From Limisphaerales bacterium (GTDB lineage Bacteria > Verrucomicrobiota > Verrucomicrobiia > Limisphaerales > UBA1096), in NCBI GenBank assembly GCA_004213515.1, contig SHAK01000007.1, positions 21,159 to 85,158 on the forward strand: a DNA stretch of 64,000 nucleotides, in the 5' to 3' direction. Shown one piece after another: positions 1 to 64,000 of this stretch (the stretch's first letter is position 1; each line of letters opens with the position of its first letter). The notes under the pieces are model-generated. The model was given only the letters and a program-made list of their open reading frames with translations. It had not been told where the DNA came from and did not search any database. Position numbers and translations under genes: made by a program.

Positions 1-228
1 CTTAAGTAATTGAGCTCGTAATTCCTGCGAAAGATCAGTCATCTCATCAAAAGAACGAACTCTTTTCTTGTAGATCCAATCAAGTAATTGTTTAGATCGA
101 TATTTTTTATACCCCCAACTAGTCAAAATCTCGTACACCTCTTCATCCGTTAATGACCTTAAATCACTCAACTCAGAGGCAATTAAATGTTTACTCTTCC
201 CGCTATTTATTTCGTCCTGAGCAATCAT
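1..228 (-). CDS. rlmN: 23S rRNA (adenine(2503)-C2)-methyltransferase RlmN, N-terminal part (truncated by window edge)
   Basis: Reverse-strand translation from ATG at 228: MIAQDEINSGKSKHLIASELSDLRSLTDEEVYEILTSWGYKKYRSKQLLDWIYKKRVRSFDEMTDLSQELRAQLLK, open to the edge. GYKKYRxKQLLDWIYKKRVxSFDEMTDLSxxLR is typical of RlmN. ATGA overlap with the upstream glgP stop. Confidence 0.85.
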   Translation of the reverse strand, partial: MIAQDEINSGKSKHLIASELSDLRSLTDEEVYEILTSWGYKKYRSKQLLDWIYKKRVRSFDEMTDLSQELRAQLLK

Positions 229-2354
229 TTATTTAAATAATATATTTTAGTGTAATCACGCACCATACGTGTTGTGTCATATTTAACAGCTAAGGTTGCC
301 ATACTTCTGCGAATTTTCGCTATCCAAGCACGAGGTATACCATTTACGTCACGGTCGTAAAAACAAGGAATAACCTCATTACAAAGCACATTATAAAGGT
401 TTTCGCTGTCTATGCGATCTTGCTCTTCTGTATCCTCAAGATTCGTATCACTTCCAATTGAAAAACCATTAGTACCGTCAAAACCCTCTCTCCACCAACC
501 GTCGAGTATACTCATATTCAAACAGCCGTGAACTGTTGTTTTCATTCCACTAGTACCTGAAGCTTCAAGCGGTCGCCTTGGATTATTAAGCCAAACATCA
601 CATCCAGAGACCATCTGCCTTGCCACATGTACATCATAATTTTCTAGAAATACCAAGTGACTTTTTAAATCAGAGTTTTTACTTAAATGAATAATTTTTT
701 GAATTAACTTTTTACCTTCATCATCTCTGGGGTGCGCTTTACCAGCAAAAATAAATTGCACGGGTTGATTTATGTTTTTAACTATACGCACAAGACTTTC
801 GAAATGGTCAAATATTAATGGCGCTCGCTTATAAGTTGCAAATCTACGAGCAAATCCAATGGTTAAAGCATCAGGATTCAAAAGATGATCAAAAGAAATA
901 AAATCGTTTCCTTTCTTATCATGCACATGCAATTTACGACGCGAAAATTCTATTAACTCGCGTCTCAGCCGATAGCGAAGTGACCATATTTCCTCATCAG
1001 TTATAAAAGAAGTATCTTCAGCCAAAGCCCAAAACTCAGGTTTTACAAATTCTTTTGACCAATCAGAATTCGAACTAACTCGCTCGAGCTTATGCCTCCA
1101 ATATTTCCGCGCAGTCCCTTTCATCCATCCAATTAAATGGATTCCGTTAGTTATATGACCAATCGGAACTTCACTTGCTAAATTATTGGGGTAAAGACTT
1201 GACCACATCTCACGACTAACTACTCCGTGTAATTCGCTAACACCATTGGCCGCTCGAGATCCCTTTAAAGCTAGAACTGTCATACAAAAGTCCTCATTAG
1301 AATCTGAAGGATCTACCCGACCAAGTGCTAGCAGTTCATCAGCTCTCACTTTGAGTTGATCACAAAAATGTCGAGCAGCCGAATCCATTAGTGCTGGACT
1401 AAAACGATCGTGCCCAGCAGGCACTGGTGTATGAGTAGTAAACAAACATTGACTCTTAACCTTCAAAAAAGCCTCATTAAAACCATCACCAATTTCAATT
1501 CGCTCTTTCATTAACTCCAAAACAAGAAAAGCAGCATGCCCTTCATTCATGTGGAATAATGACGGCATAATCCCTAGTTTGCGCAACAAACGCACTCCTC
1601 CGACGCCTAACAAAATTTCCTGCATTATTCGCGTTGAGTTATCGCCACCATAAACACTTTTAGTAAGATCACGGAAATGCGGCTTGTTAGCTTCCAAATT
1701 AGCATCAATCAAATACACTGAACATCTACCGACATTAACTTTCCAAACACAAAATTGAACTGACTCATTAGCAATTTCCACCTCACAAAAAACAGGATTA
1801 CCCTCAACATCCAATAAAGGATCAAGAGGAAGGTTAATTGGATCCAACAAACTGTAATATTCTGTTTGCCAATTGTCTTTATTGATCGACTGCTGAAAAT
1901 ACCCTTCACGATAAAAAAGACTTATACCCACAAAACCCAGTCCTAAATCACTAGCTGATTTCGTATGATCTCCAGCTAGCATTCCCAAGCCTCCAGCAGC
2001 AATAGGTAAAGTTTCATGAAAACCAAACTCGGCACTAAAATATGCCACAGGATTATCTGCTAAATCTTTTGCATTAGAAGCCGCCCATGTATCACTGTCT
2101 TTTAAATAGTCTTCAAACTGAGAAAGTACTGATTCAACTAGATCACTAAACTCATTATCCAACATTCTAGCATGTAATTCCTCATTAGATAATTCACGCA
2201 TTACTGCCACGGCATTATGATAAAGATTCTGCCACGCCCGCGGTGATAAACTTTCAAAAAGATCCTGCGCATCTTGGTTCCAAGTCCACCAAAGATTTCG
2301 AGCCAAACTATTTAGTCTAACAATATTTTTTTCGATACGATTCATGAAACTCAA
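225..2354 (-). CDS. glgP: alpha-glucan (glycogen/starch) phosphorylase, short DUF3417-type GT35
   Basis: N-terminal LARNLWWTWNQDAQDLFESLSPRAW, FHMNEGHAAFLVLE, FARRFATYKRAPLIF and EASGTSGMK PLP-site motif. Confidence 0.93.
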   Translation of the reverse strand: MSFMNRIEKNIVRLNSLARNLWWTWNQDAQDLFESLSPRAWQNLYHNAVAVMRELSNEELHARMLDNEFSDLVESVLSQFEDYLKDSDTWAASNAKDLADNPVAYFSAEFGFHETLPIAAGGLGMLAGDHTKSASDLGLGFVGISLFYREGYFQQSINKDNWQTEYYSLLDPINLPLDPLLDVEGNPVFCEVEIANESVQFCVWKVNVGRCSVYLIDANLEANKPHFRDLTKSVYGGDNSTRIMQEILLGVGGVRLLRKLGIMPSLFHMNEGHAAFLVLELMKERIEIGDGFNEAFLKVKSQCLFTTHTPVPAGHDRFSPALMDSAARHFCDQLKVRADELLALGRVDPSDSNEDFCMTVLALKGSRAANGVSELHGVVSREMWSSLYPNNLASEVPIGHITNGIHLIGWMKGTARKYWRHKLERVSSNSDWSKEFVKPEFWALAEDTSFITDEEIWSLRYRLRRELIEFSRRKLHVHDKKGNDFISFDHLLNPDALTIGFARRFATYKRAPLIFDHFESLVRIVKNINQPVQFIFAGKAHPRDDEGKKLIQKIIHLSKNSDLKSHLVFLENYDVHVARQMVSGCDVWLNNPRRPLEASGTSGMKTTVHGCLNMSILDGWWREGFDGTNGFSIGSDTNLEDTEEQDRIDSENLYNVLCNEVIPCFYDRDVNGIPRAWIAKIRRSMATLAVKYDTTRMVRDYTKIYYLNK

Positions 2355-2541
2355 CAGTTAATTTAAACTAAAATTCTATTTTACTAATTAAAAAACGCGA
2401 TACTCATATACCTTATACTACGCAAGAAACTCTAAAAACCACAACGTTCCTATCAAAAATTTTATTGAATGCCTATTATTCAATTCAATTATTAAGTAAT
2501 AAGGCAAGTTTATCCTTCAAATAGAAGCTTTCAAATGGTAG

Positions 2542-4050
2542 ATGCCAAGTGGCATGCAACATAAACCTTTTTTGTTTTTAGTTTTTTTAATTATTGCAGC
2601 ACTGAGTCAAACATCTGCCCAATCAAAGAATCGTCCTAATATACTTTTCATGATGTCTGATGACCATGCTTTAGAGGGTATAGGCGCCTATGGATCTTGG
2701 TTAAAAGATTACTGCCACACACCATCTATAGATCAACTAGCATTCGAAGGGATGCGCTTTAGCAACGTATGTTGTAACAATTCAATTTGCTCTCCAAGCC
2801 GTGCAAGCATTATCAGCGGACAATACTCACATGTTACAGGAGCTCTAAACCTCGGCTGCGAACTAAAACCTAATGCTCCAAGCTACATTCGCCAATTAAC
2901 CAATTCTGGTTATCAGACTTGTGTTGTAGGTAAGTGGCATATGAAGCAGTTCCCAAGAGGTACAAGTGACTTTGCTGTAACTGTTGGTCAAGGGAGTTAT
3001 TTTAATCCTACTCTCCACCGACCATCAGGTAACAAAGAAAAATATCAAGGCTACTACGCCGACCGATACACAGATTGGGCGCTCAAGTGGCTAGATAAAC
3101 GGGACAAAAAAAACCCTTTCTACCTTAGTCTGCATTTTAAGGGCCCCCACGAATATTTCGAATATCCCAAGCGATGGGCCAAACTACACGATAGTGTTAA
3201 TATACCTGAACCACCTAGTTTACATGAGGACATAACCAAGACTAGTCCATTACTCAAAGGTAAACACTATTCAGTTTTATACGACGATGAGGGCCCAAAA
3301 AGTTTCTACCTCGTTTACGAGGACTACCTTAAACAACATTCCAATAACCCAAAAGAGCGTCGTTCAATTGCCTATCAGCATATGATAAAAAAATATCTTC
3401 GTTGTGTGGCAGCTATTGATGACAATGTTAAGCGAGTAGTCGAGTATCTAAGGAAAGAAGGCATATTAGATAACACTTTAATTATTTATACTAGCGATCA
3501 AGGCTACTGGCTAGGTCAGCATAATATGCATGATAAAAGGCTTATACTTGAAGAATCACTCAAGATGCCATTAATCGTCCGTTATCCAAAGGAGATTAAA
3601 GCTGGAAGTATTAGCACAAAATTAGGCATGAACATAGACTTCGGCCCGACCATTCTCGACTATGCTAATGCCTCTATCCCAAGTGTGATGCAGGGCGTAA
3701 GTCTACGCCCCCTTTTAAAAGGAAAATCTCCAGTCAACTGGAGGTCATCTATTTTTTACGCTTATTATAATAGATCTCCTAAACATTGGGGGATTCGTAC
3801 CGAACGTTACAAATTAATCCGCTTTCCTGACACGGAAGCAGTGGAATTTTATGATTTACAAGAAGACCCAAGTGAAATGTACAACTTGGGATCAGAATCC
3901 GGTTATAAAAAGCAAATTACCAGTACGCAAAAACAACTCAGTAGTCTAATGACCGAAATCGGAATTACTCGTGATTTCCTAATTAATAAAATGGGAGACA
4001 ATACAAAACTACCTCCGCGCACACACAAAAAACGAGTTAAGAAAAATTAA
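2542..4050 (+). CDS. secreted sulfatase (arylsulfatase family)
   Basis: Signal peptide, RPNILFMMSDD, CSPSRAS formylglycine signature, VVGKWHM, C-terminal YDLQEDPSEMYNL. Confidence 0.93.
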   Translation: MPSGMQHKPFLFLVFLIIAALSQTSAQSKNRPNILFMMSDDHALEGIGAYGSWLKDYCHTPSIDQLAFEGMRFSNVCCNNSICSPSRASIISGQYSHVTGALNLGCELKPNAPSYIRQLTNSGYQTCVVGKWHMKQFPRGTSDFAVTVGQGSYFNPTLHRPSGNKEKYQGYYADRYTDWALKWLDKRDKKNPFYLSLHFKGPHEYFEYPKRWAKLHDSVNIPEPPSLHEDITKTSPLLKGKHYSVLYDDEGPKSFYLVYEDYLKQHSNNPKERRSIAYQHMIKKYLRCVAAIDDNVKRVVEYLRKEGILDNTLIIYTSDQGYWLGQHNMHDKRLILEESLKMPLIVRYPKEIKAGSISTKLGMNIDFGPTILDYANASIPSVMQGVSLRPLLKGKSPVNWRSSIFYAYYNRSPKHWGIRTERYKLIRFPDTEAVEFYDLQEDPSEMYNLGSESGYKKQITSTQKQLSSLMTEIGITRDFLINKMGDNTKLPPRTHKKRVKKN

Positions 4051-4066
4051 CAAATTTTGGTATAGA

Positions 4067-6238
4067 TTAACGAATCGAATTGGCCCAGTTTATAAATTGT
4101 CTTTGCTGATCAACCTGAAAGCGATTGGGGCCATCTGGACTTATCCAAGTAAGCGCAGCATCTGCTTTTTTTGGATTATTTAAACGAACTTGATTAATTG
4201 CTTTTTTGATTGCGTCATGATCAGCAAAACGATCACGCTTTGGCGTAACAATAAGGCACGGTTTAGGAAGTATCTCCGCAATCAAATCTTTATAATCAAA
4301 TGGCAATTCAGCCTCTCGATCATCAAACCAACCAAGCTTAGGCTGTAAGGCATGTAAATTCCAAAGCCGTTGATTTCCTCCCGTGGCTATTTCTTTAGAT
4401 GTATCCCGCAATGGAGTCCATCCACTAAAACATGCCATTCCAGCAATACGATCATCCAAGACGCCAGTATACATTGCGGCAATCGAACCAGTTGAATATC
4501 CAAGTAAAAAAACACGATTCTTGTCAAAAAATGGAACTACAGATTTTGATTTACCTTTGCCATCAAGGACAAAACTCACCGCATCACGAGCATCCATAAC
4601 CATTCGACCTAACTTGGACCAACGAGGATAGTTAGTATAAAAATCACGGCCTTCAAGTAACCTTAAACCAAAACCGCATTGATCATAAGCAATTACCGCA
4701 AACCCATTTTCCGCCAAACGATGATACAGAGTTGTTCCCTGTACCCCGTAGCCTTCGTTGTAGCCACTGTGATATGATAGAGGATGAAGCCATATTACTA
4801 CTGGCAACTTCCCTGTTAGACCTTTCTTAAAATACAAATTCCCCCTTACATTTAAACCAAATTGTATTGGCACTCGGCTTATTCCTTTGGGGGACCAACG
4901 ATCATGAGTCATCAGCTTTGACTCAGCCTCTGTTAAAAACTTGGGTTTATTAGGAACGATTATTTCCTCTAGCACTTGCCCAAACGACCATAGGACTTTA
5001 TCGCGAATACTTGATTTATGATTAATTAATCTGTCAATCTGCTTCTGATTAGCATTCCAATCATGCCAATTAAAATCGTGAATTAATTTTTCCGAAAATT
5101 CATTAGGACGAGCCAAACGGCGCCCAAAAGATATATCAATCCAATCTAAATTTCGCTGGCGATCTGAAAAACTAATTTGCTCTGGAGGTAATCCTGAAGA
5201 GTGCCCTCCAGCCCGATAATCGATTCGCAGATTTTTACCTGAATCAAGAAGTTGATAAACCGAGCGGCCTTCAATGTAAGCTTTTTCTACAGCAAAGGTT
5301 GGCTCTGAACCATCGTTATGCCCGGTGTGAATAAGACAAGCACGAGGAGCGATAAGGGCATACCAACCATGAGCATCAATCGGCAGTTCATTTTCTCTTC
5401 CAACGAATTGACGCAACGACGGTAGAAACCATTCATTCGGAAAATCAGCCGGTGTCTCAGCATAAGTATTACGACTTGTTAATCGATACGGGCTTGAAGC
5501 TGGTGAACCAGGGCTTCGAGCTACAATACAAGTTATACGCTCGTCAAATGCCCCAGCTATCATCGCCTGTTTTCCATAACGAGAGAATCCAATGATAGCG
5601 ATCTGCCGTGGTATAATTTGAATAATTGATGACCCGCTAAGCAAATAATCAATACAACGACTAGCAATCCATGCCTTAGTGCTAATTTCCGTCCAAGTCG
5701 CTTCAGGATACTCTCTACGCACAGTCTCCCAAACATTATCATAACCTGCATAGCCCTCTTCTCTGTGATGGCTATCGATACCAGGAAACAAACAGACAGC
5801 ATAACCTCTCTTGAGCGCATCCTCCGCCCAATAGCGTTGATAAAATCGAGGTGCAGTCAATAATAATGGGAAGGAACCCTTTTCTTTTGGTGTCCAAAGT
5901 GCCATTTCGAACGCCACTTGATTGGGAGTATTAAGTACAATTCTTATACGACGACGAACCGAACTATCTTTAAAAGTTTTTTCAGATATCACTTCAGCTG
6001 AAATAATCTTCGGAGTAATCGCTGGATAGCTTCCAACAAAATACTGAATTAGCAATGAGCGAATTTCATCTCGGCGCTCTGGCCATTCCAATTTGGAATC
6101 AACACTTCGTCCATCGGTAAATTCAAGTAAAGGGGGCAACTCAGAGCGAAACTGGATTTGCCCTATCAATTTAGAAAAATGAAGAAAAAAGAAAGAGGCT
6201 ACAACAAGCCTAATGGTAATATTAAGGGTTGTATTCAA
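4067..6238 (-). CDS. secreted protein with two alpha/beta-hydrolase modules: N-terminal CE15 glucuronoyl-esterase-like, C-terminal second hydrolase
   Basis: GFSRYGKQAMIAGAFDERI (CE15-type GxSRxGK), LIAPRACLIHTG, GGHSSG; then a second domain with VVIWLHP, AYDQCGFG, GYSTGSIAAMYTGVLDDRI. Confidence 0.7.
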   Translation of the reverse strand: MNTTLNITIRLVVASFFFLHFSKLIGQIQFRSELPPLLEFTDGRSVDSKLEWPERRDEIRSLLIQYFVGSYPAITPKIISAEVISEKTFKDSSVRRRIRIVLNTPNQVAFEMALWTPKEKGSFPLLLTAPRFYQRYWAEDALKRGYAVCLFPGIDSHHREEGYAGYDNVWETVRREYPEATWTEISTKAWIASRCIDYLLSGSSIIQIIPRQIAIIGFSRYGKQAMIAGAFDERITCIVARSPGSPASSPYRLTSRNTYAETPADFPNEWFLPSLRQFVGRENELPIDAHGWYALIAPRACLIHTGHNDGSEPTFAVEKAYIEGRSVYQLLDSGKNLRIDYRAGGHSSGLPPEQISFSDRQRNLDWIDISFGRRLARPNEFSEKLIHDFNWHDWNANQKQIDRLINHKSSIRDKVLWSFGQVLEEIIVPNKPKFLTEAESKLMTHDRWSPKGISRVPIQFGLNVRGNLYFKKGLTGKLPVVIWLHPLSYHSGYNEGYGVQGTTLYHRLAENGFAVIAYDQCGFGLRLLEGRDFYTNYPRWSKLGRMVMDARDAVSFVLDGKGKSKSVVPFFDKNRVFLLGYSTGSIAAMYTGVLDDRIAGMACFSGWTPLRDTSKEIATGGNQRLWNLHALQPKLGWFDDREAELPFDYKDLIAEILPKPCLIVTPKRDRFADHDAIKKAINQVRLNNPKKADAALTWISPDGPNRFQVDQQRQFINWANSIR

Positions 6239-6284
6239 GAAAGACTGCTAACACCTATGACACACTACGACAAGTGCTTGATAA

Positions 6285-7502
6285 TTAACCAAGAAAAGAA
6301 TTATGCACTTCATTTGTAGCACCCTCAGCCTGATCAAGGTCGATGACTACTGAAATCTTAATCTCACTAGTAGAAATCATTTGAATATTAACGCCAGCAT
6401 TAGCCAAAACTTCAAACATCTTTGCAGCTACACCTGAATGACTACGCATCCCAACTCCTACAATGGAAAGCTTACCAATATTTTCATCAGTCAACACTTT
6501 ACCAAAACTTACTTCCTTGTGCATAGTATCGATTACTCCTAGAGCCTTGGCTACATCTGGTTTATCGATTGTAAAAGAAAGATCAGTGGCGGGTGTTTCT
6601 GTACCATGGCTAATATTCTGCACGATCATGTCTACATTAATTGCAGAAGTAGCAAGCCGTTGAAAAATAAGCGAAGCGACACCAGGTTTGTCTGGAACCC
6701 CAACTAAGGTAATCTTAGCTTGGTTTTTATCAAGTGATACGCCGCGGATTACAACGTCTTCCATACTTTTAGTTTCTTCCTTCACAATTGTACCGGGATT
6801 ATCATTTAGGCTAGAACGAACCTCGAAAACAACACCAAATTTCTTTGCAAACTCAACAGATCGAGACTGCATAACTTTTGCACCAAGACTAGCCAGCTCA
6901 AGCATTTCATCATATGAAATATCCTCAAGCTTCTTTGCTGATTGAACTACTCTAGGGTCACAGGTATATACACCATCTACGTCAGTAAAAATCTGACACA
7001 AATCTGCTTCTAATGCTGCAGCCAAGGCAATTGCTGTTAAATCAGATCCACCTCGGCCCAATGTGGTAATATGACCTTTACTGGTTTGCCCCTGAAATCC
7101 AGCCACTATAGTGACATTTCCTGAATTAAGTAATTCATGGATTTTCTCTGGGGTTATATTGAGAATTTTAGCTTTAGAGTGAACTCCGTCTGTAACAATA
7201 CCTGCTTGAGCACCAGTCAATGACGCAGCAGGAATATCCATTGACTGCAAAGCAATTGCCAATAAAGCAATCGTTGTCTGTTCGCCGGTTGAAAGTAACA
7301 CATCCATCTCTCGCTCACTAGGAACCGGCATAAAGCTCTTGGCCATGCCAATTAGATTGTCTGTCACTCCTTTCATCGCGGAAACAACCACTACAACTTG
7401 ATCTCCGCGACGGCGATATTCGGCTACACGGTTTGCAACGTTGCTGATACGATCGATATCAGCAACCGAAGATCCACCATATTTCTGAACAATCAATGCC
7501 AT
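6285..7502 (-). CDS. lysC: aspartate kinase
   Basis: MALIVQKYGGSSVADIDRI, TLGRGGSDLTAIALAAAL, FTDVDGVYTCDPR, C-terminal ACT domains. Confidence 0.96.
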   Translation of the reverse strand: MALIVQKYGGSSVADIDRISNVANRVAEYRRRGDQVVVVVSAMKGVTDNLIGMAKSFMPVPSEREMDVLLSTGEQTTIALLAIALQSMDIPAASLTGAQAGIVTDGVHSKAKILNITPEKIHELLNSGNVTIVAGFQGQTSKGHITTLGRGGSDLTAIALAAALEADLCQIFTDVDGVYTCDPRVVQSAKKLEDISYDEMLELASLGAKVMQSRSVEFAKKFGVVFEVRSSLNDNPGTIVKEETKSMEDVVIRGVSLDKNQAKITLVGVPDKPGVASLIFQRLATSAINVDMIVQNISHGTETPATDLSFTIDKPDVAKALGVIDTMHKEVSFGKVLTDENIGKLSIVGVGMRSHSGVAAKMFEVLANAGVNIQMISTSEIKISVVIDLDQAEGATNEVHNSFLG

Positions 7503-7704
7503 TAAAAATTAGCTGAGTGCAAAATAAACTCTAAAATATTAAAAAAACACTCCAAGTCCGCTAAAGGACGGGTTGGATTACAATAAACAGAAGTCACTTG
7601 CAAGTACCAGCTGCATCTAAGATCGAGCAATTATTTTTAAATAAAAAAACACTTGATATAAACAGCAAAGTTTTCAAAAGGTTTTTGCCTGTATCAAATC
7701 TACT

Positions 7705-9168
7705 TTGTATCTTCGTGCAGTGAAGTTTTTGTTATGTTTAATCTTTTTTACCCTTAGCTTGGAAACATGCCTTGCTTCTAATAAGCCTAATATTGTTCTT
7801 ATTATGTGCGATGATCTAGGATGGGGAGATGTTGGCTTCAACGAATGGCCCGTACCTGATGGGCATGGAGGAATCCAGATTGAAAGTAACAAAATCATCA
7901 GGACCCCTTACTTAAACGCAATGGCAAAAGAAGGTCTTAAATTCAACAGGTTCTATTCTGCATCACCTGTTTGTAGCCCAACGCGAGGAAGCTGCATCAC
8001 AGGTCGACACCCATACCGCTATGGAATTCTTTATGCCAACACTGGCCACATGAAAACTGAAGAATTAACACTCGCTGAATTACTAAAAACAAAGGGATAT
8101 GCAACTGGACATTTCGGTAAATGGCACCTTGGTACGCTAACTAAAAAAGATAAAGATGCCAATAGAGGTGGTCCGAAAGCCAAAAAACATTTCTCACCGC
8201 CACAACTGAACGGTTTCGATATATGCTTTAGCACTGAATCTAAGGTCCCAACATGGGATCCCTTAATTAGACCGAAAGGCAATAGCTCTCGTACTTGGTG
8301 GGATCCTGTTCAAGAACGCAAAAATGAAGAAGCATACGGCACAGCTTATTGGAATGAAAAAAGTGAAAAAGTCACTCAAAATACAAAAGGCGCTAATTCT
8401 CGAATAATCATGGATAGAGCGATTTCTTTTATTCAGAATGCCACCGAGAAAAATCAACCTTTTTTCAGTATAATATGGTTTCATACCCCTCACCTTCCAG
8501 TAGTAGCTGGACCTAAATATACGAAAATATACAAAAATTATTCTAAATATGAACAACATTACTTCGGCTGTATTACTGCAATGGATGAACAAATTGGGAG
8601 ACTTCGTTCAAAGCTAAGGGATCTAAATGTAGCAGAAAATACCGTATTATTTTTCACAAGTGACAATGGACCTGAAGGTCAAAAAGGTAAGGCGCCAGGT
8701 AGCACAGGTTACCTAAATGGACGCAAACGCTCATTACTTGAAGGTGGAATTCGAGTACCTGGCCTAGTTGAGTGGCCAGCGAAAATTAAACCTGGCCGTA
8801 AAACTGACATTCCATGTGTCACTAGCGATTATTTGCCTACTATTCTTGATATGCTCGAAATTAAACCCATCACCAATCGTCCAATTGACGGGATTAGCCT
8901 CCTTCCATTATTAAAAAATAAAATGACGAATCGCGGAAAAGCAATAGGTTTTGAGTCCAAAGGTCAAACAGCATGGATTGGCGATCGTTACAAACTTTAC
9001 TCCAGCGTAAAAGCCAGGAGTGAACCTCAACTTTTTGACTTAAAAACAGATCCTTCTGAAAAGAAAAATTTAGCAAAAAGCAAACCAATATTGGTAAAAC
9101 GATTAGCCAAAGAATTGGCTGCTTGGCGCAGTTCTTGCAAATTAAGTGCAATGGGCAAAGATTACTGA
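7705..9168 (+). CDS. secreted sulfatase
   Basis: KPNIVLIMCDDLGWGDVGFN, CSPTRGSCITGR, GHFGKWHLG, FFTSDNGPEG. Confidence 0.94.
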   Translation: MYLRAVKFLLCLIFFTLSLETCLASNKPNIVLIMCDDLGWGDVGFNEWPVPDGHGGIQIESNKIIRTPYLNAMAKEGLKFNRFYSASPVCSPTRGSCITGRHPYRYGILYANTGHMKTEELTLAELLKTKGYATGHFGKWHLGTLTKKDKDANRGGPKAKKHFSPPQLNGFDICFSTESKVPTWDPLIRPKGNSSRTWWDPVQERKNEEAYGTAYWNEKSEKVTQNTKGANSRIIMDRAISFIQNATEKNQPFFSIIWFHTPHLPVVAGPKYTKIYKNYSKYEQHYFGCITAMDEQIGRLRSKLRDLNVAENTVLFFTSDNGPEGQKGKAPGSTGYLNGRKRSLLEGGIRVPGLVEWPAKIKPGRKTDIPCVTSDYLPTILDMLEIKPITNRPIDGISLLPLLKNKMTNRGKAIGFESKGQTAWIGDRYKLYSSVKARSEPQLFDLKTDPSEKKNLAKSKPILVKRLAKELAAWRSSCKLSAMGKDY

Positions 9169-9170
9169 TA

Positions 9171-9725
9171 ATGCTAAAGCGATATTACAAGCATCGATGG
9201 TTAAAATTGCTTCTAATTTTAGCTATATTTGATGTTTGTATTTATCTTTGGTGGACTGGAAATCAAAAAGAACGCCAATTCGACAGCATCATCCAAAATG
9301 CAGAGAAAGAGTTCAAAGTAGAATTTGCTCTTATTAAAGCTGTTATTTGGCATGAAAGCCGATTTAACGAAAAAGCCATTGGTAAAGCAGGAGAAATTGG
9401 ACTTATGCAATTGATGGAATTAGCCGCATTTGAGTGGGCAGATAAAAAAAAAATAGAAAACTTTGAGCACATACATGTTTTTGACCCACGCACAAATATT
9501 CTTGCAGGTACATATTATTTAAAAACTCGAATGGCACGGTATGCTCATACCGATGATCCCCTACCCTTCGCGTTAGCCGATTACAACGCCGGACGAGCAA
9601 ACGTATTACGCTGGGCTAAAGACACAGCTCGTACTAATAGCGTAAATTTTATCAATAACATTGATTTTCCTGGAACTCGTAAATACATCGACCAAGTATC
9701 AAGTCGTATGAATCAATATCGCTGA
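9171..9725 (+). CDS. membrane-anchored lytic murein transglycosylase (SLT domain)
   Basis: FALIKAVIWHESRFNEKAIGKAGEIGLMQLM ... ADYNAGRANVLRW. The listed ORF starts at 9123 but ATG 9171 removes the overlap with the sulfatase. Confidence 0.88.
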   Translation: MLKRYYKHRWLKLLLILAIFDVCIYLWWTGNQKERQFDSIIQNAEKEFKVEFALIKAVIWHESRFNEKAIGKAGEIGLMQLMELAAFEWADKKKIENFEHIHVFDPRTNILAGTYYLKTRMARYAHTDDPLPFALADYNAGRANVLRWAKDTARTNSVNFINNIDFPGTRKYIDQVSSRMNQYR

Positions 9726-9779
9726 GGTTCAAATACATACAAGGTTTGCCAACTTTTCGATGTAGAGTAAAGTGGCCCC

Positions 9780-10583
9780 GTGCTTGTAGATTTCACAAAA
9801 ATGAATGGGGCTGGGAACGATTTCGTATTAATTGATAATAGAAAAATCGGGCTTCAATTATCGCAAGAACAAATAAAATATATATGTGATCGACAACGTG
9901 GAATAGGAGCTGATGGTATTATGCTTTTACGAAACGCCGGCGGCGAAGCAGATCTAGGTTGGGATTTTTATAATCAGGACGGTAGTGAAGGCGAAATGTG
10001 CGGCAATGGTGCTCGATGCTTCGCAAGATTTGCCCAAAGCAAATTAAAAAGTAGTGACACCATATCCTTCGAAACTCTTGCAGGAATCATACAAGCCAAG
10101 CTGCAAGGTGAAAATGCAATAATAAATCTAACTCCACCGGAGGACTTGCGTATAGACGATCATATTAGCACCTCACACGGGGAACTTGAAATCCATTCAG
10201 TAAATACGGGTGTACCTCATGCAGTTTTATTTGTTGAAGACGCTGACAAAGCCATGGTCTCAAAGTTGGGTAAGGAAATCCGACACCACGATCATTACTC
10301 TCCAGCCGGCACTAATGTAAATTTTGTCCAATTAACTGGTAACAACTCAATCCATGTTCGCACATACGAACGCGGAGTAGGCGAAACGCTCGCTTGCGGA
10401 ACTGGAGTTACAGCCTCCGGCCTTATTACAGCTAAACTTCATGGATATGCTTCGCCTATCTCGGTTCGAGTTTTAGGAGGAGACTACTTATCAGTAGATT
10501 TCGAAACAGATGGAAATTCTTTCAAAAATATTAAATTAACCGGCCCAGCAGAATTCGTATTTACCGGTCAGATAGAAATTTAA
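9780..10583 (+). CDS. dapF: diaminopimelate epimerase
   Basis: FTKMNGAGNDFVLID, EMCGNGARCFARFA, RTYERGVGETLACGTGVTAS; GTG start. Confidence 0.96.
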   Translation: MLVDFTKMNGAGNDFVLIDNRKIGLQLSQEQIKYICDRQRGIGADGIMLLRNAGGEADLGWDFYNQDGSEGEMCGNGARCFARFAQSKLKSSDTISFETLAGIIQAKLQGENAIINLTPPEDLRIDDHISTSHGELEIHSVNTGVPHAVLFVEDADKAMVSKLGKEIRHHDHYSPAGTNVNFVQLTGNNSIHVRTYERGVGETLACGTGVTASGLITAKLHGYASPISVRVLGGDYLSVDFETDGNSFKNIKLTGPAEFVFTGQIEI

Positions 10584-10610
10584 TATTCTTTTAGTAAACT
10601 CATAAAAGAA

Positions 10611-10643
10611 AATAGGCTTCCAAATGGAAGCCTATTAATTTTT
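10611..10643 (+). terminator. rho-independent terminator downstream of dapF (may serve both convergent genes)
   Basis: AATAGGCTTCC-AAAT-GGAAGCCTATT followed by AATTTTTTA: perfect 11-bp stem. Confidence 0.85.
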
Positions 10644-10660
10644 TACTTTATAAAATAAAA

Positions 10661-11182
10661 CTATATTTTGCTCTTTGGCTTAACACGTTTCATTTCAAGG
10701 CTGTATTCTGAAAAATCAGCAACAGAGCCACTAGCATCAACATTAAATATTTGAAGTTCTATATTATTTTTATCAATAAGTCGGAACCCTACACCCATTG
10801 TTTGAGAATTGCCTTCTCCATCTTTACTGGTGAGCTTCAAAAATGGCATTTCGTCTTTAGGTCCCCATGAACCAGTGTTCTTTTTTCCGTCTTTATTATA
10901 ACCCGTTTGTTCGACTTCACCTGACTCCGGATTAACTGCAATCAAACTATATGATTCACTATTGTTACCCTTAAAGTGGGAAGCAATTACATGGCCCTCA
11001 ATAACCCATTTGAAAGACAAAGAAACCTTGCTTCCATCAACATCACCTTCCCATGATTGAATCAACCATTCAGCTTGGGCTTCTGCAATCATATCAGAAA
11101 GGGATGATTGCGCTTGAATTTGAGGAGCTAATACAAAGCCAACAAACAAAGTTAAAATAGGTATTAATTTTTTAATATACAT
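10661..11182 (-). CDS. secreted hypothetical protein, possibly DUF1579-like
   Basis: Signal peptide (LIPILTLFVGFVLAPQIQAQ) then a beta-rich domain (WEGDVDGSKVSLSFKWVIEGHVIASHF). Family assignment uncertain. Confidence 0.6.
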   Translation of the reverse strand: MYIKKLIPILTLFVGFVLAPQIQAQSSLSDMIAEAQAEWLIQSWEGDVDGSKVSLSFKWVIEGHVIASHFKGNNSESYSLIAVNPESGEVEQTGYNKDGKKNTGSWGPKDEMPFLKLTSKDGEGNSQTMGVGFRLIDKNNIELQIFNVDASGSVADFSEYSLEMKRVKPKSKI

Positions 11183-11316
11183 TTTTTATAAGGTTACGAG
11201 GAATTTTATCCTGAAACAAATCCTGTGCTTTCATTGCATTGCAAACAAGGCAAAAAATGGCATGAAATTGTTTCCATATAGTTTTCTTTAAACCTGCTAA
11301 TCAAAAAGCAAGTTGC

Positions 11317-12816
11317 TTAACGGCTTCGGCCATTTGAACGAATTAACTCTAATTTATGGATAAGGCGATCCACCAACTGCGGTTTAAATTTGGCTAAATT
11401 TTTTCTTTCCTCAATATCTAAATTTAAATCAAACAACATGTAGGGTTTTTGAAATGGTTTACCACGAGGCGATTGGCGCCCTCCTGAACCATTGCCAGCA
11501 ATCAGTTTCCATTTTCCACTTCTTAATGCAAACATACCACTGGCACTATGATTGATTACAGGTTCTCTAGGAATTTCCCATTCTTTACCTTTGAAGAGTG
11601 GAAGCCAACTAAAGCTATCTTCTGCCATATTTTCCGAAAGTTTGCTTCCAACGATCTCACTACATGTGGCAAACAAATCAACATGAGCCGTTGTTTTGGT
11701 GCAAATAGAACCCGGCTTTATTACTTCAGGCCAACGAGCAAAAAAAGGCACTCGATGCCCAGCCTCCCAAATATCTGCTTTAGTCCCTCTAAGGACCCCA
11801 TTAGCAGAATGATTCTCTTTATTGTATCGCTGAATTTTGGGATCATTAATATGATCTTCGTTGTCATTTTTATCGTTACGATACATAAAAGATCCGTTGT
11901 CGCTCGTAAAAATTAAGAGTGTGTTTTTTTCTATACCTGCAGTCTTGATAGAATGCATGACTTGGCCAACAGTCCAGTCAACCTGCATTACAAAATCTCC
12001 GTATAAACCAAGTTTTGATTTCCCAATAAAGCGAGGATGAGGCTGAACTGGCTTATGAGGAGCCGTCAAAGGGAAATAAAGAAAAAACGGCTGGTCATTT
12101 ATTGCACCTTCTCGAATAACCCGATTTGCTTCCGATGTAAGATCGTCGAGACAATCATTTATTTTTAATCCAGGCTGACGTGGGCCACTGCGTAAAAAAC
12201 CAGGAAACCCAGCGGATTGCTGCTGAACGACTGGAAGTTCAGTTATATTACCGTCTCTTATATAAATATATGGAGGAAAATCCAGTGAAGCGGGGATAAT
12301 ATATGAAAAATCAAAACCATGCTGATTTGGGCCATTGTTAATTGTTTTTTCATAATTGATTTTTCCCTCGGGAGTTTTTTGAAAATCTAATCCCAAATGC
12401 CATTTCCCGACAATACTCGTATAGTAACCGTTCGAACGCAACATACTTGCTACAGTCTCACGCCCCTTCTCTAATAATGGGGAACTATAACCATTCAAAA
12501 CACCTTTTTTAAGTTTTGATCGCCAAGAGTAGCGCCCTGTAAGTGTTGCATATCTTGTAGGTGTACAAACAGAAGATGGTGAATGCGCATCGATAAAAGT
12601 CATTCCTTGACTAGCCAAGAGATTTAAATTTGGAGTAGGCACCTTTGAACTAGTGTTAATTGACTGTACGTCCCCATAACCCATGTCATCAGCAAGAATA
12701 AAAATAATATTAGGATTAGAAGGCCAAGCTCCTTGGCAAAAGGAAGTTAGTAAAAAAACACTAATCCATTTTGTTTTGATGAATGAATTTAAATATTTAA
12801 ATAATAAATACCTCAT
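11317..12816 (-). CDS. secreted sulfatase
   Basis: NPNIIFILADDMGYGDV, CTPTRYATLTGRYSWR, GKWHLGLDF, FTSDNGS. Confidence 0.94.
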   Translation of the reverse strand: MRYLLFKYLNSFIKTKWISVFLLTSFCQGAWPSNPNIIFILADDMGYGDVQSINTSSKVPTPNLNLLASQGMTFIDAHSPSSVCTPTRYATLTGRYSWRSKLKKGVLNGYSSPLLEKGRETVASMLRSNGYYTSIVGKWHLGLDFQKTPEGKINYEKTINNGPNQHGFDFSYIIPASLDFPPYIYIRDGNITELPVVQQQSAGFPGFLRSGPRQPGLKINDCLDDLTSEANRVIREGAINDQPFFLYFPLTAPHKPVQPHPRFIGKSKLGLYGDFVMQVDWTVGQVMHSIKTAGIEKNTLLIFTSDNGSFMYRNDKNDNEDHINDPKIQRYNKENHSANGVLRGTKADIWEAGHRVPFFARWPEVIKPGSICTKTTAHVDLFATCSEIVGSKLSENMAEDSFSWLPLFKGKEWEIPREPVINHSASGMFALRSGKWKLIAGNGSGGRQSPRGKPFQKPYMLFDLNLDIEERKNLAKFKPQLVDRLIHKLELIRSNGRSR

Positions 12817-12998
12817 AGAAACAAAAACTCTAAGAATTTAATGAGCTTTGGCCAAGCTGACGTATTTGGTAATAATTACCATATTGAAAATATTTTTTGG
12901 GAAATTTTACCCAATGAAGCACAAAAGCATGATGAAATTTGAAGCTAAATCTCATATAACTCATTTATAATCAATAACTTATAATTTATTCATTGTTA

Positions 12999-13014
12999 TG
13001 GCACAAAACTTGCA
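12999..13014 (+). promoter_or_regulatory. candidate sigma-54 (RpoN) -24/-12 promoter
   Basis: TGGCAC-aaaac-TTGCA; GG and GC dinucleotides correctly spaced; ~63 bp before the 13077 ATG. Confidence 0.6.
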
Positions 13015-13076
13015 ATAGGTTTATTTTGAAAAGTGCGATTAATGTCGCAAAATTTTAAAACAAATTCAAAATCCAC

Positions 13077-13640
13077 ATGAAAATTAAATCACTATTGATA
13101 GTAAGCGCTTTAGCTGCTGCTTTTGTAGCACCTGAATACGCAATGGCTAAGCCAAAACCTAAGCCAGAAAAGCCGGATTTATCTAAAAACAAGGAAGACG
13201 CCAAGGAAGGTAAAGAACGACCAGAAATCGATCGGGAAAAAATCAAAGAACGTCTAAAGGCTGCTTTTGATAAGCGTAAAAAGAATCACAAGGATGCCAA
13301 AAGAAAGGGCCAAAAAGTTCTTCAAAAAGGAAGAGCATTCGGAAAATTGGTTCGCGACGATGAAAAGGTAAAAGAACTCAGAGATTCTTTCAACGCGGCT
13401 GCCAAAGAACATCACAGTCAGGTTAAAGATCTCCACAAACAACTCAAGGATGCTTCCGACGAAGATAAAGAAGGGTTGCGAGAGCAAATGAAGAACCTTC
13501 GTAAAGACTGGTTCGAAAATATGAAAGGCAATAGAGAAGAAGTTCGTGAGCGCATTAAGGATATTCGCGAGGAATTCAAAAATAAGCGTGACGAAGTTAT
13601 CGATGCTAATAAAGAAGAAGGCGCCGAAGCTGGCGAATAA
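13077..13640 (+). CDS. secreted, highly charged Lys/Glu-rich helical protein (periplasmic coiled coil, loosely Spy/CpxP-like in composition)
   Basis: Signal peptide MKIKSLLIVSALAAAFVAPEYAMA followed by charged heptad-like helix; own promoter-like element and terminator. Confidence 0.75.
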   Translation: MKIKSLLIVSALAAAFVAPEYAMAKPKPKPEKPDLSKNKEDAKEGKERPEIDREKIKERLKAAFDKRKKNHKDAKRKGQKVLQKGRAFGKLVRDDEKVKELRDSFNAAAKEHHSQVKDLHKQLKDASDEDKEGLREQMKNLRKDWFENMKGNREEVRERIKDIREEFKNKRDEVIDANKEEGAEAGE

Positions 13641-13662
13641 TTTACATTAATTTTTTTCCACT

Positions 13663-13692
13663 AAGGGCAGCGTTATACGCTGCCCTTTTTTT
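13663..13692 (+). terminator. rho-independent terminator
   Basis: AAGGGCAGCGT-TAT-ACGCTGCCCTT followed by TTTTTG: perfect 11-bp stem. Confidence 0.92.
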
Positions 13693-13731
13693 GTTTTAAA
13701 TATTTTCAGAATGGGAAAAAATGCTTCTAAT

Positions 13732-14949
13732 TTAGAGGATTTGATGGCTAAACATACCATCGCGTAACTTAGGTTCGAACCAAGTACTCTTGGGGGGCAT
13801 TATTCCTCCTCCATCTGCAATACTCATCAAGTCTTTAATACTCGTTGGGAATAATGAAAATGCACATGAAAATTCTTCACTATCAACTTGTTTCTCTAAC
13901 TCCATAACACCTCTAATACCACCTACAAAAGCAATTCGCTTACTAACGCGTGGATCTTCAATGCCAAAAATCGGAGCTAAGATGTGATCTTGTAAGATAC
14001 TTACATCAAGCTGCTTAATCGGATCGCTAGAATCAATTATGCTTGATTTCGGTCTCAACGTTTTCCATTGACCATTAATATATAAACAAATTTCATGTTT
14101 GTTTAATGGCTCAGAACGACCGTTCAATTTGATTTCAAATACTTTGCCAAGAGAGTTATGGACTTCTTCTATACTTAAGCCATTTAAGTCTCGAACAACT
14201 CGGTTATAAGGAAGAATCTGCATTTGGTCATGAGGAAAAATAACAGTTAAAAATGATCCGCTGTTTCCCGATCCAGACCGGCTTTGATTTACTCGCGAAG
14301 CGGCAGCACTACGATGATGTCCATCTGCAATATAAAGATTTTGAATACCACTAAATTTTTCCTCAATAAATGTAGTATCCTCACTGGAGGTGACTGTCCA
14401 AGATGTATGCTGCACTCCGTCAGTTGCAGTAAAATCAACGTTCGGATTACCTTCAGTAACACGATTAAAAAGATTATCTAATTCCTTATCAGCCGAATAA
14501 GTTAAAAAAACCGGGCCAGTCTGAGCGTCCAAAGCTTCGAGATGAGAAACTCGATCGTTCTCTTTATCCGGCCTGGTGAATTCATGTTTTCGAATCGTAT
14601 TGTCATCATATTCAGCACAACTGGCTACAGCAACAAGACCAAGCTGAGTATGGCTACCCATTATTTGCCGGTAGAGATAATAGTTTGCTTGCTCATCTCT
14701 TTTGAGAGCTCTTTCAGAAATTAGATGATCTAAATTTTGTCGTGCTTTGGAATATACAAGGGGGTCAGTGATATTGATGCCTAGAGGCAAATCGATTTCA
14801 GGGCGACTAACATGCAAAAAACTCAACGGCCGGCCTTCAGCCATTTGTCTAGCTTCATTTGTAGACATCACATCGTACGGTAGTTCACAAATTTCAGAAG
14901 CCCGAATGGAATCGGGCACGAGAGCAGTAAAAGGCTTAACTGTTGCCAC
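13732..14949 (-). CDS. DUF1015 family protein
   Basis: MATVKPFTALVPD ... LPYDVMSTNEAR ... FLHVSRPEIDLP ... IADGHHRSAAA. Confidence 0.9.
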   Translation of the reverse strand: MATVKPFTALVPDSIRASEICELPYDVMSTNEARQMAEGRPLSFLHVSRPEIDLPLGINITDPLVYSKARQNLDHLISERALKRDEQANYYLYRQIMGSHTQLGLVAVASCAEYDDNTIRKHEFTRPDKENDRVSHLEALDAQTGPVFLTYSADKELDNLFNRVTEGNPNVDFTATDGVQHTSWTVTSSEDTTFIEEKFSGIQNLYIADGHHRSAAASRVNQSRSGSGNSGSFLTVIFPHDQMQILPYNRVVRDLNGLSIEEVHNSLGKVFEIKLNGRSEPLNKHEICLYINGQWKTLRPKSSIIDSSDPIKQLDVSILQDHILAPIFGIEDPRVSKRIAFVGGIRGVMELEKQVDSEEFSCAFSLFPTSIKDLMSIADGGGIMPPKSTWFEPKLRDGMFSHQIL

Positions 14950-15052
14950 TCCAAAAAATTAATACACCAATTAGTGTAGGGCGATTTAAAACTAAGCACA
15001 TATATGTAAATACCGTCTACTGAAGTTAAAAAGCTTACTAAAAATAAGAATA

Positions 15053-15949
15053 CTAATGAACCAGCATCTCGGAAAGAGAGGATTTAAATTTCCTATGGCA
15101 TAATGCAAAAAGTAAGGCTGTAGGAATAAGGGAAAAGGTTGAAGCAGCCATCTGGACTCCTTGAGGAGTGCGTTGGCTTACATCATATAACTTAGCCAAA
15201 GCTAGTGGAAGCGTTTGCTGACTATCAGTGGTCAAAACTAACATTGGAATTAGGTGTTCATGCCACGCAAGAACAAAATGAATCATTGCATAGCTTAAAA
15301 GTGCCGGCCAAATAAGTGATAACAATGTTATAAAAATTCTAAATTCTGACGCCCCACAAATGCGGGCAACCTGAATATATTCCACAGGAATTTTTCGGAA
15401 AATCTGAGTAAAATAAATAACACCCAGACCAGTGATAACTCCTGGAAAAATTACACCAAATATAGAGTCATTGAATCCAAGCGTATTCAGCCATGAAAAA
15501 AGAGGCACAGCAAAAAGTTGCCTTGGAACCAAAATAATCGCTAATACAATAACAAAGAATACATTCTTTCCGAAAAATTTAAGGGTAGCAAAGGCATATC
15601 CAGTCATAGCTGATAGTACTACAGCACCTAGGGCTTGACCAAACGAAGAGACTATTGAATTCATAAACACATCCCTAAAGGGAACCCATTTGCCGAAAAC
15701 AAGATCTTGAATATTCCCAATACTAAATTCATTTGGTAAAAAGGTATCAGCAAGCACTCGCCAGTATTCTGCGTTAAATGGCGACATTGGCCAAATTCGC
15801 AACGGCTGAAAAAACTCATGGTTGGTCTTAAATATTCCCAATACCATCCACAAAAATGGATACAATACCGCCAACAAAAATGGTGCTAAGAGTAACGCTG
15901 AAAAGCTAGACCGAAGGAAACTAGAATGCACAAAATAACTATTTTTCAT
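15053..15949 (-). CDS. carbohydrate ABC transporter permease (MalG/UgpE type)
   Basis: Multi-TM; EYIQVARICGASEFRIFITLLSLIWPAL resembles the EAA loop. Confidence 0.9.
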   Translation of the reverse strand: MKNSYFVHSSFLRSSFSALLLAPFLLAVLYPFLWMVLGIFKTNHEFFQPLRIWPMSPFNAEYWRVLADTFLPNEFSIGNIQDLVFGKWVPFRDVFMNSIVSSFGQALGAVVLSAMTGYAFATLKFFGKNVFFVIVLAIILVPRQLFAVPLFSWLNTLGFNDSIFGVIFPGVITGLGVIYFTQIFRKIPVEYIQVARICGASEFRIFITLLSLIWPALLSYAMIHFVLAWHEHLIPMLVLTTDSQQTLPLALAKLYDVSQRTPQGVQMAASTFSLIPTALLFALCHRKFKSSLSEMLVH

Positions 15950-16842
15950 TAATGTCTCCTTCTTAAAAATATAAAGGCAAAAAGAGCAAATAGCATTATT
16001 GGCAAAAGGCTTATACTTATTGCAGCAGCAGACCCATACTCAAAAAATCGTGTTTTTTGAAATATATAAGAGATTGTCAGTAATCCAGCATCAGCAGTGC
16101 CTCCAGAACCTCCGAGCAGGACAAAAGCACCAGAAAACAATGAAAAACCATCGACTATTAAATAAATAGAAACGAATACTAAAACCGATCTTAACTGAGG
16201 AAATGTGACATACCTAAAATGATTCCATCGACTACTTGTCACTAGCTTTGCCACCTCGTAATAAGTCTTTGGAATACCCTCCATTCCAGCCATAATAAAA
16301 AATGTCATAAACCCTGTCCATCGCCAAACAGTTTGAAGGACTAGTCCAATGAGAATAAAATCAGGATCCTTAAGCCAGTTGATAGAATTTAGGCCAAGAG
16401 GAAGAATGAAGAGTTGATTCAATAATCCTTCTCTTCCATGAAACACCATAAGAAAAAGCGTCGCGAGTACTGCAGGTGGCGTCAATGCAGGTAGCAGCAA
16501 TCCAAAAGTTAATAATGGACGTAACTGCCGAAAGGTCGATTGAAGTAAGTGAGCCAACCATAGTGACAATGGTAAGATTAAAAAAACTGAAGCTATTGTA
16601 TATATAAAACTATTTCGAATAGATTTAAAATAACGTTCGTCATTGGCTAAAGCATAATAATGTTCAAATCCTACAAACTCTACAGCTCCTAGACCATTAG
16701 ATTCTAGGCTCATCTTTACTCCACTGATTAATGGTGTTAACCAGAAGAGAACTAGGAACAAAAGAAACGGAAACAAAAATATAAATGGAGCCCAACCCAC
16801 ACCGCCTGAGGCCTTATGTTCAGGCTGGGTTCTTGTTTCCAT
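15949..16842 (-). CDS. carbohydrate ABC transporter permease (MalF/UgpA type)
   Basis: Multi-TM; TYYEVAKLVTSSRWNHFRYVTFPQLRSVL EAA-loop-like; 1-bp overlap with the partner permease. Confidence 0.9.
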   Translation of the reverse strand: METRTQPEHKASGGVGWAPFIFLFPFLLFLVLFWLTPLISGVKMSLESNGLGAVEFVGFEHYYALANDERYFKSIRNSFIYTIASVFLILPLSLWLAHLLQSTFRQLRPLLTFGLLLPALTPPAVLATLFLMVFHGREGLLNQLFILPLGLNSINWLKDPDFILIGLVLQTVWRWTGFMTFFIMAGMEGIPKTYYEVAKLVTSSRWNHFRYVTFPQLRSVLVFVSIYLIVDGFSLFSGAFVLLGGSGGTADAGLLTISYIFQKTRFFEYGSAAAISISLLPIMLFALFAFIFLRRRH

Positions 16843-16860
16843 CTTTATTTTTTAAAAAAT

Positions 16861-18138
16861 TCAAAAGCCAGGCTCAGCTGCCTCTAGCATATTTTTCATT
16901 TTATCAATCACTTCTGCAGGCTTTAACTCTCCATATATTAGAGAATTAAAAAAAGTCTCCTGAAAAAGAAAAATAGCCTTAGCTCGGTTTGGATGGCCCA
17001 CTACTTCAGGAACTTCATTTGAGAGTTTTACAAGTAACTCCCCAAATCTTTGATTACTAAAAAACTCATTAGGCTGTAATAAACGCTCGTCCTTCCACGC
17101 TGGCATGTATGCTGGAAAACTATTCCCATCAAGAAAGCGTCTAGCATTCGACTCTTTATCAGTAATAACAAATTTGATGAATTCCCAAGCTTCGTCTGGA
17201 TGTTTACTTCCCTTGTTAATCATCAATCCCTGACCAGCAAAAGTGGAGGTGCGACGACTAAGTTTTCCATTTGGCAACTTCCAAGCTGGTAAAGGCATCG
17301 CTCCCCATTTGCCTTTAAGGTCTGGCGTAAACTGCTGAAGCATGTCTAAGCCATACCAGTCAGCTCCTACCACAGTAAGTACTTCTCCAAATTGAACTGC
17401 ACTATTAAAAAAAAGTGGGTCAAAGATAGAAGCACGCTCGGGCACCATTCCAACACCAGACTTTTTAAGGTTTTGCAGCCAAGCGAGAATCTCAATGGCG
17501 GCCTCTCTGTCAGGATAAACAGAACCATCTTTACCAAAAAGATCACTATCACGTTGACGAAGTAGAATACCAAAGTATGTAGGATCAAGGGCAATCATGG
17601 CTTTACTATGATCTTTAACGACCTTTTCACCAATCGAAACGAATTTATCCCAAGTCGTTAGACTAATAGGATCAATATTTAACTCCTTTAGAAGATCTGA
17701 ACGATAATAAAGCACCATAGCACTTAGCGACTGCGGTAACCCATAAGTTTTACCCTTGTAAGCAAAAAGATTCTGACGACTTTTTGCTATGTCTTGATTA
17801 AGTTTAGCCTTTTTAATTCTATCACTCAGATCCAAAAACGGGACATCTCCAGCTAAAAACGCACCAAAAAGAACTTCGTCAAGTTGCACAACATCTGGAG
17901 GATTAATACCTGTCTTAACAGAAACAGCTAATTTTTCTGGCATTTCGCGAAAGCCAAAAGCCTGAACCTTGGCTTCAAAATCCTTATCAACAGTGGCCTT
18001 GTATAGTTTGACCATGTTTTCATAGTATAGTTGGTCCTGAAAGGAACTAATCCAAATATCAAGCGGTTTGGCCTGCAGCGAGCCCATAAAAACAAAACCC
18101 AAGATCATCAATCCTCCAAATGCTTTATTGATTTTCAT
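16861..18138 (-). CDS. extracellular solute-binding protein (UgpB/MalE type)
   Basis: Listed ORF starts at 18192; ATG 18138 gives signal peptide MKINKAFGGLMILGFVFMGSLQA; DEAWEFIKFV-type SBP motif; next to the permeases. Confidence 0.88.
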   Translation of the reverse strand: MKINKAFGGLMILGFVFMGSLQAKPLDIWISSFQDQLYYENMVKLYKATVDKDFEAKVQAFGFREMPEKLAVSVKTGINPPDVVQLDEVLFGAFLAGDVPFLDLSDRIKKAKLNQDIAKSRQNLFAYKGKTYGLPQSLSAMVLYYRSDLLKELNIDPISLTTWDKFVSIGEKVVKDHSKAMIALDPTYFGILLRQRDSDLFGKDGSVYPDREAAIEILAWLQNLKKSGVGMVPERASIFDPLFFNSAVQFGEVLTVVGADWYGLDMLQQFTPDLKGKWGAMPLPAWKLPNGKLSRRTSTFAGQGLMINKGSKHPDEAWEFIKFVITDKESNARRFLDGNSFPAYMPAWKDERLLQPNEFFSNQRFGELLVKLSNEVPEVVGHPNRAKAIFLFQETFFNSLIYGELKPAEVIDKMKNMLEAAEPGF

Positions 18139-18370
18139 AAGATAAAATGCGACGGGAAAAATCTCCCGAAGTAACGATAGAGTCAATGCCATAGAAGACT
18201 CAATATTAGTTTTGCTTCATTTTAAATAAAATCAAAAAATCCATAATCAAAGTTCTCTTTTTACTATTATTTTAAAAATTCACACATAATAATATTTTTA
18301 TTCAAATTGATAAAACGTACATCCCAAAAGTGAAGATTAAATTCATTTAACAAAAAATAGATTAAGATTT

Positions 18371-20131
18371 ATGATCGTAAAATTTAAAATTATTATAATT
18401 TGGCTGGCTTTAGTCATCTTGGAGTACTGTAGCTATGCAAATGAATTAAAACTGGATGATTTATTCCCTGAAAACCGTTTGATTGAGGTCGATATTACAA
18501 TATCGGATGAAAACTGGGATAAAATTCGATTCCAAAAACGAACACGTGAAAACGCTTTACCTCCAAGCCGAAAGTTTGAACCACCACCATCACCATACTC
18601 TTATGCTAAAGCTGATGTAACAATCGAAGGCATAACCTATAAAAATATTGGAATTAGGAAAAAAGGATTCTTAGGCTCACAAGACACCGAACGCCCCTCT
18701 CTGAAAGTGAAGCTCGATTATTCAGAAAAAAATCAAAATATTGGTGGGTTAAAAAACCTGACTTTCAATAATAACCGTCAGGATAGAAGTCTCATGAGTC
18801 AATTTATAGGCTACAAAATTTGGGACGAAGCCGGATCCCCGGGCTCGCGTTGCGCATATGCGAAAATCACAATCAATGGACGCAACCTTGGAGTATACTC
18901 TCATGTTGAAACTGTTCGAGAGCCACTATTGAAACGTGAATTCGGCAACGACAAAGGTACCCTATTCGAGGGTACAGTAGTCGATTTTTACCCAGAATGG
19001 GAAGGTAGTTTTGAACGAAAAACTGGTGACAATAAAAAAGGGCGTGAGCATATAGTTAAAGTAACTAATGCGTTGCAAGGAGGAAGTGGTAAATCCTTTT
19101 TTGGAGCCTTCGCCTCAGGACGCGCATGGATACCAACTAGCGAAAAACACGATAAAGATTGGTTCAAAATGGAGTTTGATGACCTCTCTTGGAAAATAGG
19201 TAACAATGGTGCTGGATATGAAGCTGGCAAAGGTTTTGAAAAACTAATATCTCCAAACTTTAATTTCATTGACCAGATGCACCATAAGGCCACTTCACTT
19301 TATCTTAGGTTCCCTTTTGAAATAAAAAATCTGGATGAAATTAAAAAGACAAAAAATTTATTACTTAGAATGAAGTGTGACGATGGGTTTGTTGCATACA
19401 TCAACGGAAATGAGGTTGTTAGGTATAATTCTCCTCCAAACCCACAATGGAACTCTATGGCTACAGGAAGCGGAGACGATGGAGCGAACGCAACATTCGC
19501 AGCCTTCAACATAAATAAATATCGCGATAAATTTCGAGTTGGTAAAAATTTACTAGCTATTCACGGAATGAATATCAGCTCTAGCAGTACGGATTTTCTA
19601 CAGGTTGCAGAACTTCAAACAAACGAAAATGACTATCAAACTGCCATATGGAAATTAATTGATGAAGAAGCATTTTACAAATTCTGGGCATTAGAAGGAC
19701 TTCTAAGCTTTTGGGATGGCTACTCTGGAAATCGTAATAACTACTTCATCTATCTTAATCCCGAAACAAACAAATTTCACTTTATGCCATGGGGTGCAGA
19801 CTGCCTTTTCGAAAAATTTAGTCGACTACGTGTAGACCGACGTTCACCACGATCAGTTCGATTACAAGGACTTGTAGCCCAAAAGCTATATCAAATCCCC
19901 TCTGTACGAAAAAAATACGCCTCAACAATGAGAGGACTTATGGATAAATACTGGAACGAAGAAAAACTATTGGCTGAAACACAACGAATTGAAGCTATGC
20001 TGTCTCCTCATATCAGCGACTACCAGTGGAGATCCGTTCGATTCGATTCGATTCGAGAATTTATTCAAAATCGGAGAGTAGATGTAGAAATTGAAATTAA
20101 CGGCAAAGATATGCCACTTTGGCCAAGATAA
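18371..20131 (+). CDS. CotH kinase family protein with an internal beta-rich insertion
   Basis: NIGIRKKGFLGS..RPSLKVKLD, GGLKNLTFNNN.QDRSLMSQFIGYKIW, LGVYSHVETV, KFWALEGLLSFWDGYSGNRNNYFIYLNPETNKFHFMPWGAD. Confidence 0.87.
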   Translation: MIVKFKIIIIWLALVILEYCSYANELKLDDLFPENRLIEVDITISDENWDKIRFQKRTRENALPPSRKFEPPPSPYSYAKADVTIEGITYKNIGIRKKGFLGSQDTERPSLKVKLDYSEKNQNIGGLKNLTFNNNRQDRSLMSQFIGYKIWDEAGSPGSRCAYAKITINGRNLGVYSHVETVREPLLKREFGNDKGTLFEGTVVDFYPEWEGSFERKTGDNKKGREHIVKVTNALQGGSGKSFFGAFASGRAWIPTSEKHDKDWFKMEFDDLSWKIGNNGAGYEAGKGFEKLISPNFNFIDQMHHKATSLYLRFPFEIKNLDEIKKTKNLLLRMKCDDGFVAYINGNEVVRYNSPPNPQWNSMATGSGDDGANATFAAFNINKYRDKFRVGKNLLAIHGMNISSSSTDFLQVAELQTNENDYQTAIWKLIDEEAFYKFWALEGLLSFWDGYSGNRNNYFIYLNPETNKFHFMPWGADCLFEKFSRLRVDRRSPRSVRLQGLVAQKLYQIPSVRKKYASTMRGLMDKYWNEEKLLAETQRIEAMLSPHISDYQWRSVRFDSIREFIQNRRVDVEIEINGKDMPLWPR

Positions 20132-20134
20132 AGT

Positions 20135-20251
20135 CTATTCTAATTTGTATTCGATTGAATGTCCCATCCAATGGATGCCCCATAAAAATACAAGTGCCAG
20201 TAAAAATATCAGCACAGCAGAGATTAGAAATCTTTTTAGCCTTTGATCCAT
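20135..20251 (-). CDS. small single-transmembrane protein, 38 aa (not in supplied ORF track)
   Basis: Translation MDQRLKRFLISAVLIFLLALVFLWGIHWMGHSIEYKLE*; ATG overlaps the ATPase stop as TAATG; one hydrophobic helix after a basic N-terminus. Confidence 0.6.
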   Translation of the reverse strand: MDQRLKRFLISAVLIFLLALVFLWGIHWMGHSIEYKLE

Positions 20252-21360
20252 TAAATCAATGCTAGACCAGAGTTGTAATCAAACCAAATGACGTTGCTCC
20301 AATTAATTTCTAGTATTTTTCCATTAAAATTTGACTGATCATTTCCTGAAGATCGAACAATCATCTTGTTTGCAGCTGTACGAATATGCAATAGAGATTC
20401 ATGCCCAAGAGTTTCTACTGTATCCAATGTAACTTTAAAACCTATCCCTTTTTCGATCAATTTTAAATGCTCAGATCTAATGCCTAATAAAACTTTTATG
20501 CCGTTAAATTTGGCTACTGCCTTAGAAAAAATTTCAGGCAAATGAAGACTATCACCATCACCATCTTTAGTATCCTCAATAAAAACATTACTACCATCAA
20601 GCACATCTAACCTACCCCTTATAAAATTCATTCCGGGCGTTCCAATAAAATCACCAACAAACTTATGTACTGGTCTTTGATATAAGTCTAAAGGTGCACC
20701 AACCTGCATAACTTTACCCTTATTAATCACACAGATCCTTTGGCCGAGAGTCATAGCTTCAGTCTGATCATGAGTTACGAAAATCATAGTCGTTCTAAGA
20801 CGGTTATGAAGCTTAGCAATCTCAGCTCGCATCTCAGCTCGCATACGAGCATCAAGATTTGACAGTGGTTCATCCAAAAGAAATATTTTAGGTTTACAAA
20901 CCATGGCACGTCCCAGCGCAACCCGTTGACGCTGCCCCCCAGACAATTCAGCAGGTTTGCGTTGAAGAAAATCAGTTATTCCCAATAAATCAGCCGCATC
21001 GTCAACTCTCGACTGCATTTCTGATTTAGGGATTTTACGGAATTTCAAACTAAAAATAATGTTCTGCTCAACAGTCAAATGAGGAAAGAGAGCGTAGTTC
21101 TGAAAGACCATTGCCACATCTCTATCCTGAGGCTTAATATTGTTAACCTCTTTGTTTCCCAAACTTATAGAACCATTTGAGGGATGATCTAAACCAGCTA
21201 TTAATCGAAGTAATGTTGACTTTCCGCAACCAGATGGACCGACCAAAGCCATTAATTCTCCATCTGGAACTTCCAAATTAATACCGGCTAACGCAGTCAC
21301 TTCAGCTTTACGGTCAGTTTTAAAAACTTTGCAGAGATTATTGAGTTTTAAACTTGCCAT
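20251..21360 (-). CDS. carbohydrate ABC transporter ATP-binding protein (MalK/UgpC type)
   Basis: GPSGCGKSTLLRLIAG, LSGGQRQRVALGRAM, LLDEPLSNLDARMR, VTHDQTEAMTLG; C-terminal TOBE-like region. Confidence 0.95.
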   Translation of the reverse strand: MASLKLNNLCKVFKTDRKAEVTALAGINLEVPDGELMALVGPSGCGKSTLLRLIAGLDHPSNGSISLGNKEVNNIKPQDRDVAMVFQNYALFPHLTVEQNIIFSLKFRKIPKSEMQSRVDDAADLLGITDFLQRKPAELSGGQRQRVALGRAMVCKPKIFLLDEPLSNLDARMRAEMRAEIAKLHNRLRTTMIFVTHDQTEAMTLGQRICVINKGKVMQVGAPLDLYQRPVHKFVGDFIGTPGMNFIRGRLDVLDGSNVFIEDTKDGDGDSLHLPEIFSKAVAKFNGIKVLLGIRSEHLKLIEKGIGFKVTLDTVETLGHESLLHIRTAANKMIVRSSGNDQSNFNGKILEINWSNVIWFDYNSGLALI

Positions 21361-21363
21361 AAA

Positions 21364-22065
21364 TTAATTTTTTGAAGGACCAACTTTTTGCAAAAGAGGC
21401 AAAACCGTCAAGTTATTCGAGATATATGCAACAATATTTCGCATATCATTAAGGGATAAATCTATAGTTGAATTCTTCATTATTATACCATCTGTATCTT
21501 CAGGATGAAGGCCACGTTGACCACTAATATACTTGCTTAGCTGATCCATAAGAAACCAGTCCTCTTGAATATTTAAAGGAGGCGAATTAATTTGACGATT
21601 ACCTTTACCTTCCGAGCCATGACAAGAAGCGCATCTAGCAGCATATAAAATCTTACCAAACTCTATGTTACCTCGAATTACCCTAATTGAAGGTTTGGGT
21701 GTCTGCTTGGAAAAATAGTCTGCCAATACTTCTAGCTCTACGTCTGTCTTAATATTTTTTATTGCACCCCCCATTAAATACTCAGCTCGATTATTTGGAT
21801 TCTTACCTCTATAACCCAATTGAAATTTTTTTAACTGATTTCTTAGATACCAATCAGGAAATCCGTCCAACACGGGCCCCCTCTGCATTTCCTTTGCAGT
21901 GTGGCAAACCAAACAAGCATTTATTGTTTTACTATCCAAACTAATTTTAAGACTTGCATCATATGTATGATGATTAATTGATTCGAATCTGTTTTGAGTA
22001 CACCCTTGGTTTGTCAAAACTACTAATCCGACCATTAAAAATATTATGCACCAACGACAAAACAT
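21364..22065 (-). CDS. di-heme c-type cytochrome, probable lipoprotein (cytochrome c4/c553-like)
   Basis: Two CxxCH motifs (CLVCH, CASCH) and lipobox-like TNQGC when started at ATG 22065. Confidence 0.85.
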   Translation of the reverse strand: MFCRWCIIFLMVGLVVLTNQGCTQNRFESINHHTYDASLKISLDSKTINACLVCHTAKEMQRGPVLDGFPDWYLRNQLKKFQLGYRGKNPNNRAEYLMGGAIKNIKTDVELEVLADYFSKQTPKPSIRVIRGNIEFGKILYAARCASCHGSEGKGNRQINSPPLNIQEDWFLMDQLSKYISGQRGLHPEDTDGIIMKNSTIDLSLNDMRNIVAYISNNLTVLPLLQKVGPSKN

Positions 22066-22153
22066 CTCGTCCTCAGAATCTACATTGCTCGCCAAGTAAC
22101 CGCGAGCCGGCAAATCTCGCACAAAATTGTTCTTTTAAATATAATCTCTTCCA

Positions 22154-23050
22154 GTGAATTCTCGGCAGAGTGCAATGTTAGCTCTAGCATTTGGAGCTTT
22201 TGCGATTGGCTTCGCACCTGTTTTCGCAGCTTTCGCCCTGAAACCTGAGTATGGTGGATTTGGACCTGCTTCTATTGGGTTTTACCGTATTTTATTTGCT
22301 CTGCCATTAATGTGGTTAGTACTTTGGATAACTCCATCAAAATTGGACTCTTTATCCAAATCTCAAAAACGCCCAATCGGGCTTTTGGCTTTATCCGGGG
22401 TTTTCTTCGCTATTGATCTAGTTTCATGGCATTGGTCGATAAAATATACGTCTATCGCAAATGCTACTCTACTAGCCAACTTCGCGCCACTGTGGGTCAC
22501 TCTTTGGGCCAGGCATCTATTTGGCGAAAAAATTCATACCCGTTTTTTTATAGCACTTGGAATTGCGATAATTGGGGCTACAATTTTAATGCGCACAAGT
22601 TTTCAACTTAAGCCTGAACAACTTTTAGGAGACTTACTCTCTCTGCTAACCGCTATCTCATATGGCTCATACATGTTAACAGTTAAAAAACTTAGAGAAA
22701 CTTGCCCTCCTCAACAAATCATGGCATGGAGCGGATTATTCGCAGTTCCGATAATGTTTTTTGCTGCAATGATTAGTGGGGAATCAATGATATCACCACA
22801 ATTAAATGGTTGGGCTATTCTTATTGGCCTGGCGTTAATAAGTCATTTTGCAGGCCAGAGTTTAATCGCATATGCATTTGGACATCTGCCGGCTTCTTTA
22901 ACTTCACTTAATTTACTTTTACAACCAGTCTTCGCAGCAGCACTTGGTTGGTTATTGCTGAGCCAAGCAATGGTTGGCAAACAAATGATTGGCGCGATAA
23001 TTATACTAAGTGCTCTGACCATTGCTAATCGGTCTGTAAAAAGTAAATAA
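22154..23050 (+). CDS. DMT superfamily (EamA) transporter
   Basis: Ten hydrophobic segments in two repeats; FYRILFALPLMWLVL, LTAISYGSYMLTVKKLR; GTG start. Confidence 0.9.
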   Translation: MNSRQSAMLALAFGAFAIGFAPVFAAFALKPEYGGFGPASIGFYRILFALPLMWLVLWITPSKLDSLSKSQKRPIGLLALSGVFFAIDLVSWHWSIKYTSIANATLLANFAPLWVTLWARHLFGEKIHTRFFIALGIAIIGATILMRTSFQLKPEQLLGDLLSLLTAISYGSYMLTVKKLRETCPPQQIMAWSGLFAVPIMFFAAMISGESMISPQLNGWAILIGLALISHFAGQSLIAYAFGHLPASLTSLNLLLQPVFAAALGWLLLSQAMVGKQMIGAIIILSALTIANRSVKSK

Positions 23051-23090
23051 TTTTTGTACCATCATGAGATGCATGGCAGCATACTGACGG

Positions 23091-23585
23091 ATGGACTCAT
23101 TTCAAAACGAGATTAAAGATACAGAGATACCACTGGATGCTCCTGCAAGAAGACGACTACCGATTCTTTTGCGACATGCTTGGTATGGCTTGAATCAGGC
23201 ATTTCGTCGTCGAATCGCTCGAATGAAGCTGACGCCAGACCAATTTACAGTCATCCGAACACTCCTCGAATCCGAACCGGAAGGCTTAACTCAAAAAGGA
23301 CTTGCTGATGCAATAAGCAGTGATCCAAATACAATCGCATCGTTACTCGAAAGAATGGAGAGTAATGGATTAATAAAACGACGACCGCATGAAAAAGATC
23401 GACGAGCAAACCGAGTAGAACTGTTGCCGTCAGCTAAGAATAAGTATGAAGCTATTAGACAAGAAGCAATCGAATTACAAGGTCAGGTGCTTGATAAACT
23501 ACCTGAAAGTGATCGGGAAAAATTTCTATCAAACCTCGAAATTATCGCAGATGCATGCCGCAATATTTCTAATGATGAACGTTAA
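23091..23585 (+). CDS. MarR family transcriptional regulator
   Basis: LTPDQFTVIRTLLESEPEGLTQKGLADAISSDPNTIASLLERMESNGLIKRRPHEKDRRANRVELL. Confidence 0.93.
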   Translation: MDSFQNEIKDTEIPLDAPARRRLPILLRHAWYGLNQAFRRRIARMKLTPDQFTVIRTLLESEPEGLTQKGLADAISSDPNTIASLLERMESNGLIKRRPHEKDRRANRVELLPSAKNKYEAIRQEAIELQGQVLDKLPESDREKFLSNLEIIADACRNISNDER

Positions 23586-23704
23586 TTAATAATATATAAA
23601 TTTTAGAAACAACAAAATTTATTACTTAGGTCTTCTCTGTAACAGTAATTTAGCAAGCACAATTATATATTAAAAAATGTGTAATATCCGAAGCTTGACA
23701 CTGT

Positions 23705-23719
23705 TGAGACTCTGTCTCA
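23705..23719 (+). promoter_or_regulatory. candidate Fur-like operator within the promoter of the iron ABC operon
   Basis: TGAGACT-C-TGTCTCA (7-1-7 inverted repeat, 6/7 symmetric), immediately after TTGACA at 23695-23700. Confidence 0.4.
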
Positions 23720-23735
23720 TCTTTTTCTCCCGCCC

Positions 23736-24761
23736 ATGCGGATGAGTATGAAATCCTTTTTAAAATTATCTCTTAGTCTCAGTTTTTTGCTTTGTGTTTA
23801 TGTCTCTGCTGCTGAACTGAACGTGTACTCTCATCGCCATTATGATTCTGATGCCATTCTCTTTAAACAGTTCTCAGAAAAAACGAATATCAAAGTAAAT
23901 GTCGTTAAAGGTAGTGCCGATCAGTTGATACAACGTTTAGTCACTGAAGGTAAAAATTCACCAGCAGACGTACTTCTTACAGTTGATGCCGGACGATTGC
24001 ATCGGGCTAAAGCTGCAGGCGTACTTCAGCCAGTGAAGTCCAAAACGCTATTAAGCAATGTTCCTAAGTCTATGCGTGATCCAGAAGGAAACTGGTATGG
24101 AATGACCGTACGATCACGAGTAATAGTCTATTCAAAAGATCGTGTTAAACCAAGCGAGCTATCCACTTATGAGGCTTTGGCTAAACCGGAATGGAAAGGC
24201 CGAGTTGTTGCTAGATCATCAAGCAATATTTACAACCAATCACTGCTCGCTTCTATAATAGCTGCAAATGGAAAAGATAAAGCCCTAGCTTGGGCTAAAG
24301 CCGTTCGAAAGAACATGGCTCGTGCTCCGCGGGGTAGTGATCGAGATCAAGCACGTGCTGTTGCTGCTGGACTTGCCGATGTAGCCATCATGAATACCTA
24401 TTACCTGGGAATTCTTGCAAATTCTTCCGTAGCGGCTGATCGAGAGGTAACTAATAAAGTCGGTGTCTTTTTTCCAAACCAAAAAAATCGCGGCGCACAC
24501 ATTAACGTTAGTGGGGGAGGAGTTACAGCCAGTGCAAAAAATAAAAAAGAAGCGATCCAATTTCTAGAGTTTCTTACAAGCGCGAAGTCACAGGAAACTT
24601 TTGGAAATGTTAACTACGAGTATCCAGTGAAAATAAGCAACAACCAATCTGAATTGCTCAAAAGCTGGGGTAATTTTAAAGCAGATAACGTTAATCTCTC
24701 CATATTAGGCGCTAACAATGCTGAAGCAGTGAAGCTGTTCGATCTCGCCGGTTGGGAGTAA
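23736..24761 (+). CDS. Fe(3+) ABC transporter substrate-binding protein (FbpA/FutA type)
   Basis: ELNVYSHRHYDSDAILFKQFSEKTNIKVNVVKG, NKVGVFFPNQKNRGAHINVSGGGV. Confidence 0.93.
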   Translation: MRMSMKSFLKLSLSLSFLLCVYVSAAELNVYSHRHYDSDAILFKQFSEKTNIKVNVVKGSADQLIQRLVTEGKNSPADVLLTVDAGRLHRAKAAGVLQPVKSKTLLSNVPKSMRDPEGNWYGMTVRSRVIVYSKDRVKPSELSTYEALAKPEWKGRVVARSSSNIYNQSLLASIIAANGKDKALAWAKAVRKNMARAPRGSDRDQARAVAAGLADVAIMNTYYLGILANSSVAADREVTNKVGVFFPNQKNRGAHINVSGGGVTASAKNKKEAIQFLEFLTSAKSQETFGNVNYEYPVKISNNQSELLKSWGNFKADNVNLSILGANNAEAVKLFDLAGWE

Positions 24762-24773
24762 GCTTCCAACGGA

Positions 24774-26417
24774 TTGGCTCAATATTTAATCAAAATTGCG
24801 AAGCACTGGTTACTCTGCATAAAGCATGAGTTTCATTTTAAGCTCAATGCTTGGACAATTTCAGCCTTGGTTATAGGTCTTGTTTTATTTCTGCCCATGG
24901 CAGAAGTTATTTTGCACCTTACCATACCGGCTGAAAGCTGGAGACATATACGTGATACTGTTCTTGGACAATACATAAAGGGCTCATTAATCCTCGTATT
25001 TGGAACAGCCACTCTATCCATTCTTCTTGGTGTGTCGTCCGCATGGCTAGTAGCTTGCTGCAAATTTCCTGGTCGCAAATTTTTTGAGTGGGCTCTGATC
25101 CTACCACTTGCAATTCCAACCTATATTGCTGCCTATTCCTACTTCGACCTGCTTGACAAACTAAATCCGTTACTAATCTGGATACGGTTAAATATTAGCA
25201 CTGAAGTAATGATATTGATTAGTGATGTAATTGTGTATCCTATGACAATTATTGTGCTAGCTTCTGTCCTTTACCCATACGTCTATCTTGTGGCACGTGC
25301 GGCATTCACTCAGCAAAGCAACCAATTTATAGAGGCAGCTCGAACTCTTGGCCATGGGCCTCACTCCACGTTTTGGCGGACTGCGCTTCCTTTAGCCCGA
25401 CCGGCTATCGTCGGAGGAGTTTCTCTCGTCATCATGGAAACACTCAATGACTACGGTGCTGTAAAACACTTTAACATTCCGACATTTACCACTGGTATTT
25501 TCCGAACCTGGCTGTCAATAGGTGACCTCCCAGGTGCATTACGCCTAGCTGCCTGCCTAATGGTATTAATCCTATTTTTGCTAGTACTAGAAAAATGGCT
25601 TCGTTTTGGAGCTAAATTTCATAATAACAGCCAATCTGATCAGTCTTTTAAACCCTATGAGCTTAACCAAAAAAAATCCTTTTTAGCAATTATATGCTGC
25701 CTATTTCCGCTTGTAATAGGCTTTATCTTGCCTCTCTCTCGCTTGGTCTATTGGGCTAGTCAGACTGTAGAAAATGTTTTTGATTCAACCTTCATAATAC
25801 TTACTTTCAACAGTATCGCAATAGCAGCAGCTGCAAGCTTTATAACAGTTATGCTTGCGGTTTTTTTAACCTTTACCACCCGTTATTTTGGAAGCCGAAC
25901 AATCAACGCAACAAATCGTTTAGCGATCCTTGGTTATGCAGTTCCTGGAGCAGTAATCGCTATTGGAATCTTACTCTTAGCAAAGCAAGTTAACCAAGCA
26001 ACTGGCTGGATTATGACAGGGTCCCTTTCAATGCTAGTTTTAGCATATATAGTAAGGTTTTTAGCAGTCGCCTGGCAGCCAATCGATTCGGGTATGGAAC
26101 GCCATTGTGAGCAAATCAACAATGCATCAAGGTCACTAGGGGTAACAGCAATACAATCATTAACTAATATTAATATTCCACTGTTACGTAACGCGTTGGT
26201 AACGGCCGGACTATTTGTTTTTGTTGATACTATGAAAGAATTACCGCTGACATTAATACTCCGACCTTTTAATTTTGAGACACTCTCAACAAAAACATTC
26301 GACCTTGCACAACAAGCACAAATACCTGAATCATCAGTGCCAGCACTTTGCATAATTCTGGTCAGCCTTTTACCTTTGATATGGCTAAACCTTCAAATAC
26401 GAAATACTGAAAAATGA
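24774..26417 (+). CDS. Fe(3+) ABC transporter permease (FbpB type, duplicated)
   Basis: About 12 TM helices; two EAA-like loops (FIEAARTLGHGPHSTFWRTALPLARP; NNASRSLGVTAIQSLTNINIPLLR); TTG start. Confidence 0.92.
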   Translation: MAQYLIKIAKHWLLCIKHEFHFKLNAWTISALVIGLVLFLPMAEVILHLTIPAESWRHIRDTVLGQYIKGSLILVFGTATLSILLGVSSAWLVACCKFPGRKFFEWALILPLAIPTYIAAYSYFDLLDKLNPLLIWIRLNISTEVMILISDVIVYPMTIIVLASVLYPYVYLVARAAFTQQSNQFIEAARTLGHGPHSTFWRTALPLARPAIVGGVSLVIMETLNDYGAVKHFNIPTFTTGIFRTWLSIGDLPGALRLAACLMVLILFLLVLEKWLRFGAKFHNNSQSDQSFKPYELNQKKSFLAIICCLFPLVIGFILPLSRLVYWASQTVENVFDSTFIILTFNSIAIAAAASFITVMLAVFLTFTTRYFGSRTINATNRLAILGYAVPGAVIAIGILLLAKQVNQATGWIMTGSLSMLVLAYIVRFLAVAWQPIDSGMERHCEQINNASRSLGVTAIQSLTNINIPLLRNALVTAGLFVFVDTMKELPLTLILRPFNFETLSTKTFDLAQQAQIPESSVPALCIILVSLLPLIWLNLQIRNTEK

Positions 26418-27412
26418 ACGTGCTTACCCTTCAAAACGTTACAAAGTCCTATAATTATAACGAACCCCCGGCTGTAAATAATCTCAGTTTCAGCTGCCAA
26501 AGCGGTGAAGTCGTTGCTCTCATAGGTGGTAGTGGAAGTGGCAAAACAACTCTTTTACGAATTATAGCTGGACTCGAGGCTCCAGACTGTGGCGAGGTTA
26601 TTCTTAATAACAATATCCTAAATAGCTCAACCGTATTTGTTGCTCCAGAGAAAAGAAACTGTGGTCTTGTTTTTCAAGAATACGCTCTCTTTCCAAACAA
26701 AACAGTCCGACAAAATATCATATTTGGCAAAGGTGCAACGGACGACCCATCTTGGGTAAATGAACTGATTGATATAACTGGAATTACCGGATTAGAACAA
26801 CGATTTCCGCATGAACTTTCTGGCGGCCAGCAACAACGTGTCGCCTTGGTGCGTGCACTAGCAACTCGCCCCTTACTTCTTCTTCTCGACGAACCGCTCA
26901 GCCACCTAGATCCGGAATTAAAGGAATCTGTCAGAACCGAATTGCTTAAACTATTTAGCAAATCTAAAACAACAGTAGTTTTTGTTTCACATGATATTGA
27001 AGATGCAACAGCAATGGCCGATCGTATGGTCGTTATTCACAAGGGTGAAGCTGAACAAATTGGCACATCAGATGAAATTTATAGAAATCCAATTAATAAA
27101 AATGTTGCTCGTTTGTTTGGTAAAACAAACTTTATACCAATCGAACTAATACCCAATGCCCCATATTCATTTACGGAAAAAGAAAGTAATGAAAAAGTTG
27201 TTCCTGTTCGGCCTCACCAGTTGCAGGTCATAAATGACTCAACCAACAACCTTCCAAAGTTTACAGGGAAAGTAAAATCAGTCTTAAATCACGGTGCCTA
27301 TAAGGAAGTAGAATTCAAAACCACACAATTTAGCCTTACGCTTCACCTTCCAAAGAATCTAAGTGTTCAAGCTGACAGTAAATTCACCATAGGATATAAC
27401 CCTGAACTTTGA
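26414..27412 (+). CDS. Fe(3+) ABC transporter ATP-binding protein (FbpC type)
   Basis: GGSGSGKTTLLRIIAGLEAPD, LSGGQQQRVALVRALATRP, LLDEPLSHLDPELK; 4-bp overlap with the permease. Confidence 0.94.
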   Translation: MNVLTLQNVTKSYNYNEPPAVNNLSFSCQSGEVVALIGGSGSGKTTLLRIIAGLEAPDCGEVILNNNILNSSTVFVAPEKRNCGLVFQEYALFPNKTVRQNIIFGKGATDDPSWVNELIDITGITGLEQRFPHELSGGQQQRVALVRALATRPLLLLLDEPLSHLDPELKESVRTELLKLFSKSKTTVVFVSHDIEDATAMADRMVVIHKGEAEQIGTSDEIYRNPINKNVARLFGKTNFIPIELIPNAPYSFTEKESNEKVVPVRPHQLQVINDSTNNLPKFTGKVKSVLNHGAYKEVEFKTTQFSLTLHLPKNLSVQADSKFTIGYNPEL

Positions 27413-27416
27413 TTCG

Positions 27417-28847
27417 CTAAAATGTAGCTGAACGCGGCGCGCGGGGGAAAGGAATCACATCACGCACATTCGCCATTCCAGTGGCATAAATAAGTGTTCG
27501 TTCAAAACCGAGCCCAAAACCAGCATGGGGAACCGTGCCATATTTTCGTAAATCACGGTACCACCAGTAATCAGACTTATCTAAATTTAATTCATCTAAC
27601 CGCGCATCAAGGACATTAATTCGCTCTTCTCTTTGAGAACCTCCAATAATTTCACCAATGCCAGGGGCTAACACATCCATTGCAGCAACTGTTTTTCCAT
27701 CTTCATTCATTCTCATATAAAATGCCTTTATATCCTTTGGATAATTAACAACTACCACTGGTCGGCCAATGTGCTCTTCAGTAAGCCAACGCTCATGTTC
27801 ACTCTGCAAGTCCATCCCCCATTTCACAGGAAATTGAAATTTGTGACCATCAGCGACTGCTTTTTCCAGCCGCATAATGGCTTCTGTGTACTCCATGCGT
27901 TCAAAGCTTGCTTCAACAAATTTCTCTAAACGACCGATACAATTCTTATCTACTCGCTCCTGAAAAAAAGCCATGTCGTCTGGACGCTCGTTAAGTAGTG
28001 TACGAAAAATTTCCTTCAAAAAATTTTCAGCAAGATCGGCATTATCTGAAAGATCAGCAAATGCAATTTCTGGCTCAATCATCCAAAACTCTGCAAGATG
28101 TCTTGAAGTATTTGAATTCTCAGCTCTAAAAGTGGGTCCAAATGTATAAACTTTACTTAATGCCAAACAGTAACTTTCAACATTAAGCTGCCCGGAAACT
28201 GTAAGATTTGTCTCTTTACCAAAAAAATCTTGAGAAAAATCAACATCACCACTTTTTGTTCTTGGCAAATTTTCGAAATCTAATGCACTAACTCGAAACA
28301 TCTCACCAGCTCCCTCACAATCGCTACCAGTAATAATAGGAGTATGCACCCAATAAAATCCGTTATCATGAAAATAACGATGAATAGCATTTGCAACACA
28401 ATGTCTCACACGAGCCATTGCAGAAAAAACATTAGTACGAACTCGTAGATGGGCCTGTTCTCGCAGATATTCAAATGTATGCCGTTTAGCTGGCATAGGG
28501 TATGTCTCAGGATCATCAACCATTCCAACTAACTCGATACGAGATGCTAATAATTCTACACTTTGACCTTTGCCTTCTGATTCAACCACTTCCCCTTCAG
28601 CAATAAGTGAACAGCCAGTGGTCAAATTCTGAATTTCACTTTCGTAATTGTGTAAATCACCAGGCGCTACCACTTGAGCAGTATCAAAACAAGAACCATC
28701 ATGTAACTGCAAAAATGAAAGACCAGCCTTGGAGTCCCGCCGTGTACGTACCCAACCTTGAAGGCGAATTCGGTCCCCCACCGAAATGCCATCCTTCTTT
28801 AATAATTGATTAACGCTCACAAGTCGTAAACCCTCGCTCATGAGCAA
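27417..28847 (-). CDS. asnS: asparagine--tRNA ligase
   Basis: Class II aa[81 protein letters not shown]. Confidence 0.97.
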
Positions 28848-29002
28848 GATGTTAAGCCAGTCCTATATAAGAGTCCAAAGGAAGTTGCTGAAAGTTCCAG
28901 AAATATAATTTTTCTATATTAAGATAAGTTTTTAGTAATTAGAAAAGTATGACTGTAAAAAGTTGATCGCTAATGGATTCGTGCCAAACTCTTTCCTGAA
29001 GA

Positions 29003-31588
29003 TTGAAAAAGTTATCTAAATTATTTTTTTTAACGCTAGTAGCCTTGGCAGATATTTCCGCCCACGGTAAACCTAAAGGATTAAATGATTTTTTAAAAAA
29101 ACACTGTTTTGACTGTCATGATAAAGATACGCAGAAAGGAAAGCTTAATTTAGAATCTATTTCATTCAATCTTGATAATCAGAAATCCTTCAAAGATTGG
29201 GTACTTATTCACGATAAGGTTCAGACCGGAGAAATGCCACCTAAGAAAAAATCCCGTCCAAATTCTGATGAGTCATCAAGCTTCTTAAAAGCACTTACCA
29301 CAGAACTAACTAATAAAGATCAATCACGAGTCACCCAAAACGGACGATCCAACTTACGCCGACTTAACCGATTCGAATTTGAAAATTCGCTCCGCGACCG
29401 ACTAGATTCACCTTGGCTACTTGTCGCCGATATGTTGCCTGAAGATGGAATATCATATTTATTTAACAAGGTTGGTGAACGACTAGATGTTTCACACGTA
29501 CAAATCTCAAAGTTCTATGAAGTTTCTGAATATTCAATTCGAGCTGCTCTTCAAACAGTTGCCCATAAAACGAGCAAACAAAAATTTTATGCACGAGAAG
29601 AGGGAAACATGATCAGTGCCCTTCGTTGGAAGCCTAATATTCAGACAGCCGCAACCCGTGCCTCAATTCCACTACTAGGGACGACACCTCAACCAGAAAT
29701 CATCCGAGGTAATAAACCCATGACAGTTGGTTCCTCCAATCCTGAAATCCGAGAACAGGAAGCAGTAGGATTCGTATCGGGAACATATACGGCCACAACA
29801 AAATATGACTTCACACGTGTACAAGTGCCAATTGATGGACGATACAAAATACGTATGAAAACATATACGTTTCTAGCCGGACCAAACGGTGCTAGCGGTG
29901 GTAAAGATCACGGTTTAACTGGAGGAAACAAGGCCTGGTGGAGGCCCAGCCGGACAGTTGCTTTCCCTGGAATTCGCTCTGAACCAATTACCCTATACTC
30001 AGTATCTCGTAACGGTGATAGCCGATGGCTTGCGACTTATGATTCATTTCCTAAACCTCAAATCTCTGAATGTGAAGTAGTTCTGAAGAAAAATGAAATT
30101 ATCAGACCAGATGCAACTCGTCTAATTCGCACCCGTCCTGGGTGGAGCGGTAATGCCAATGCAACTCTTAAAGGCGTTCCAGGTTTCGCTTTAAACTGGC
30201 TGGAAATAGAGGGTCCGCTTCAAAATGAATGGCCACCTGCAAGCTTTAAGGCAATAGCCGGCCAGATGCCATTTGAACTGGTTAAAGGCAAAGTTAAACT
30301 TATTTCAAAGAACACAAATAAAGATGCACATAATTTATTGATCGAGTTTATGCAGAGGATATATCGCCGACCGATTAATGATTCAGAAGTAAATGTCTAT
30401 CTATCAATTTTCAAACGGAGCCAATCACTTGGACTGGATTTTACTGACTCAATTATAGCAGCATTTTCAACAATTTTATGCTCACCCGATTTTTTATTTT
30501 TAGATATTAATCAAGGAAGACTTAATCAAAAATCACTCGCATCACGCCTTTCATTTTTTCTTTGGAACAGTCCTCCAGATAATACACTTGAAAAGATAAA
30601 AAAATTAAACGATTCGGAAATATTATATAAACAAACAAATCGAATGATTGACAACGCTAAGTCCTCACGATTTGTAAATTCATTTCTCGATTATTGGCTA
30701 GATTTAAGAGACATCCTTGCAAACGCACCAGATGCTATTCTTTATCCGGACTACTATTTGGATGACGAACTTACCGAAGCATCCGTATTTGAAACTCGAG
30801 CTTTTTTTACCGAATTGATAAAACAAAATCTACCTGCTCGAAATTTAGTTGATTCAGAATTTACATATGTGAATGAACGTTTGGCAAAGCACTATAAATT
30901 AGAACCTTTCGAAGGAACTAAGTTACGAAAGGTATCGCTTCCAAAAAACTCACCGCGGGGTGGTCTTTTCACTCAGGCTAGTATTCTACGTGTGACTGCC
31001 AATGGCACTACCACCTCCCCCGTAGTAAGAGGCGCCTGGATAATGGAGAGAATAATGGGGGTGCATATTCCACCACCGCCATCCGGCATCGAAGCAATTA
31101 CACCTGATACGCGTGGCTCAACTACAATTCGTGAACAGCTGAATAAACACAGGAATACAGAATCCTGCGCAGGATGTCATAGCAAGTTTGACCCTATAGG
31201 TTTTGCTTTGGAAAATTTTGATGTGGCCGGAGGCTGGCGTGACCGCTATCGGTCCCTAAGTAAAAAAGGAGAACGTATAAAAGGAATTGGAAAGAATGGG
31301 CATGCCTTCAAATTTCGACTTGGAAAACACATCGACTCTTCAGGACAAATAAATAACGGGCAAAGATTCAATAATATCTCAGAGCTAAAACAATTGTTAC
31401 TCAAAGACGAAAGAGCCATAGCTAAAAATCTTCTTCACCAACTAATAGTTTATGCTACCGGAGCCCCTATAACTTTTGGAGATCGACCAATTGTAGATTC
31501 AATTCTCAACCAATGTGAAGATAGTAATTATGGGGTTCGATCGCTTATTCATTCACTCATACAAAGCAAAATTTTCTTAAATAAATAA
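29003..31588 (+). CDS. PVC-type DUF1592/DUF1588/DUF1587/DUF1585 protein with N-terminal heme motif
   Basis: CFDCHDKDTQKGKLNLES, RRLNRFEFENSLRD, RLSFFLWNSPPD, GGLFTQASILRVTANGTTTSPVVRGAWIMERI, CAGCHSKFDPIGFALENFD. Confidence 0.92.
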   Translation: MKKLSKLFFLTLVALADISAHGKPKGLNDFLKKHCFDCHDKDTQKGKLNLESISFNLDNQKSFKDWVLIHDKVQTGEMPPKKKSRPNSDESSSFLKALTTELTNKDQSRVTQNGRSNLRRLNRFEFENSLRDRLDSPWLLVADMLPEDGISYLFNKVGERLDVSHVQISKFYEVSEYSIRAALQTVAHKTSKQKFYAREEGNMISALRWKPNIQTAATRASIPLLGTTPQPEIIRGNKPMTVGSSNPEIREQEAVGFVSGTYTATTKYDFTRVQVPIDGRYKIRMKTYTFLAGPNGASGGKDHGLTGGNKAWWRPSRTVAFPGIRSEPITLYSVSRNGDSRWLATYDSFPKPQISECEVVLKKNEIIRPDATRLIRTRPGWSGNANATLKGVPGFALNWLEIEGPLQNEWPPASFKAIAGQMPFELVKGKVKLISKNTNKDAHNLLIEFMQRIYRRPINDSEVNVYLSIFKRSQSLGLDFTDSIIAAFSTILCSPDFLFLDINQGRLNQKSLASRLSFFLWNSPPDNTLEKIKKLNDSEILYKQTNRMIDNAKSSRFVNSFLDYWLDLRDILANAPDAILYPDYYLDDELTEASVFETRAFFTELIKQNLPARNLVDSEFTYVNERLAKHYKLEPFEGTKLRKVSLPKNSPRGGLFTQASILRVTANGTTTSPVVRGAWIMERIMGVHIPPPPSGIEAITPDTRGSTTIREQLNKHRNTESCAGCHSKFDPIGFALENFDVAGGWRDRYRSLSKKGERIKGIGKNGHAFKFRLGKHIDSSGQINNGQRFNNISELKQLLLKDERAIAKNLLHQLIVYATGAPITFGDRPIVDSILNQCEDSNYGVRSLIHSLIQSKIFLNK

Positions 31589-31641
31589 AACTTTCATGTG
31601 CATTGCATACTATGGCTAAGTCGTTAAAATTCACTTAACAA

Positions 31642-32949
31642 ATGAAAGCTCCGCACATAGCCGACAAACACACATTAAACCGTCGCACATTCCTGCGAGG
31701 AGCTGGAGTGGCTATTTCATTACCAATTTTAGATTCTATGACACCAGTTTTCGCTCGGGCTAAAGAATCGAATCACCCAAAGCGTATGTTGGCTATCTGC
31801 AATAATCTTGGACTGCTTCCAGATCGCTTCTTTCCCACCGAAGTTGGAACAAACTTTACACTTTCTCCATATCTGAACGAACTTAAAGATCACCGCAAAG
31901 ATTTTACAGTCTTGAGCGGTGTATCACACCCTGGGGTGGACGGTTCGCACTCTTCAGATGTATCATTTCTAACCTGTGCTCCACACCCAGGCGGTGGCGG
32001 TTTTCGCAACTCTATTTCACTCGATCAATTTATCGCAGGAAAAATCGGCCATAAAACAAGATTCCCTTCACTAACACTAGGTGTAAACGCAAGTATTGGT
32101 CGACGCAGCTTATCATGGACAGGTGCAGGGGTATTACTTCCTTGCGAAAATCGTGCGTCTTCAATCTACAAAAAATTATTCCTTCAAGGCTCTAAAGAGG
32201 AAATAGAGCGACAAATAAATAAATTACAATTAGGTGAAAGTATTATGGATACACTTGCACAGGAGTCGAAGTCATTAATACGCCGACTCAGTGCAACTGA
32301 TCGTGACCGAATTGACCAATACACTACTGCTGTCCGTGAAGCTGAAAAACGCTTAGTTATGGCACGAGCCTGGGAGCACAAACTAAAGCCCAATGCTCCA
32401 GTTGGAATGCCAGCTGATCCATCTAACCGTAATGCGTTCATGCAAATGACAAAGCTGATGTATCAAATGATCAAATTGGCATTTCAAACCGACTCTACTC
32501 GCAGCATTACACTTCTGCTTGATGGCAACAACTCCCCCGCGATAAAAGTTGCAGGCACAAAGATCACTGATGGTTATCACAACCTTTCTCATCATGGCAT
32601 GAACCCCGAAAAGATTAAGCAACTAAGTGCTATTGATCATTCGCAGATGAAGCTTTTTGGTGAATTAATCCGAAACTTAAAAAATATCAATGAAGGAGAA
32701 TCAAAACTTCTAGATAATACCTTACTGATGTACGGCAGCAATTTTGGTGATGCAAACAAACACACTACAAACAACATGCCTATACTTATCGCAGGAGGGA
32801 AATTAAAGCACGGGCAACATCTAGCGTTTGACAGAGCTAATAACTATCCACTCCCTAACCTCTTCGTCAGCATGTTACAGAGCATGGGAATCGAGGCTGA
32901 TAAGTTTGCAACCAGTACAGGTACCATGCGGGGCCTTAGCATAGGGTAA
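31642..32949 (+). CDS. DUF1552 domain-containing protein, Tat-type signal
   Basis: LNRRTFLRGAGVAISLPILDSMTP; C-terminal LLMYGSNFGDANKHTTNNMPILIAGG; directly downstream of its usual DUF1592 partner. Confidence 0.92.
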   Translation: MKAPHIADKHTLNRRTFLRGAGVAISLPILDSMTPVFARAKESNHPKRMLAICNNLGLLPDRFFPTEVGTNFTLSPYLNELKDHRKDFTVLSGVSHPGVDGSHSSDVSFLTCAPHPGGGGFRNSISLDQFIAGKIGHKTRFPSLTLGVNASIGRRSLSWTGAGVLLPCENRASSIYKKLFLQGSKEEIERQINKLQLGESIMDTLAQESKSLIRRLSATDRDRIDQYTTAVREAEKRLVMARAWEHKLKPNAPVGMPADPSNRNAFMQMTKLMYQMIKLAFQTDSTRSITLLLDGNNSPAIKVAGTKITDGYHNLSHHGMNPEKIKQLSAIDHSQMKLFGELIRNLKNINEGESKLLDNTLLMYGSNFGDANKHTTNNMPILIAGGKLKHGQHLAFDRANNYPLPNLFVSMLQSMGIEADKFATSTGTMRGLSIG

Positions 32950-32983
32950 TCAATAAGAATCCTCCTCTTAAAATGCTGATAAC

Positions 32984-33808
32984 ATGGATCTCACTAAACA
33001 AAGGAAATGTGGTTTTACACTAATTGAGTTACTTGTTGTAATTGCAATTATTGCAATTCTTGCAGGTTTACTTCTTCCAGCTTTGGCTAAAGCCAAAGGT
33101 AAGGCAACTGGAATTAGTTGCATGAATAACCTTCGACAGATGAGTTTTTCCTGGACGATGTATGCGGATGACAATGACGACAAGCTAGTTCCCAATGCTG
33201 TTTATTCTAATCGACGAAACTCTTGGGTTCAAGGTTGGCTTAATTACGCTCAGCCAGTCCCTGACAATACAAATACGGTATACCTAATGCAAAGCTACCT
33301 ATGGCCGTATCACAAAAGTCTTGGAATCTGGAAATGCCCTGCAGACAAAAGCACCTCTCGCCATGGTGGCAAAGAGCTGCCAAGGGTCCGAAGCATCGCT
33401 ATGAACGGGTTTCTAAATTCTCCAACCATTCAAACTTGGCAAACAGGTTTCCAAACTATGCGCAAGCTCTCTGACGCTGCAGGGAAACCATTAAGTGAAT
33501 TGTATGTTGTTCTAGATCAGCGCGAAGACCGAATAAACAACGGATATTTCGCTGTTGATATGAACGGCTATAATCCTAGAAATCCTACAGCAACGCGCTG
33601 GGTAGATTATCCAGCTAGCTACCACAACAATGCAGGAGGAGTCACCCTAGCCGATGGTCATGCGGTAATCAAAAAATGGGTAGATGCTCGCACCACTGTT
33701 CCAATTCGTAAGGGGATAAATATCCCAGTCTTCGTACCCTCACCAAAAAATACTGATATACTTTGGCTGCAAGAACGTTCTGCTCCTCCGAAACGCAAGC
33801 GACGTTGA
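32984..33808 (+). CDS. type II secretion pseudopilin-like protein (H-X9-DG type)
   Basis: [33 protein letters not shown] prepilin N-terminus; [15 protein letters not shown] near the C-terminus. Confidence 0.92.
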
Positions 33809-33885
33809 TCTATAAAAGACACGCAAATCAAGCTCGTTTACTTAGGGCAACTGTGGCTAAATTAGCCCTACAACTTTTCCATGAC

Positions 33886-36800
33886 GTGAGATTGCTTTTT
33901 TTTATTTCACTTTCGATTTCAAGCTTTCTAACTTTTGCGGCAGAGCCGACAATTAGTTTAGTCAAAGACGATGTCGTTGTATTTCTTGGTGGAACGGACA
34001 TGGTTCGCGCACAACGAAGCGGTCATTTAGAGACTCTTCTCACTTGGCATTTTCGAGAAGAAACACCCAAGTTTCGAGATATGTCTTGGGAAGCAGATAC
34101 AGTATTTGCGCTTGGCACCGAAACCGAGCGTTGGCGAAACGGCGGCTACCGAGGCATCAAGGGACTCGGCAATCTGGAAACCCAACTTAACAATTTAAAA
34201 GCTTCGGTTATTATAGTTCAACTTGGAAAAAACGAAACATTCTCTGGTATCAAAGGCCTTGAAGCATTCATTCAAGCTAGTAATAAATTGCTAGGTCGCC
34301 TGCGAGGGGAAGATCGGAAGTTGATTGTCATTTCACCAACAAAATTTGAGCAAGCAGAAAACCCACTTTATCCCGACTTAAGAGAGAAAAATTCCGACTT
34401 ATCATATTACGTAAAAGAACTAAAAAAATCTGCTTCAAAAAATGACGCTTTTTTTGTTGATCTGTTTACTGATAACAAAGAAAATTTTACTACAAACGGC
34501 TTACACATTGACCCAAATAATCAAGCCAAGTTTGCGTTACAAATCGCAGCATCACTTGGGATCGAACGTCCCAATGGATTTGAGGGATTGGATGATTTAC
34601 TTGAATCAGTTCGCGAAAAACACAGGCTATGGTTTGACTACTGGCGACCAGCTAATTGGAAATGCTTGTTCGGCGACGACAATCGCCGTGTATTTAGTAT
34701 CGGCAATCAAAAAAGTATTCCCAGTATTCGAGATGAACGAGATCAGATTCCTGATTTAATAGCTGCAGCGGAAAAAAATGTTACTGCTGTAGCCAAAGGC
34801 ATCACTAAGCCAAAGATAACAAAACAAATTCCTCTTCCACCACCAACCTCAGCAATTTCACCCAAAGAGGAGTTGAAAGAATTTCGTCCAGCTGAAGGTT
34901 TCGAGGTAAATCTTTTTGCTTCTGAAAAGCTCGGCGTGGAAAACCCGTTAACCATGAGATGGGATTCTAAAGGAAGAATGTATGTAGCTTGTACTTGGAC
35001 ATACCCGCACCTCAAACCAGGTGAGATTCCAAATGATAAAATAATACTACTCACGGACACAAACGGTGATGGACAAGCAGATCGTTCAACCGTGTTTGCT
35101 GATGGTTTAAATATACCCACTGGCTTGGAGACAGCCAACGGTGGAGTTTATGTCGGTCAATCGACTGACCTTCTTTTCCTAAAAGATCTAGACGGCGATG
35201 GCGTGGCGGATGAACGAAAGTTGATCTTAAGCGGATTCGGAACTGGAGATTCACATCAAGCAATGAACTCTTTCACATGGAGTCCAGATGGTGAGCTTTT
35301 CTTCTGTCAAGGTGACGGTATCGAATCTCGAGTGGAAACTCCTTGGGGTATTTCTTCACTTTATCAAGCGGGAGTTTATCGCCTCCGACCGGGGCGACTT
35401 GAACTTCATGGCCTACTAGATGATTTTATGGGACCAGGCAACCCCTGGGGTGTTGTTTTTGATAATTGGGGCCAATCACTTGTTGTTGATGGGGCTGGAG
35501 GAATCTCATACCTAACACCAGCCTCGATACCAGCCAAACGGCGGTTACGCCTCGATCGAATTGGTAACCCTGGCGGCTACTGCGGAGTCGAAATGCTCAA
35601 CGGGCGAAACATGCCAAAATCGATGCGAGGCCAATTTGTAATTAACGACTACAAGTCTAACTCCGTTAAAAGGTTTTCTCTTAAACCCAATGGATCAGGT
35701 TTTAAATTGGACTGGGAAGACGCCGTACTTAAATCGGATCACCGAAAATTCCGCCCTGTCGATATTCGAATGGGACCCGATGGCGCTATTTACATTGCAG
35801 ATTTTTACAACAATGTAATTTGCCATCAGGATGATTACTTTCGAGATCCCACCAGAGATCTACACCACGGTAGAATTTGGCGTGTCACTTACAAAAAGAA
35901 CCCGCTCGCACCTAAGCCTTCTTTCTCGCATGCCTCAACTGACCAACTGCTGAATATGCTCAAGGCTCCTGAGCGGTGGACACGTCAACAGGCAAAATTC
36001 GAACTCAATAATCGTAAAGGTATAAATGTTAAACAGATAACAGAAAATTGGGTTAGCCAAATAAAGAAAAACGACCCAGACTACGATAGGAATCTTTTTG
36101 AAGCATTAGCGCTTTGCGCAATTGCTGAAGCTCCAAGCCATAAATTACTTAAACAGGTTATAAACCTAAAAAACCATAAAGCTCGAGCCTTTGCCGCAAG
36201 GGTTCTTGGCCGTTGGCATGATCGAATACCAAACACAAACAAGCTATTGGCGAAGATAACAAACGATCCTCACCCACAAGTCAGACTTGAAGCAATTCTA
36301 GCATGCGGCCAAATACCAAAGGCTGAAGTAATTCAATTTGCAGCACAAGCAGTCACAAGACATTCTAAAGACAAGTGGATTGACTACGCATTTACTCAAG
36401 CAGTACGTCATCAAGAACAAAACTGGATGGATGGACTTACAAATGGCACCTTGGATTTTGAAAACGACACTAGCTCAATGCTTGCCATACTGGAAAAAGG
36501 AGGCAGTAAAAAAATGCTCTCAAAATTAATAAGCTTGGCGAAGTCAAAGAGCATCGATGAAAAAGCTTTATCAGGAGTTTTTAGAGGCATCGCTTCCCTT
36601 GGAGGAACGAACGAAATAAAAAGAATTTTTGAACCTTCTTTCCATTCATCATCAGCAAGCCAAATGGCAGCATGGTCAGCACTAATCAATTCTCAGTCAG
36701 CTAAAAAGCCAGAAGGTAATACACATATGATTTTGCAAACAGCCCTTGAAGGAACGAATGACTCAATGCGGATGCTATCACTGAATTTAATTGAAAAATG

Positions 36801-37716
36801 GAAGATTTCAAAACTAAAAGATTTAACCTCAACCTTCGCATTTAAACAGACTTCAAGTAATGCAACACGTCTTGCAGCAATCCAGGCATTAGGAAAACTA
36901 AGTGGAGTGGACACAAAAGAATTAAACCGACTTATCAATAGTAAAGAATCGAAAGCCCTTAAGGTAGCTGGGATTAAAAGCCTCACTAGGCTGAATCTCT
37001 CAGAGGCAGCAAAGCTCGGTGCTGAATTGATTAAGAATGAGCAGTTAGTAAATGAAGTTTTACATGCTTTTTTGAATCGAGCAACGGGAAGTAAAGCTCT
37101 TACGGAAGCTTTAATTAAAAGTAATCTTAATAAAGCTTCGGCAGGTATCACTCTAACCAAGCTGCAATCAATCGGTAGCAGCGATAAAAATCTAATCAAT
37201 TATTTGAGCAAAGTAGCTGAAGTGAAAAATACTGTTCCAATTTATTCACCAGAATATGTTTCTAACTTGGCTAAAATAGCTTCTGAAGGAGACGCTGGTA
37301 ATGGAAAATTAATATTTTCAAAAACTGGATGCGCTGCTTGCCATAAAACTGAATCTGCAAATAATAACAGCATAACTTTAATAGGACCGGAACTCGAAAC
37401 AATAGGGAATACACTAAGCACTGAGCGGATCATTGAAGAAGTAATTTGGCCTAGTCGACACATTAAAGAGGGATACAACTTATTAAAAATTACTACAAAT
37501 GAAGGTGATATCTATCAAGGCTATGAGAGACGTTCAAAAGAGAGAAATGTTATTCTTCGACCACTGTCTCAAGATCAAACAATAACAATCTCACAAGACC
37601 AAATTAGAGAAAAAACACAATTAGGTTCCGCAATGCCAACTGGGCTGACTGCTAGCTTAAGTAAGCAGCATCTTGCTGACTTAATTCGGTATTTATCAGA
37701 TAAGGGCCGAAATTAA
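33886..37716 (+). CDS. PVC-type membrane-bound dehydrogenase/cytochrome c protein with N-terminal degenerate SGNH-like domain, beta-propeller, HEAT-like repeats and C-terminal heme domain
   Basis: Listed ORF starts at TTG 33763; GTG 33886 gives a clean signal peptide (VRLLFFISLSISSFLTFAA) and no pseudopilin overlap. VVFLGGTD, QLGKNE, NGLHID; FRPAEGFEVNLFASEKLGVENPLTMRWD; CAACH. Confidence 0.88.
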   Translation: MRLLFFISLSISSFLTFAAEPTISLVKDDVVVFLGGTDMVRAQRSGHLETLLTWHFREETPKFRDMSWEADTVFALGTETERWRNGGYRGIKGLGNLETQLNNLKASVIIVQLGKNETFSGIKGLEAFIQASNKLLGRLRGEDRKLIVISPTKFEQAENPLYPDLREKNSDLSYYVKELKKSASKNDAFFVDLFTDNKENFTTNGLHIDPNNQAKFALQIAASLGIERPNGFEGLDDLLESVREKHRLWFDYWRPANWKCLFGDDNRRVFSIGNQKSIPSIRDERDQIPDLIAAAEKNVTAVAKGITKPKITKQIPLPPPTSAISPKEELKEFRPAEGFEVNLFASEKLGVENPLTMRWDSKGRMYVACTWTYPHLKPGEIPNDKIILLTDTNGDGQADRSTVFADGLNIPTGLETANGGVYVGQSTDLLFLKDLDGDGVADERKLILSGFGTGDSHQAMNSFTWSPDGELFFCQGDGIESRVETPWGISSLYQAGVYRLRPGRLELHGLLDDFMGPGNPWGVVFDNWGQSLVVDGAGGISYLTPASIPAKRRLRLDRIGNPGGYCGVEMLNGRNMPKSMRGQFVINDYKSNSVKRFSLKPNGSGFKLDWEDAVLKSDHRKFRPVDIRMGPDGAIYIADFYNNVICHQDDYFRDPTRDLHHGRIWRVTYKKNPLAPKPSFSHASTDQLLNMLKAPERWTRQQAKFELNNRKGINVKQITENWVSQIKKNDPDYDRNLFEALALCAIAEAPSHKLLKQVINLKNHKARAFAARVLGRWHDRIPNTNKLLAKITNDPHPQVRLEAILACGQIPKAEVIQFAAQAVTRHSKDKWIDYAFTQAVRHQEQNWMDGLTNGTLDFENDTSSMLAILEKGGSKKMLSKLISLAKSKSIDEKALSGVFRGIASLGGTNEIKRIFEPSFHSSSASQMAAWSALINSQSAKKPEGNTHMILQTALEGTNDSMRMLSLNLIEKWKISKLKDLTSTFAFKQTSSNATRLAAIQALGKLSGVDTKELNRLINSKESKALKVAGIKSLTRLNLSEAAKLGAELIKNEQLVNEVLHAFLNRATGSKALTEALIKSNLNKASAGITLTKLQSIGSSDKNLINYLSKVAEVKNTVPIYSPEYVSNLAKIASEGDAGNGKLIFSKTGCAACHKTESANNNSITLIGPELETIGNTLSTERIIEEVIWPSRHIKEGYNLLKITTNEGDIYQGYERRSKERNVILRPLSQDQTITISQDQIREKTQLGSAMPTGLTASLSKQHLADLIRYLSDKGRN

Positions 37717-37719
37717 ACA

Positions 37720-39315
37720 ATGATGCTAGGTCAACTAAGAACTCCAGATTTAGTCGTTCTCATAGTCTACTTTTTACTATTGATCGGTGCTGGATTTTAC
37801 TTCAGAAAACGCAGTCTTACTGTTGAAGGGTTCACAGTCGCCAACCGTTCACTTCCCGGCTGGGTATGTGGTCTATCAATATTTGGCACTTATTTAAGTA
37901 GTAATACTTTTATTGGTGTCCCCGGGAAGGCGTACGGCACAAACTGGAATAGCTTTGTCTTCACCCTTTCTATTCCTATTGCCGCGTTAGTCGCAGTTAA
38001 ATGGTTTGTTCCCTTCTATCGTAAAAACACTGGCCTCTCCGCATACGAACATCTAGAAAAAAGATTCGGCCCTTGGGCAAGGATATACGCCGTAATTTGT
38101 TATCTCTTAACACAAATCTCAAGGGTTGGTACAATTATGTTTGGTGTCGCTATCGGACTAAGCGCTCTTACAGGATGGAAACTTGAAACTATTATAATTG
38201 TATCAGGATTTGCCGTCACTCTTTACACACTACTTGGAGGAATTGAAGCCGTCATATGGACTGATGCCATTCAAAGTGTCATTCTAACTATTGGAGCAAT
38301 TATGGTAGTTGGATTGATTCTCACCGACATGCCAGGCGGTGCAGAGAACGCACTTTCAATGGCTTGGGAAGCTGGCAAATTTAACTTGGGAGAGTTTAAT
38401 AGCCTAAGTTTATCAGAATCAACAGTATGGGTAGTTCTAATGTATGGCATATTCATAAACCTAACAAATTTCGGTATCGATCAGAACTTCGTGCAGAGGT
38501 ATCACGCAGCTAGTTCCGAAAGAGCTGCAGGTCGCTCGGTCTGGATGGGAGCACTATTATACATGCCAGTGGCGCTTATGTTCTTTTTTATAGGCTCTAT
38601 ACTTTTCTCCTATTATCAAGCTAACCCCGATCTTCTAGAAGAAGTAAAAATCACTAAAGCTACTGAATTGATAGCAGAGCAATCTACCGGACTTACCAAA
38701 GGGTCAGACGAAGAGATTGCCAAAATAAAACTTATAGCAAAGGAGCTAGAGCCTGATAAATACGGTGATAAGATACTCCCTCATTTTATCGCAAACCGAA
38801 TGCCAGCTGGACTTGCAGGAATGCTAATCGCAGCATTATTTGCTGCCGCCATGAGCAGCATCGATACCAGCTTGAATAGCTCATCCACAGTCGCACTTCA
38901 GGATTTTTACCGACGGTGGTCAAATCCTAACGCCAGCGAGGCGGAAAGCATAAGATTTCTGCGCGCTATGACAGTTTTATTTGGAATAATCGGCACTAGT
39001 GTTGCATTAGCAATGATGGGTGTAAAAAGTATACTCGACGCTTGGTGGAAAATAAGTGGAGTGTTTGCAGGAGGAATGTTGGGATTGTTCCTCCTCGGAT
39101 TCATTAGTCGAAGGGCTAACAATGCCGGAGCAGCTATTGGGGCAACTATCGGTGTGCTCGTGATCATCTGGATGACTTTTTCGCCAGACTTAAAGGAAGA
39201 GCTTGGTTGGATGAGTAGCCCATTCCATGCCAACATGATTACGGTTATTGGAACACTTTCCATATTTCTTTTAGGACTTACTGCGTCTTGGTTTTTTCGT
39301 TGTAAACGCAGTTAA
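37720..39315 (+). CDS. sodium:solute symporter family protein
   Basis: YRKNTGLSAYEHLEKRFGPWARIYAVICYLLTQISRVG, GGIEAVIWTDAIQS, AALFAAAMSSIDTSLNSSSTV. Confidence 0.94.
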   Translation: MMLGQLRTPDLVVLIVYFLLLIGAGFYFRKRSLTVEGFTVANRSLPGWVCGLSIFGTYLSSNTFIGVPGKAYGTNWNSFVFTLSIPIAALVAVKWFVPFYRKNTGLSAYEHLEKRFGPWARIYAVICYLLTQISRVGTIMFGVAIGLSALTGWKLETIIIVSGFAVTLYTLLGGIEAVIWTDAIQSVILTIGAIMVVGLILTDMPGGAENALSMAWEAGKFNLGEFNSLSLSESTVWVVLMYGIFINLTNFGIDQNFVQRYHAASSERAAGRSVWMGALLYMPVALMFFFIGSILFSYYQANPDLLEEVKITKATELIAEQSTGLTKGSDEEIAKIKLIAKELEPDKYGDKILPHFIANRMPAGLAGMLIAALFAAAMSSIDTSLNSSSTVALQDFYRRWSNPNASEAESIRFLRAMTVLFGIIGTSVALAMMGVKSILDAWWKISGVFAGGMLGLFLLGFISRRANNAGAAIGATIGVLVIIWMTFSPDLKEELGWMSSPFHANMITVIGTLSIFLLGLTASWFFRCKRS

Positions 39316-39360
39316 TCTTGCAACTGGCAAGAAGCACGACCACAATCAGCCCTTCGAAAT

Positions 39361-40356
39361 ATGGCTGATTTTCCAAATGAAATTCGAATCAACCCAGCAG
39401 CACTTAATAAGATGATTATAGGTGGCATCGCTGTTGGACTGATCGCAATAGGGTTATACACTAGTTTTTTTAAAGTAGACCCAAGAGAACACGCAATAGT
39501 CTTAAGGTTCGGCAAATACACCGGCCAACCTATCACTGAACAAGGCCTACACTTCAAATTACCATTTGGAATAGACAGACACCAAATAGTCGAAGTCACA
39601 ACAATGCAAAAGGAAGAATTTGGTTTTTCTACTCAATCTGCAGGACAAAGAACTCGTTATGCGAGTCGGAATAGGAACCAATCAGAGACTTCACTTATTG
39701 TCACCGGCGATTTGAATATTGCCGATGTAGAATGGTCAACACAGTATGTTGTAAACAACGCTTATAACTATCTCTTTAAAGTTAGAAATGCGGATGAAAC
39801 ATTTCGAGCAATGAACGAAGCTGTAATGCGTGAAATTATTGGTGATCGAACGATCAACGAAGTCCTCACCTCCGGTCGAAGCGAAATCCAACAAGAAGTA
39901 AAAGACAAACTTCAAAGTTTAGCCAATCAATATGAATTGGGAATCAAACTGGAAGAAGTGATATTGCAAGATGTCAACCCTCCAGAATCTGTAAAAGCAT
40001 CTTGGAATGACGTTAATCAGGCTCAACAAGAACGTTCACAAAAAATTAATACTGCCCAAGCAGAATTTAATAAAGTCATACCCAAGGCGAAAGGTGATGC
40101 CGCACGAGTGATTGAAGAAGCCAAAGGGTATGCAGTCGAACGTGTCAATAATGCACAAGGTGATGCAGATTTATTTAAGCAGGTCTATTCTGCTTACAAA
40201 CTAGCACCAGAAGTTACACGCAAAAGAATTTATCTTGAAACCATTGGCAAAGTTTTTACTACCGGACCAGAAACAACCGGACCAAAAAAAATCATATTAG
40301 ACGAAGAGGCTAAAGGCCTACTTCCGCTACTAAATCTTAATACTGGAGGCAAATAA
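39361..40356 (+). CDS. hflK: FtsH protease regulator HflK (SPFH family)
   Basis: DPREHAIVLRFGKYTGQPITEQGLHFKLPFGID, TSGRSEIQQEVKDKLQ; followed by hflC. Confidence 0.92.
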   Translation: MADFPNEIRINPAALNKMIIGGIAVGLIAIGLYTSFFKVDPREHAIVLRFGKYTGQPITEQGLHFKLPFGIDRHQIVEVTTMQKEEFGFSTQSAGQRTRYASRNRNQSETSLIVTGDLNIADVEWSTQYVVNNAYNYLFKVRNADETFRAMNEAVMREIIGDRTINEVLTSGRSEIQQEVKDKLQSLANQYELGIKLEEVILQDVNPPESVKASWNDVNQAQQERSQKINTAQAEFNKVIPKAKGDAARVIEEAKGYAVERVNNAQGDADLFKQVYSAYKLAPEVTRKRIYLETIGKVFTTGPETTGPKKIILDEEAKGLLPLLNLNTGGK

Positions 40357-41345
40357 TGTTGAAGCAATTATCATCTATCATTTTCGGAATCGTTCTTTTC
40401 ATTCTTATCACAATAACGTTTTCATCGATTTATATTGTTGATGAAACCAAGCAAGTGTTTGTCACACAATTTGGAAAAATTGTACGAGGTCCTATCAACG
40501 GCCCTGAAAAAACTGGCGAAAACAATGAAGCTGGACTTTATTTCCGGATACCTTTCATTCAAGAAATTCATAAGTTTGAGAAACGCTATCTGGAATGGGA
40601 TGGCGACCCTAATCAAGTTACAACAAAAGATAAGTTATTCATATTTATTGATACCTATGCAAGATGGCGGATTGTCGATGCCAAACTATTTTTCGAAAAG
40701 GTTCAAAATGAATACGGAGCGCAGGGACGACTTGACGATATTCTTGACGGAGAAGCTCGTATTGTAGTTGCTGCTAATAATTTAGTAGAGGTCATTCGCT
40801 CTCGGCAACGAGAAGTTATTATTGAAGAGACTGAACTTCTTGATGACGAGTCCCAATTGAAACCATTTAAAGATGGAAGGTCTGCACTTGCTCAAAAAGT
40901 TTTGGATAATGCTGGCCCCAACCTAAAGAGTGAGTTTGGCATCGAACTGCTCGATTTTCGTTTTAAACGAATTAATTACTCTCAAGAAGTTCGCTCAAAG
41001 ATTTTTGACCGAATGATTTCAGAAAGAAGTCGTATCGCAAATAAATTTCGGTCAGAAGGCGACGGAGAAGCAGCAAAAATCTTGGGAGAACAGAAACGTG
41101 AGCTAAAAAAAATCACGTCAGAGGCATATTTACAACAACAGCAGATTCAAGGTAAAGCAGATGCTGATGCTGTAGAAATCTATGCCGAGGCATTCAATCA
41201 AAGTGACGAATCAAAGGAATTCTATGAATTCCTAAAAACGATGGAGACTTATGAAAATACCTTGTCGGAAAAAGATACGCTTATTCTTTCGACAGGATCT
41301 GATTTTTTCAGATTCATGAAAAATTCCGCTCCGGCAAACAAATGA
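40356..41345 (+). CDS. hflC: FtsH protease regulator HflC (SPFH family)
   Basis: VDETKQVFVTQFGKIV, FGIELLDFRFKRINYSQEVRSKIFDRMISERSRIANKFRSEGDGEAAKI. Confidence 0.94.
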   Translation: MLKQLSSIIFGIVLFILITITFSSIYIVDETKQVFVTQFGKIVRGPINGPEKTGENNEAGLYFRIPFIQEIHKFEKRYLEWDGDPNQVTTKDKLFIFIDTYARWRIVDAKLFFEKVQNEYGAQGRLDDILDGEARIVVAANNLVEVIRSRQREVIIEETELLDDESQLKPFKDGRSALAQKVLDNAGPNLKSEFGIELLDFRFKRINYSQEVRSKIFDRMISERSRIANKFRSEGDGEAAKILGEQKRELKKITSEAYLQQQQIQGKADADAVEIYAEAFNQSDESKEFYEFLKTMETYENTLSEKDTLILSTGSDFFRFMKNSAPANK

Positions 41346-41367
41346 TCCGATTGCTTGGATAAATGGT

Positions 41368-42819
41368 TTATCGAGTATAGGAACGAGTAGCATGCAATTT
41401 GTTTTGCATTAATTTAACAAGTGACTCGTTACCTTTGCGTCTTGCTAGGTTAATGTACTCTAGTGGATCCGTTTTATAGTCGTAAAGCTCTACACCATGT
41501 TTTCCATCATGACCCCACTCGGTATAACGATATCGGGAAGTACGAATTGTACGCCCCAACGGCTTTTGACCGACAGCCTTTTTTGAAAATTTTCCACGCG
41601 CACGAGTAACTGTGAATGCAGCTTCTCTTACACTTTTTGTTGTATCTTTTAAGATAGGCACAAGGCTTTTACCTTTTAAGTGGCTAGGCTTATCTAAACC
41701 ACATAGCTCGGCGAGGGTTGGATAAAGATCAATTAATTCTACCAGTGAAGTTGATTTTTTTCCTACAGTTCTTTCACCTGGAACCGATATAATCATTGGA
41801 ACACGAGCGCTTCCTTCAAATAGATCACTTTTTTGCCAAAGACCATGATGACCGAGATGATAGCCATGATCTGAAAAGAAAACTACGATAGTATTTTCTG
41901 TTAATTTTAATTTATCCAAAGCATCCATTAGCTTACCAACACAAGCATCCATTAGTGTAATAGATGCATAGTAAGCTTGAATAATCTCCTTTCTCTTGGA
42001 AAGAGAAAGCTCCCGCTGATGAGGCCGATCATGTAATGCTAATGATGGAATATCATTTCGGTCTCCAGCTTTTTCCATTAACGGTATAATCTTCTCGAGA
42101 GGATATAATTCAGCATAGTGAGCAGGCGCAACATAAGGAGTATGAGGTCGAAAAAATCCCATTGCTAAAAAAAATGGCTTACCAGTTTTATCTGGATGAT
42201 GCTCCTCCATTATTTGAATAGCATCAATCGCACCTTTGCCATCAGTGTGATCTTCATCTTTACTTTCCACAATACGCCAAGAGATGGTGCCACCGTACTT
42301 CCCCTTCATAAGTGTAGAGACCGGCTCCAGTTGAGTACGATCAATACCAATTGGATTAGCTACACGATTCCACGATTTCTCGTCGTCTTCACCTGAGGTA
42401 CCAATCTGCAAAGGAACTCCATAGTGATAAATCTTCCCTACCCGAGCAGCAAAATAACCGTTAGCAATAAAATGCTGAGAAAGAGTAGGCAGATCAGGGT
42501 GAAGCTCTCTAAAAACCCCAGCATTAGAAAGCACCCCTGTTTGCTCAGGATACAATCCTGTCATTAGCGATGAGCGGCTGGGGTTGCAAACTGGATACTG
42601 GCAGTAAGCTCGATCAAATTGAATACCTCGCTTGGCTAAACGATCAATATTTGGAGAATGCACTAGCGGATGACCATAGCATCCTAAATCATTATTTAAA
42701 TCATCCACTGCTATAAACAAAACGTTTGGCTGTTTTCCAGCAGTTGCTTTGTCATTTTCAAATATTAAAAGTATAATTATAAAAAACCAAATTCGCCAAA
42801 AAGACCTAAGAAAAATCAT
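41368..42819 (-). CDS. secreted sulfatase, iduronate-2-sulfatase-like
   Basis: PNVLFIAVDDLNNDLGCYGHPLVHSPNIDRLAKRG, CNPSRSSLMTG, VGKIYHYG, FFSDHGYHLGHHGLWQKSDLFE. Confidence 0.93.
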   Translation of the reverse strand: MIFLRSFWRIWFFIIILLIFENDKATAGKQPNVLFIAVDDLNNDLGCYGHPLVHSPNIDRLAKRGIQFDRAYCQYPVCNPSRSSLMTGLYPEQTGVLSNAGVFRELHPDLPTLSQHFIANGYFAARVGKIYHYGVPLQIGTSGEDDEKSWNRVANPIGIDRTQLEPVSTLMKGKYGGTISWRIVESKDEDHTDGKGAIDAIQIMEEHHPDKTGKPFFLAMGFFRPHTPYVAPAHYAELYPLEKIIPLMEKAGDRNDIPSLALHDRPHQRELSLSKRKEIIQAYYASITLMDACVGKLMDALDKLKLTENTIVVFFSDHGYHLGHHGLWQKSDLFEGSARVPMIISVPGERTVGKKSTSLVELIDLYPTLAELCGLDKPSHLKGKSLVPILKDTTKSVREAAFTVTRARGKFSKKAVGQKPLGRTIRTSRYRYTEWGHDGKHGVELYDYKTDPLEYINLARRKGNESLVKLMQNKLHATRSYTR

Positions 42820-42901
42820 AAAGAAAATCTAACAAAACCCTACAAATGAAGAAAGTTCTGCTTCTAACATATAAAATTATTTAAAAAATGAGTTGCCTTA
42901 C

Positions 42902-42949
42902 TAGAGTTACAGCTTATTTTCTCGGCTTGCGGCTTATAACTCTAAGCTG
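42902..42949 (+). promoter_or_regulatory. candidate bistable leader or operator element upstream of the desaturase
   Basis: TAGAGTTA(42902-42909)/TAACTCTA(42937-42944) and CAGCTTA(42910-42916)/TAAGCTG(42943-42949), order A-B-A'-B'. Confidence 0.35.
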
Positions 42950-42964
42950 CCAAACTACAAGGAC

Positions 42965-44128
42965 ATGAATTCCGCCCATTTTCTGCGTAACGTCAGATGG
43001 ACGAACTCCGCTTTTTTAATTGGCACACTGTTAACCTCATTCATCGGTCTCCCTATTTTTATTTATCATTATGGGGGACAGATCAATTGGTGGTTACATG
43101 GCAGTGTGTTCGTTGCAATGTTCATCGCATCAGGATTAAGCATAACACTCGGCTATCATAGACTCTTTTCACATCTGTCTTTCAAAGCAAGTTGGCCTGT
43201 TCGATTACTGACTCTAATTTTTGGAGCTACGGCAATGGAAAATTCAGCATTAGAATGGTGTTCTGACCATCGACGTCACCATAAACACACCGATGATGAT
43301 GAAGATCCATACAACATTCAGAGGGGTTTCTTTTTTGCACATATGGGCTGGATAATGATGCGACCCATTGGAGGTGAATCACCTTTAACAAACGTCAATG
43401 ATCTTAAAAGAGACCCTTTAGTTCGTTTCCAACACAAGTGGTGGGCAGCCATAGGTATACTCGTGGGCTTTGGGCTTCCAGCATTAATAGGCTATCTTGT
43501 CGAAGGTGGCATAGGTGCTGCATCCGGACTATTAATTGGAGGTGTTACTCGACTTGTTGCTGTGCATCATATGACTTTTTTCATTAACAGCCTTTGCCAC
43601 ACTCTCGGTCATCAACCTTACTCAGACCGCTGCTCTGCAAAAGACAGCTGGATTATGGCACTCTTCACATTTGGAGAAGGGTATCATAATTTCCACCACG
43701 AATTTCAACACGACTATCGTAATGGCGTGAAATTTTGGCAATTTGATCCAACAAAATGGACAATTCATATTTTGGAGAAAATCGGCATGGCGTCAAAATT
43801 ACGTCGAGTGGCCGACGAGACCATTTTGATGGCAGAAATTTATCAAAAACAACGTACGGTTGCTGAACGCCTTGAAAAACAAGAACAGAATATCTGCGAA
43901 AAAACTCAAAAACTTTTTACTGACGCTCAAGAACAACTAAATAAAGCTCATGAAGCTTGGGAGGAAGCTACTAAAGAACATATGAAAGCAGTTCGGCAAA
44001 AACTTGAATCCACCCGTGAACAATTAACTGAATTACAGCAAAAAGTAGAAAAAACTGTAGAAGAACTCCGAGAAGCCATGAATATATGGCATACAGCTCA
44101 TAGGGGCTTAATACTCAAGCTTGGCTAA
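42965..44128 (+). CDS. acyl-CoA/fatty-acid desaturase (stearoyl-CoA delta-9 type) with C-terminal coiled-coil extension
   Basis: Histidine boxes HRLFSH, DHRRHHKHTD, EGYHNFHHEF; ~100-residue charged helical tail. Confidence 0.93.
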   Translation: MNSAHFLRNVRWTNSAFLIGTLLTSFIGLPIFIYHYGGQINWWLHGSVFVAMFIASGLSITLGYHRLFSHLSFKASWPVRLLTLIFGATAMENSALEWCSDHRRHHKHTDDDEDPYNIQRGFFFAHMGWIMMRPIGGESPLTNVNDLKRDPLVRFQHKWWAAIGILVGFGLPALIGYLVEGGIGAASGLLIGGVTRLVAVHHMTFFINSLCHTLGHQPYSDRCSAKDSWIMALFTFGEGYHNFHHEFQHDYRNGVKFWQFDPTKWTIHILEKIGMASKLRRVADETILMAEIYQKQRTVAERLEKQEQNICEKTQKLFTDAQEQLNKAHEAWEEATKEHMKAVRQKLESTREQLTELQQKVEKTVEELREAMNIWHTAHRGLILKLG

Positions 44129-44156
44129 TATAAGGCTTTAATTAGCTCTAATCTAC

Positions 44157-44192
44157 ACCTCGTTTTCTAAATTAAAACGGGGTTTATTTTTT
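44157..44192 (+). terminator. rho-independent terminator downstream of the desaturase
   Basis: ACCTCGTTTT-CTAAATT-AAAACGGGGT then TTATTTTTTG. Confidence 0.8.
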
Positions 44193-44352
44193 GTTTATTT
44201 TTAAAAAGCAATATCTAGTTTGCCTCTACTCAAATCTTCATTCAGCATTTGGGTATATATTTAAAATGAAAATTACATCCATTATGTCTTATCAAAGCCA
44301 CAGTCGTATTTTCAAAACTCTTAAGAAATAAATAGAATAGTATTTATACATT

Positions 44353-45522
44353 ATGATCCACCTCGATCATCTAATTACAACCAAACCTCTTCAAGAGGTG
44401 ATTGAGGTAATGCAACCGTGGTTGAAAGACCATTTTGGGTCAGCCAGTTCAGTTAATCAGTCAGGGATAGAAGCACGTGATGCTATTGATGAAGCTCGCT
44501 CAAGCTTAGCAGAGCTCGTTGCTGCCTCGAATGCAGAAGAGATTATTTTCACCTCCAGCGGCACCGAGTCTATCAACCACGCTATCAAAGGTGTTGCATT
44601 AGCAAACAAACGATTTGGTAATCATATTGTCACAACTAATATCGAACACCCTGCCGTAATGGCGTCAATTGCTTGGCTCGAAAAACAAGGGTTTGAGAGC
44701 AGTAAAATCAAGGTAGATAAACAAGGTAGATTCGACCCAAACAAACTGGCACAATCAATAACAGATAAGACTGTACTAGTTTCCTTACACCAAGCAAATC
44801 ATGATCTAGGCGTTATACAACCTATCGCCGAAGCCGCTAAAATCACTGAGCAAAAAGGAATCCCTCTTTTTGTTGATGCCACGTTGAGTGGAGGTTGGCT
44901 ACCAATAGACGTTCAGCAACTTGGTATAGATTTGCTTGCCCTTTCACCCCATAGATTCTATGGACCAAAAGGTGTTGGTGTTCTATATAAAAATAGACGC
45001 ATACCTGTAGAGCCATTGATCCACGGAGGCTTACAAGAAAACGAATTAAGAGCTGGGACTGAAAATATTGCAGCTATTGTTGGTGCAGGTGTTGCCGCAA
45101 TCACTGCAATCGACGAATTCGATCAACGATTCAATCATACAACCAAATTACAAAAACAATTACTAAGTGGAGTTAGACAAACAATTAAAGGGGTGCACCT
45201 TAATGGCCCAGAGCCAGGCCTCGAACGTCTTCCACATCATCTAAGTATAAGTTCAGAAGGCGTGGAAGGTGAAGGCCAAGCTTTGGCAATGGATCTTCGG
45301 GGAATAGCTATTCATGCAGGCTCAGCCTGCACCATAAAGTCCATGCAAATCCCACCCTCACTAAAAGCCATAGGACTTAATGCAGATCTGGCCCGTGGAA
45401 CAACACTCTGGGGAATAGGAACTAATACTACCAATGCTCAAATTTTGGAGGGAATTGAGGTTTTTTCTAAAGTTACCAATCAACTAAGGTCAGTCTCACC
45501 GATCAATAATTTATTGAAATAA
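44353..45522 (+). CDS. NifS/IscS-like class V aminotransferase fold protein, PLP-lysine position is Arg
   Basis: FTSSGTESINHAIKG, IEHPAVMASIAWLEKQGFE, FVDATLSGGWLPID, LSPHRFYGPKGVGVLY, RAGTENIAAIVGAG, HAGSACTIKSM. Confidence 0.88.
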   Translation: MIHLDHLITTKPLQEVIEVMQPWLKDHFGSASSVNQSGIEARDAIDEARSSLAELVAASNAEEIIFTSSGTESINHAIKGVALANKRFGNHIVTTNIEHPAVMASIAWLEKQGFESSKIKVDKQGRFDPNKLAQSITDKTVLVSLHQANHDLGVIQPIAEAAKITEQKGIPLFVDATLSGGWLPIDVQQLGIDLLALSPHRFYGPKGVGVLYKNRRIPVEPLIHGGLQENELRAGTENIAAIVGAGVAAITAIDEFDQRFNHTTKLQKQLLSGVRQTIKGVHLNGPEPGLERLPHHLSISSEGVEGEGQALAMDLRGIAIHAGSACTIKSMQIPPSLKAIGLNADLARGTTLWGIGTNTTNAQILEGIEVFSKVTNQLRSVSPINNLLK

Positions 45523-45584
45523 TAGTCAATGACGCTTGAATCACTCTGTTGAGTTCGTTAAGAAAAGCGCGCTGTTTTTTTGCT

Positions 45585-45815
45585 ATGGCTGACATTGACA
45601 ACAAATACGAGGATAACGCTAAGGGTAAGTTTTACGTAGATGAAGAGTGCATCGATTGCGATTTATGCCGTGAAACTGCTCCTAATTGCTTCACCCGGAA
45701 TGATGATGGTGGCTATTCATTTGTTACTAGTCAACCGGACAATGATGAGGACGAAGAACTATGCCGCGAAGCAATGGAAGGGTGCCCTGTTGAAGCTATT
45801 GGCGATGACGGGTAA
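45585..45815 (+). CDS. small acidic [4Fe-4S] ferredoxin
   Basis: ECIDCDLCRETAPNCF ... GCPVEAI (CxxCxxC...CP); ATG 45585 preferred over listed 45549. Confidence 0.9.
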   Translation: MADIDNKYEDNAKGKFYVDEECIDCDLCRETAPNCFTRNDDGGYSFVTSQPDNDEDEELCREAMEGCPVEAIGDDG

Positions 45816-45826
45816 TAGTTAGTGGT

Positions 45827-47098
45827 TCATTTATCTTGGAACAATCTTCTTCTTATAAGTTCCAAAGCCTGATTTACTGTAGCTTGCTTAAATGTACCTC
45901 GATCATAGGGGTGAAATTTCCTAATGGCTATTGGCTTACGGCCAATAGAAGACAAACCTAACCAGACGGTACCCACTGGTTTGTCCTCAGTTCCACCTTC
46001 AGGCCCAGCAATACCTGTAATAGAAAGAGCATGATCTGCTTCGCTCTTCAGTCTCGCACCTTCAGCCATCTCTATTGAGACTTCCTTACTTACAGCACCA
46101 TATTTTCCAAGTGTTCCACTTTCCACGCCAAGTACTTTCTCCTTAAGCTTATTACTGTAGGTAAGGAAACCTCCAAGAAATACTTTTGAAGCTCCCGGAA
46201 TACTAGTGATGTGGTGCCCTAGAAAACCACCTGTACAAGATTCAGCAACAGCTATTGTCTGAGCTTTAGCAATAAGTCTGTCGACTACCGATTTCTCAAT
46301 AGAATCGTCATCCGTGCCATAAATGTATTTTCCAATTTCGCTTCTGATCAGAGATTCAGCTTTAGCAATTTTCTGCAGTATTTCTGGACCATAACCGCAC
46401 AATCTAATATCGACTTGTCCAGTCCTCGCACAAAATCCAAGATCAAGTCCTTGTTCCATTAATGGACGAAGATTTTCCAGCAAAAGATCTTCCACCATAG
46501 ATTCGCCAATTCCCGTGCTTCGTAATGTACGACAGTGAAATTCTTCTTTAAGAGGAAATTGCTGCTGAATGAATGGAAGTAAATATGTCTCAACCATTGG
46601 CCTTAACTCACGCGGAGGGCCCGGTAACATTACCAACCAAGGTTGTGAATTTCCAATATTCGATCTCTCTGAAGGAATAGACATAGCCAATCCAGGAGCT
46701 GTACCATATTTATTTTGAAATACTAATGCACCCTCAGGTACAAGAGCCTGAACAAGCACTGATTCTGGCATTGGGCGCTTTCGTTGAGCAAAAAAACTGG
46801 TTATATGCTCTACGATCGCCTCATTTTTTTGAAGTGGTTTATTAAATTGAGCTGAGATTTTCTCACGAGTTATATCATCTGAAGTCGGCCCCAAACCACC
46901 TGTTGTGATCACAAGGTCGGCTCTCCCAAGCGCTTTCTGCACTGCATCACAAATAGACTCAGCAGTATCAGGCACAGTTACTTGGCTCGATAGTATATAA
47001 CCAGCGTCTGCAAGCTTTTTCCCAATCCATTGCTGGTGCGTATTAAGCACGCGACCAAGCAACAATTCCGAGCCAGTATTAATAAGTTCTATCTGCAT
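45827..47098 (-). CDS. cinA: CinA family protein (competence/damage-inducible, NMN amidohydrolase type)
   Basis: From ATG 47098: MQIELINTGSELLLGRVLNTHQQWIGKKLADAGY, TTGGLGPTSDDITRE, MLPGPPRELRPM, AESCTGGFLGHHITSIPGAS. Confidence 0.95.
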   Translation of the reverse strand: MQIELINTGSELLLGRVLNTHQQWIGKKLADAGYILSSQVTVPDTAESICDAVQKALGRADLVITTGGLGPTSDDITREKISAQFNKPLQKNEAIVEHITSFFAQRKRPMPESVLVQALVPEGALVFQNKYGTAPGLAMSIPSERSNIGNSQPWLVMLPGPPRELRPMVETYLLPFIQQQFPLKEEFHCRTLRSTGIGESMVEDLLLENLRPLMEQGLDLGFCARTGQVDIRLCGYGPEILQKIAKAESLIRSEIGKYIYGTDDDSIEKSVVDRLIAKAQTIAVAESCTGGFLGHHITSIPGASKVFLGGFLTYSNKLKEKVLGVESGTLGKYGAVSKEVSIEMAEGARLKSEADHALSITGIAGPEGGTEDKPVGTVWLGLSSIGRKPIAIRKFHPYDRGTFKQATVNQALELIRRRLFQDK

Positions 47099-47118
47099 TT
47101 TCCAACAAACAAATATCA

Positions 47119-47568
47119 GTGCAAGTGGGCAATAGAGCAAGCTTGAGCAAGCAGAATGATGACCCTAATTATTTAATTCGCCACGATCGTTTCATGGAAC
47201 ATTCCAAAGGATTCCTTGCCGTAGTCGAAGCAGCACGAAACAGTGTAAATGAGATTACAACTGAACAGGCTCATGAACGTTTAGCTAACAATTCTAATAC
47301 GATTCTGATTGATGTACGTGAAGACAGCGAATGGGAAAATGGCCATGTAAAGCAGGCAATTCACCTAAGTAAAGGCATCTTAGAGAGGGATATAGAATCT
47401 GTAATACCAGAGAAGAATTTAGAAATTATCATGTATTGCGGTGGCGGGTATCGTTCGATTCTTACTGCAGAAATATCACAAAGAATGGGATATACAAATG
47501 TGCACTCGCTAATTGGAGGTTATAAGGCAATCAAGGCTGCCAATTGGAAATTAGAAGTCAAACTTTAG
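47119..47568 (+). CDS. rhodanese-like domain protein (true start possibly ATG 47191)
   Basis: TILIDVREDSEWENGHVKQAIHLSKGILE; EIIMYCGGGYRSILTAE active-site-like Cys. Confidence 0.9.
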   Translation: MQVGNRASLSKQNDDPNYLIRHDRFMEHSKGFLAVVEAARNSVNEITTEQAHERLANNSNTILIDVREDSEWENGHVKQAIHLSKGILERDIESVIPEKNLEIIMYCGGGYRSILTAEISQRMGYTNVHSLIGGYKAIKAANWKLEVKL

Positions 47569-47580
47569 ACCAAATAGAAT

Positions 47581-48498
47581 TTACTTCATACGATTGAAGG
47601 TGGACTGAAGCACCTCCCAGTCTTTCTTGCCTTCAAACTTAGCTTTAGCTGCATCTGAGACTCCAGCTTCTAAAGTATTCTTGGTAGGCCGCTGAACTTG
47701 GTAAAATATACCAAATTTCCCAGGAAAGTCTTCGCCAGCAAGCTCGTAAGCTGCCGCCTCATCAGTTACATCATGATCTTCTGGAACAAGTTCAAAAGCA
47801 CCGCCTTTACGAGGATTAGAGGCATCAAAAGCACCTTTAAAAAACTCTGTGCATTCGCTCAAACACTCTATAAACCCAAAACCATCGTGGTCCATAGCCA
47901 CATCCATTATCTCAAGAAGATGCTTTGGGTTAGTGTGAGTTGTTCTAGCTACGAAAGAAGCGCCAGCTGCAATTGCGAGTTTCATAGGATTAATTGGCTG
48001 ATCTAAAGCACCCCAATTATCAGTCTTGCTCTTAAAGCCAATAGGAGAAGTCGGTGAAGTTTGTTTTTTAGTAAGGCCATAAACAAAATTGTCCATCACA
48101 ACATAAGTCATTTTGATATTCTTACGAGCTGTGTGTGCAAAATGGTTTCCTCCTATAGAGAAAGCATCGCCATCTCCTCCAAATGCAAATACATGCAAAT
48201 CAGGGCGAGAAAGAGAAACCCCACTAGCAAAAGATAAAGCACGCCCATGAATATAGTGAGCTCCGTGAGCTTGAACAAAATAGGGAAAGCGACTTGAACA
48301 CCCAATGCCAGCTACAGTCGTTACCTTTTCATGATAAATATTACGTTTTAAAATGAGCTTATAATAAATTGCGAGTATAGAAAAATCTCCACAGCCAGGG
48401 CACCAAGTTGGATGATCTGCAGTTATCTCCTTTTTAGTTAATGGTTGACGCTCTTCAGCATCTTGTGTGGGTTGTTCTAATGTAACAGAATCACTCAT
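47581..48498 (-). CDS. korB: 2-oxoacid:ferredoxin oxidoreductase subunit beta
   Basis: HPTWCPGCGDFSILAIYYK, GIGCSSRFPYF, HGRALSFASGVSLSRPDLHVFAFGGDGDAFSIGGNH. Confidence 0.94.
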   Translation of the reverse strand: MSDSVTLEQPTQDAEERQPLTKKEITADHPTWCPGCGDFSILAIYYKLILKRNIYHEKVTTVAGIGCSSRFPYFVQAHGAHYIHGRALSFASGVSLSRPDLHVFAFGGDGDAFSIGGNHFAHTARKNIKMTYVVMDNFVYGLTKKQTSPTSPIGFKSKTDNWGALDQPINPMKLAIAAGASFVARTTHTNPKHLLEIMDVAMDHDGFGFIECLSECTEFFKGAFDASNPRKGGAFELVPEDHDVTDEAAAYELAGEDFPGKFGIFYQVQRPTKNTLEAGVSDAAKAKFEGKKDWEVLQSTFNRMK

Positions 48499-48513
48499 CT
48501 TGTTTATTAAAAA

Positions 48514-50331
48514 TTATTTAGACTCAATTTCACGTCGCTCATTTATGCGATCAAGAATTTCCCGAACCTTCCAACGCAGGGCGTCTGTTTTATTTATTCC
48601 TTGAATACGCGGATCAGCAAAACGAGCACGTAACAATCCAGCTAGTTGACCGTAACCGTGAACTCCTCCGTCATTCATTTCAACAACATATATTTTCTTA
48701 AATCGCGCGAAGATATCTTCAAGACCATTCGGAAGTGGATTAATATGTCGAAGTTTTAAAGCAGATATAGCCTGACCATTGTTACCTGATTTTTCTACAG
48801 CTTCATAAAGTGGGCCAGTCGTTGATCCCCAACCAACAACAAGCACTTCTCCCGATTGAGCACCATAAACTTCAGGTATCGGTAATTTATCTGAAAGCGC
48901 TTTAAGCTTATTACGACGTTTTCGAGTCATCGCCTCATGCAAGTCAGGAGATGAACTTGGATGCCCCATTTCGTCATGCTCTAGGCCGGTCACAACCGGA
49001 TAACGACCATCTTCAATACGAGTACCGGGCACTAGATGATTACTTGCACCGGTTTCTGTATTTAAATCGTAGGGCTTGTGAGTTTGCACTGGTGTCAAAT
49101 CAGGTGACAAATCTTGACATACATTCTTCAAATCTGGCTCATTGAATGCTTCGATGCGAGTAGCTATTGCTTGATCGCTTAATAAAAAGACTGGAACACT
49201 AAATTCTCTGGCTATATTTACAGCTTCAATAGCTGTGTAAAAACAATCCTCTACATTAGCCGCAGCTAAAACGACTCTTGGAGAGTCACCATGCCCACCA
49301 AAGCAGGCAATATTCAAATCAGACTGCTCAACGTTAGTTGGCAAACCCGTGGAAGGACCACCTCTCTGAATATCCACAATTACAAGCGGTATTTCAGCCA
49401 TCACTGCCCATCCAATCGCTTCAGTTTTAAGTGAAATTCCGGGACCACTTGAACCCGTAACACCAACTCGGCCTCCATAACTTGATCCAATCGCCATGGA
49501 CACAGAAGCAATCTCGTCTTCACACTGAATAAACGAACCTCCGTACTTTGGAAGTTCTTTCCTAAGTAGTTCCATAATGTCAGACCAAGGAGTTATAGGA
49601 TAACCAGCACCAAACCTAACACCAGCCGCGATCAGTCCATACCCAATCGCTTCATTTCCAGACATCACCACTTGATTCGATCTGTCAATCTCGCCTTGTT
49701 TAAAATTAAACAGGTTTGTTATATCGTCCGAATGATAACGATAACCAGACTGGAAAGCGTCCATGGCAGTCTTAATTACGCTCTCACCTTTTGCTCCAAA
49801 GCGTTCGTTAATTAACCGCTCAAGTTTCTCTAAATTTAAATTGAACATTCGACCAATTAGACCGAGGGCGTAAATATTTTTACCTTTATCCCTAGCAGTT
49901 CCTCCGATTGCCTCAACAGTCAAACTTGAGATCGCAATTCCAATATGTCGGTATTTTTCTAGCCACTCCTCTTTTGGCTCAATATGGTCACTGTCGTAAA
50001 CAATTAATCCACCTTCACGCAAATTACTTACATGGTCCTCATATGAATGCTGATAAAATGCTAATAAGACATCCGCATCATCACCAGGACTCAAAACATC
50101 TCCAGTCCCTAATCTTACCTGAAAAATCGATGGTCCCCCAGAAATGGTTGAGGGAATCGTCATCATTGTCATTACTTCCTGCTCACTACGACCTGCTAAG
50201 CGGGCCAAAAATCCACCTATAGATTGGATCCCATCCTGAGAGTTGCCAGCAATACGAATAATCGCCTCAGAAATATCAGAAGGCTGAGAGCCTCTCCCAT
50301 TATCATCCTCAGTATCTAACGTCTGACTCAT
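48514..50331 (-). CDS. korA: 2-oxoacid:ferredoxin oxidoreductase alpha subunit with fused gamma domain
   Basis: IIRIAGNSQDGIQSIGGFLARLAG (gamma) then NEAIGYGLIAAGVRFGAGYPITPWSDIMELL and VEQSDLNIACFGGHGDSPR. Confidence 0.94.
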   Translation of the reverse strand: MSQTLDTEDDNGRGSQPSDISEAIIRIAGNSQDGIQSIGGFLARLAGRSEQEVMTMMTIPSTISGGPSIFQVRLGTGDVLSPGDDADVLLAFYQHSYEDHVSNLREGGLIVYDSDHIEPKEEWLEKYRHIGIAISSLTVEAIGGTARDKGKNIYALGLIGRMFNLNLEKLERLINERFGAKGESVIKTAMDAFQSGYRYHSDDITNLFNFKQGEIDRSNQVVMSGNEAIGYGLIAAGVRFGAGYPITPWSDIMELLRKELPKYGGSFIQCEDEIASVSMAIGSSYGGRVGVTGSSGPGISLKTEAIGWAVMAEIPLVIVDIQRGGPSTGLPTNVEQSDLNIACFGGHGDSPRVVLAAANVEDCFYTAIEAVNIAREFSVPVFLLSDQAIATRIEAFNEPDLKNVCQDLSPDLTPVQTHKPYDLNTETGASNHLVPGTRIEDGRYPVVTGLEHDEMGHPSSSPDLHEAMTRKRRNKLKALSDKLPIPEVYGAQSGEVLVVGWGSTTGPLYEAVEKSGNNGQAISALKLRHINPLPNGLEDIFARFKKIYVVEMNDGGVHGYGQLAGLLRARFADPRIQGINKTDALRWKVREILDRINERREIESK

Positions 50332-50359
50332 TTAAAAAAGTGAAGAAAAAAATATCAAA

Positions 50360-50380
50360 ACGCTCCCAAAACGGGAGCGT
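50360..50380 (-). terminator. terminator-like hairpin between thrH and korA
   Basis: Minus strand ACGCTCCC-GTTTT-GGGAGCGT followed by TTTGATATTTTTTTTC. Confidence 0.75.
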
Positions 50381-50481
50381 AGTGCACGAAAGTAGCACCG
50401 TACTTTCGGGTGTCAAACGATTATCTATTTATAGAATAAATAAATTTCAATTAATAAGCAAAGATATGACAAAGCCAAAAC

Positions 50482-51096
50482 TCAACCAGCTAATTCGCTT
50501 TTTATCATACCCATCAGTTCCTCATACTCTTCTGCTGATTTAAATTGAGGAAATTGATTCTTAACAATATCCGGAGCTCGAAATAAGAAGCCCTTATCAG
50601 CCTCACCGAGCATAGTAGTATCATTGTAAGAATCACCAGCCGCTATAATGGAGTAGTTCAAACCTCGAAAAGCTTCAACCGCTTTGCGCTTCTGGTCTGG
50701 CTGCCGAAGTCTGTAATTAACAACCCTCCCTTCCCCATCGATCTCCAAGTCATGACAAAAGATTGTTGGCCAATCGAGCTGCTTCATTAATGGCTCAGCA
50801 AATTCCAGAAAAGTATCTGATAGAATTACTACCTGAGTAAGTGATCTTAATTCATCTAGAAAAGCTTTAGCTCCCTCTAGTGGAGTCAACATGCTGATTA
50901 CTTCTTGAATATCAGAGAGTTTAAGTGAATTTTTATTTAGAATAGATAAACGACCGGCCATCAACTCATCATAATCCGGAATATCTCTAGTCGTCAGTCT
51001 GAGCTCATCAATCCCAGTCTTCTGAGCGAATGCGATCCAAATTTCTGGAACAAGCACCCCCTCAAGATCCAGTGTGACAATGGTTTGTTTCTTCAT
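50482..51096 (-). CDS. thrH: bifunctional phosphoserine phosphatase/homoserine phosphotransferase ThrH
   Basis: LDLEGVLVPEIWIAFAQKTGIDELRLTTRDIPDYDELM, AAGDSYNDTTMLGEADKGFLFRAP. Confidence 0.92.
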   Translation of the reverse strand: MKKQTIVTLDLEGVLVPEIWIAFAQKTGIDELRLTTRDIPDYDELMAGRLSILNKNSLKLSDIQEVISMLTPLEGAKAFLDELRSLTQVVILSDTFLEFAEPLMKQLDWPTIFCHDLEIDGEGRVVNYRLRQPDQKRKAVEAFRGLNYSIIAAGDSYNDTTMLGEADKGFLFRAPDIVKNQFPQFKSAEEYEELMGMIKSELAG

Positions 51097-51224
51097 TATT
51101 TAAAATAGTTCTTTCAAAAAAAATACGCTACGACCTGTTGTCCTTGGCGTCAGCCAATCAATCAAGCCCAATAGATAATAGTAAAGCTCTGCAAATAACA
51201 ACACCACTATTCTAAACTTCAATC

Positions 51225-52037
51225 TTGAAACTTCGAATTGCACAGGTTAGCTCATCTCGAGTGGTTCTGCTTATTGATATAGGAAATACGCATACACACG
51301 CTGCTGTGGTCAAAAACAAACGCGTGCTCGCAGATGTAATTATGCCAAGCGAAAGCCTTGCAACCGGCAAAGCTAAAACAATATTTACTAAACTACTTCG
51401 AGTGGCTAAATGCAATTCACTATCCGGAACTGTATTTTGCAGTGTTGTTCCAAAATTGAATCAAGCCCTCAAAATAATGCTGCGAAACCTCTGGCACTGT
51501 CCAACACTTCAATTAACAGCAAAGACAGTAGTTGGAATCGGGATCGATTACCCTAAGTCTAACACTATAGGAGCAGATCGTTTGGCTAACTCTATCGCTG
51601 CACATGCTAAATTTGGAGGCCCAGTGATAGTGGTTGATTTTGGCACAGCAGTTACATTTGATATTGTAGATTCCAATGAAAACTATATCGGAGGAATCAT
51701 CACTCCAGGACTGGCAGCAATGACAGAATATCTGCATGATAAAACTGCACTACTTCCACGAATAAAAATCACAGAGCCTAGATCAGTCATTGGAAAGAAC
51801 ACACAAGATGCAATGCTAAGTGGTGCAATTATAGGTTACAGAGGACTTATATCAGGACTACTAATGCAATTGAGAAAAGAACTAGGTATCCGAAAAATGC
51901 CTGTTGTAGCAACAGGCGGCTACGCAAAGCTAATTGCAAAAAAAATATCAGCTATTAAACAAGTAGATCCACTACTTACAATTGAAGGACTACGTTTAGT
52001 TGGTCAGAAACACCGACCAAAATGGTGGAAAAATTAA
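51225..52037 (+). CDS. coaX: type III pantothenate kinase
   Basis: LLIDIGNTHTHAAVV, GADRLANSIAAHAKFGGPVIVVDFGTAVTFDIV, YIGGIITPGLAAM; TTG start. Confidence 0.94.
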   Translation: MKLRIAQVSSSRVVLLIDIGNTHTHAAVVKNKRVLADVIMPSESLATGKAKTIFTKLLRVAKCNSLSGTVFCSVVPKLNQALKIMLRNLWHCPTLQLTAKTVVGIGIDYPKSNTIGADRLANSIAAHAKFGGPVIVVDFGTAVTFDIVDSNENYIGGIITPGLAAMTEYLHDKTALLPRIKITEPRSVIGKNTQDAMLSGAIIGYRGLISGLLMQLRKELGIRKMPVVATGGYAKLIAKKISAIKQVDPLLTIEGLRLVGQKHRPKWWKN

Positions 52038-52082
52038 ACTCAATTGATTAAAATTAAGCACTTTAAATTTTTTATCTAAATC

Positions 52083-52565
52083 ATGGCAACCAATACTAAC
52101 ATCAAATTGAAAGAAGGAGAGGCTGCTCCGGATTTCACCGCTCTAACAAATGGCGATGAAGAGATTTCTCTTAGTCAATTCCGCGGACAAACGGTAGTGC
52201 TATATTTTTATCCAAAAGATAATACACCAGGCTGCAATAAAGAAGCTTGCGGTTTTCGCGACGTACATACCGAGATCGTTGCAAAAAATGCTATAGTGTT
52301 AGGAGTTAGCGCTGACTCAGTAACAAAACACGAGAAGTTCATCGAGAAATTTGAACTACCATTCAAACTTATAGCTGATGAAAATAAGGTTATATGTAAT
52401 GCCTACGGTGTATGGGGTGAAAAAAAATTTATGGGACGGACGTATCTTGGCATTAACCGTCAGACATTCCTAATTGATGGTGATGGAGTGATTCGAAAAA
52501 TCTGGCTAAAAGTAAAAGTCGCAGAACATGCAAAAGAAGTCTTAGATGACTTGAATACTCTTTAA
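52083..52565 (+). CDS. bcp: thioredoxin-dependent thiol peroxidase (Bcp/PrxQ)
   Basis: VVLYFYPKDNTPGCNKEACGFRD, GVSADSVTKHEKFIEKFELPFKLIADE. Confidence 0.95.
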   Translation: MATNTNIKLKEGEAAPDFTALTNGDEEISLSQFRGQTVVLYFYPKDNTPGCNKEACGFRDVHTEIVAKNAIVLGVSADSVTKHEKFIEKFELPFKLIADENKVICNAYGVWGEKKFMGRTYLGINRQTFLIDGDGVIRKIWLKVKVAEHAKEVLDDLNTL

Positions 52566-53461
52566 GCAAGAGTCATTTTTTCTAATTCTCGCAAACGCTT
52601 GTTTATCTCTGCACGTGTGGTCTTAGTTGTTCTGTTCAGCCCAAAGCCTTCGCAACAGAATGAAGCAACTACACTACCGTAAAGTACCGCCCTACGAATG
52701 TTAGAATCAATAGATCCAGCATTCTTAGCCAAATACCCAACTAATGCACCAACGAAAGAGTCACCGGCTCCAGTCGGATCCTCAACTTTAGCTAGTGGGA
52801 AAGCAGGTGCAATAAACAATCCTTTCTTAGTTGAGAGAATTGCACCGTGTTCACCTTTCTTAACAATTACATATTTAGGACCAAACTTATGCAATTTTGA
52901 AAGAGATGAGACCAAATTATCATCACCGGTCAACTGACGGGCCTCACTATCGTTTAAAACAAGCATATCAACGCGTTTAAGCAGACTTCTTAGATCATTC
53001 AACGCAACGTTCATCCAAAGATCCATTGTATCGGCAACTATAAACTTAGGCTTTTCCAGTTGATCAATAATTGCCTCCTGGGCACTTGGAGGATTGTTCG
53101 CAAGTAAAACATATTTCAGCTTTCGATGTGCTGCCGGAAGAACAGGAGAATAACCATCTACTACTCCTAATTCTGTACTAAGCGTGCGGCGGTTATTCAT
53201 ATTGACCTCATACTCACCAGCCCAATGGAATGTTTTACCATCACGCACTTTCAGTCCCTTGATGTTTACTTTATGTTTGTTAAATAAAGAAATGTATTTC
53301 TTCGGAAAATCTGTACCAACAACCCCAATTAATTTTGGTGCTATAAAAAAACTTGCTGCAACAGCAGCATGACTTCCTGAACCGCCAAGCAAACGGGGAT
53401 TTTTTTTCTTAGGAGTACTTATAGAATCCAACGCTGTGGAACCAAAAATCAGAAGGCTCAT
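52562..53461 (-). CDS. PfkB family carbohydrate/nucleoside kinase
   Basis: LLGGSGSHAAVAASFF, VLNDSEARQLTG, DPTGAGDSFVGALVGYL. Confidence 0.93.
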   Translation of the reverse strand: MSLLIFGSTALDSISTPKKKNPRLLGGSGSHAAVAASFFIAPKLIGVVGTDFPKKYISLFNKHKVNIKGLKVRDGKTFHWAGEYEVNMNNRRTLSTELGVVDGYSPVLPAAHRKLKYVLLANNPPSAQEAIIDQLEKPKFIVADTMDLWMNVALNDLRSLLKRVDMLVLNDSEARQLTGDDNLVSSLSKLHKFGPKYVIVKKGEHGAILSTKKGLFIAPAFPLAKVEDPTGAGDSFVGALVGYLAKNAGSIDSNIRRAVLYGSVVASFCCEGFGLNRTTKTTRAEINKRLRELEKMTLA

Positions 53462-53492
53462 AATTTATAAATAATTTTAAGGAATATCCTTA

Positions 53493-54143
53493 TTAATCGG
53501 AAGCACAGAGTAATCGCTCTTTGAAATCTCTACAAGCACCAGTAACATCTGGCGAACGAAGTATAGCTGAGACAACACAAACTCGGCGAGCTCCTGCAGA
53601 AATAATATCATTAACATTATCTAAATCTATCCCGCCAATGGCAAACCATGGACGATCAATATTCTCAGAAGCCCAACGAACATAATCTAAAGTCACTCCA
53701 GGTCGCCCAGGCTTAGTCTGTGTAGCAAACACTGGCCCAATCGCAATATAATCCGCTCCTGCATCACAAGAACGCCTAGCCTGGTCTGGGGAGTGAGTAC
53801 TTAAGCCAATCTCAAATTTAGCTTCGACGGAGTTCACCTCATTTATATCTTGGTAACCAGCATCAAAAAAATCCTCCTGTCCTAAATGCACCACAGGTGC
53901 ACCAACTTCTTGAGCAATTAAAGGATAATCATTAATAACTAAACGCACACCAGATTCTGCTGTTATCGGGACTAACCGCTTAGCCAAACTCGCCACTTCA
54001 GCTTGGTTCCAGTTTTTTGCCCGTAGTTGAACTAAGTCTACACCTCCATCACAAAGTTGTTGGCACAACAATTCAGGATTTCGACCATCTAGGTAAGCAG
54101 AGTCCAAAAAACCATAAAGCAAACAATCCTTTAATAATTTCAT
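53493..54143 (-). CDS. thiE: thiamine phosphate synthase
   Basis: VDLVQLRAKNW, LVINDYPLIAQEVGAPVVHLGQEDF, GLSTHSPDQARRSCDAGADYIAIGPVFATQTKPGRPGVTLDYVRWA. Confidence 0.95.
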   Translation of the reverse strand: MKLLKDCLLYGFLDSAYLDGRNPELLCQQLCDGGVDLVQLRAKNWNQAEVASLAKRLVPITAESGVRLVINDYPLIAQEVGAPVVHLGQEDFFDAGYQDINEVNSVEAKFEIGLSTHSPDQARRSCDAGADYIAIGPVFATQTKPGRPGVTLDYVRWASENIDRPWFAIGGIDLDNVNDIISAGARRVCVVSAILRSPDVTGACRDFKERLLCASD

Positions 54144-55450
54144 TGTTTTATGGCTTTAGATATAGCCTCGACACGATAAATATAACTCTCTGATCGAATA
54201 ACAAAAGCATTTCCATCAACTGCAGGTGTAGCCATAAAAGTTTGTTTTGCTAAAGTATTAGTCGTAATCATGACAAATTTTGGGTTGGGACGAATTATCG
54301 TACATAGTCCTGTTTCGTTGAATATATAAATTCGTTTATTAGCGTATATAGGCGAAGCAGAGTAGGATCCCTTGAGGCGCTCTTTCCATAGAACTTCACC
54401 TGTCTTTGCATTAAGACAAGTCGCGATACCTCCACGATTTACAACAAAAAGAAAATCTCTGACCAGCAATGGTGAAGAACGTTGAGGCATACCTCTAGTT
54501 GACTTCCAAGCAATATGAGTATCGGTAACATCCCCTACTCCATCGAGTCGTATAGCCCATAACTCAGGACGATCACGATCTATAGTAGCAAATACAAGAT
54601 CATGACCAAAAACTGGGCGGGGAGCTACTGACCATCCACGATGTCGTACATGCCATAGTTCTCTTCCAGAAATAGAATCATACGCATACAGGCCCCGGCC
54701 TGCAGGACTAATAAGTTGATTACCCTCTTTACGCGGAGCGAGAATCGGCATGCAATAAGCCTTTCGATGATGCACGGGAAACTCTCGATAGTTTAAAGAA
54801 CGATTAGTCTTCCAAACGGTGCGTCCTGTAACTTTATCTAAAGCAATGATATATTGAACATCTCGACCATCCACATGCAATACAACTCTATCACCTACTA
54901 ACGTGGGAGAACTAGCCGGACCAGCGCCCACCTCATGATCACAATTTAAGTCACGCCGTTTCCACAACACCTTTCCATTAGCAGTATCAACACAAGCGGT
55001 ACCATAAGTACCATAATGAACTATTACCAAACCTTCATCGACTACGGGAGTAGGCGTCGCATAAGTATTATCTTTAGTAATCGCCACAGGCTTATCTACA
55101 TCAAATAGATGTAAATCATAGATAATCTGACCCGTATCCTTGTTTAAACATATTGCAAACAATTTATGGCCATCGACAGTAGCTGTAGTAATCCAAATTT
55201 GCTTTCCCCAAATCACGGGAGAAGACCAGCCTCGATCATGGATTTTAGTTTTCCATTTCACATTCTTTTCCTCTGACCAATGAAGTGGAAGATTGATGGA
55301 TTCCGAATGCCCGTTACCTTGAGGACCACGAAATTGCCACCAACTATTACCAATGCCCAATGCACTACCCGAAAAAACCAAAAACATTAAAAAAAATAAC
55401 AGTTTGGCAGTGCTGAATATCCCTATATTGGTTAAAAATGGCTTATTCAT
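54140..55450 (-). CDS. secreted PQQ-binding-like beta-propeller protein
   Basis: WWQFRGPQGNGHSESINLPLHWSEEKNVKWKTKI, repeated KVTGRTVWKT / KTGEVLWKE motifs; 4-bp overlap with thiE. Confidence 0.9.
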   Translation of the reverse strand: MNKPFLTNIGIFSTAKLLFFLMFLVFSGSALGIGNSWWQFRGPQGNGHSESINLPLHWSEEKNVKWKTKIHDRGWSSPVIWGKQIWITTATVDGHKLFAICLNKDTGQIIYDLHLFDVDKPVAITKDNTYATPTPVVDEGLVIVHYGTYGTACVDTANGKVLWKRRDLNCDHEVGAGPASSPTLVGDRVVLHVDGRDVQYIIALDKVTGRTVWKTNRSLNYREFPVHHRKAYCMPILAPRKEGNQLISPAGRGLYAYDSISGRELWHVRHRGWSVAPRPVFGHDLVFATIDRDRPELWAIRLDGVGDVTDTHIAWKSTRGMPQRSSPLLVRDFLFVVNRGGIATCLNAKTGEVLWKERLKGSYSASPIYANKRIYIFNETGLCTIIRPNPKFVMITTNTLAKQTFMATPAVDGNAFVIRSESYIYRVEAISKAIKQ

Positions 55451-55556
55451 TTTCTCGAATCCGCTCTGACTAGGCTGCCACCAAGTAAAGAAACCGACAA
55501 GTAATTGAAATTGAGTGTTGCGATAAAAAGCAGTTTCGCCTAGAAAACGCGCGGGT

Positions 55557-55633
55557 CGGAGCGTAGCTCAGCTTGGTAGAGCGCTGGTTTTGGGAACCAG
55601 ATGTCGGGTGTTCAAATCGCCTCGCTCCGACCA
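55557..55633 (+). tRNA. tRNA-Pro (anticodon TGG), CCA encoded
   Basis: Cloverleaf CGGAGCG TA GCTC AGCTTGGTA GAGC G CTGGT TTTGGGA ACCAG ATGTC GGGTG TTCAAAT CGCCT CGCTCCG ACCA. Confidence 0.97.
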
Positions 55634-55680
55634 TTTTCTTTTTTCTTGTCATTTTTGAGACAATAACTCTCCATCTTGGA

Positions 55681-58344
55681 GTGCTCCCAAACTCAATAGT
55701 ACTAGTTCTATTACTTCATCTTTTATGCGAAGGCTTATGCCTTGCTGAGATAAAAGATAAAGAAAATTGGTGGGCACTAAAACCTCTTCAGCAAACCAAA
55801 GTACCAGTTGTAAATTCGTCGCCTTCCAATTGGCAAAAACATCCAATCGATCGCTTTGTAGCAGCCCAACACACTGCAAAACAATTATCACCTTCCCTAA
55901 AAGCAGATCGGCGCACTTTCATTCGAAGAGCAACTTTTGATTTAATTGGGCTTCCTCCAACTTTAGAAGAAGTGGAAACGTTTTTAGCTAACACATCACC
56001 CGAAGCACCAACACAATTAATTGACCAACTACTTTCAAGTCCTAAATATGGCGAGAGATGGGCACGTCATTGGATGGATGTTGCTCATTACGCTGAAACA
56101 CACGGACACGATGAAGATGCTATCCGTGAAAATGCCTGGCCTTATCGAGACTATCTTATTAACTCATTCAACTCGGATAAACCATATGATCTGTTTGTAC
56201 GTGAACAAATAGCTGGAGATATTCTTTTTCCAGAAAATCCTGCATCTACAACTGCTATTGGCTTTCTTGCAACCGGCCCATGGGACGAGAGCTCTCAGAT
56301 GGGAATCTCAGACGGAACAATTGATAAGAAAATTGCGCAATACCTTGATCGCGACGACATCATAGCAACCGTGATGTCTACATTTCTTAGCACAACCGTT
56401 CACTGCGCAAGATGCCACGACCATAAATTTGATCCAATATCCATAGAGGACTATTACTCACTTCAGGCCGTTTTCGCAGGGGTCGATAAAGTCGATAGGC
56501 CCTATGATGACAATGCTGAATTAGCAAATAAAAGGAAACAGTTTCTTTCAAGAAAGAGGCAACTCGATAAAAAAATTATTCCACATGATATATTTCTAAA
56601 GAATGAATTAACTGAAATTGAAAAAAAACTTCTTCAAGTTAATAGGGACTGGAAAACTCTTTCTTCACCATTAGTAAGTTCACGTAACGGAAATATGTTT
56701 ACACCTAAATCTGATGGATCTTTTTTATCAATCGGACCTGTCCCAGAGAAAGATATCGTTACTTTCAAATCCAAATTAATCTTGGAAGAAGTGACAGCTT
56801 TTCAATTGGATGTTTTAACTGATAAATCTTTGCCGAAGAACGGACCTGGTCATGCAATCAATGGAAACCTTCATCTATCTGAAGTTATAGTAAGAGTTGA
56901 CGGAAAACCAATTCGGATTGCTAAAGCCATAGCTGATTTCAGTCAAAATGATTGGCTAATCTCACATGCCATAGATCAAAATTATGATACTGCATGGGGC
57001 ATTCACCCTCTTGAGAGCAAACCTCACAGAGCCGTTTTTATTTTTGAAAAACCAATTCGTGATTCGAAAGGTAAAACAATTGAGATTGAGTTACATCAAT
57101 TACATGGAAGAAACCATTTAATAGGTCGACCGCGTATTTCTTTTACTAATCTACCCAATCCAATTTTGGATAAAATCTTACCTTCGGAAATAAGTCGATT
57201 ATTGAAAATAAAAATAGCAGACCGCACTAAAAACGAATCCAAAACTTTAGCATTGTATCTTGCAAAAGAAAAAAATAACCGGCAATTAGCCATGCTCGGA
57301 AAACAAAAAAGAGTATATGCTGTAGCAAGTAATTTTGCTGCTAATGGAAATTTCAAGCCATCTCAGAAACCTAGGAAAATTCATGTTCTTAATAGAGGAA
57401 GTATACATTTTCCAATCAAAGAAGCTAAACCGGGAGCTTTACATTGTATCAGCGATTTGAGTGGAAGCCTTTCCATAAAACAACCAGATATAGAGGGACA
57501 AAGAAGAGCCGCTCTAGCTAATTGGATTTCAGACAAGCGGAATAGTCTGCTATGGAGATCAATAGTAAATCGAGTATGGCACTACCATTTTGGCCGAGGA
57601 ATTGTGGGCACCCCAAATGATTTCGGCCGCATGGGAGATCTACCCACACATCCAGAACTACTAGATTGGCTAGCTTTTAAATTTCGTGCAAATGGCGGTT
57701 CTTTAAAATGGTTACACAGAACAATCATGACTAGTTCGACCTACCAACAACAATCAACTCACCGATTAGATTTTGCCCATCGAGATGCGGAAAACAAATG
57801 GCTTTGGAGAATGAATCGTAAACGTCTAGACGCAGAATCCTATCGGGATTCTGTACTGCAGATTGGTGGCAACATGAATTGGAGAATGGGCGGGCCATCT
57901 GATAAACAATTTAATATGAGTAAAGGTGTTCATGTAACCCCAAATCTCGACTATATTGGTTTTGACCCAAATGCACCAGCCAACAACAGACGAAGTGTAT
58001 ATCGGTTTATATTTCGAACTATTCCGGACCCCCTGATGCAGCTTATGGATTGTCCAGATGCATCACAACACGCACCAAAACGCGACTCGTCCATAACAGC
58101 CCTACAAGCCCTAGGAATGTTAAATAATCGTTTCTTAATACGCCAAAGCGAACGCTTAGCAAAGCGACTGGAAAAAGAATCCCCCATTCTTGAAAACCAA
58201 ATAATTCAACTTTTTAAACTAACCTATCATAGGAAACCAAATCGTAATGAAAACCATTTGGTGGCAAAGCTTGCACGTGATCACGGCTTAGCTAACGCCT
58301 GCAGAGTAATTCTAAATAGTAATGAATTTCTGTTCGTAAACTAA
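55681..58344 (+). CDS. PVC-type DUF1549/DUF1553 protein (PSCyt2/PSD1)
   Basis: Listed ORF runs back through the tRNA; GTG 55681 gives signal peptide. PIDRFVAAQH, FIRRATFDLIGLPPTLEEV, GERWARHWMDVAHYAETHGHDED, CARCHDHKFDPIS, LANWISDKRNSLLWRSIVNRVWHYHFGRGIVGTPNDFG. Confidence 0.93.
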   Translation: MLPNSIVLVLLLHLLCEGLCLAEIKDKENWWALKPLQQTKVPVVNSSPSNWQKHPIDRFVAAQHTAKQLSPSLKADRRTFIRRATFDLIGLPPTLEEVETFLANTSPEAPTQLIDQLLSSPKYGERWARHWMDVAHYAETHGHDEDAIRENAWPYRDYLINSFNSDKPYDLFVREQIAGDILFPENPASTTAIGFLATGPWDESSQMGISDGTIDKKIAQYLDRDDIIATVMSTFLSTTVHCARCHDHKFDPISIEDYYSLQAVFAGVDKVDRPYDDNAELANKRKQFLSRKRQLDKKIIPHDIFLKNELTEIEKKLLQVNRDWKTLSSPLVSSRNGNMFTPKSDGSFLSIGPVPEKDIVTFKSKLILEEVTAFQLDVLTDKSLPKNGPGHAINGNLHLSEVIVRVDGKPIRIAKAIADFSQNDWLISHAIDQNYDTAWGIHPLESKPHRAVFIFEKPIRDSKGKTIEIELHQLHGRNHLIGRPRISFTNLPNPILDKILPSEISRLLKIKIADRTKNESKTLALYLAKEKNNRQLAMLGKQKRVYAVASNFAANGNFKPSQKPRKIHVLNRGSIHFPIKEAKPGALHCISDLSGSLSIKQPDIEGQRRAALANWISDKRNSLLWRSIVNRVWHYHFGRGIVGTPNDFGRMGDLPTHPELLDWLAFKFRANGGSLKWLHRTIMTSSTYQQQSTHRLDFAHRDAENKWLWRMNRKRLDAESYRDSVLQIGGNMNWRMGGPSDKQFNMSKGVHVTPNLDYIGFDPNAPANNRRSVYRFIFRTIPDPLMQLMDCPDASQHAPKRDSSITALQALGMLNNRFLIRQSERLAKRLEKESPILENQIIQLFKLTYHRKPNRNENHLVAKLARDHGLANACRVILNSNEFLFVN

Positions 58345-58345
58345 G

Positions 58346-59749
58346 ATGCAAACGAATACATCCAGGCGAAAATTTTTAGAGACTACCACTGGAGGATTTG
58401 CAGGCCTTGCATTAAGTCAAATCCTGAGAGCGGAAACCGTCCATGGAGTAGCATTACACCACCAGCCTAAAGCTAAAAGAGTCATTCAACTCTTTATGAA
58501 TGGCGGGGTAAGTCAGATGGACACTTTCGATTACAAGCGTTCACTTGAAGATTTAAATGGTAAAACCTTTGACCCTGGAGATGGAAAACTGGTGGAATCA
58601 GTTACAAAATCACCCGGATTCAAGGTCCTAAAGAGCCCATTTAAATTCAAACAACACGGAGGATGCGGCCGCTGGGTAAGTGATGTTCTACCCAATATGG
58701 CTTCGATGGTGGATGACCTTGCATTCCTAATGTCTATGAACTCTCCAACTAATGTTCATGGGTTGGGAAGTTACATGCAAAACACAGGTTTTACTTTACC
58801 GGGATTTCCATGCATGGGGGCTTGGATCAGTTATGCATTAGGTCGTATCAATCAAAACTTACCAGATTTTGTAGTTTTGCCCGATCCCAATGGTTTACCT
58901 TACAACAACCTTGGTAATTTTACATCTGGATTTTTGCCAGCTCGATATCAAGGCACCGTAATCAATGCTGGACCTTCTCAATCTGTACGATACCTATTTC
59001 CGCCAAAGGAAGCCAAGCACATCAATACCCAAAGCGAAAAAGCGAGTCGTGAAGTATTAAGAATTTTAAACCAAAAGCACTTAGATGAAACTCCAGGCGA
59101 TTCTCGCCTCGAAGCACGAATCCAAAGTCTTGAAATGGCTGCAAGAATGCAGCTGAGTGTGCCTGAGCTCTTTGATCTGAATAATGAAAGCAAAGCTATA
59201 AAAAAGCTTTATGGAATGGGGGAAAAACACACATCTGATTTTGCTAAACGCTGCATATTAGGCAGGCGAATGCTGGAACGGGGCGTAAGGTTTGTACAAA
59301 TATGGAGTGGCGCTGGCGGCCCTACCAACAACTGGGATAATCATGCAAATATACATAGTGAATTACCTCATATGACGCGACAAGTGGACAAGCCAATTAC
59401 AGGTCTTATTAAAGATCTGAAAGCTCGAGGAATGCTTGAAGATACCCTAGTCATTTGGACAACAGAATTCGGTCGAATGCCATTTAGCCAAGGGCAAGCA
59501 GGCAGGGATCATAATGGAGGTACATTTGTTACATGGTTTGCAGGTGGAGGCGTCAAAGGCGGCAGCTCATATGGACAAAGCGACCGTTGGGGCTGGAAAA
59601 GTGAAACAGGAACCTCCAGTCACGATATGCACGCCACAATCCTTCATCTTCTCGGCATTAATCATGAGAAACTCACAGTGAGACATAACGGTATCAACCG
59701 TCGCCTCACTGATGTTCATGGGCATGTCATTAACGAAATTATAACTTAA
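58346..59749 (+). CDS. DUF1501 domain-containing protein
   Basis: RRKFLETTTGGFAGLALSQIL, FMNGGVSQMDTFDYK, TTEFGRMPFSQGQAGRDHNGGTFVTWFAGGGVKGG; pairs with the upstream DUF1549/1553 gene. Confidence 0.95.
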   Translation: MQTNTSRRKFLETTTGGFAGLALSQILRAETVHGVALHHQPKAKRVIQLFMNGGVSQMDTFDYKRSLEDLNGKTFDPGDGKLVESVTKSPGFKVLKSPFKFKQHGGCGRWVSDVLPNMASMVDDLAFLMSMNSPTNVHGLGSYMQNTGFTLPGFPCMGAWISYALGRINQNLPDFVVLPDPNGLPYNNLGNFTSGFLPARYQGTVINAGPSQSVRYLFPPKEAKHINTQSEKASREVLRILNQKHLDETPGDSRLEARIQSLEMAARMQLSVPELFDLNNESKAIKKLYGMGEKHTSDFAKRCILGRRMLERGVRFVQIWSGAGGPTNNWDNHANIHSELPHMTRQVDKPITGLIKDLKARGMLEDTLVIWTTEFGRMPFSQGQAGRDHNGGTFVTWFAGGGVKGGSSYGQSDRWGWKSETGTSSHDMHATILHLLGINHEKLTVRHNGINRRLTDVHGHVINEIIT

Positions 59750-59791
59750 TCCAGTTTGTACTTAACTTATTAAAGGTTTAAATTTCGCCAC

Positions 59792-60241
59792 ATGAATATA
59801 AATCACATCATTAAGTGGAATTTTTTCTGTATTGCTACTTTCTCTGCATTAATTGCAACTGGATGCAGTGGATCAAAAGGTAGTATTCACGAGGCAGCAA
59901 TTAAAGCTGACTTAGCGATGGTTAAACGACTAGTAAAAAGCGGTTTAGACATTAATATTAAAGGTGAAAAAGAGCTCACTGCACTACACCTTACAGCATA
60001 CTATGGTCAAGCGAGCCACATTCGTGTAGCCAAGTGGATGCTTGCTAATGGAGCTGATGTATCCCTAGAGGATTACAAGGGAAATACACCGCTAGACGTT
60101 GCAAAGTCTCGTGGAAACAAGGAAATAGCCAAAATTATTGAGGAAGCAGCTAGTAATTCAGTGACGGACAGAAACAAACCACAAGGAGGTCGCAGGCTGA
60201 TAGATGGAGGTACTGGCGTGTCCGAAGTAATAAACTTTTAA
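59792..60241 (+). CDS. ankyrin-repeat lipoprotein
   Basis: Lipobox-like LIATGC; KGEKELTALHLTAYYGQ..HIRVAKWMLANGADVSLEDYKGNTPLDVAKSRGNKEIAKIIEE. Confidence 0.9.
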   Translation: MNINHIIKWNFFCIATFSALIATGCSGSKGSIHEAAIKADLAMVKRLVKSGLDINIKGEKELTALHLTAYYGQASHIRVAKWMLANGADVSLEDYKGNTPLDVAKSRGNKEIAKIIEEAASNSVTDRNKPQGGRRLIDGGTGVSEVINF

Positions 60242-61221
60242 GGTTTTAAATTATTGCTCGTTTCACTCCCTCTCTGATGAACCTCGATCGTTGAGTGAAC
60301 TATCTCAGTAAGAGTGTGCATTTCTGACTTAAACATTCTTACGCTGTTTTCATTGTCGGCGACGATTGTAATCGCAGCTGAATAAATGTTTGGTCCAATC
60401 GACCATACGTGTAGATCGATAATTTCAGTCTTACAAGGCAAAGACTTAATCCTGCTAATTACGCTATCGACAAGATGATCAGGCCCTTGTTGGTCCAATA
60501 AAACAGAACTTGTTTGCTTTAGTAATCCCATCGACCACTTTGTAATAAGAACAGCCCCAACAATTCCCATGATGGGATCCATCCATATCCATCCATAATA
60601 TTTTGCAGCTAAAAGGGCAACAATCGCAAGTAGCGACGTCAAAGTATCCGCTAAGACATGAAGATACGCTGCACGAAGGTTGTGATCTTGAGTATGACTC
60701 TCTACTCCATGGTCATGGGTATGACCCTCTACTCCATGGTCATGGGTATGACCATGATGATGGTCTTCATGTCCAAGAATAAATACTGAAGCTCCATTAA
60801 CAATTAAACCCAGTATTGCAACCCCGATTGCTTGATTGAACGATATCTCAACGGGAACAATAAGCCGATGAATGCTTTCGGAGACCATCAACAGAGCAAA
60901 TATCACTAACAAAATCGCGCCAGTGTAACCGCCAAGAGAATTAACTTTCCCTGTCCCAAAACTGAAAGACCTATCGTGAGCACGCTTACGAGCGAAATAA
61001 TAAGCAAAAGCAGAGATAGAAAGGGCGGCTGCATGCGACGCCATATGCAAGCCATCTGCTAACAATGCCATCGACCCAAATGCCAATCCTGCAACAATTT
61101 CGATTACCATCATCACTGCGGTAAGCAAAATAACTATCAACGTCCGGTTTTCCCCGGATCGCTTTTTGTCTTGCCCAAATGAATGGTCGTGCCGCAAATC
61201 TGTCTGATAATCTGAGCTCAT
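60238..61221 (-). CDS. cation diffusion facilitator (CzcD/ZitB-type) with His-rich loop
   Basis: ALLADGLHMASHAAALSIS, HEDHHHGHTHDHGVEGHTHDHGVESHTQDH, HVLADTLTSLLAIVALL. Confidence 0.94.
   Translation of the reverse strand: MSSDYQTDLRHDHSFGQDKKRSGENRTLIVILLTAVMMVIEIVAGLAFGSMALLADGLHMASHAAALSISAFAYYFARKRAHDRSFSFGTGKVNSLGGYTGAILLVIFALLMVSESIHRLIVPVEISFNQAIGVAILGLIVNGASVFILGHEDHHHGHTHDHGVEGHTHDHGVESHTQDHNLRAAYLHVLADTLTSLLAIVALLAAKYYGWIWMDPIMGIVGAVLITKWSMGLLKQTSSVLLDQQGPDHLVDSVISRIKSLPCKTEIIDLHVWSIGPNIYSAAITIVADNENSVRMFKSEMHTLTEIVHSTIEVHQRGSETSNNLKP
60692..60745. repeat. 27-bp tandem repeat (2 copies) in the CDF His-loop
   Basis: gtatgacYctctactccatggtcatgg twice, one mismatch, encoding HTHDHGVE-type units. 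Confidence 0.9.
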
Positions 61222-61308
61222 TGCTGAGCTCTATATATCTAGACGTTTTTTAAAATCAACAATATATGCTTAACGCAATTTATAGTCTCTAGCTGAAAAA
61301 AACTGTTA

Positions 61309-62160
61309 TCAGCTATCTCCCGAAGATTTACTTACTAAAAAAACGTAATCGAATACCCATCGAAGAACCCAGGTCAACACTAGTAAAAAGCACATTAACG
61401 CAACAACTGTTTGAGCAGGTGGAAGATCATAATAATTACCCAGCATCAAACCTAACATGACACAAAAAATCGCCATCAGAGGCGCTACCAAGAACATTCC
61501 TGATATATTACGGCACATAATTTTAGCCATTTGAGCAGGTAAAATCATAGATCCGAAAGTAAAAAGCATGCCCGAGGAACGAATAGCTAATCCCGTAACT
61601 AATCCCAAAGCACTCGAAATCACAATTGACCAAAGAATTATATTAGCACCCACGGCAGCAGCCATCACAGGATCAGAGAGGTATAGTGTTAAACGGCGCA
61701 TTCGAAGAGTAAGAAACCCGACAAAAACGAAAAGAAGCACCCCGAAAACAATAATATCAGCTGAGCTAGCACCTATTATACTAGAAGAAAATAGTGACTG
61801 AATTTCCTTCAAACCATAAGGCATTCTTACCAACAAAAGCACCGACAAACTTCCTCCGGCTAGAAAGATCCAGCCTGTTATTTCTTCGCTTGTTGAGACT
61901 CCCCCTTCCTGATGTTTTCGAGACACTAACAACGAAGCGCCAACAGAACAGAGAACCGCAGACAAAACGGGTTGTCCTATTTCAAAAAACAAACTTAAAG
62001 CTACACCCAACACAGAAGCTTGCGCCAACGCGGCTGCAACAAAAATATTACCGCGGGCCACAACCACAACACCCATGAGTGATAACGATGCCCCAATTAG
62101 CAGCGCACTAATATATGTCTGCGAAAATAACGTCCATGATTCAAGAAATTCTAAAATCAT
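61309..62160 (-). CDS. metal (Zn/Mn) ABC transporter permease, ZnuB type
   Basis: ISALLIGASLSLMGVVVVARGNIFVAAALAQASVLGVALSLF; LAIRSSGMLFTFGSMILPAQMAKIM. Confidence 0.9.
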   Translation of the reverse strand: MILEFLESWTLFSQTYISALLIGASLSLMGVVVVARGNIFVAAALAQASVLGVALSLFFEIGQPVLSAVLCSVGASLLVSRKHQEGGVSTSEEITGWIFLAGGSLSVLLLVRMPYGLKEIQSLFSSSIIGASSADIIVFGVLLFVFVGFLTLRMRRLTLYLSDPVMAAAVGANIILWSIVISSALGLVTGLAIRSSGMLFTFGSMILPAQMAKIMCRNISGMFLVAPLMAIFCVMLGLMLGNYYDLPPAQTVVALMCFLLVLTWVLRWVFDYVFLVSKSSGDS

Positions 62161-63029
62161 GCTAAAGTATCAGTTTGCTCAACATTTGCCTGCACGGTGT
62201 ATCCTCCAGAGGATTCAGGCCTTACTTCCGTAGGAACGCCAAAAGCCATTTCTAAATTTTCACCTGTTAGTGTTTCTCCCACCGGGCCACATTTGACTTT
62301 CCGATTCTTGAAGACGGCCAAGTGACTTGCGTATCGACCAGCCAATTGCAGGTCGTGAGTCACAAAAATTACGGTGATTCGATGTTGACGATTAAGTTTG
62401 GTAATTGTTTTTAAAAGCCCTGAAGATGCAGCAAGATCCAAACCTGCAGTTGGCTCATCAACAATCATAAGCAAAGGATCTCTCACTAAAGCACGGGCTA
62501 CCATTGCTCGCTGCCGCTGCCCACCTGAAACCCTCCAAATACTGTGATCACGAATTTGCTGAACCCCCATCACTTCGAGCGCTTTCTGAACTCGATGCTT
62601 AAGCTTGGATTCCTCAACATTTAATCCCGCAGTTCCTTGAAAAACAAAGGACTGAATTGTAGTCGGAACGCTAGGATTTAAATCACACTTCTGCGGCACA
62701 AAACCTATACGGCTTCTACGCGCAAAATCAGCCCGCAATTGAACAATCCCGCGTTTCGGTCTCAACGCCCCAAGAAGCGCTTTGATTAAAGTTGTTTTCC
62801 CTTCACCATTAGGACCAATAAAGCACCAAAATTCACTGTCATGAATCTGCATTTCTACAGATTCCAAAATCACATTTCTACCATAAGCGAAGGTAGCTTC
62901 TTTAACCTGAACAATTGGATCTTTTTTTACAAAGGGTTGATCGGGAACTCTCTTTACAGATTCATTATTCTTCTCACTTTGGGAAGCAGAAGACTCGAGC
63001 CCTAGTTGCTTTAAAATATCTTCGCTCAT
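62157..63029 (-). CDS. metal (Zn/Mn) ABC transporter ATP-binding protein, ZnuC type
   Basis: GPNGEGKTTLIKALLGALRPKRG, VSGGQRQRAMVARALVRDPLLMIVDEPTAGLD; 4-bp overlap with the permease. Confidence 0.93.
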   Translation of the reverse strand: MSEDILKQLGLESSASQSEKNNESVKRVPDQPFVKKDPIVQVKEATFAYGRNVILESVEMQIHDSEFWCFIGPNGEGKTTLIKALLGALRPKRGIVQLRADFARRSRIGFVPQKCDLNPSVPTTIQSFVFQGTAGLNVEESKLKHRVQKALEVMGVQQIRDHSIWRVSGGQRQRAMVARALVRDPLLMIVDEPTAGLDLAASSGLLKTITKLNRQHRITVIFVTHDLQLAGRYASHLAVFKNRKVKCGPVGETLTGENLEMAFGVPTEVRPESSGGYTVQANVEQTDTLA

Positions 63030-63095
63030 TTGAAAAAGAACCTTATTGGCTTAAACAATTAAGAACTAAACTGAGAAATTGTTCACAACAACCTA

Positions 63096-63578
63096 TTACT
63101 TATTTTCACAGCTACAGCCATCTGAATCTGACTGATCAATCTTACATGAATCTGGCTGATTGCACTTCGAAATACTTATATTAATAAAATGTGTGCAAGC
63201 AAGTAAACTGCCACCCAGTGCTGTTCCCATAAAATGAGGCCAACTCAAATCCTCCGAACAACAAATATCGGGAGTAGTATAATGAGCACCAAGCAAAATG
63301 ACCCCTCCGAAAAAAGCAATTACAGGTAGCCAATATTTTTTATGAAGTCGGGACGAGAAAGCCGAGCAGCCAATGGCAAATAAAACGGAACAAATTGCAA
63401 ATACCCACTCCAATTCTCTGTTTACTAACCAAGTACCTGCAAGAAATGGCATTATGACAATAAGTATAGGTAGACTAATGCAATGCACGGCACAGAGAGA
63501 TGACATGCAAAAACCAACCCGATCTAAATTAAATCTGAGATTTCTAAAAATATTTAAATTTAAATATTTATGTTTCAT
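63096..63578 (-). CDS. MerC domain-containing protein
   Basis: RVGFCMSSLCAVHCISLPILIVIMPFL, four predicted TM segments, Cys-rich C-terminal tail. Confidence 0.75.
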   Translation of the reverse strand: MKHKYLNLNIFRNLRFNLDRVGFCMSSLCAVHCISLPILIVIMPFLAGTWLVNRELEWVFAICSVLFAIGCSAFSSRLHKKYWLPVIAFFGGVILLGAHYTTPDICCSEDLSWPHFMGTALGGSLLACTHFINISISKCNQPDSCKIDQSDSDGCSCENK

Positions 63579-63648
63579 TTCGATTAATCAACAAGCAAAC
63601 AACTTTTCTATCTCTTTTAAACAAACACCGCAAATTCTTTTATAGACA

Positions 63649-63678
63649 AAGTGGCCAGCCATAATTGACTGACCACTT
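63649..63678 (-). terminator. possible terminator hairpin between the anchor-M-like gene and merC-like gene
   Basis: AAGTGGTCAG-tcaattatgg-CTGGCCACTT on the minus strand (one mismatch); weak T-tract. Confidence 0.4.
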
Positions 63679-63720
63679 CATTCATAACCCTAATAACCAA
63701 ACATGAAATATTTTATATTA

Positions 63721-64000
63721 TTACTCTTCTTCAACTTCGAAGACTAATTGATATTCAGAGCTGCGAGTCTCTTTGCCGTCAGTAGCTAGGTTACCTGAAA
63801 AATCAAAGCTAACTGTATAAGTTCCAGGTTTACTAAATGCCATCGACTGATGCGCATGCGCTCCCGCCTTTGTCACAAATGCGTCCGCTTCACTAATTCC
63901 ATCAGTTGTATTGAAGAATACGTTAGGCTGACCAAAGCTATCTGTTGCATACAGATACACTTCTCCAGGTCCTGTAACCGACTTCAAGTTCATTTGAACC
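63721..64000 (-). CDS. choice-of-anchor-M-like (surface-anchored repeat) protein, C-terminal part, open at window edge
   Basis: GPGEVYLYATDSFGQPNVFFNTTDGISEADAFVTKAGAHAHQSMAFSKPGTYTVSFDFSG; frame stays open upstream of the first Met (..VQMNLK). Confidence 0.7.
   Translation of the reverse strand, partial: VQMNLKSVTGPGEVYLYATDSFGQPNVFFNTTDGISEADAFVTKAGAHAHQSMAFSKPGTYTVSFDFSGNLATDGKETRSSEYQLVFEVEEE

Follow-up and report, generated by a model that had tools for sequence, protein, structure and literature searches.

An IscS-family protein encoded by a Limisphaerales bacterium has probably given up cysteine desulfuration by a PLP-binding lysine, and would instead assist the assembly of Fe-S clusters as a structural or sulfur-handling partner. 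The corresponding gene was found in a window (the whole stretch of DNA that was analyzed) of 64,000 nucleotides from contig SHAK01000007.1, in which it occupies positions 44353..45522 of the + strand; the codons and genes of the window for which coordinates are given below are also on this strand. It is an intact open reading frame with an ATG start, encoding a protein of 389 aa. Judged from its residues, this paralog with an Arg in place of the lysine is very unlikely to be a PLP-Lys desulfurase, which agrees with the proposal made in a previous sequence-only reading of this DNA.

Alignment of the window protein with E. coli IscS shows that the residue corresponding to Lys206 is Arg201 (codon AGA, 44953..44955), within the motif SPHRFYGPKG. 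Two other pocket residues have also changed, i.e. Gln183 is Leu178 (44884..44886) and Asn155 is His150 (44800..44802). These three replacements had been noticed in the sequence-only reading, which overlooked a fourth, Leu352 (45406..45408), at the position of the active-site Arg354. Several residues are kept, including His99 (His104 in E. coli), Asp175 (Asp180), Ser198 (Ser203), His200 (His205), Thr236 (Thr243) and, in the mobile loop, the persulfide Cys326 (Cys328; 45328..45330). As assessed using Pfam, the protein matches Aminotran_5 with 217 bits. It scores below the curated cut-offs for both NifS (TIGR03402; 363 bits for a cut-off of 530.75) and IscS (TIGR02006; 301 bits for a cut-off of 643.2). 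Its AlphaFold model has a pLDDT of 91.4, with low values only at the Cys loop and the C terminus and a dip near residues 221-240. The low values at residues 325-331, around Cys326, are consistent with a mobile loop. The model superposes on the structures of NFS1, E. coli IscS, and A. fulgidus IscS with TM scores of 0.92-0.95. The window protein thus has a class V aminotransferase fold and an IscS-like Cys loop, as indicated by the Aminotran_5 match, the TM scores and Cys326, but it lacks what characterizes a catalytic Group I cysteine desulfurase, namely Lys206, Gln183, Arg354, and the curated NCBIfam scores.

In 146 genomes from the window's order and 289 from the phylum, searches yielded 83 family members that could be read. 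The sequence-only reading had considered that all orthologs might have a Lys, which is not the case. The residue at this position is an Arg in 76 of the 83 and a Lys in five, the remaining two having a Gly or being truncated before it. The family is retained in 79/146 genomes of the order. Outside the order, close homologs (E ≤ 1e-80) are rare, being found in four of the 289 phylum genomes, with Arg in two, Gly in one and a Lys-type IscS in the other. In one homolog (locus L040, genome G411), the lysine motif has been wholly rebuilt (HFRGCGGPVG), with the loop Cys still there.

The Arg at the lysine position is neither a chance event nor an error. A single base separates AGA from AAA, which is all that could be found in support of a sequencing or assembly mistake at codon 201. 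This residue is encoded by CGN in 74 of the 76 Arg members, genus relatives included, so the AGA of the window gene is not a misread AAA; the orthologs rule out such a mistake, the probability of which we consider negligible. The lack of catalytic residues and the scores below the curated IscS and NifS cut-offs would fit a decaying duplicate, i.e. a functionless pseudogene in progress. Nevertheless, this explanation is highly improbable considering that the gene is retained with intact frames in the 79 genomes, that dN/dS between close family pairs is 0.03-0.28, indicative of purifying selection, and that the loop Cys is invariant (75/75 readable Arg members).

The catalytic residues were compared in a smaller aligned set of 22 Lys-type IscS and 25 clade members. 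The Lys-type proteins have the Lys (22/22), Gln183 (21/22), and Arg354 (22/22), which in the clade are found in 3/25, 0/25, and 0/25, respectively. Gln183 and Asn155 are missing from nearly all Arg members, the former being usually replaced by Ala (Leu in the window) and the latter by His in 61/76, whereas the Arg354 position is occupied by Leu or Ile. In contrast, PLP-pocket residues equivalent to His104 (which stacks on PLP; 74/76), Asp180 (74/76), Thr76 (71/76), and Thr243 (59/76) are largely kept, so the pocket may still accommodate non-covalently bound PLP or a different phosphate ligand, with possible consequences for function. Also kept in the clade are IscU-docking residues M/L315, L380-R381, and S384-P385; in E. 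coli IscS, IscU packs on M315, L383, and P385 (PMC3750173). The five order members with a Lys (f11, f53, and f12; loci L013, L015, L028, L074, and L103) show that this position is not absolutely fixed. They fall inside the Arg clade and are devoid of Gln183 and Arg354, and are likely to represent Arg-to-Lys changes within it. No replacement Lys was identified nearby, since the Lys of the GPKG motif varies within the clade.

These patterns bear on whether the protein might still be a PLP-dependent enzyme, neofunctionalized for slow or altered turnover of cysteine or another amino acid with non-covalently bound PLP. The conservation of the pocket residues above in most Arg members, and the presence of a Lys in some clade members, would fit such an enzyme. 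So would the E. coli IscS K206A variant, which still holds some PLP (PMC9978102). However, both K206A and Q183E variants are inactive as desulfurases (PMC9978102), and in the clade the Lys acting as general base/acid, Gln183, and Arg354 have been lost jointly, the last two being missing even from the members that have a Lys. We therefore regard a PLP-dependent activity as unlikely.

The closest known parallel is A. fulgidus IscS, which has no desulfurase activity and donates a Cys ligand to the cluster on IscU (PMC7585200). This protein (PDB 4eb5, 4eb7, and 4hvk) shares the IscS fold with the window protein (TM score of 0.93), and in both Cys328, His104, and Asp180 are kept. The residues equivalent to Lys206/Gln183/Arg354 are Asp/Ala/Leu in A. 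fulgidus and Arg/Leu/Leu in the window protein, a common triple loss that strengthens the analogy drawn in the sequence-only reading. The two differ in that A. fulgidus IscS is archaeal and has an Asp at the lysine position, whereas the window clade is bacterial, has an Arg and stands apart on the tree. A. fulgidus IscS is part of an IscS-IscU pair; in the window clade an iscU gene is adjacent in at least 19 relatives, but the gene in the window's genus adjoins a ferredoxin gene instead. For IscS1 from Methanosarcina acetivorans, which is also devoid of the catalytic lysine, a mode of action similar to that of A. fulgidus IscS has been proposed (PMC7585200); it resembles the window protein, a likeness drawn from the published description, but is archaeal. 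Canonical E. coli IscS and NifS have in common with the window protein the fold, the Cys loop, and the IscU-docking residues, but have the Lys206, Gln183, Arg354, and Asn155 that it has lost. By sequence, A. fulgidus IscS has a bacterial counterpart in the window protein, and the type is more widespread than that single case suggested.

Scanning named genomes revealed IscS proteins in which Gln or Leu replaces the lysine, in Nitrospirota, Acidobacteriota, Chloroflexota, Syntrophomonadaceae, and Aquificota (loci L202, L206, L210, L214, L216, L218, L227, L229, L237, L241, and L261). They differ by this residue from the window clade but, like it, have all lost Gln183 and Arg354, and most are encoded next to iscU (or mrp in Aquificota). 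A Bathyarchaeote IscS has an Asp, as in A. fulgidus. In a SufS-rooted tree computed with the pocket columns masked, the Arg clade (support 100/100) is sister to a Gln/Leu clade (99/89), with 93/88 for the joint node, and A. fulgidus IscS groups with archaeal IscS. A single clade for all Lys-less IscS, i.e. a common origin with the archaeal Asp-type, was marginally rejected (p-AU 0.049). Among available structures, PDB 9wfy appears to be a Leu-type protein from Aquificota, and 9wep-9wfe variants of it in which pocket residues have been put back. The 9wep-9wfy series, on which we found no paper, looks as if the PLP site of a naturally Leu-type IscS had been restored step by step.

In the order outside the window's genus, the gene is found in many relatives in an iscU-iscS(Arg)-mrp arrangement. 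IscU (NifU_N) is encoded within 600 bp upstream in at least 19 of the 76 Arg loci, and Mrp (FeS_assembly_P and NUBPL-type NTPase) within 700 bp downstream in at least 38, these counts being lower bounds because many flanks are cut. An antisense ORF ("family 2") seen beside the relatives' genes was in fact iscU read on the opposite strand. The IscU proteins of this operon type are canonical, 12 of the 13 examined having every cluster ligand and an LPPVK motif. SUF is otherwise general in the order (113/146 genomes), but SufB/D are absent from 26/29 genomes with an operon-type IscU, vs. 7/117 of those without it (Fisher p 3e-19, a raw value uncorrected for relatedness or genome incompleteness). 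Genomes with this IscU and no SUF include G011, G098, G003, G120, G013, and G032 (loci L046, L050, L048, L052, and L067). The SUF-less genomes examined have, in addition, genes for Lys-type NifS, and the sequences read have intact Lys, Gln, and Arg. A gene recognized by eye as sulfite reductase-like adjoins some of these nifS genes (L179, L181, and L182), and is a possible source of sulfide.

This organization is reminiscent of the minimal MIS system (MisS-MisU), which is described as containing a cysteine desulfurase (PMC12192291). In the SUF-less relatives, in which SufB/D are absent, no NifU_N-type system was found other than the two-gene iscU/iscS core, but their IscS has no lysine and Mrp is added. 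When MIS is taken as a desulfurase and a scaffold encoded together in a genome without SUF, 26 relatives fit, except that in 23 the lysine is missing. The window's genome does not, since SUF is present and no IscU is encoded adjacently.

The neighborhood is different in the window's genus, in which IscU is not adjacent and the gene order is iscS(Arg), ferredoxin, and then cinA. The span of 44353-45815 delimited in the sequence-only reading corresponds to two genes, the second being indeed for a single-cluster [4Fe-4S] ferredoxin (45585..45815; Fer4_13, 80 bits in Pfam). Its start is very likely the ATG at 45585 rather than the TTG at 45549 because relatives begin at the same MAD. In genomes G000, G117, G001, and G094 of the genus, and at locus L189, the ferredoxin gene follows iscS(Arg) on the same strand after 30-84 bp; it was not found beside iscS(Arg) elsewhere in the order. 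The suggestion that ferredoxin is a general partner is therefore rejected outside the genus, the linked genes in the rest of the order being those for IscU and Mrp/ApbC. The neighboring rhodanese and KorAB genes, also put forward as context, show synteny local to the genus, with no further link found. The predicted stand-alone rhodanese (47119..47568; Pfam Rhodanese) is encoded 1.6 kb downstream of iscS(Arg) in the window, and its synteny (in L043) is at genus level only, with no linkage to iscS(Arg) outside it. In genus relatives, there is between the desaturase gene and iscS a gene for a metallo-β-lactamase-fold protein (L043:2147-3250, L045, and L064), which is absent from the window. A search for canonical desulfurases, as advised in the sequence-only reading, showed that in the window's genome (77% complete) contig C12 carries a SUF operon that includes genes for SufS and an IscU-like protein. 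Contigs C82 and C65 encode two Lys-type NifS, both intact, in which Lys, Gln, and Arg are kept. In this SUF operon (L001), the IscU-like protein bears an LPPMK motif, and a gene for a protein with a rhodanese domain directly follows sufS.

Because the altered IscS has been retained order-wide under selection, beside Fe-S assembly genes, it probably aids cluster building without the original chemistry. Cys326 on its mobile loop would transiently ligate the cluster being formed on an IscU-type scaffold, as in A. fulgidus IscS. Alternatively, it might carry a persulfide handed on from another source. The sulfur itself would be provided by free sulfide or by a separate desulfurase of the Lys type. 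It has been reported that H2S can feed Fe-S assembly on IscU in anaerobic IscS-deficient E. coli (PMC13015791). In the SUF-less relatives, in which the linkage is observed, the partner would be the IscU encoded adjacently and the outlet Mrp/ApbC. In the window's organism, the [4Fe-4S] ferredoxin encoded next to it and the IscU-like protein from the SUF operon would be the likely partners, a weaker proposition. In E. coli, ferredoxin docks close to the IscS active site (PMC3750173). With no adjacent IscU and SUF present, a ligand role on IscU is proposed for the window's genus by analogy, and the case for an Fe-S partner role is correspondingly weaker.

A narrower form of this explanation is a strict persulfide relay, in which SufS/NifS or the nearby rhodanese would provide sulfane sulfur for the protein to pass on, and the protein would not ligate a cluster. 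It would account for the invariant Cys326 on a mobile loop, and both the Lys-type desulfurases of the same genomes and the downstream rhodanese could be donors. Yet the rhodanese is unlinked outside the genus, and the only homolog of this kind that has been tested, A. fulgidus IscS, is a cluster ligand. A pure relay is thus improbable, and a partner in Fe-S assembly that has given up desulfuration remains our preferred reading. Extending it, we propose more tentatively, as a view with slightly less than an even chance of being right, that there is a large bacterial clade (including this Verrucomicrobia order, Aquificota, Nitrospirota, Acidobacteriota, Chloroflexota, and others) the SUF-less members of which perform housekeeping Fe-S assembly on IscU with a non-desulfurating IscS. 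This would be an ISC system fed by sulfide or by persulfide in trans, with IscS as a scaffold ligand, that arose separately from its archaeal equivalent.

IscS is usually regarded as the source of sulfur in ISC-type assembly, and annotation pipelines label these Lys-less proteins as cysteine desulfurases. A Lys-less IscS maintained by selection across an order, and encoded together with IscU in SUF-less genomes, allows a direct test of whether IscS has a second role, as a cluster ligand or persulfide acceptor, separable from catalysis. Such a role has so far been proposed from one archaeal protein. This system also makes it possible to test whether sulfide feeds Fe-S assembly in such bacteria.
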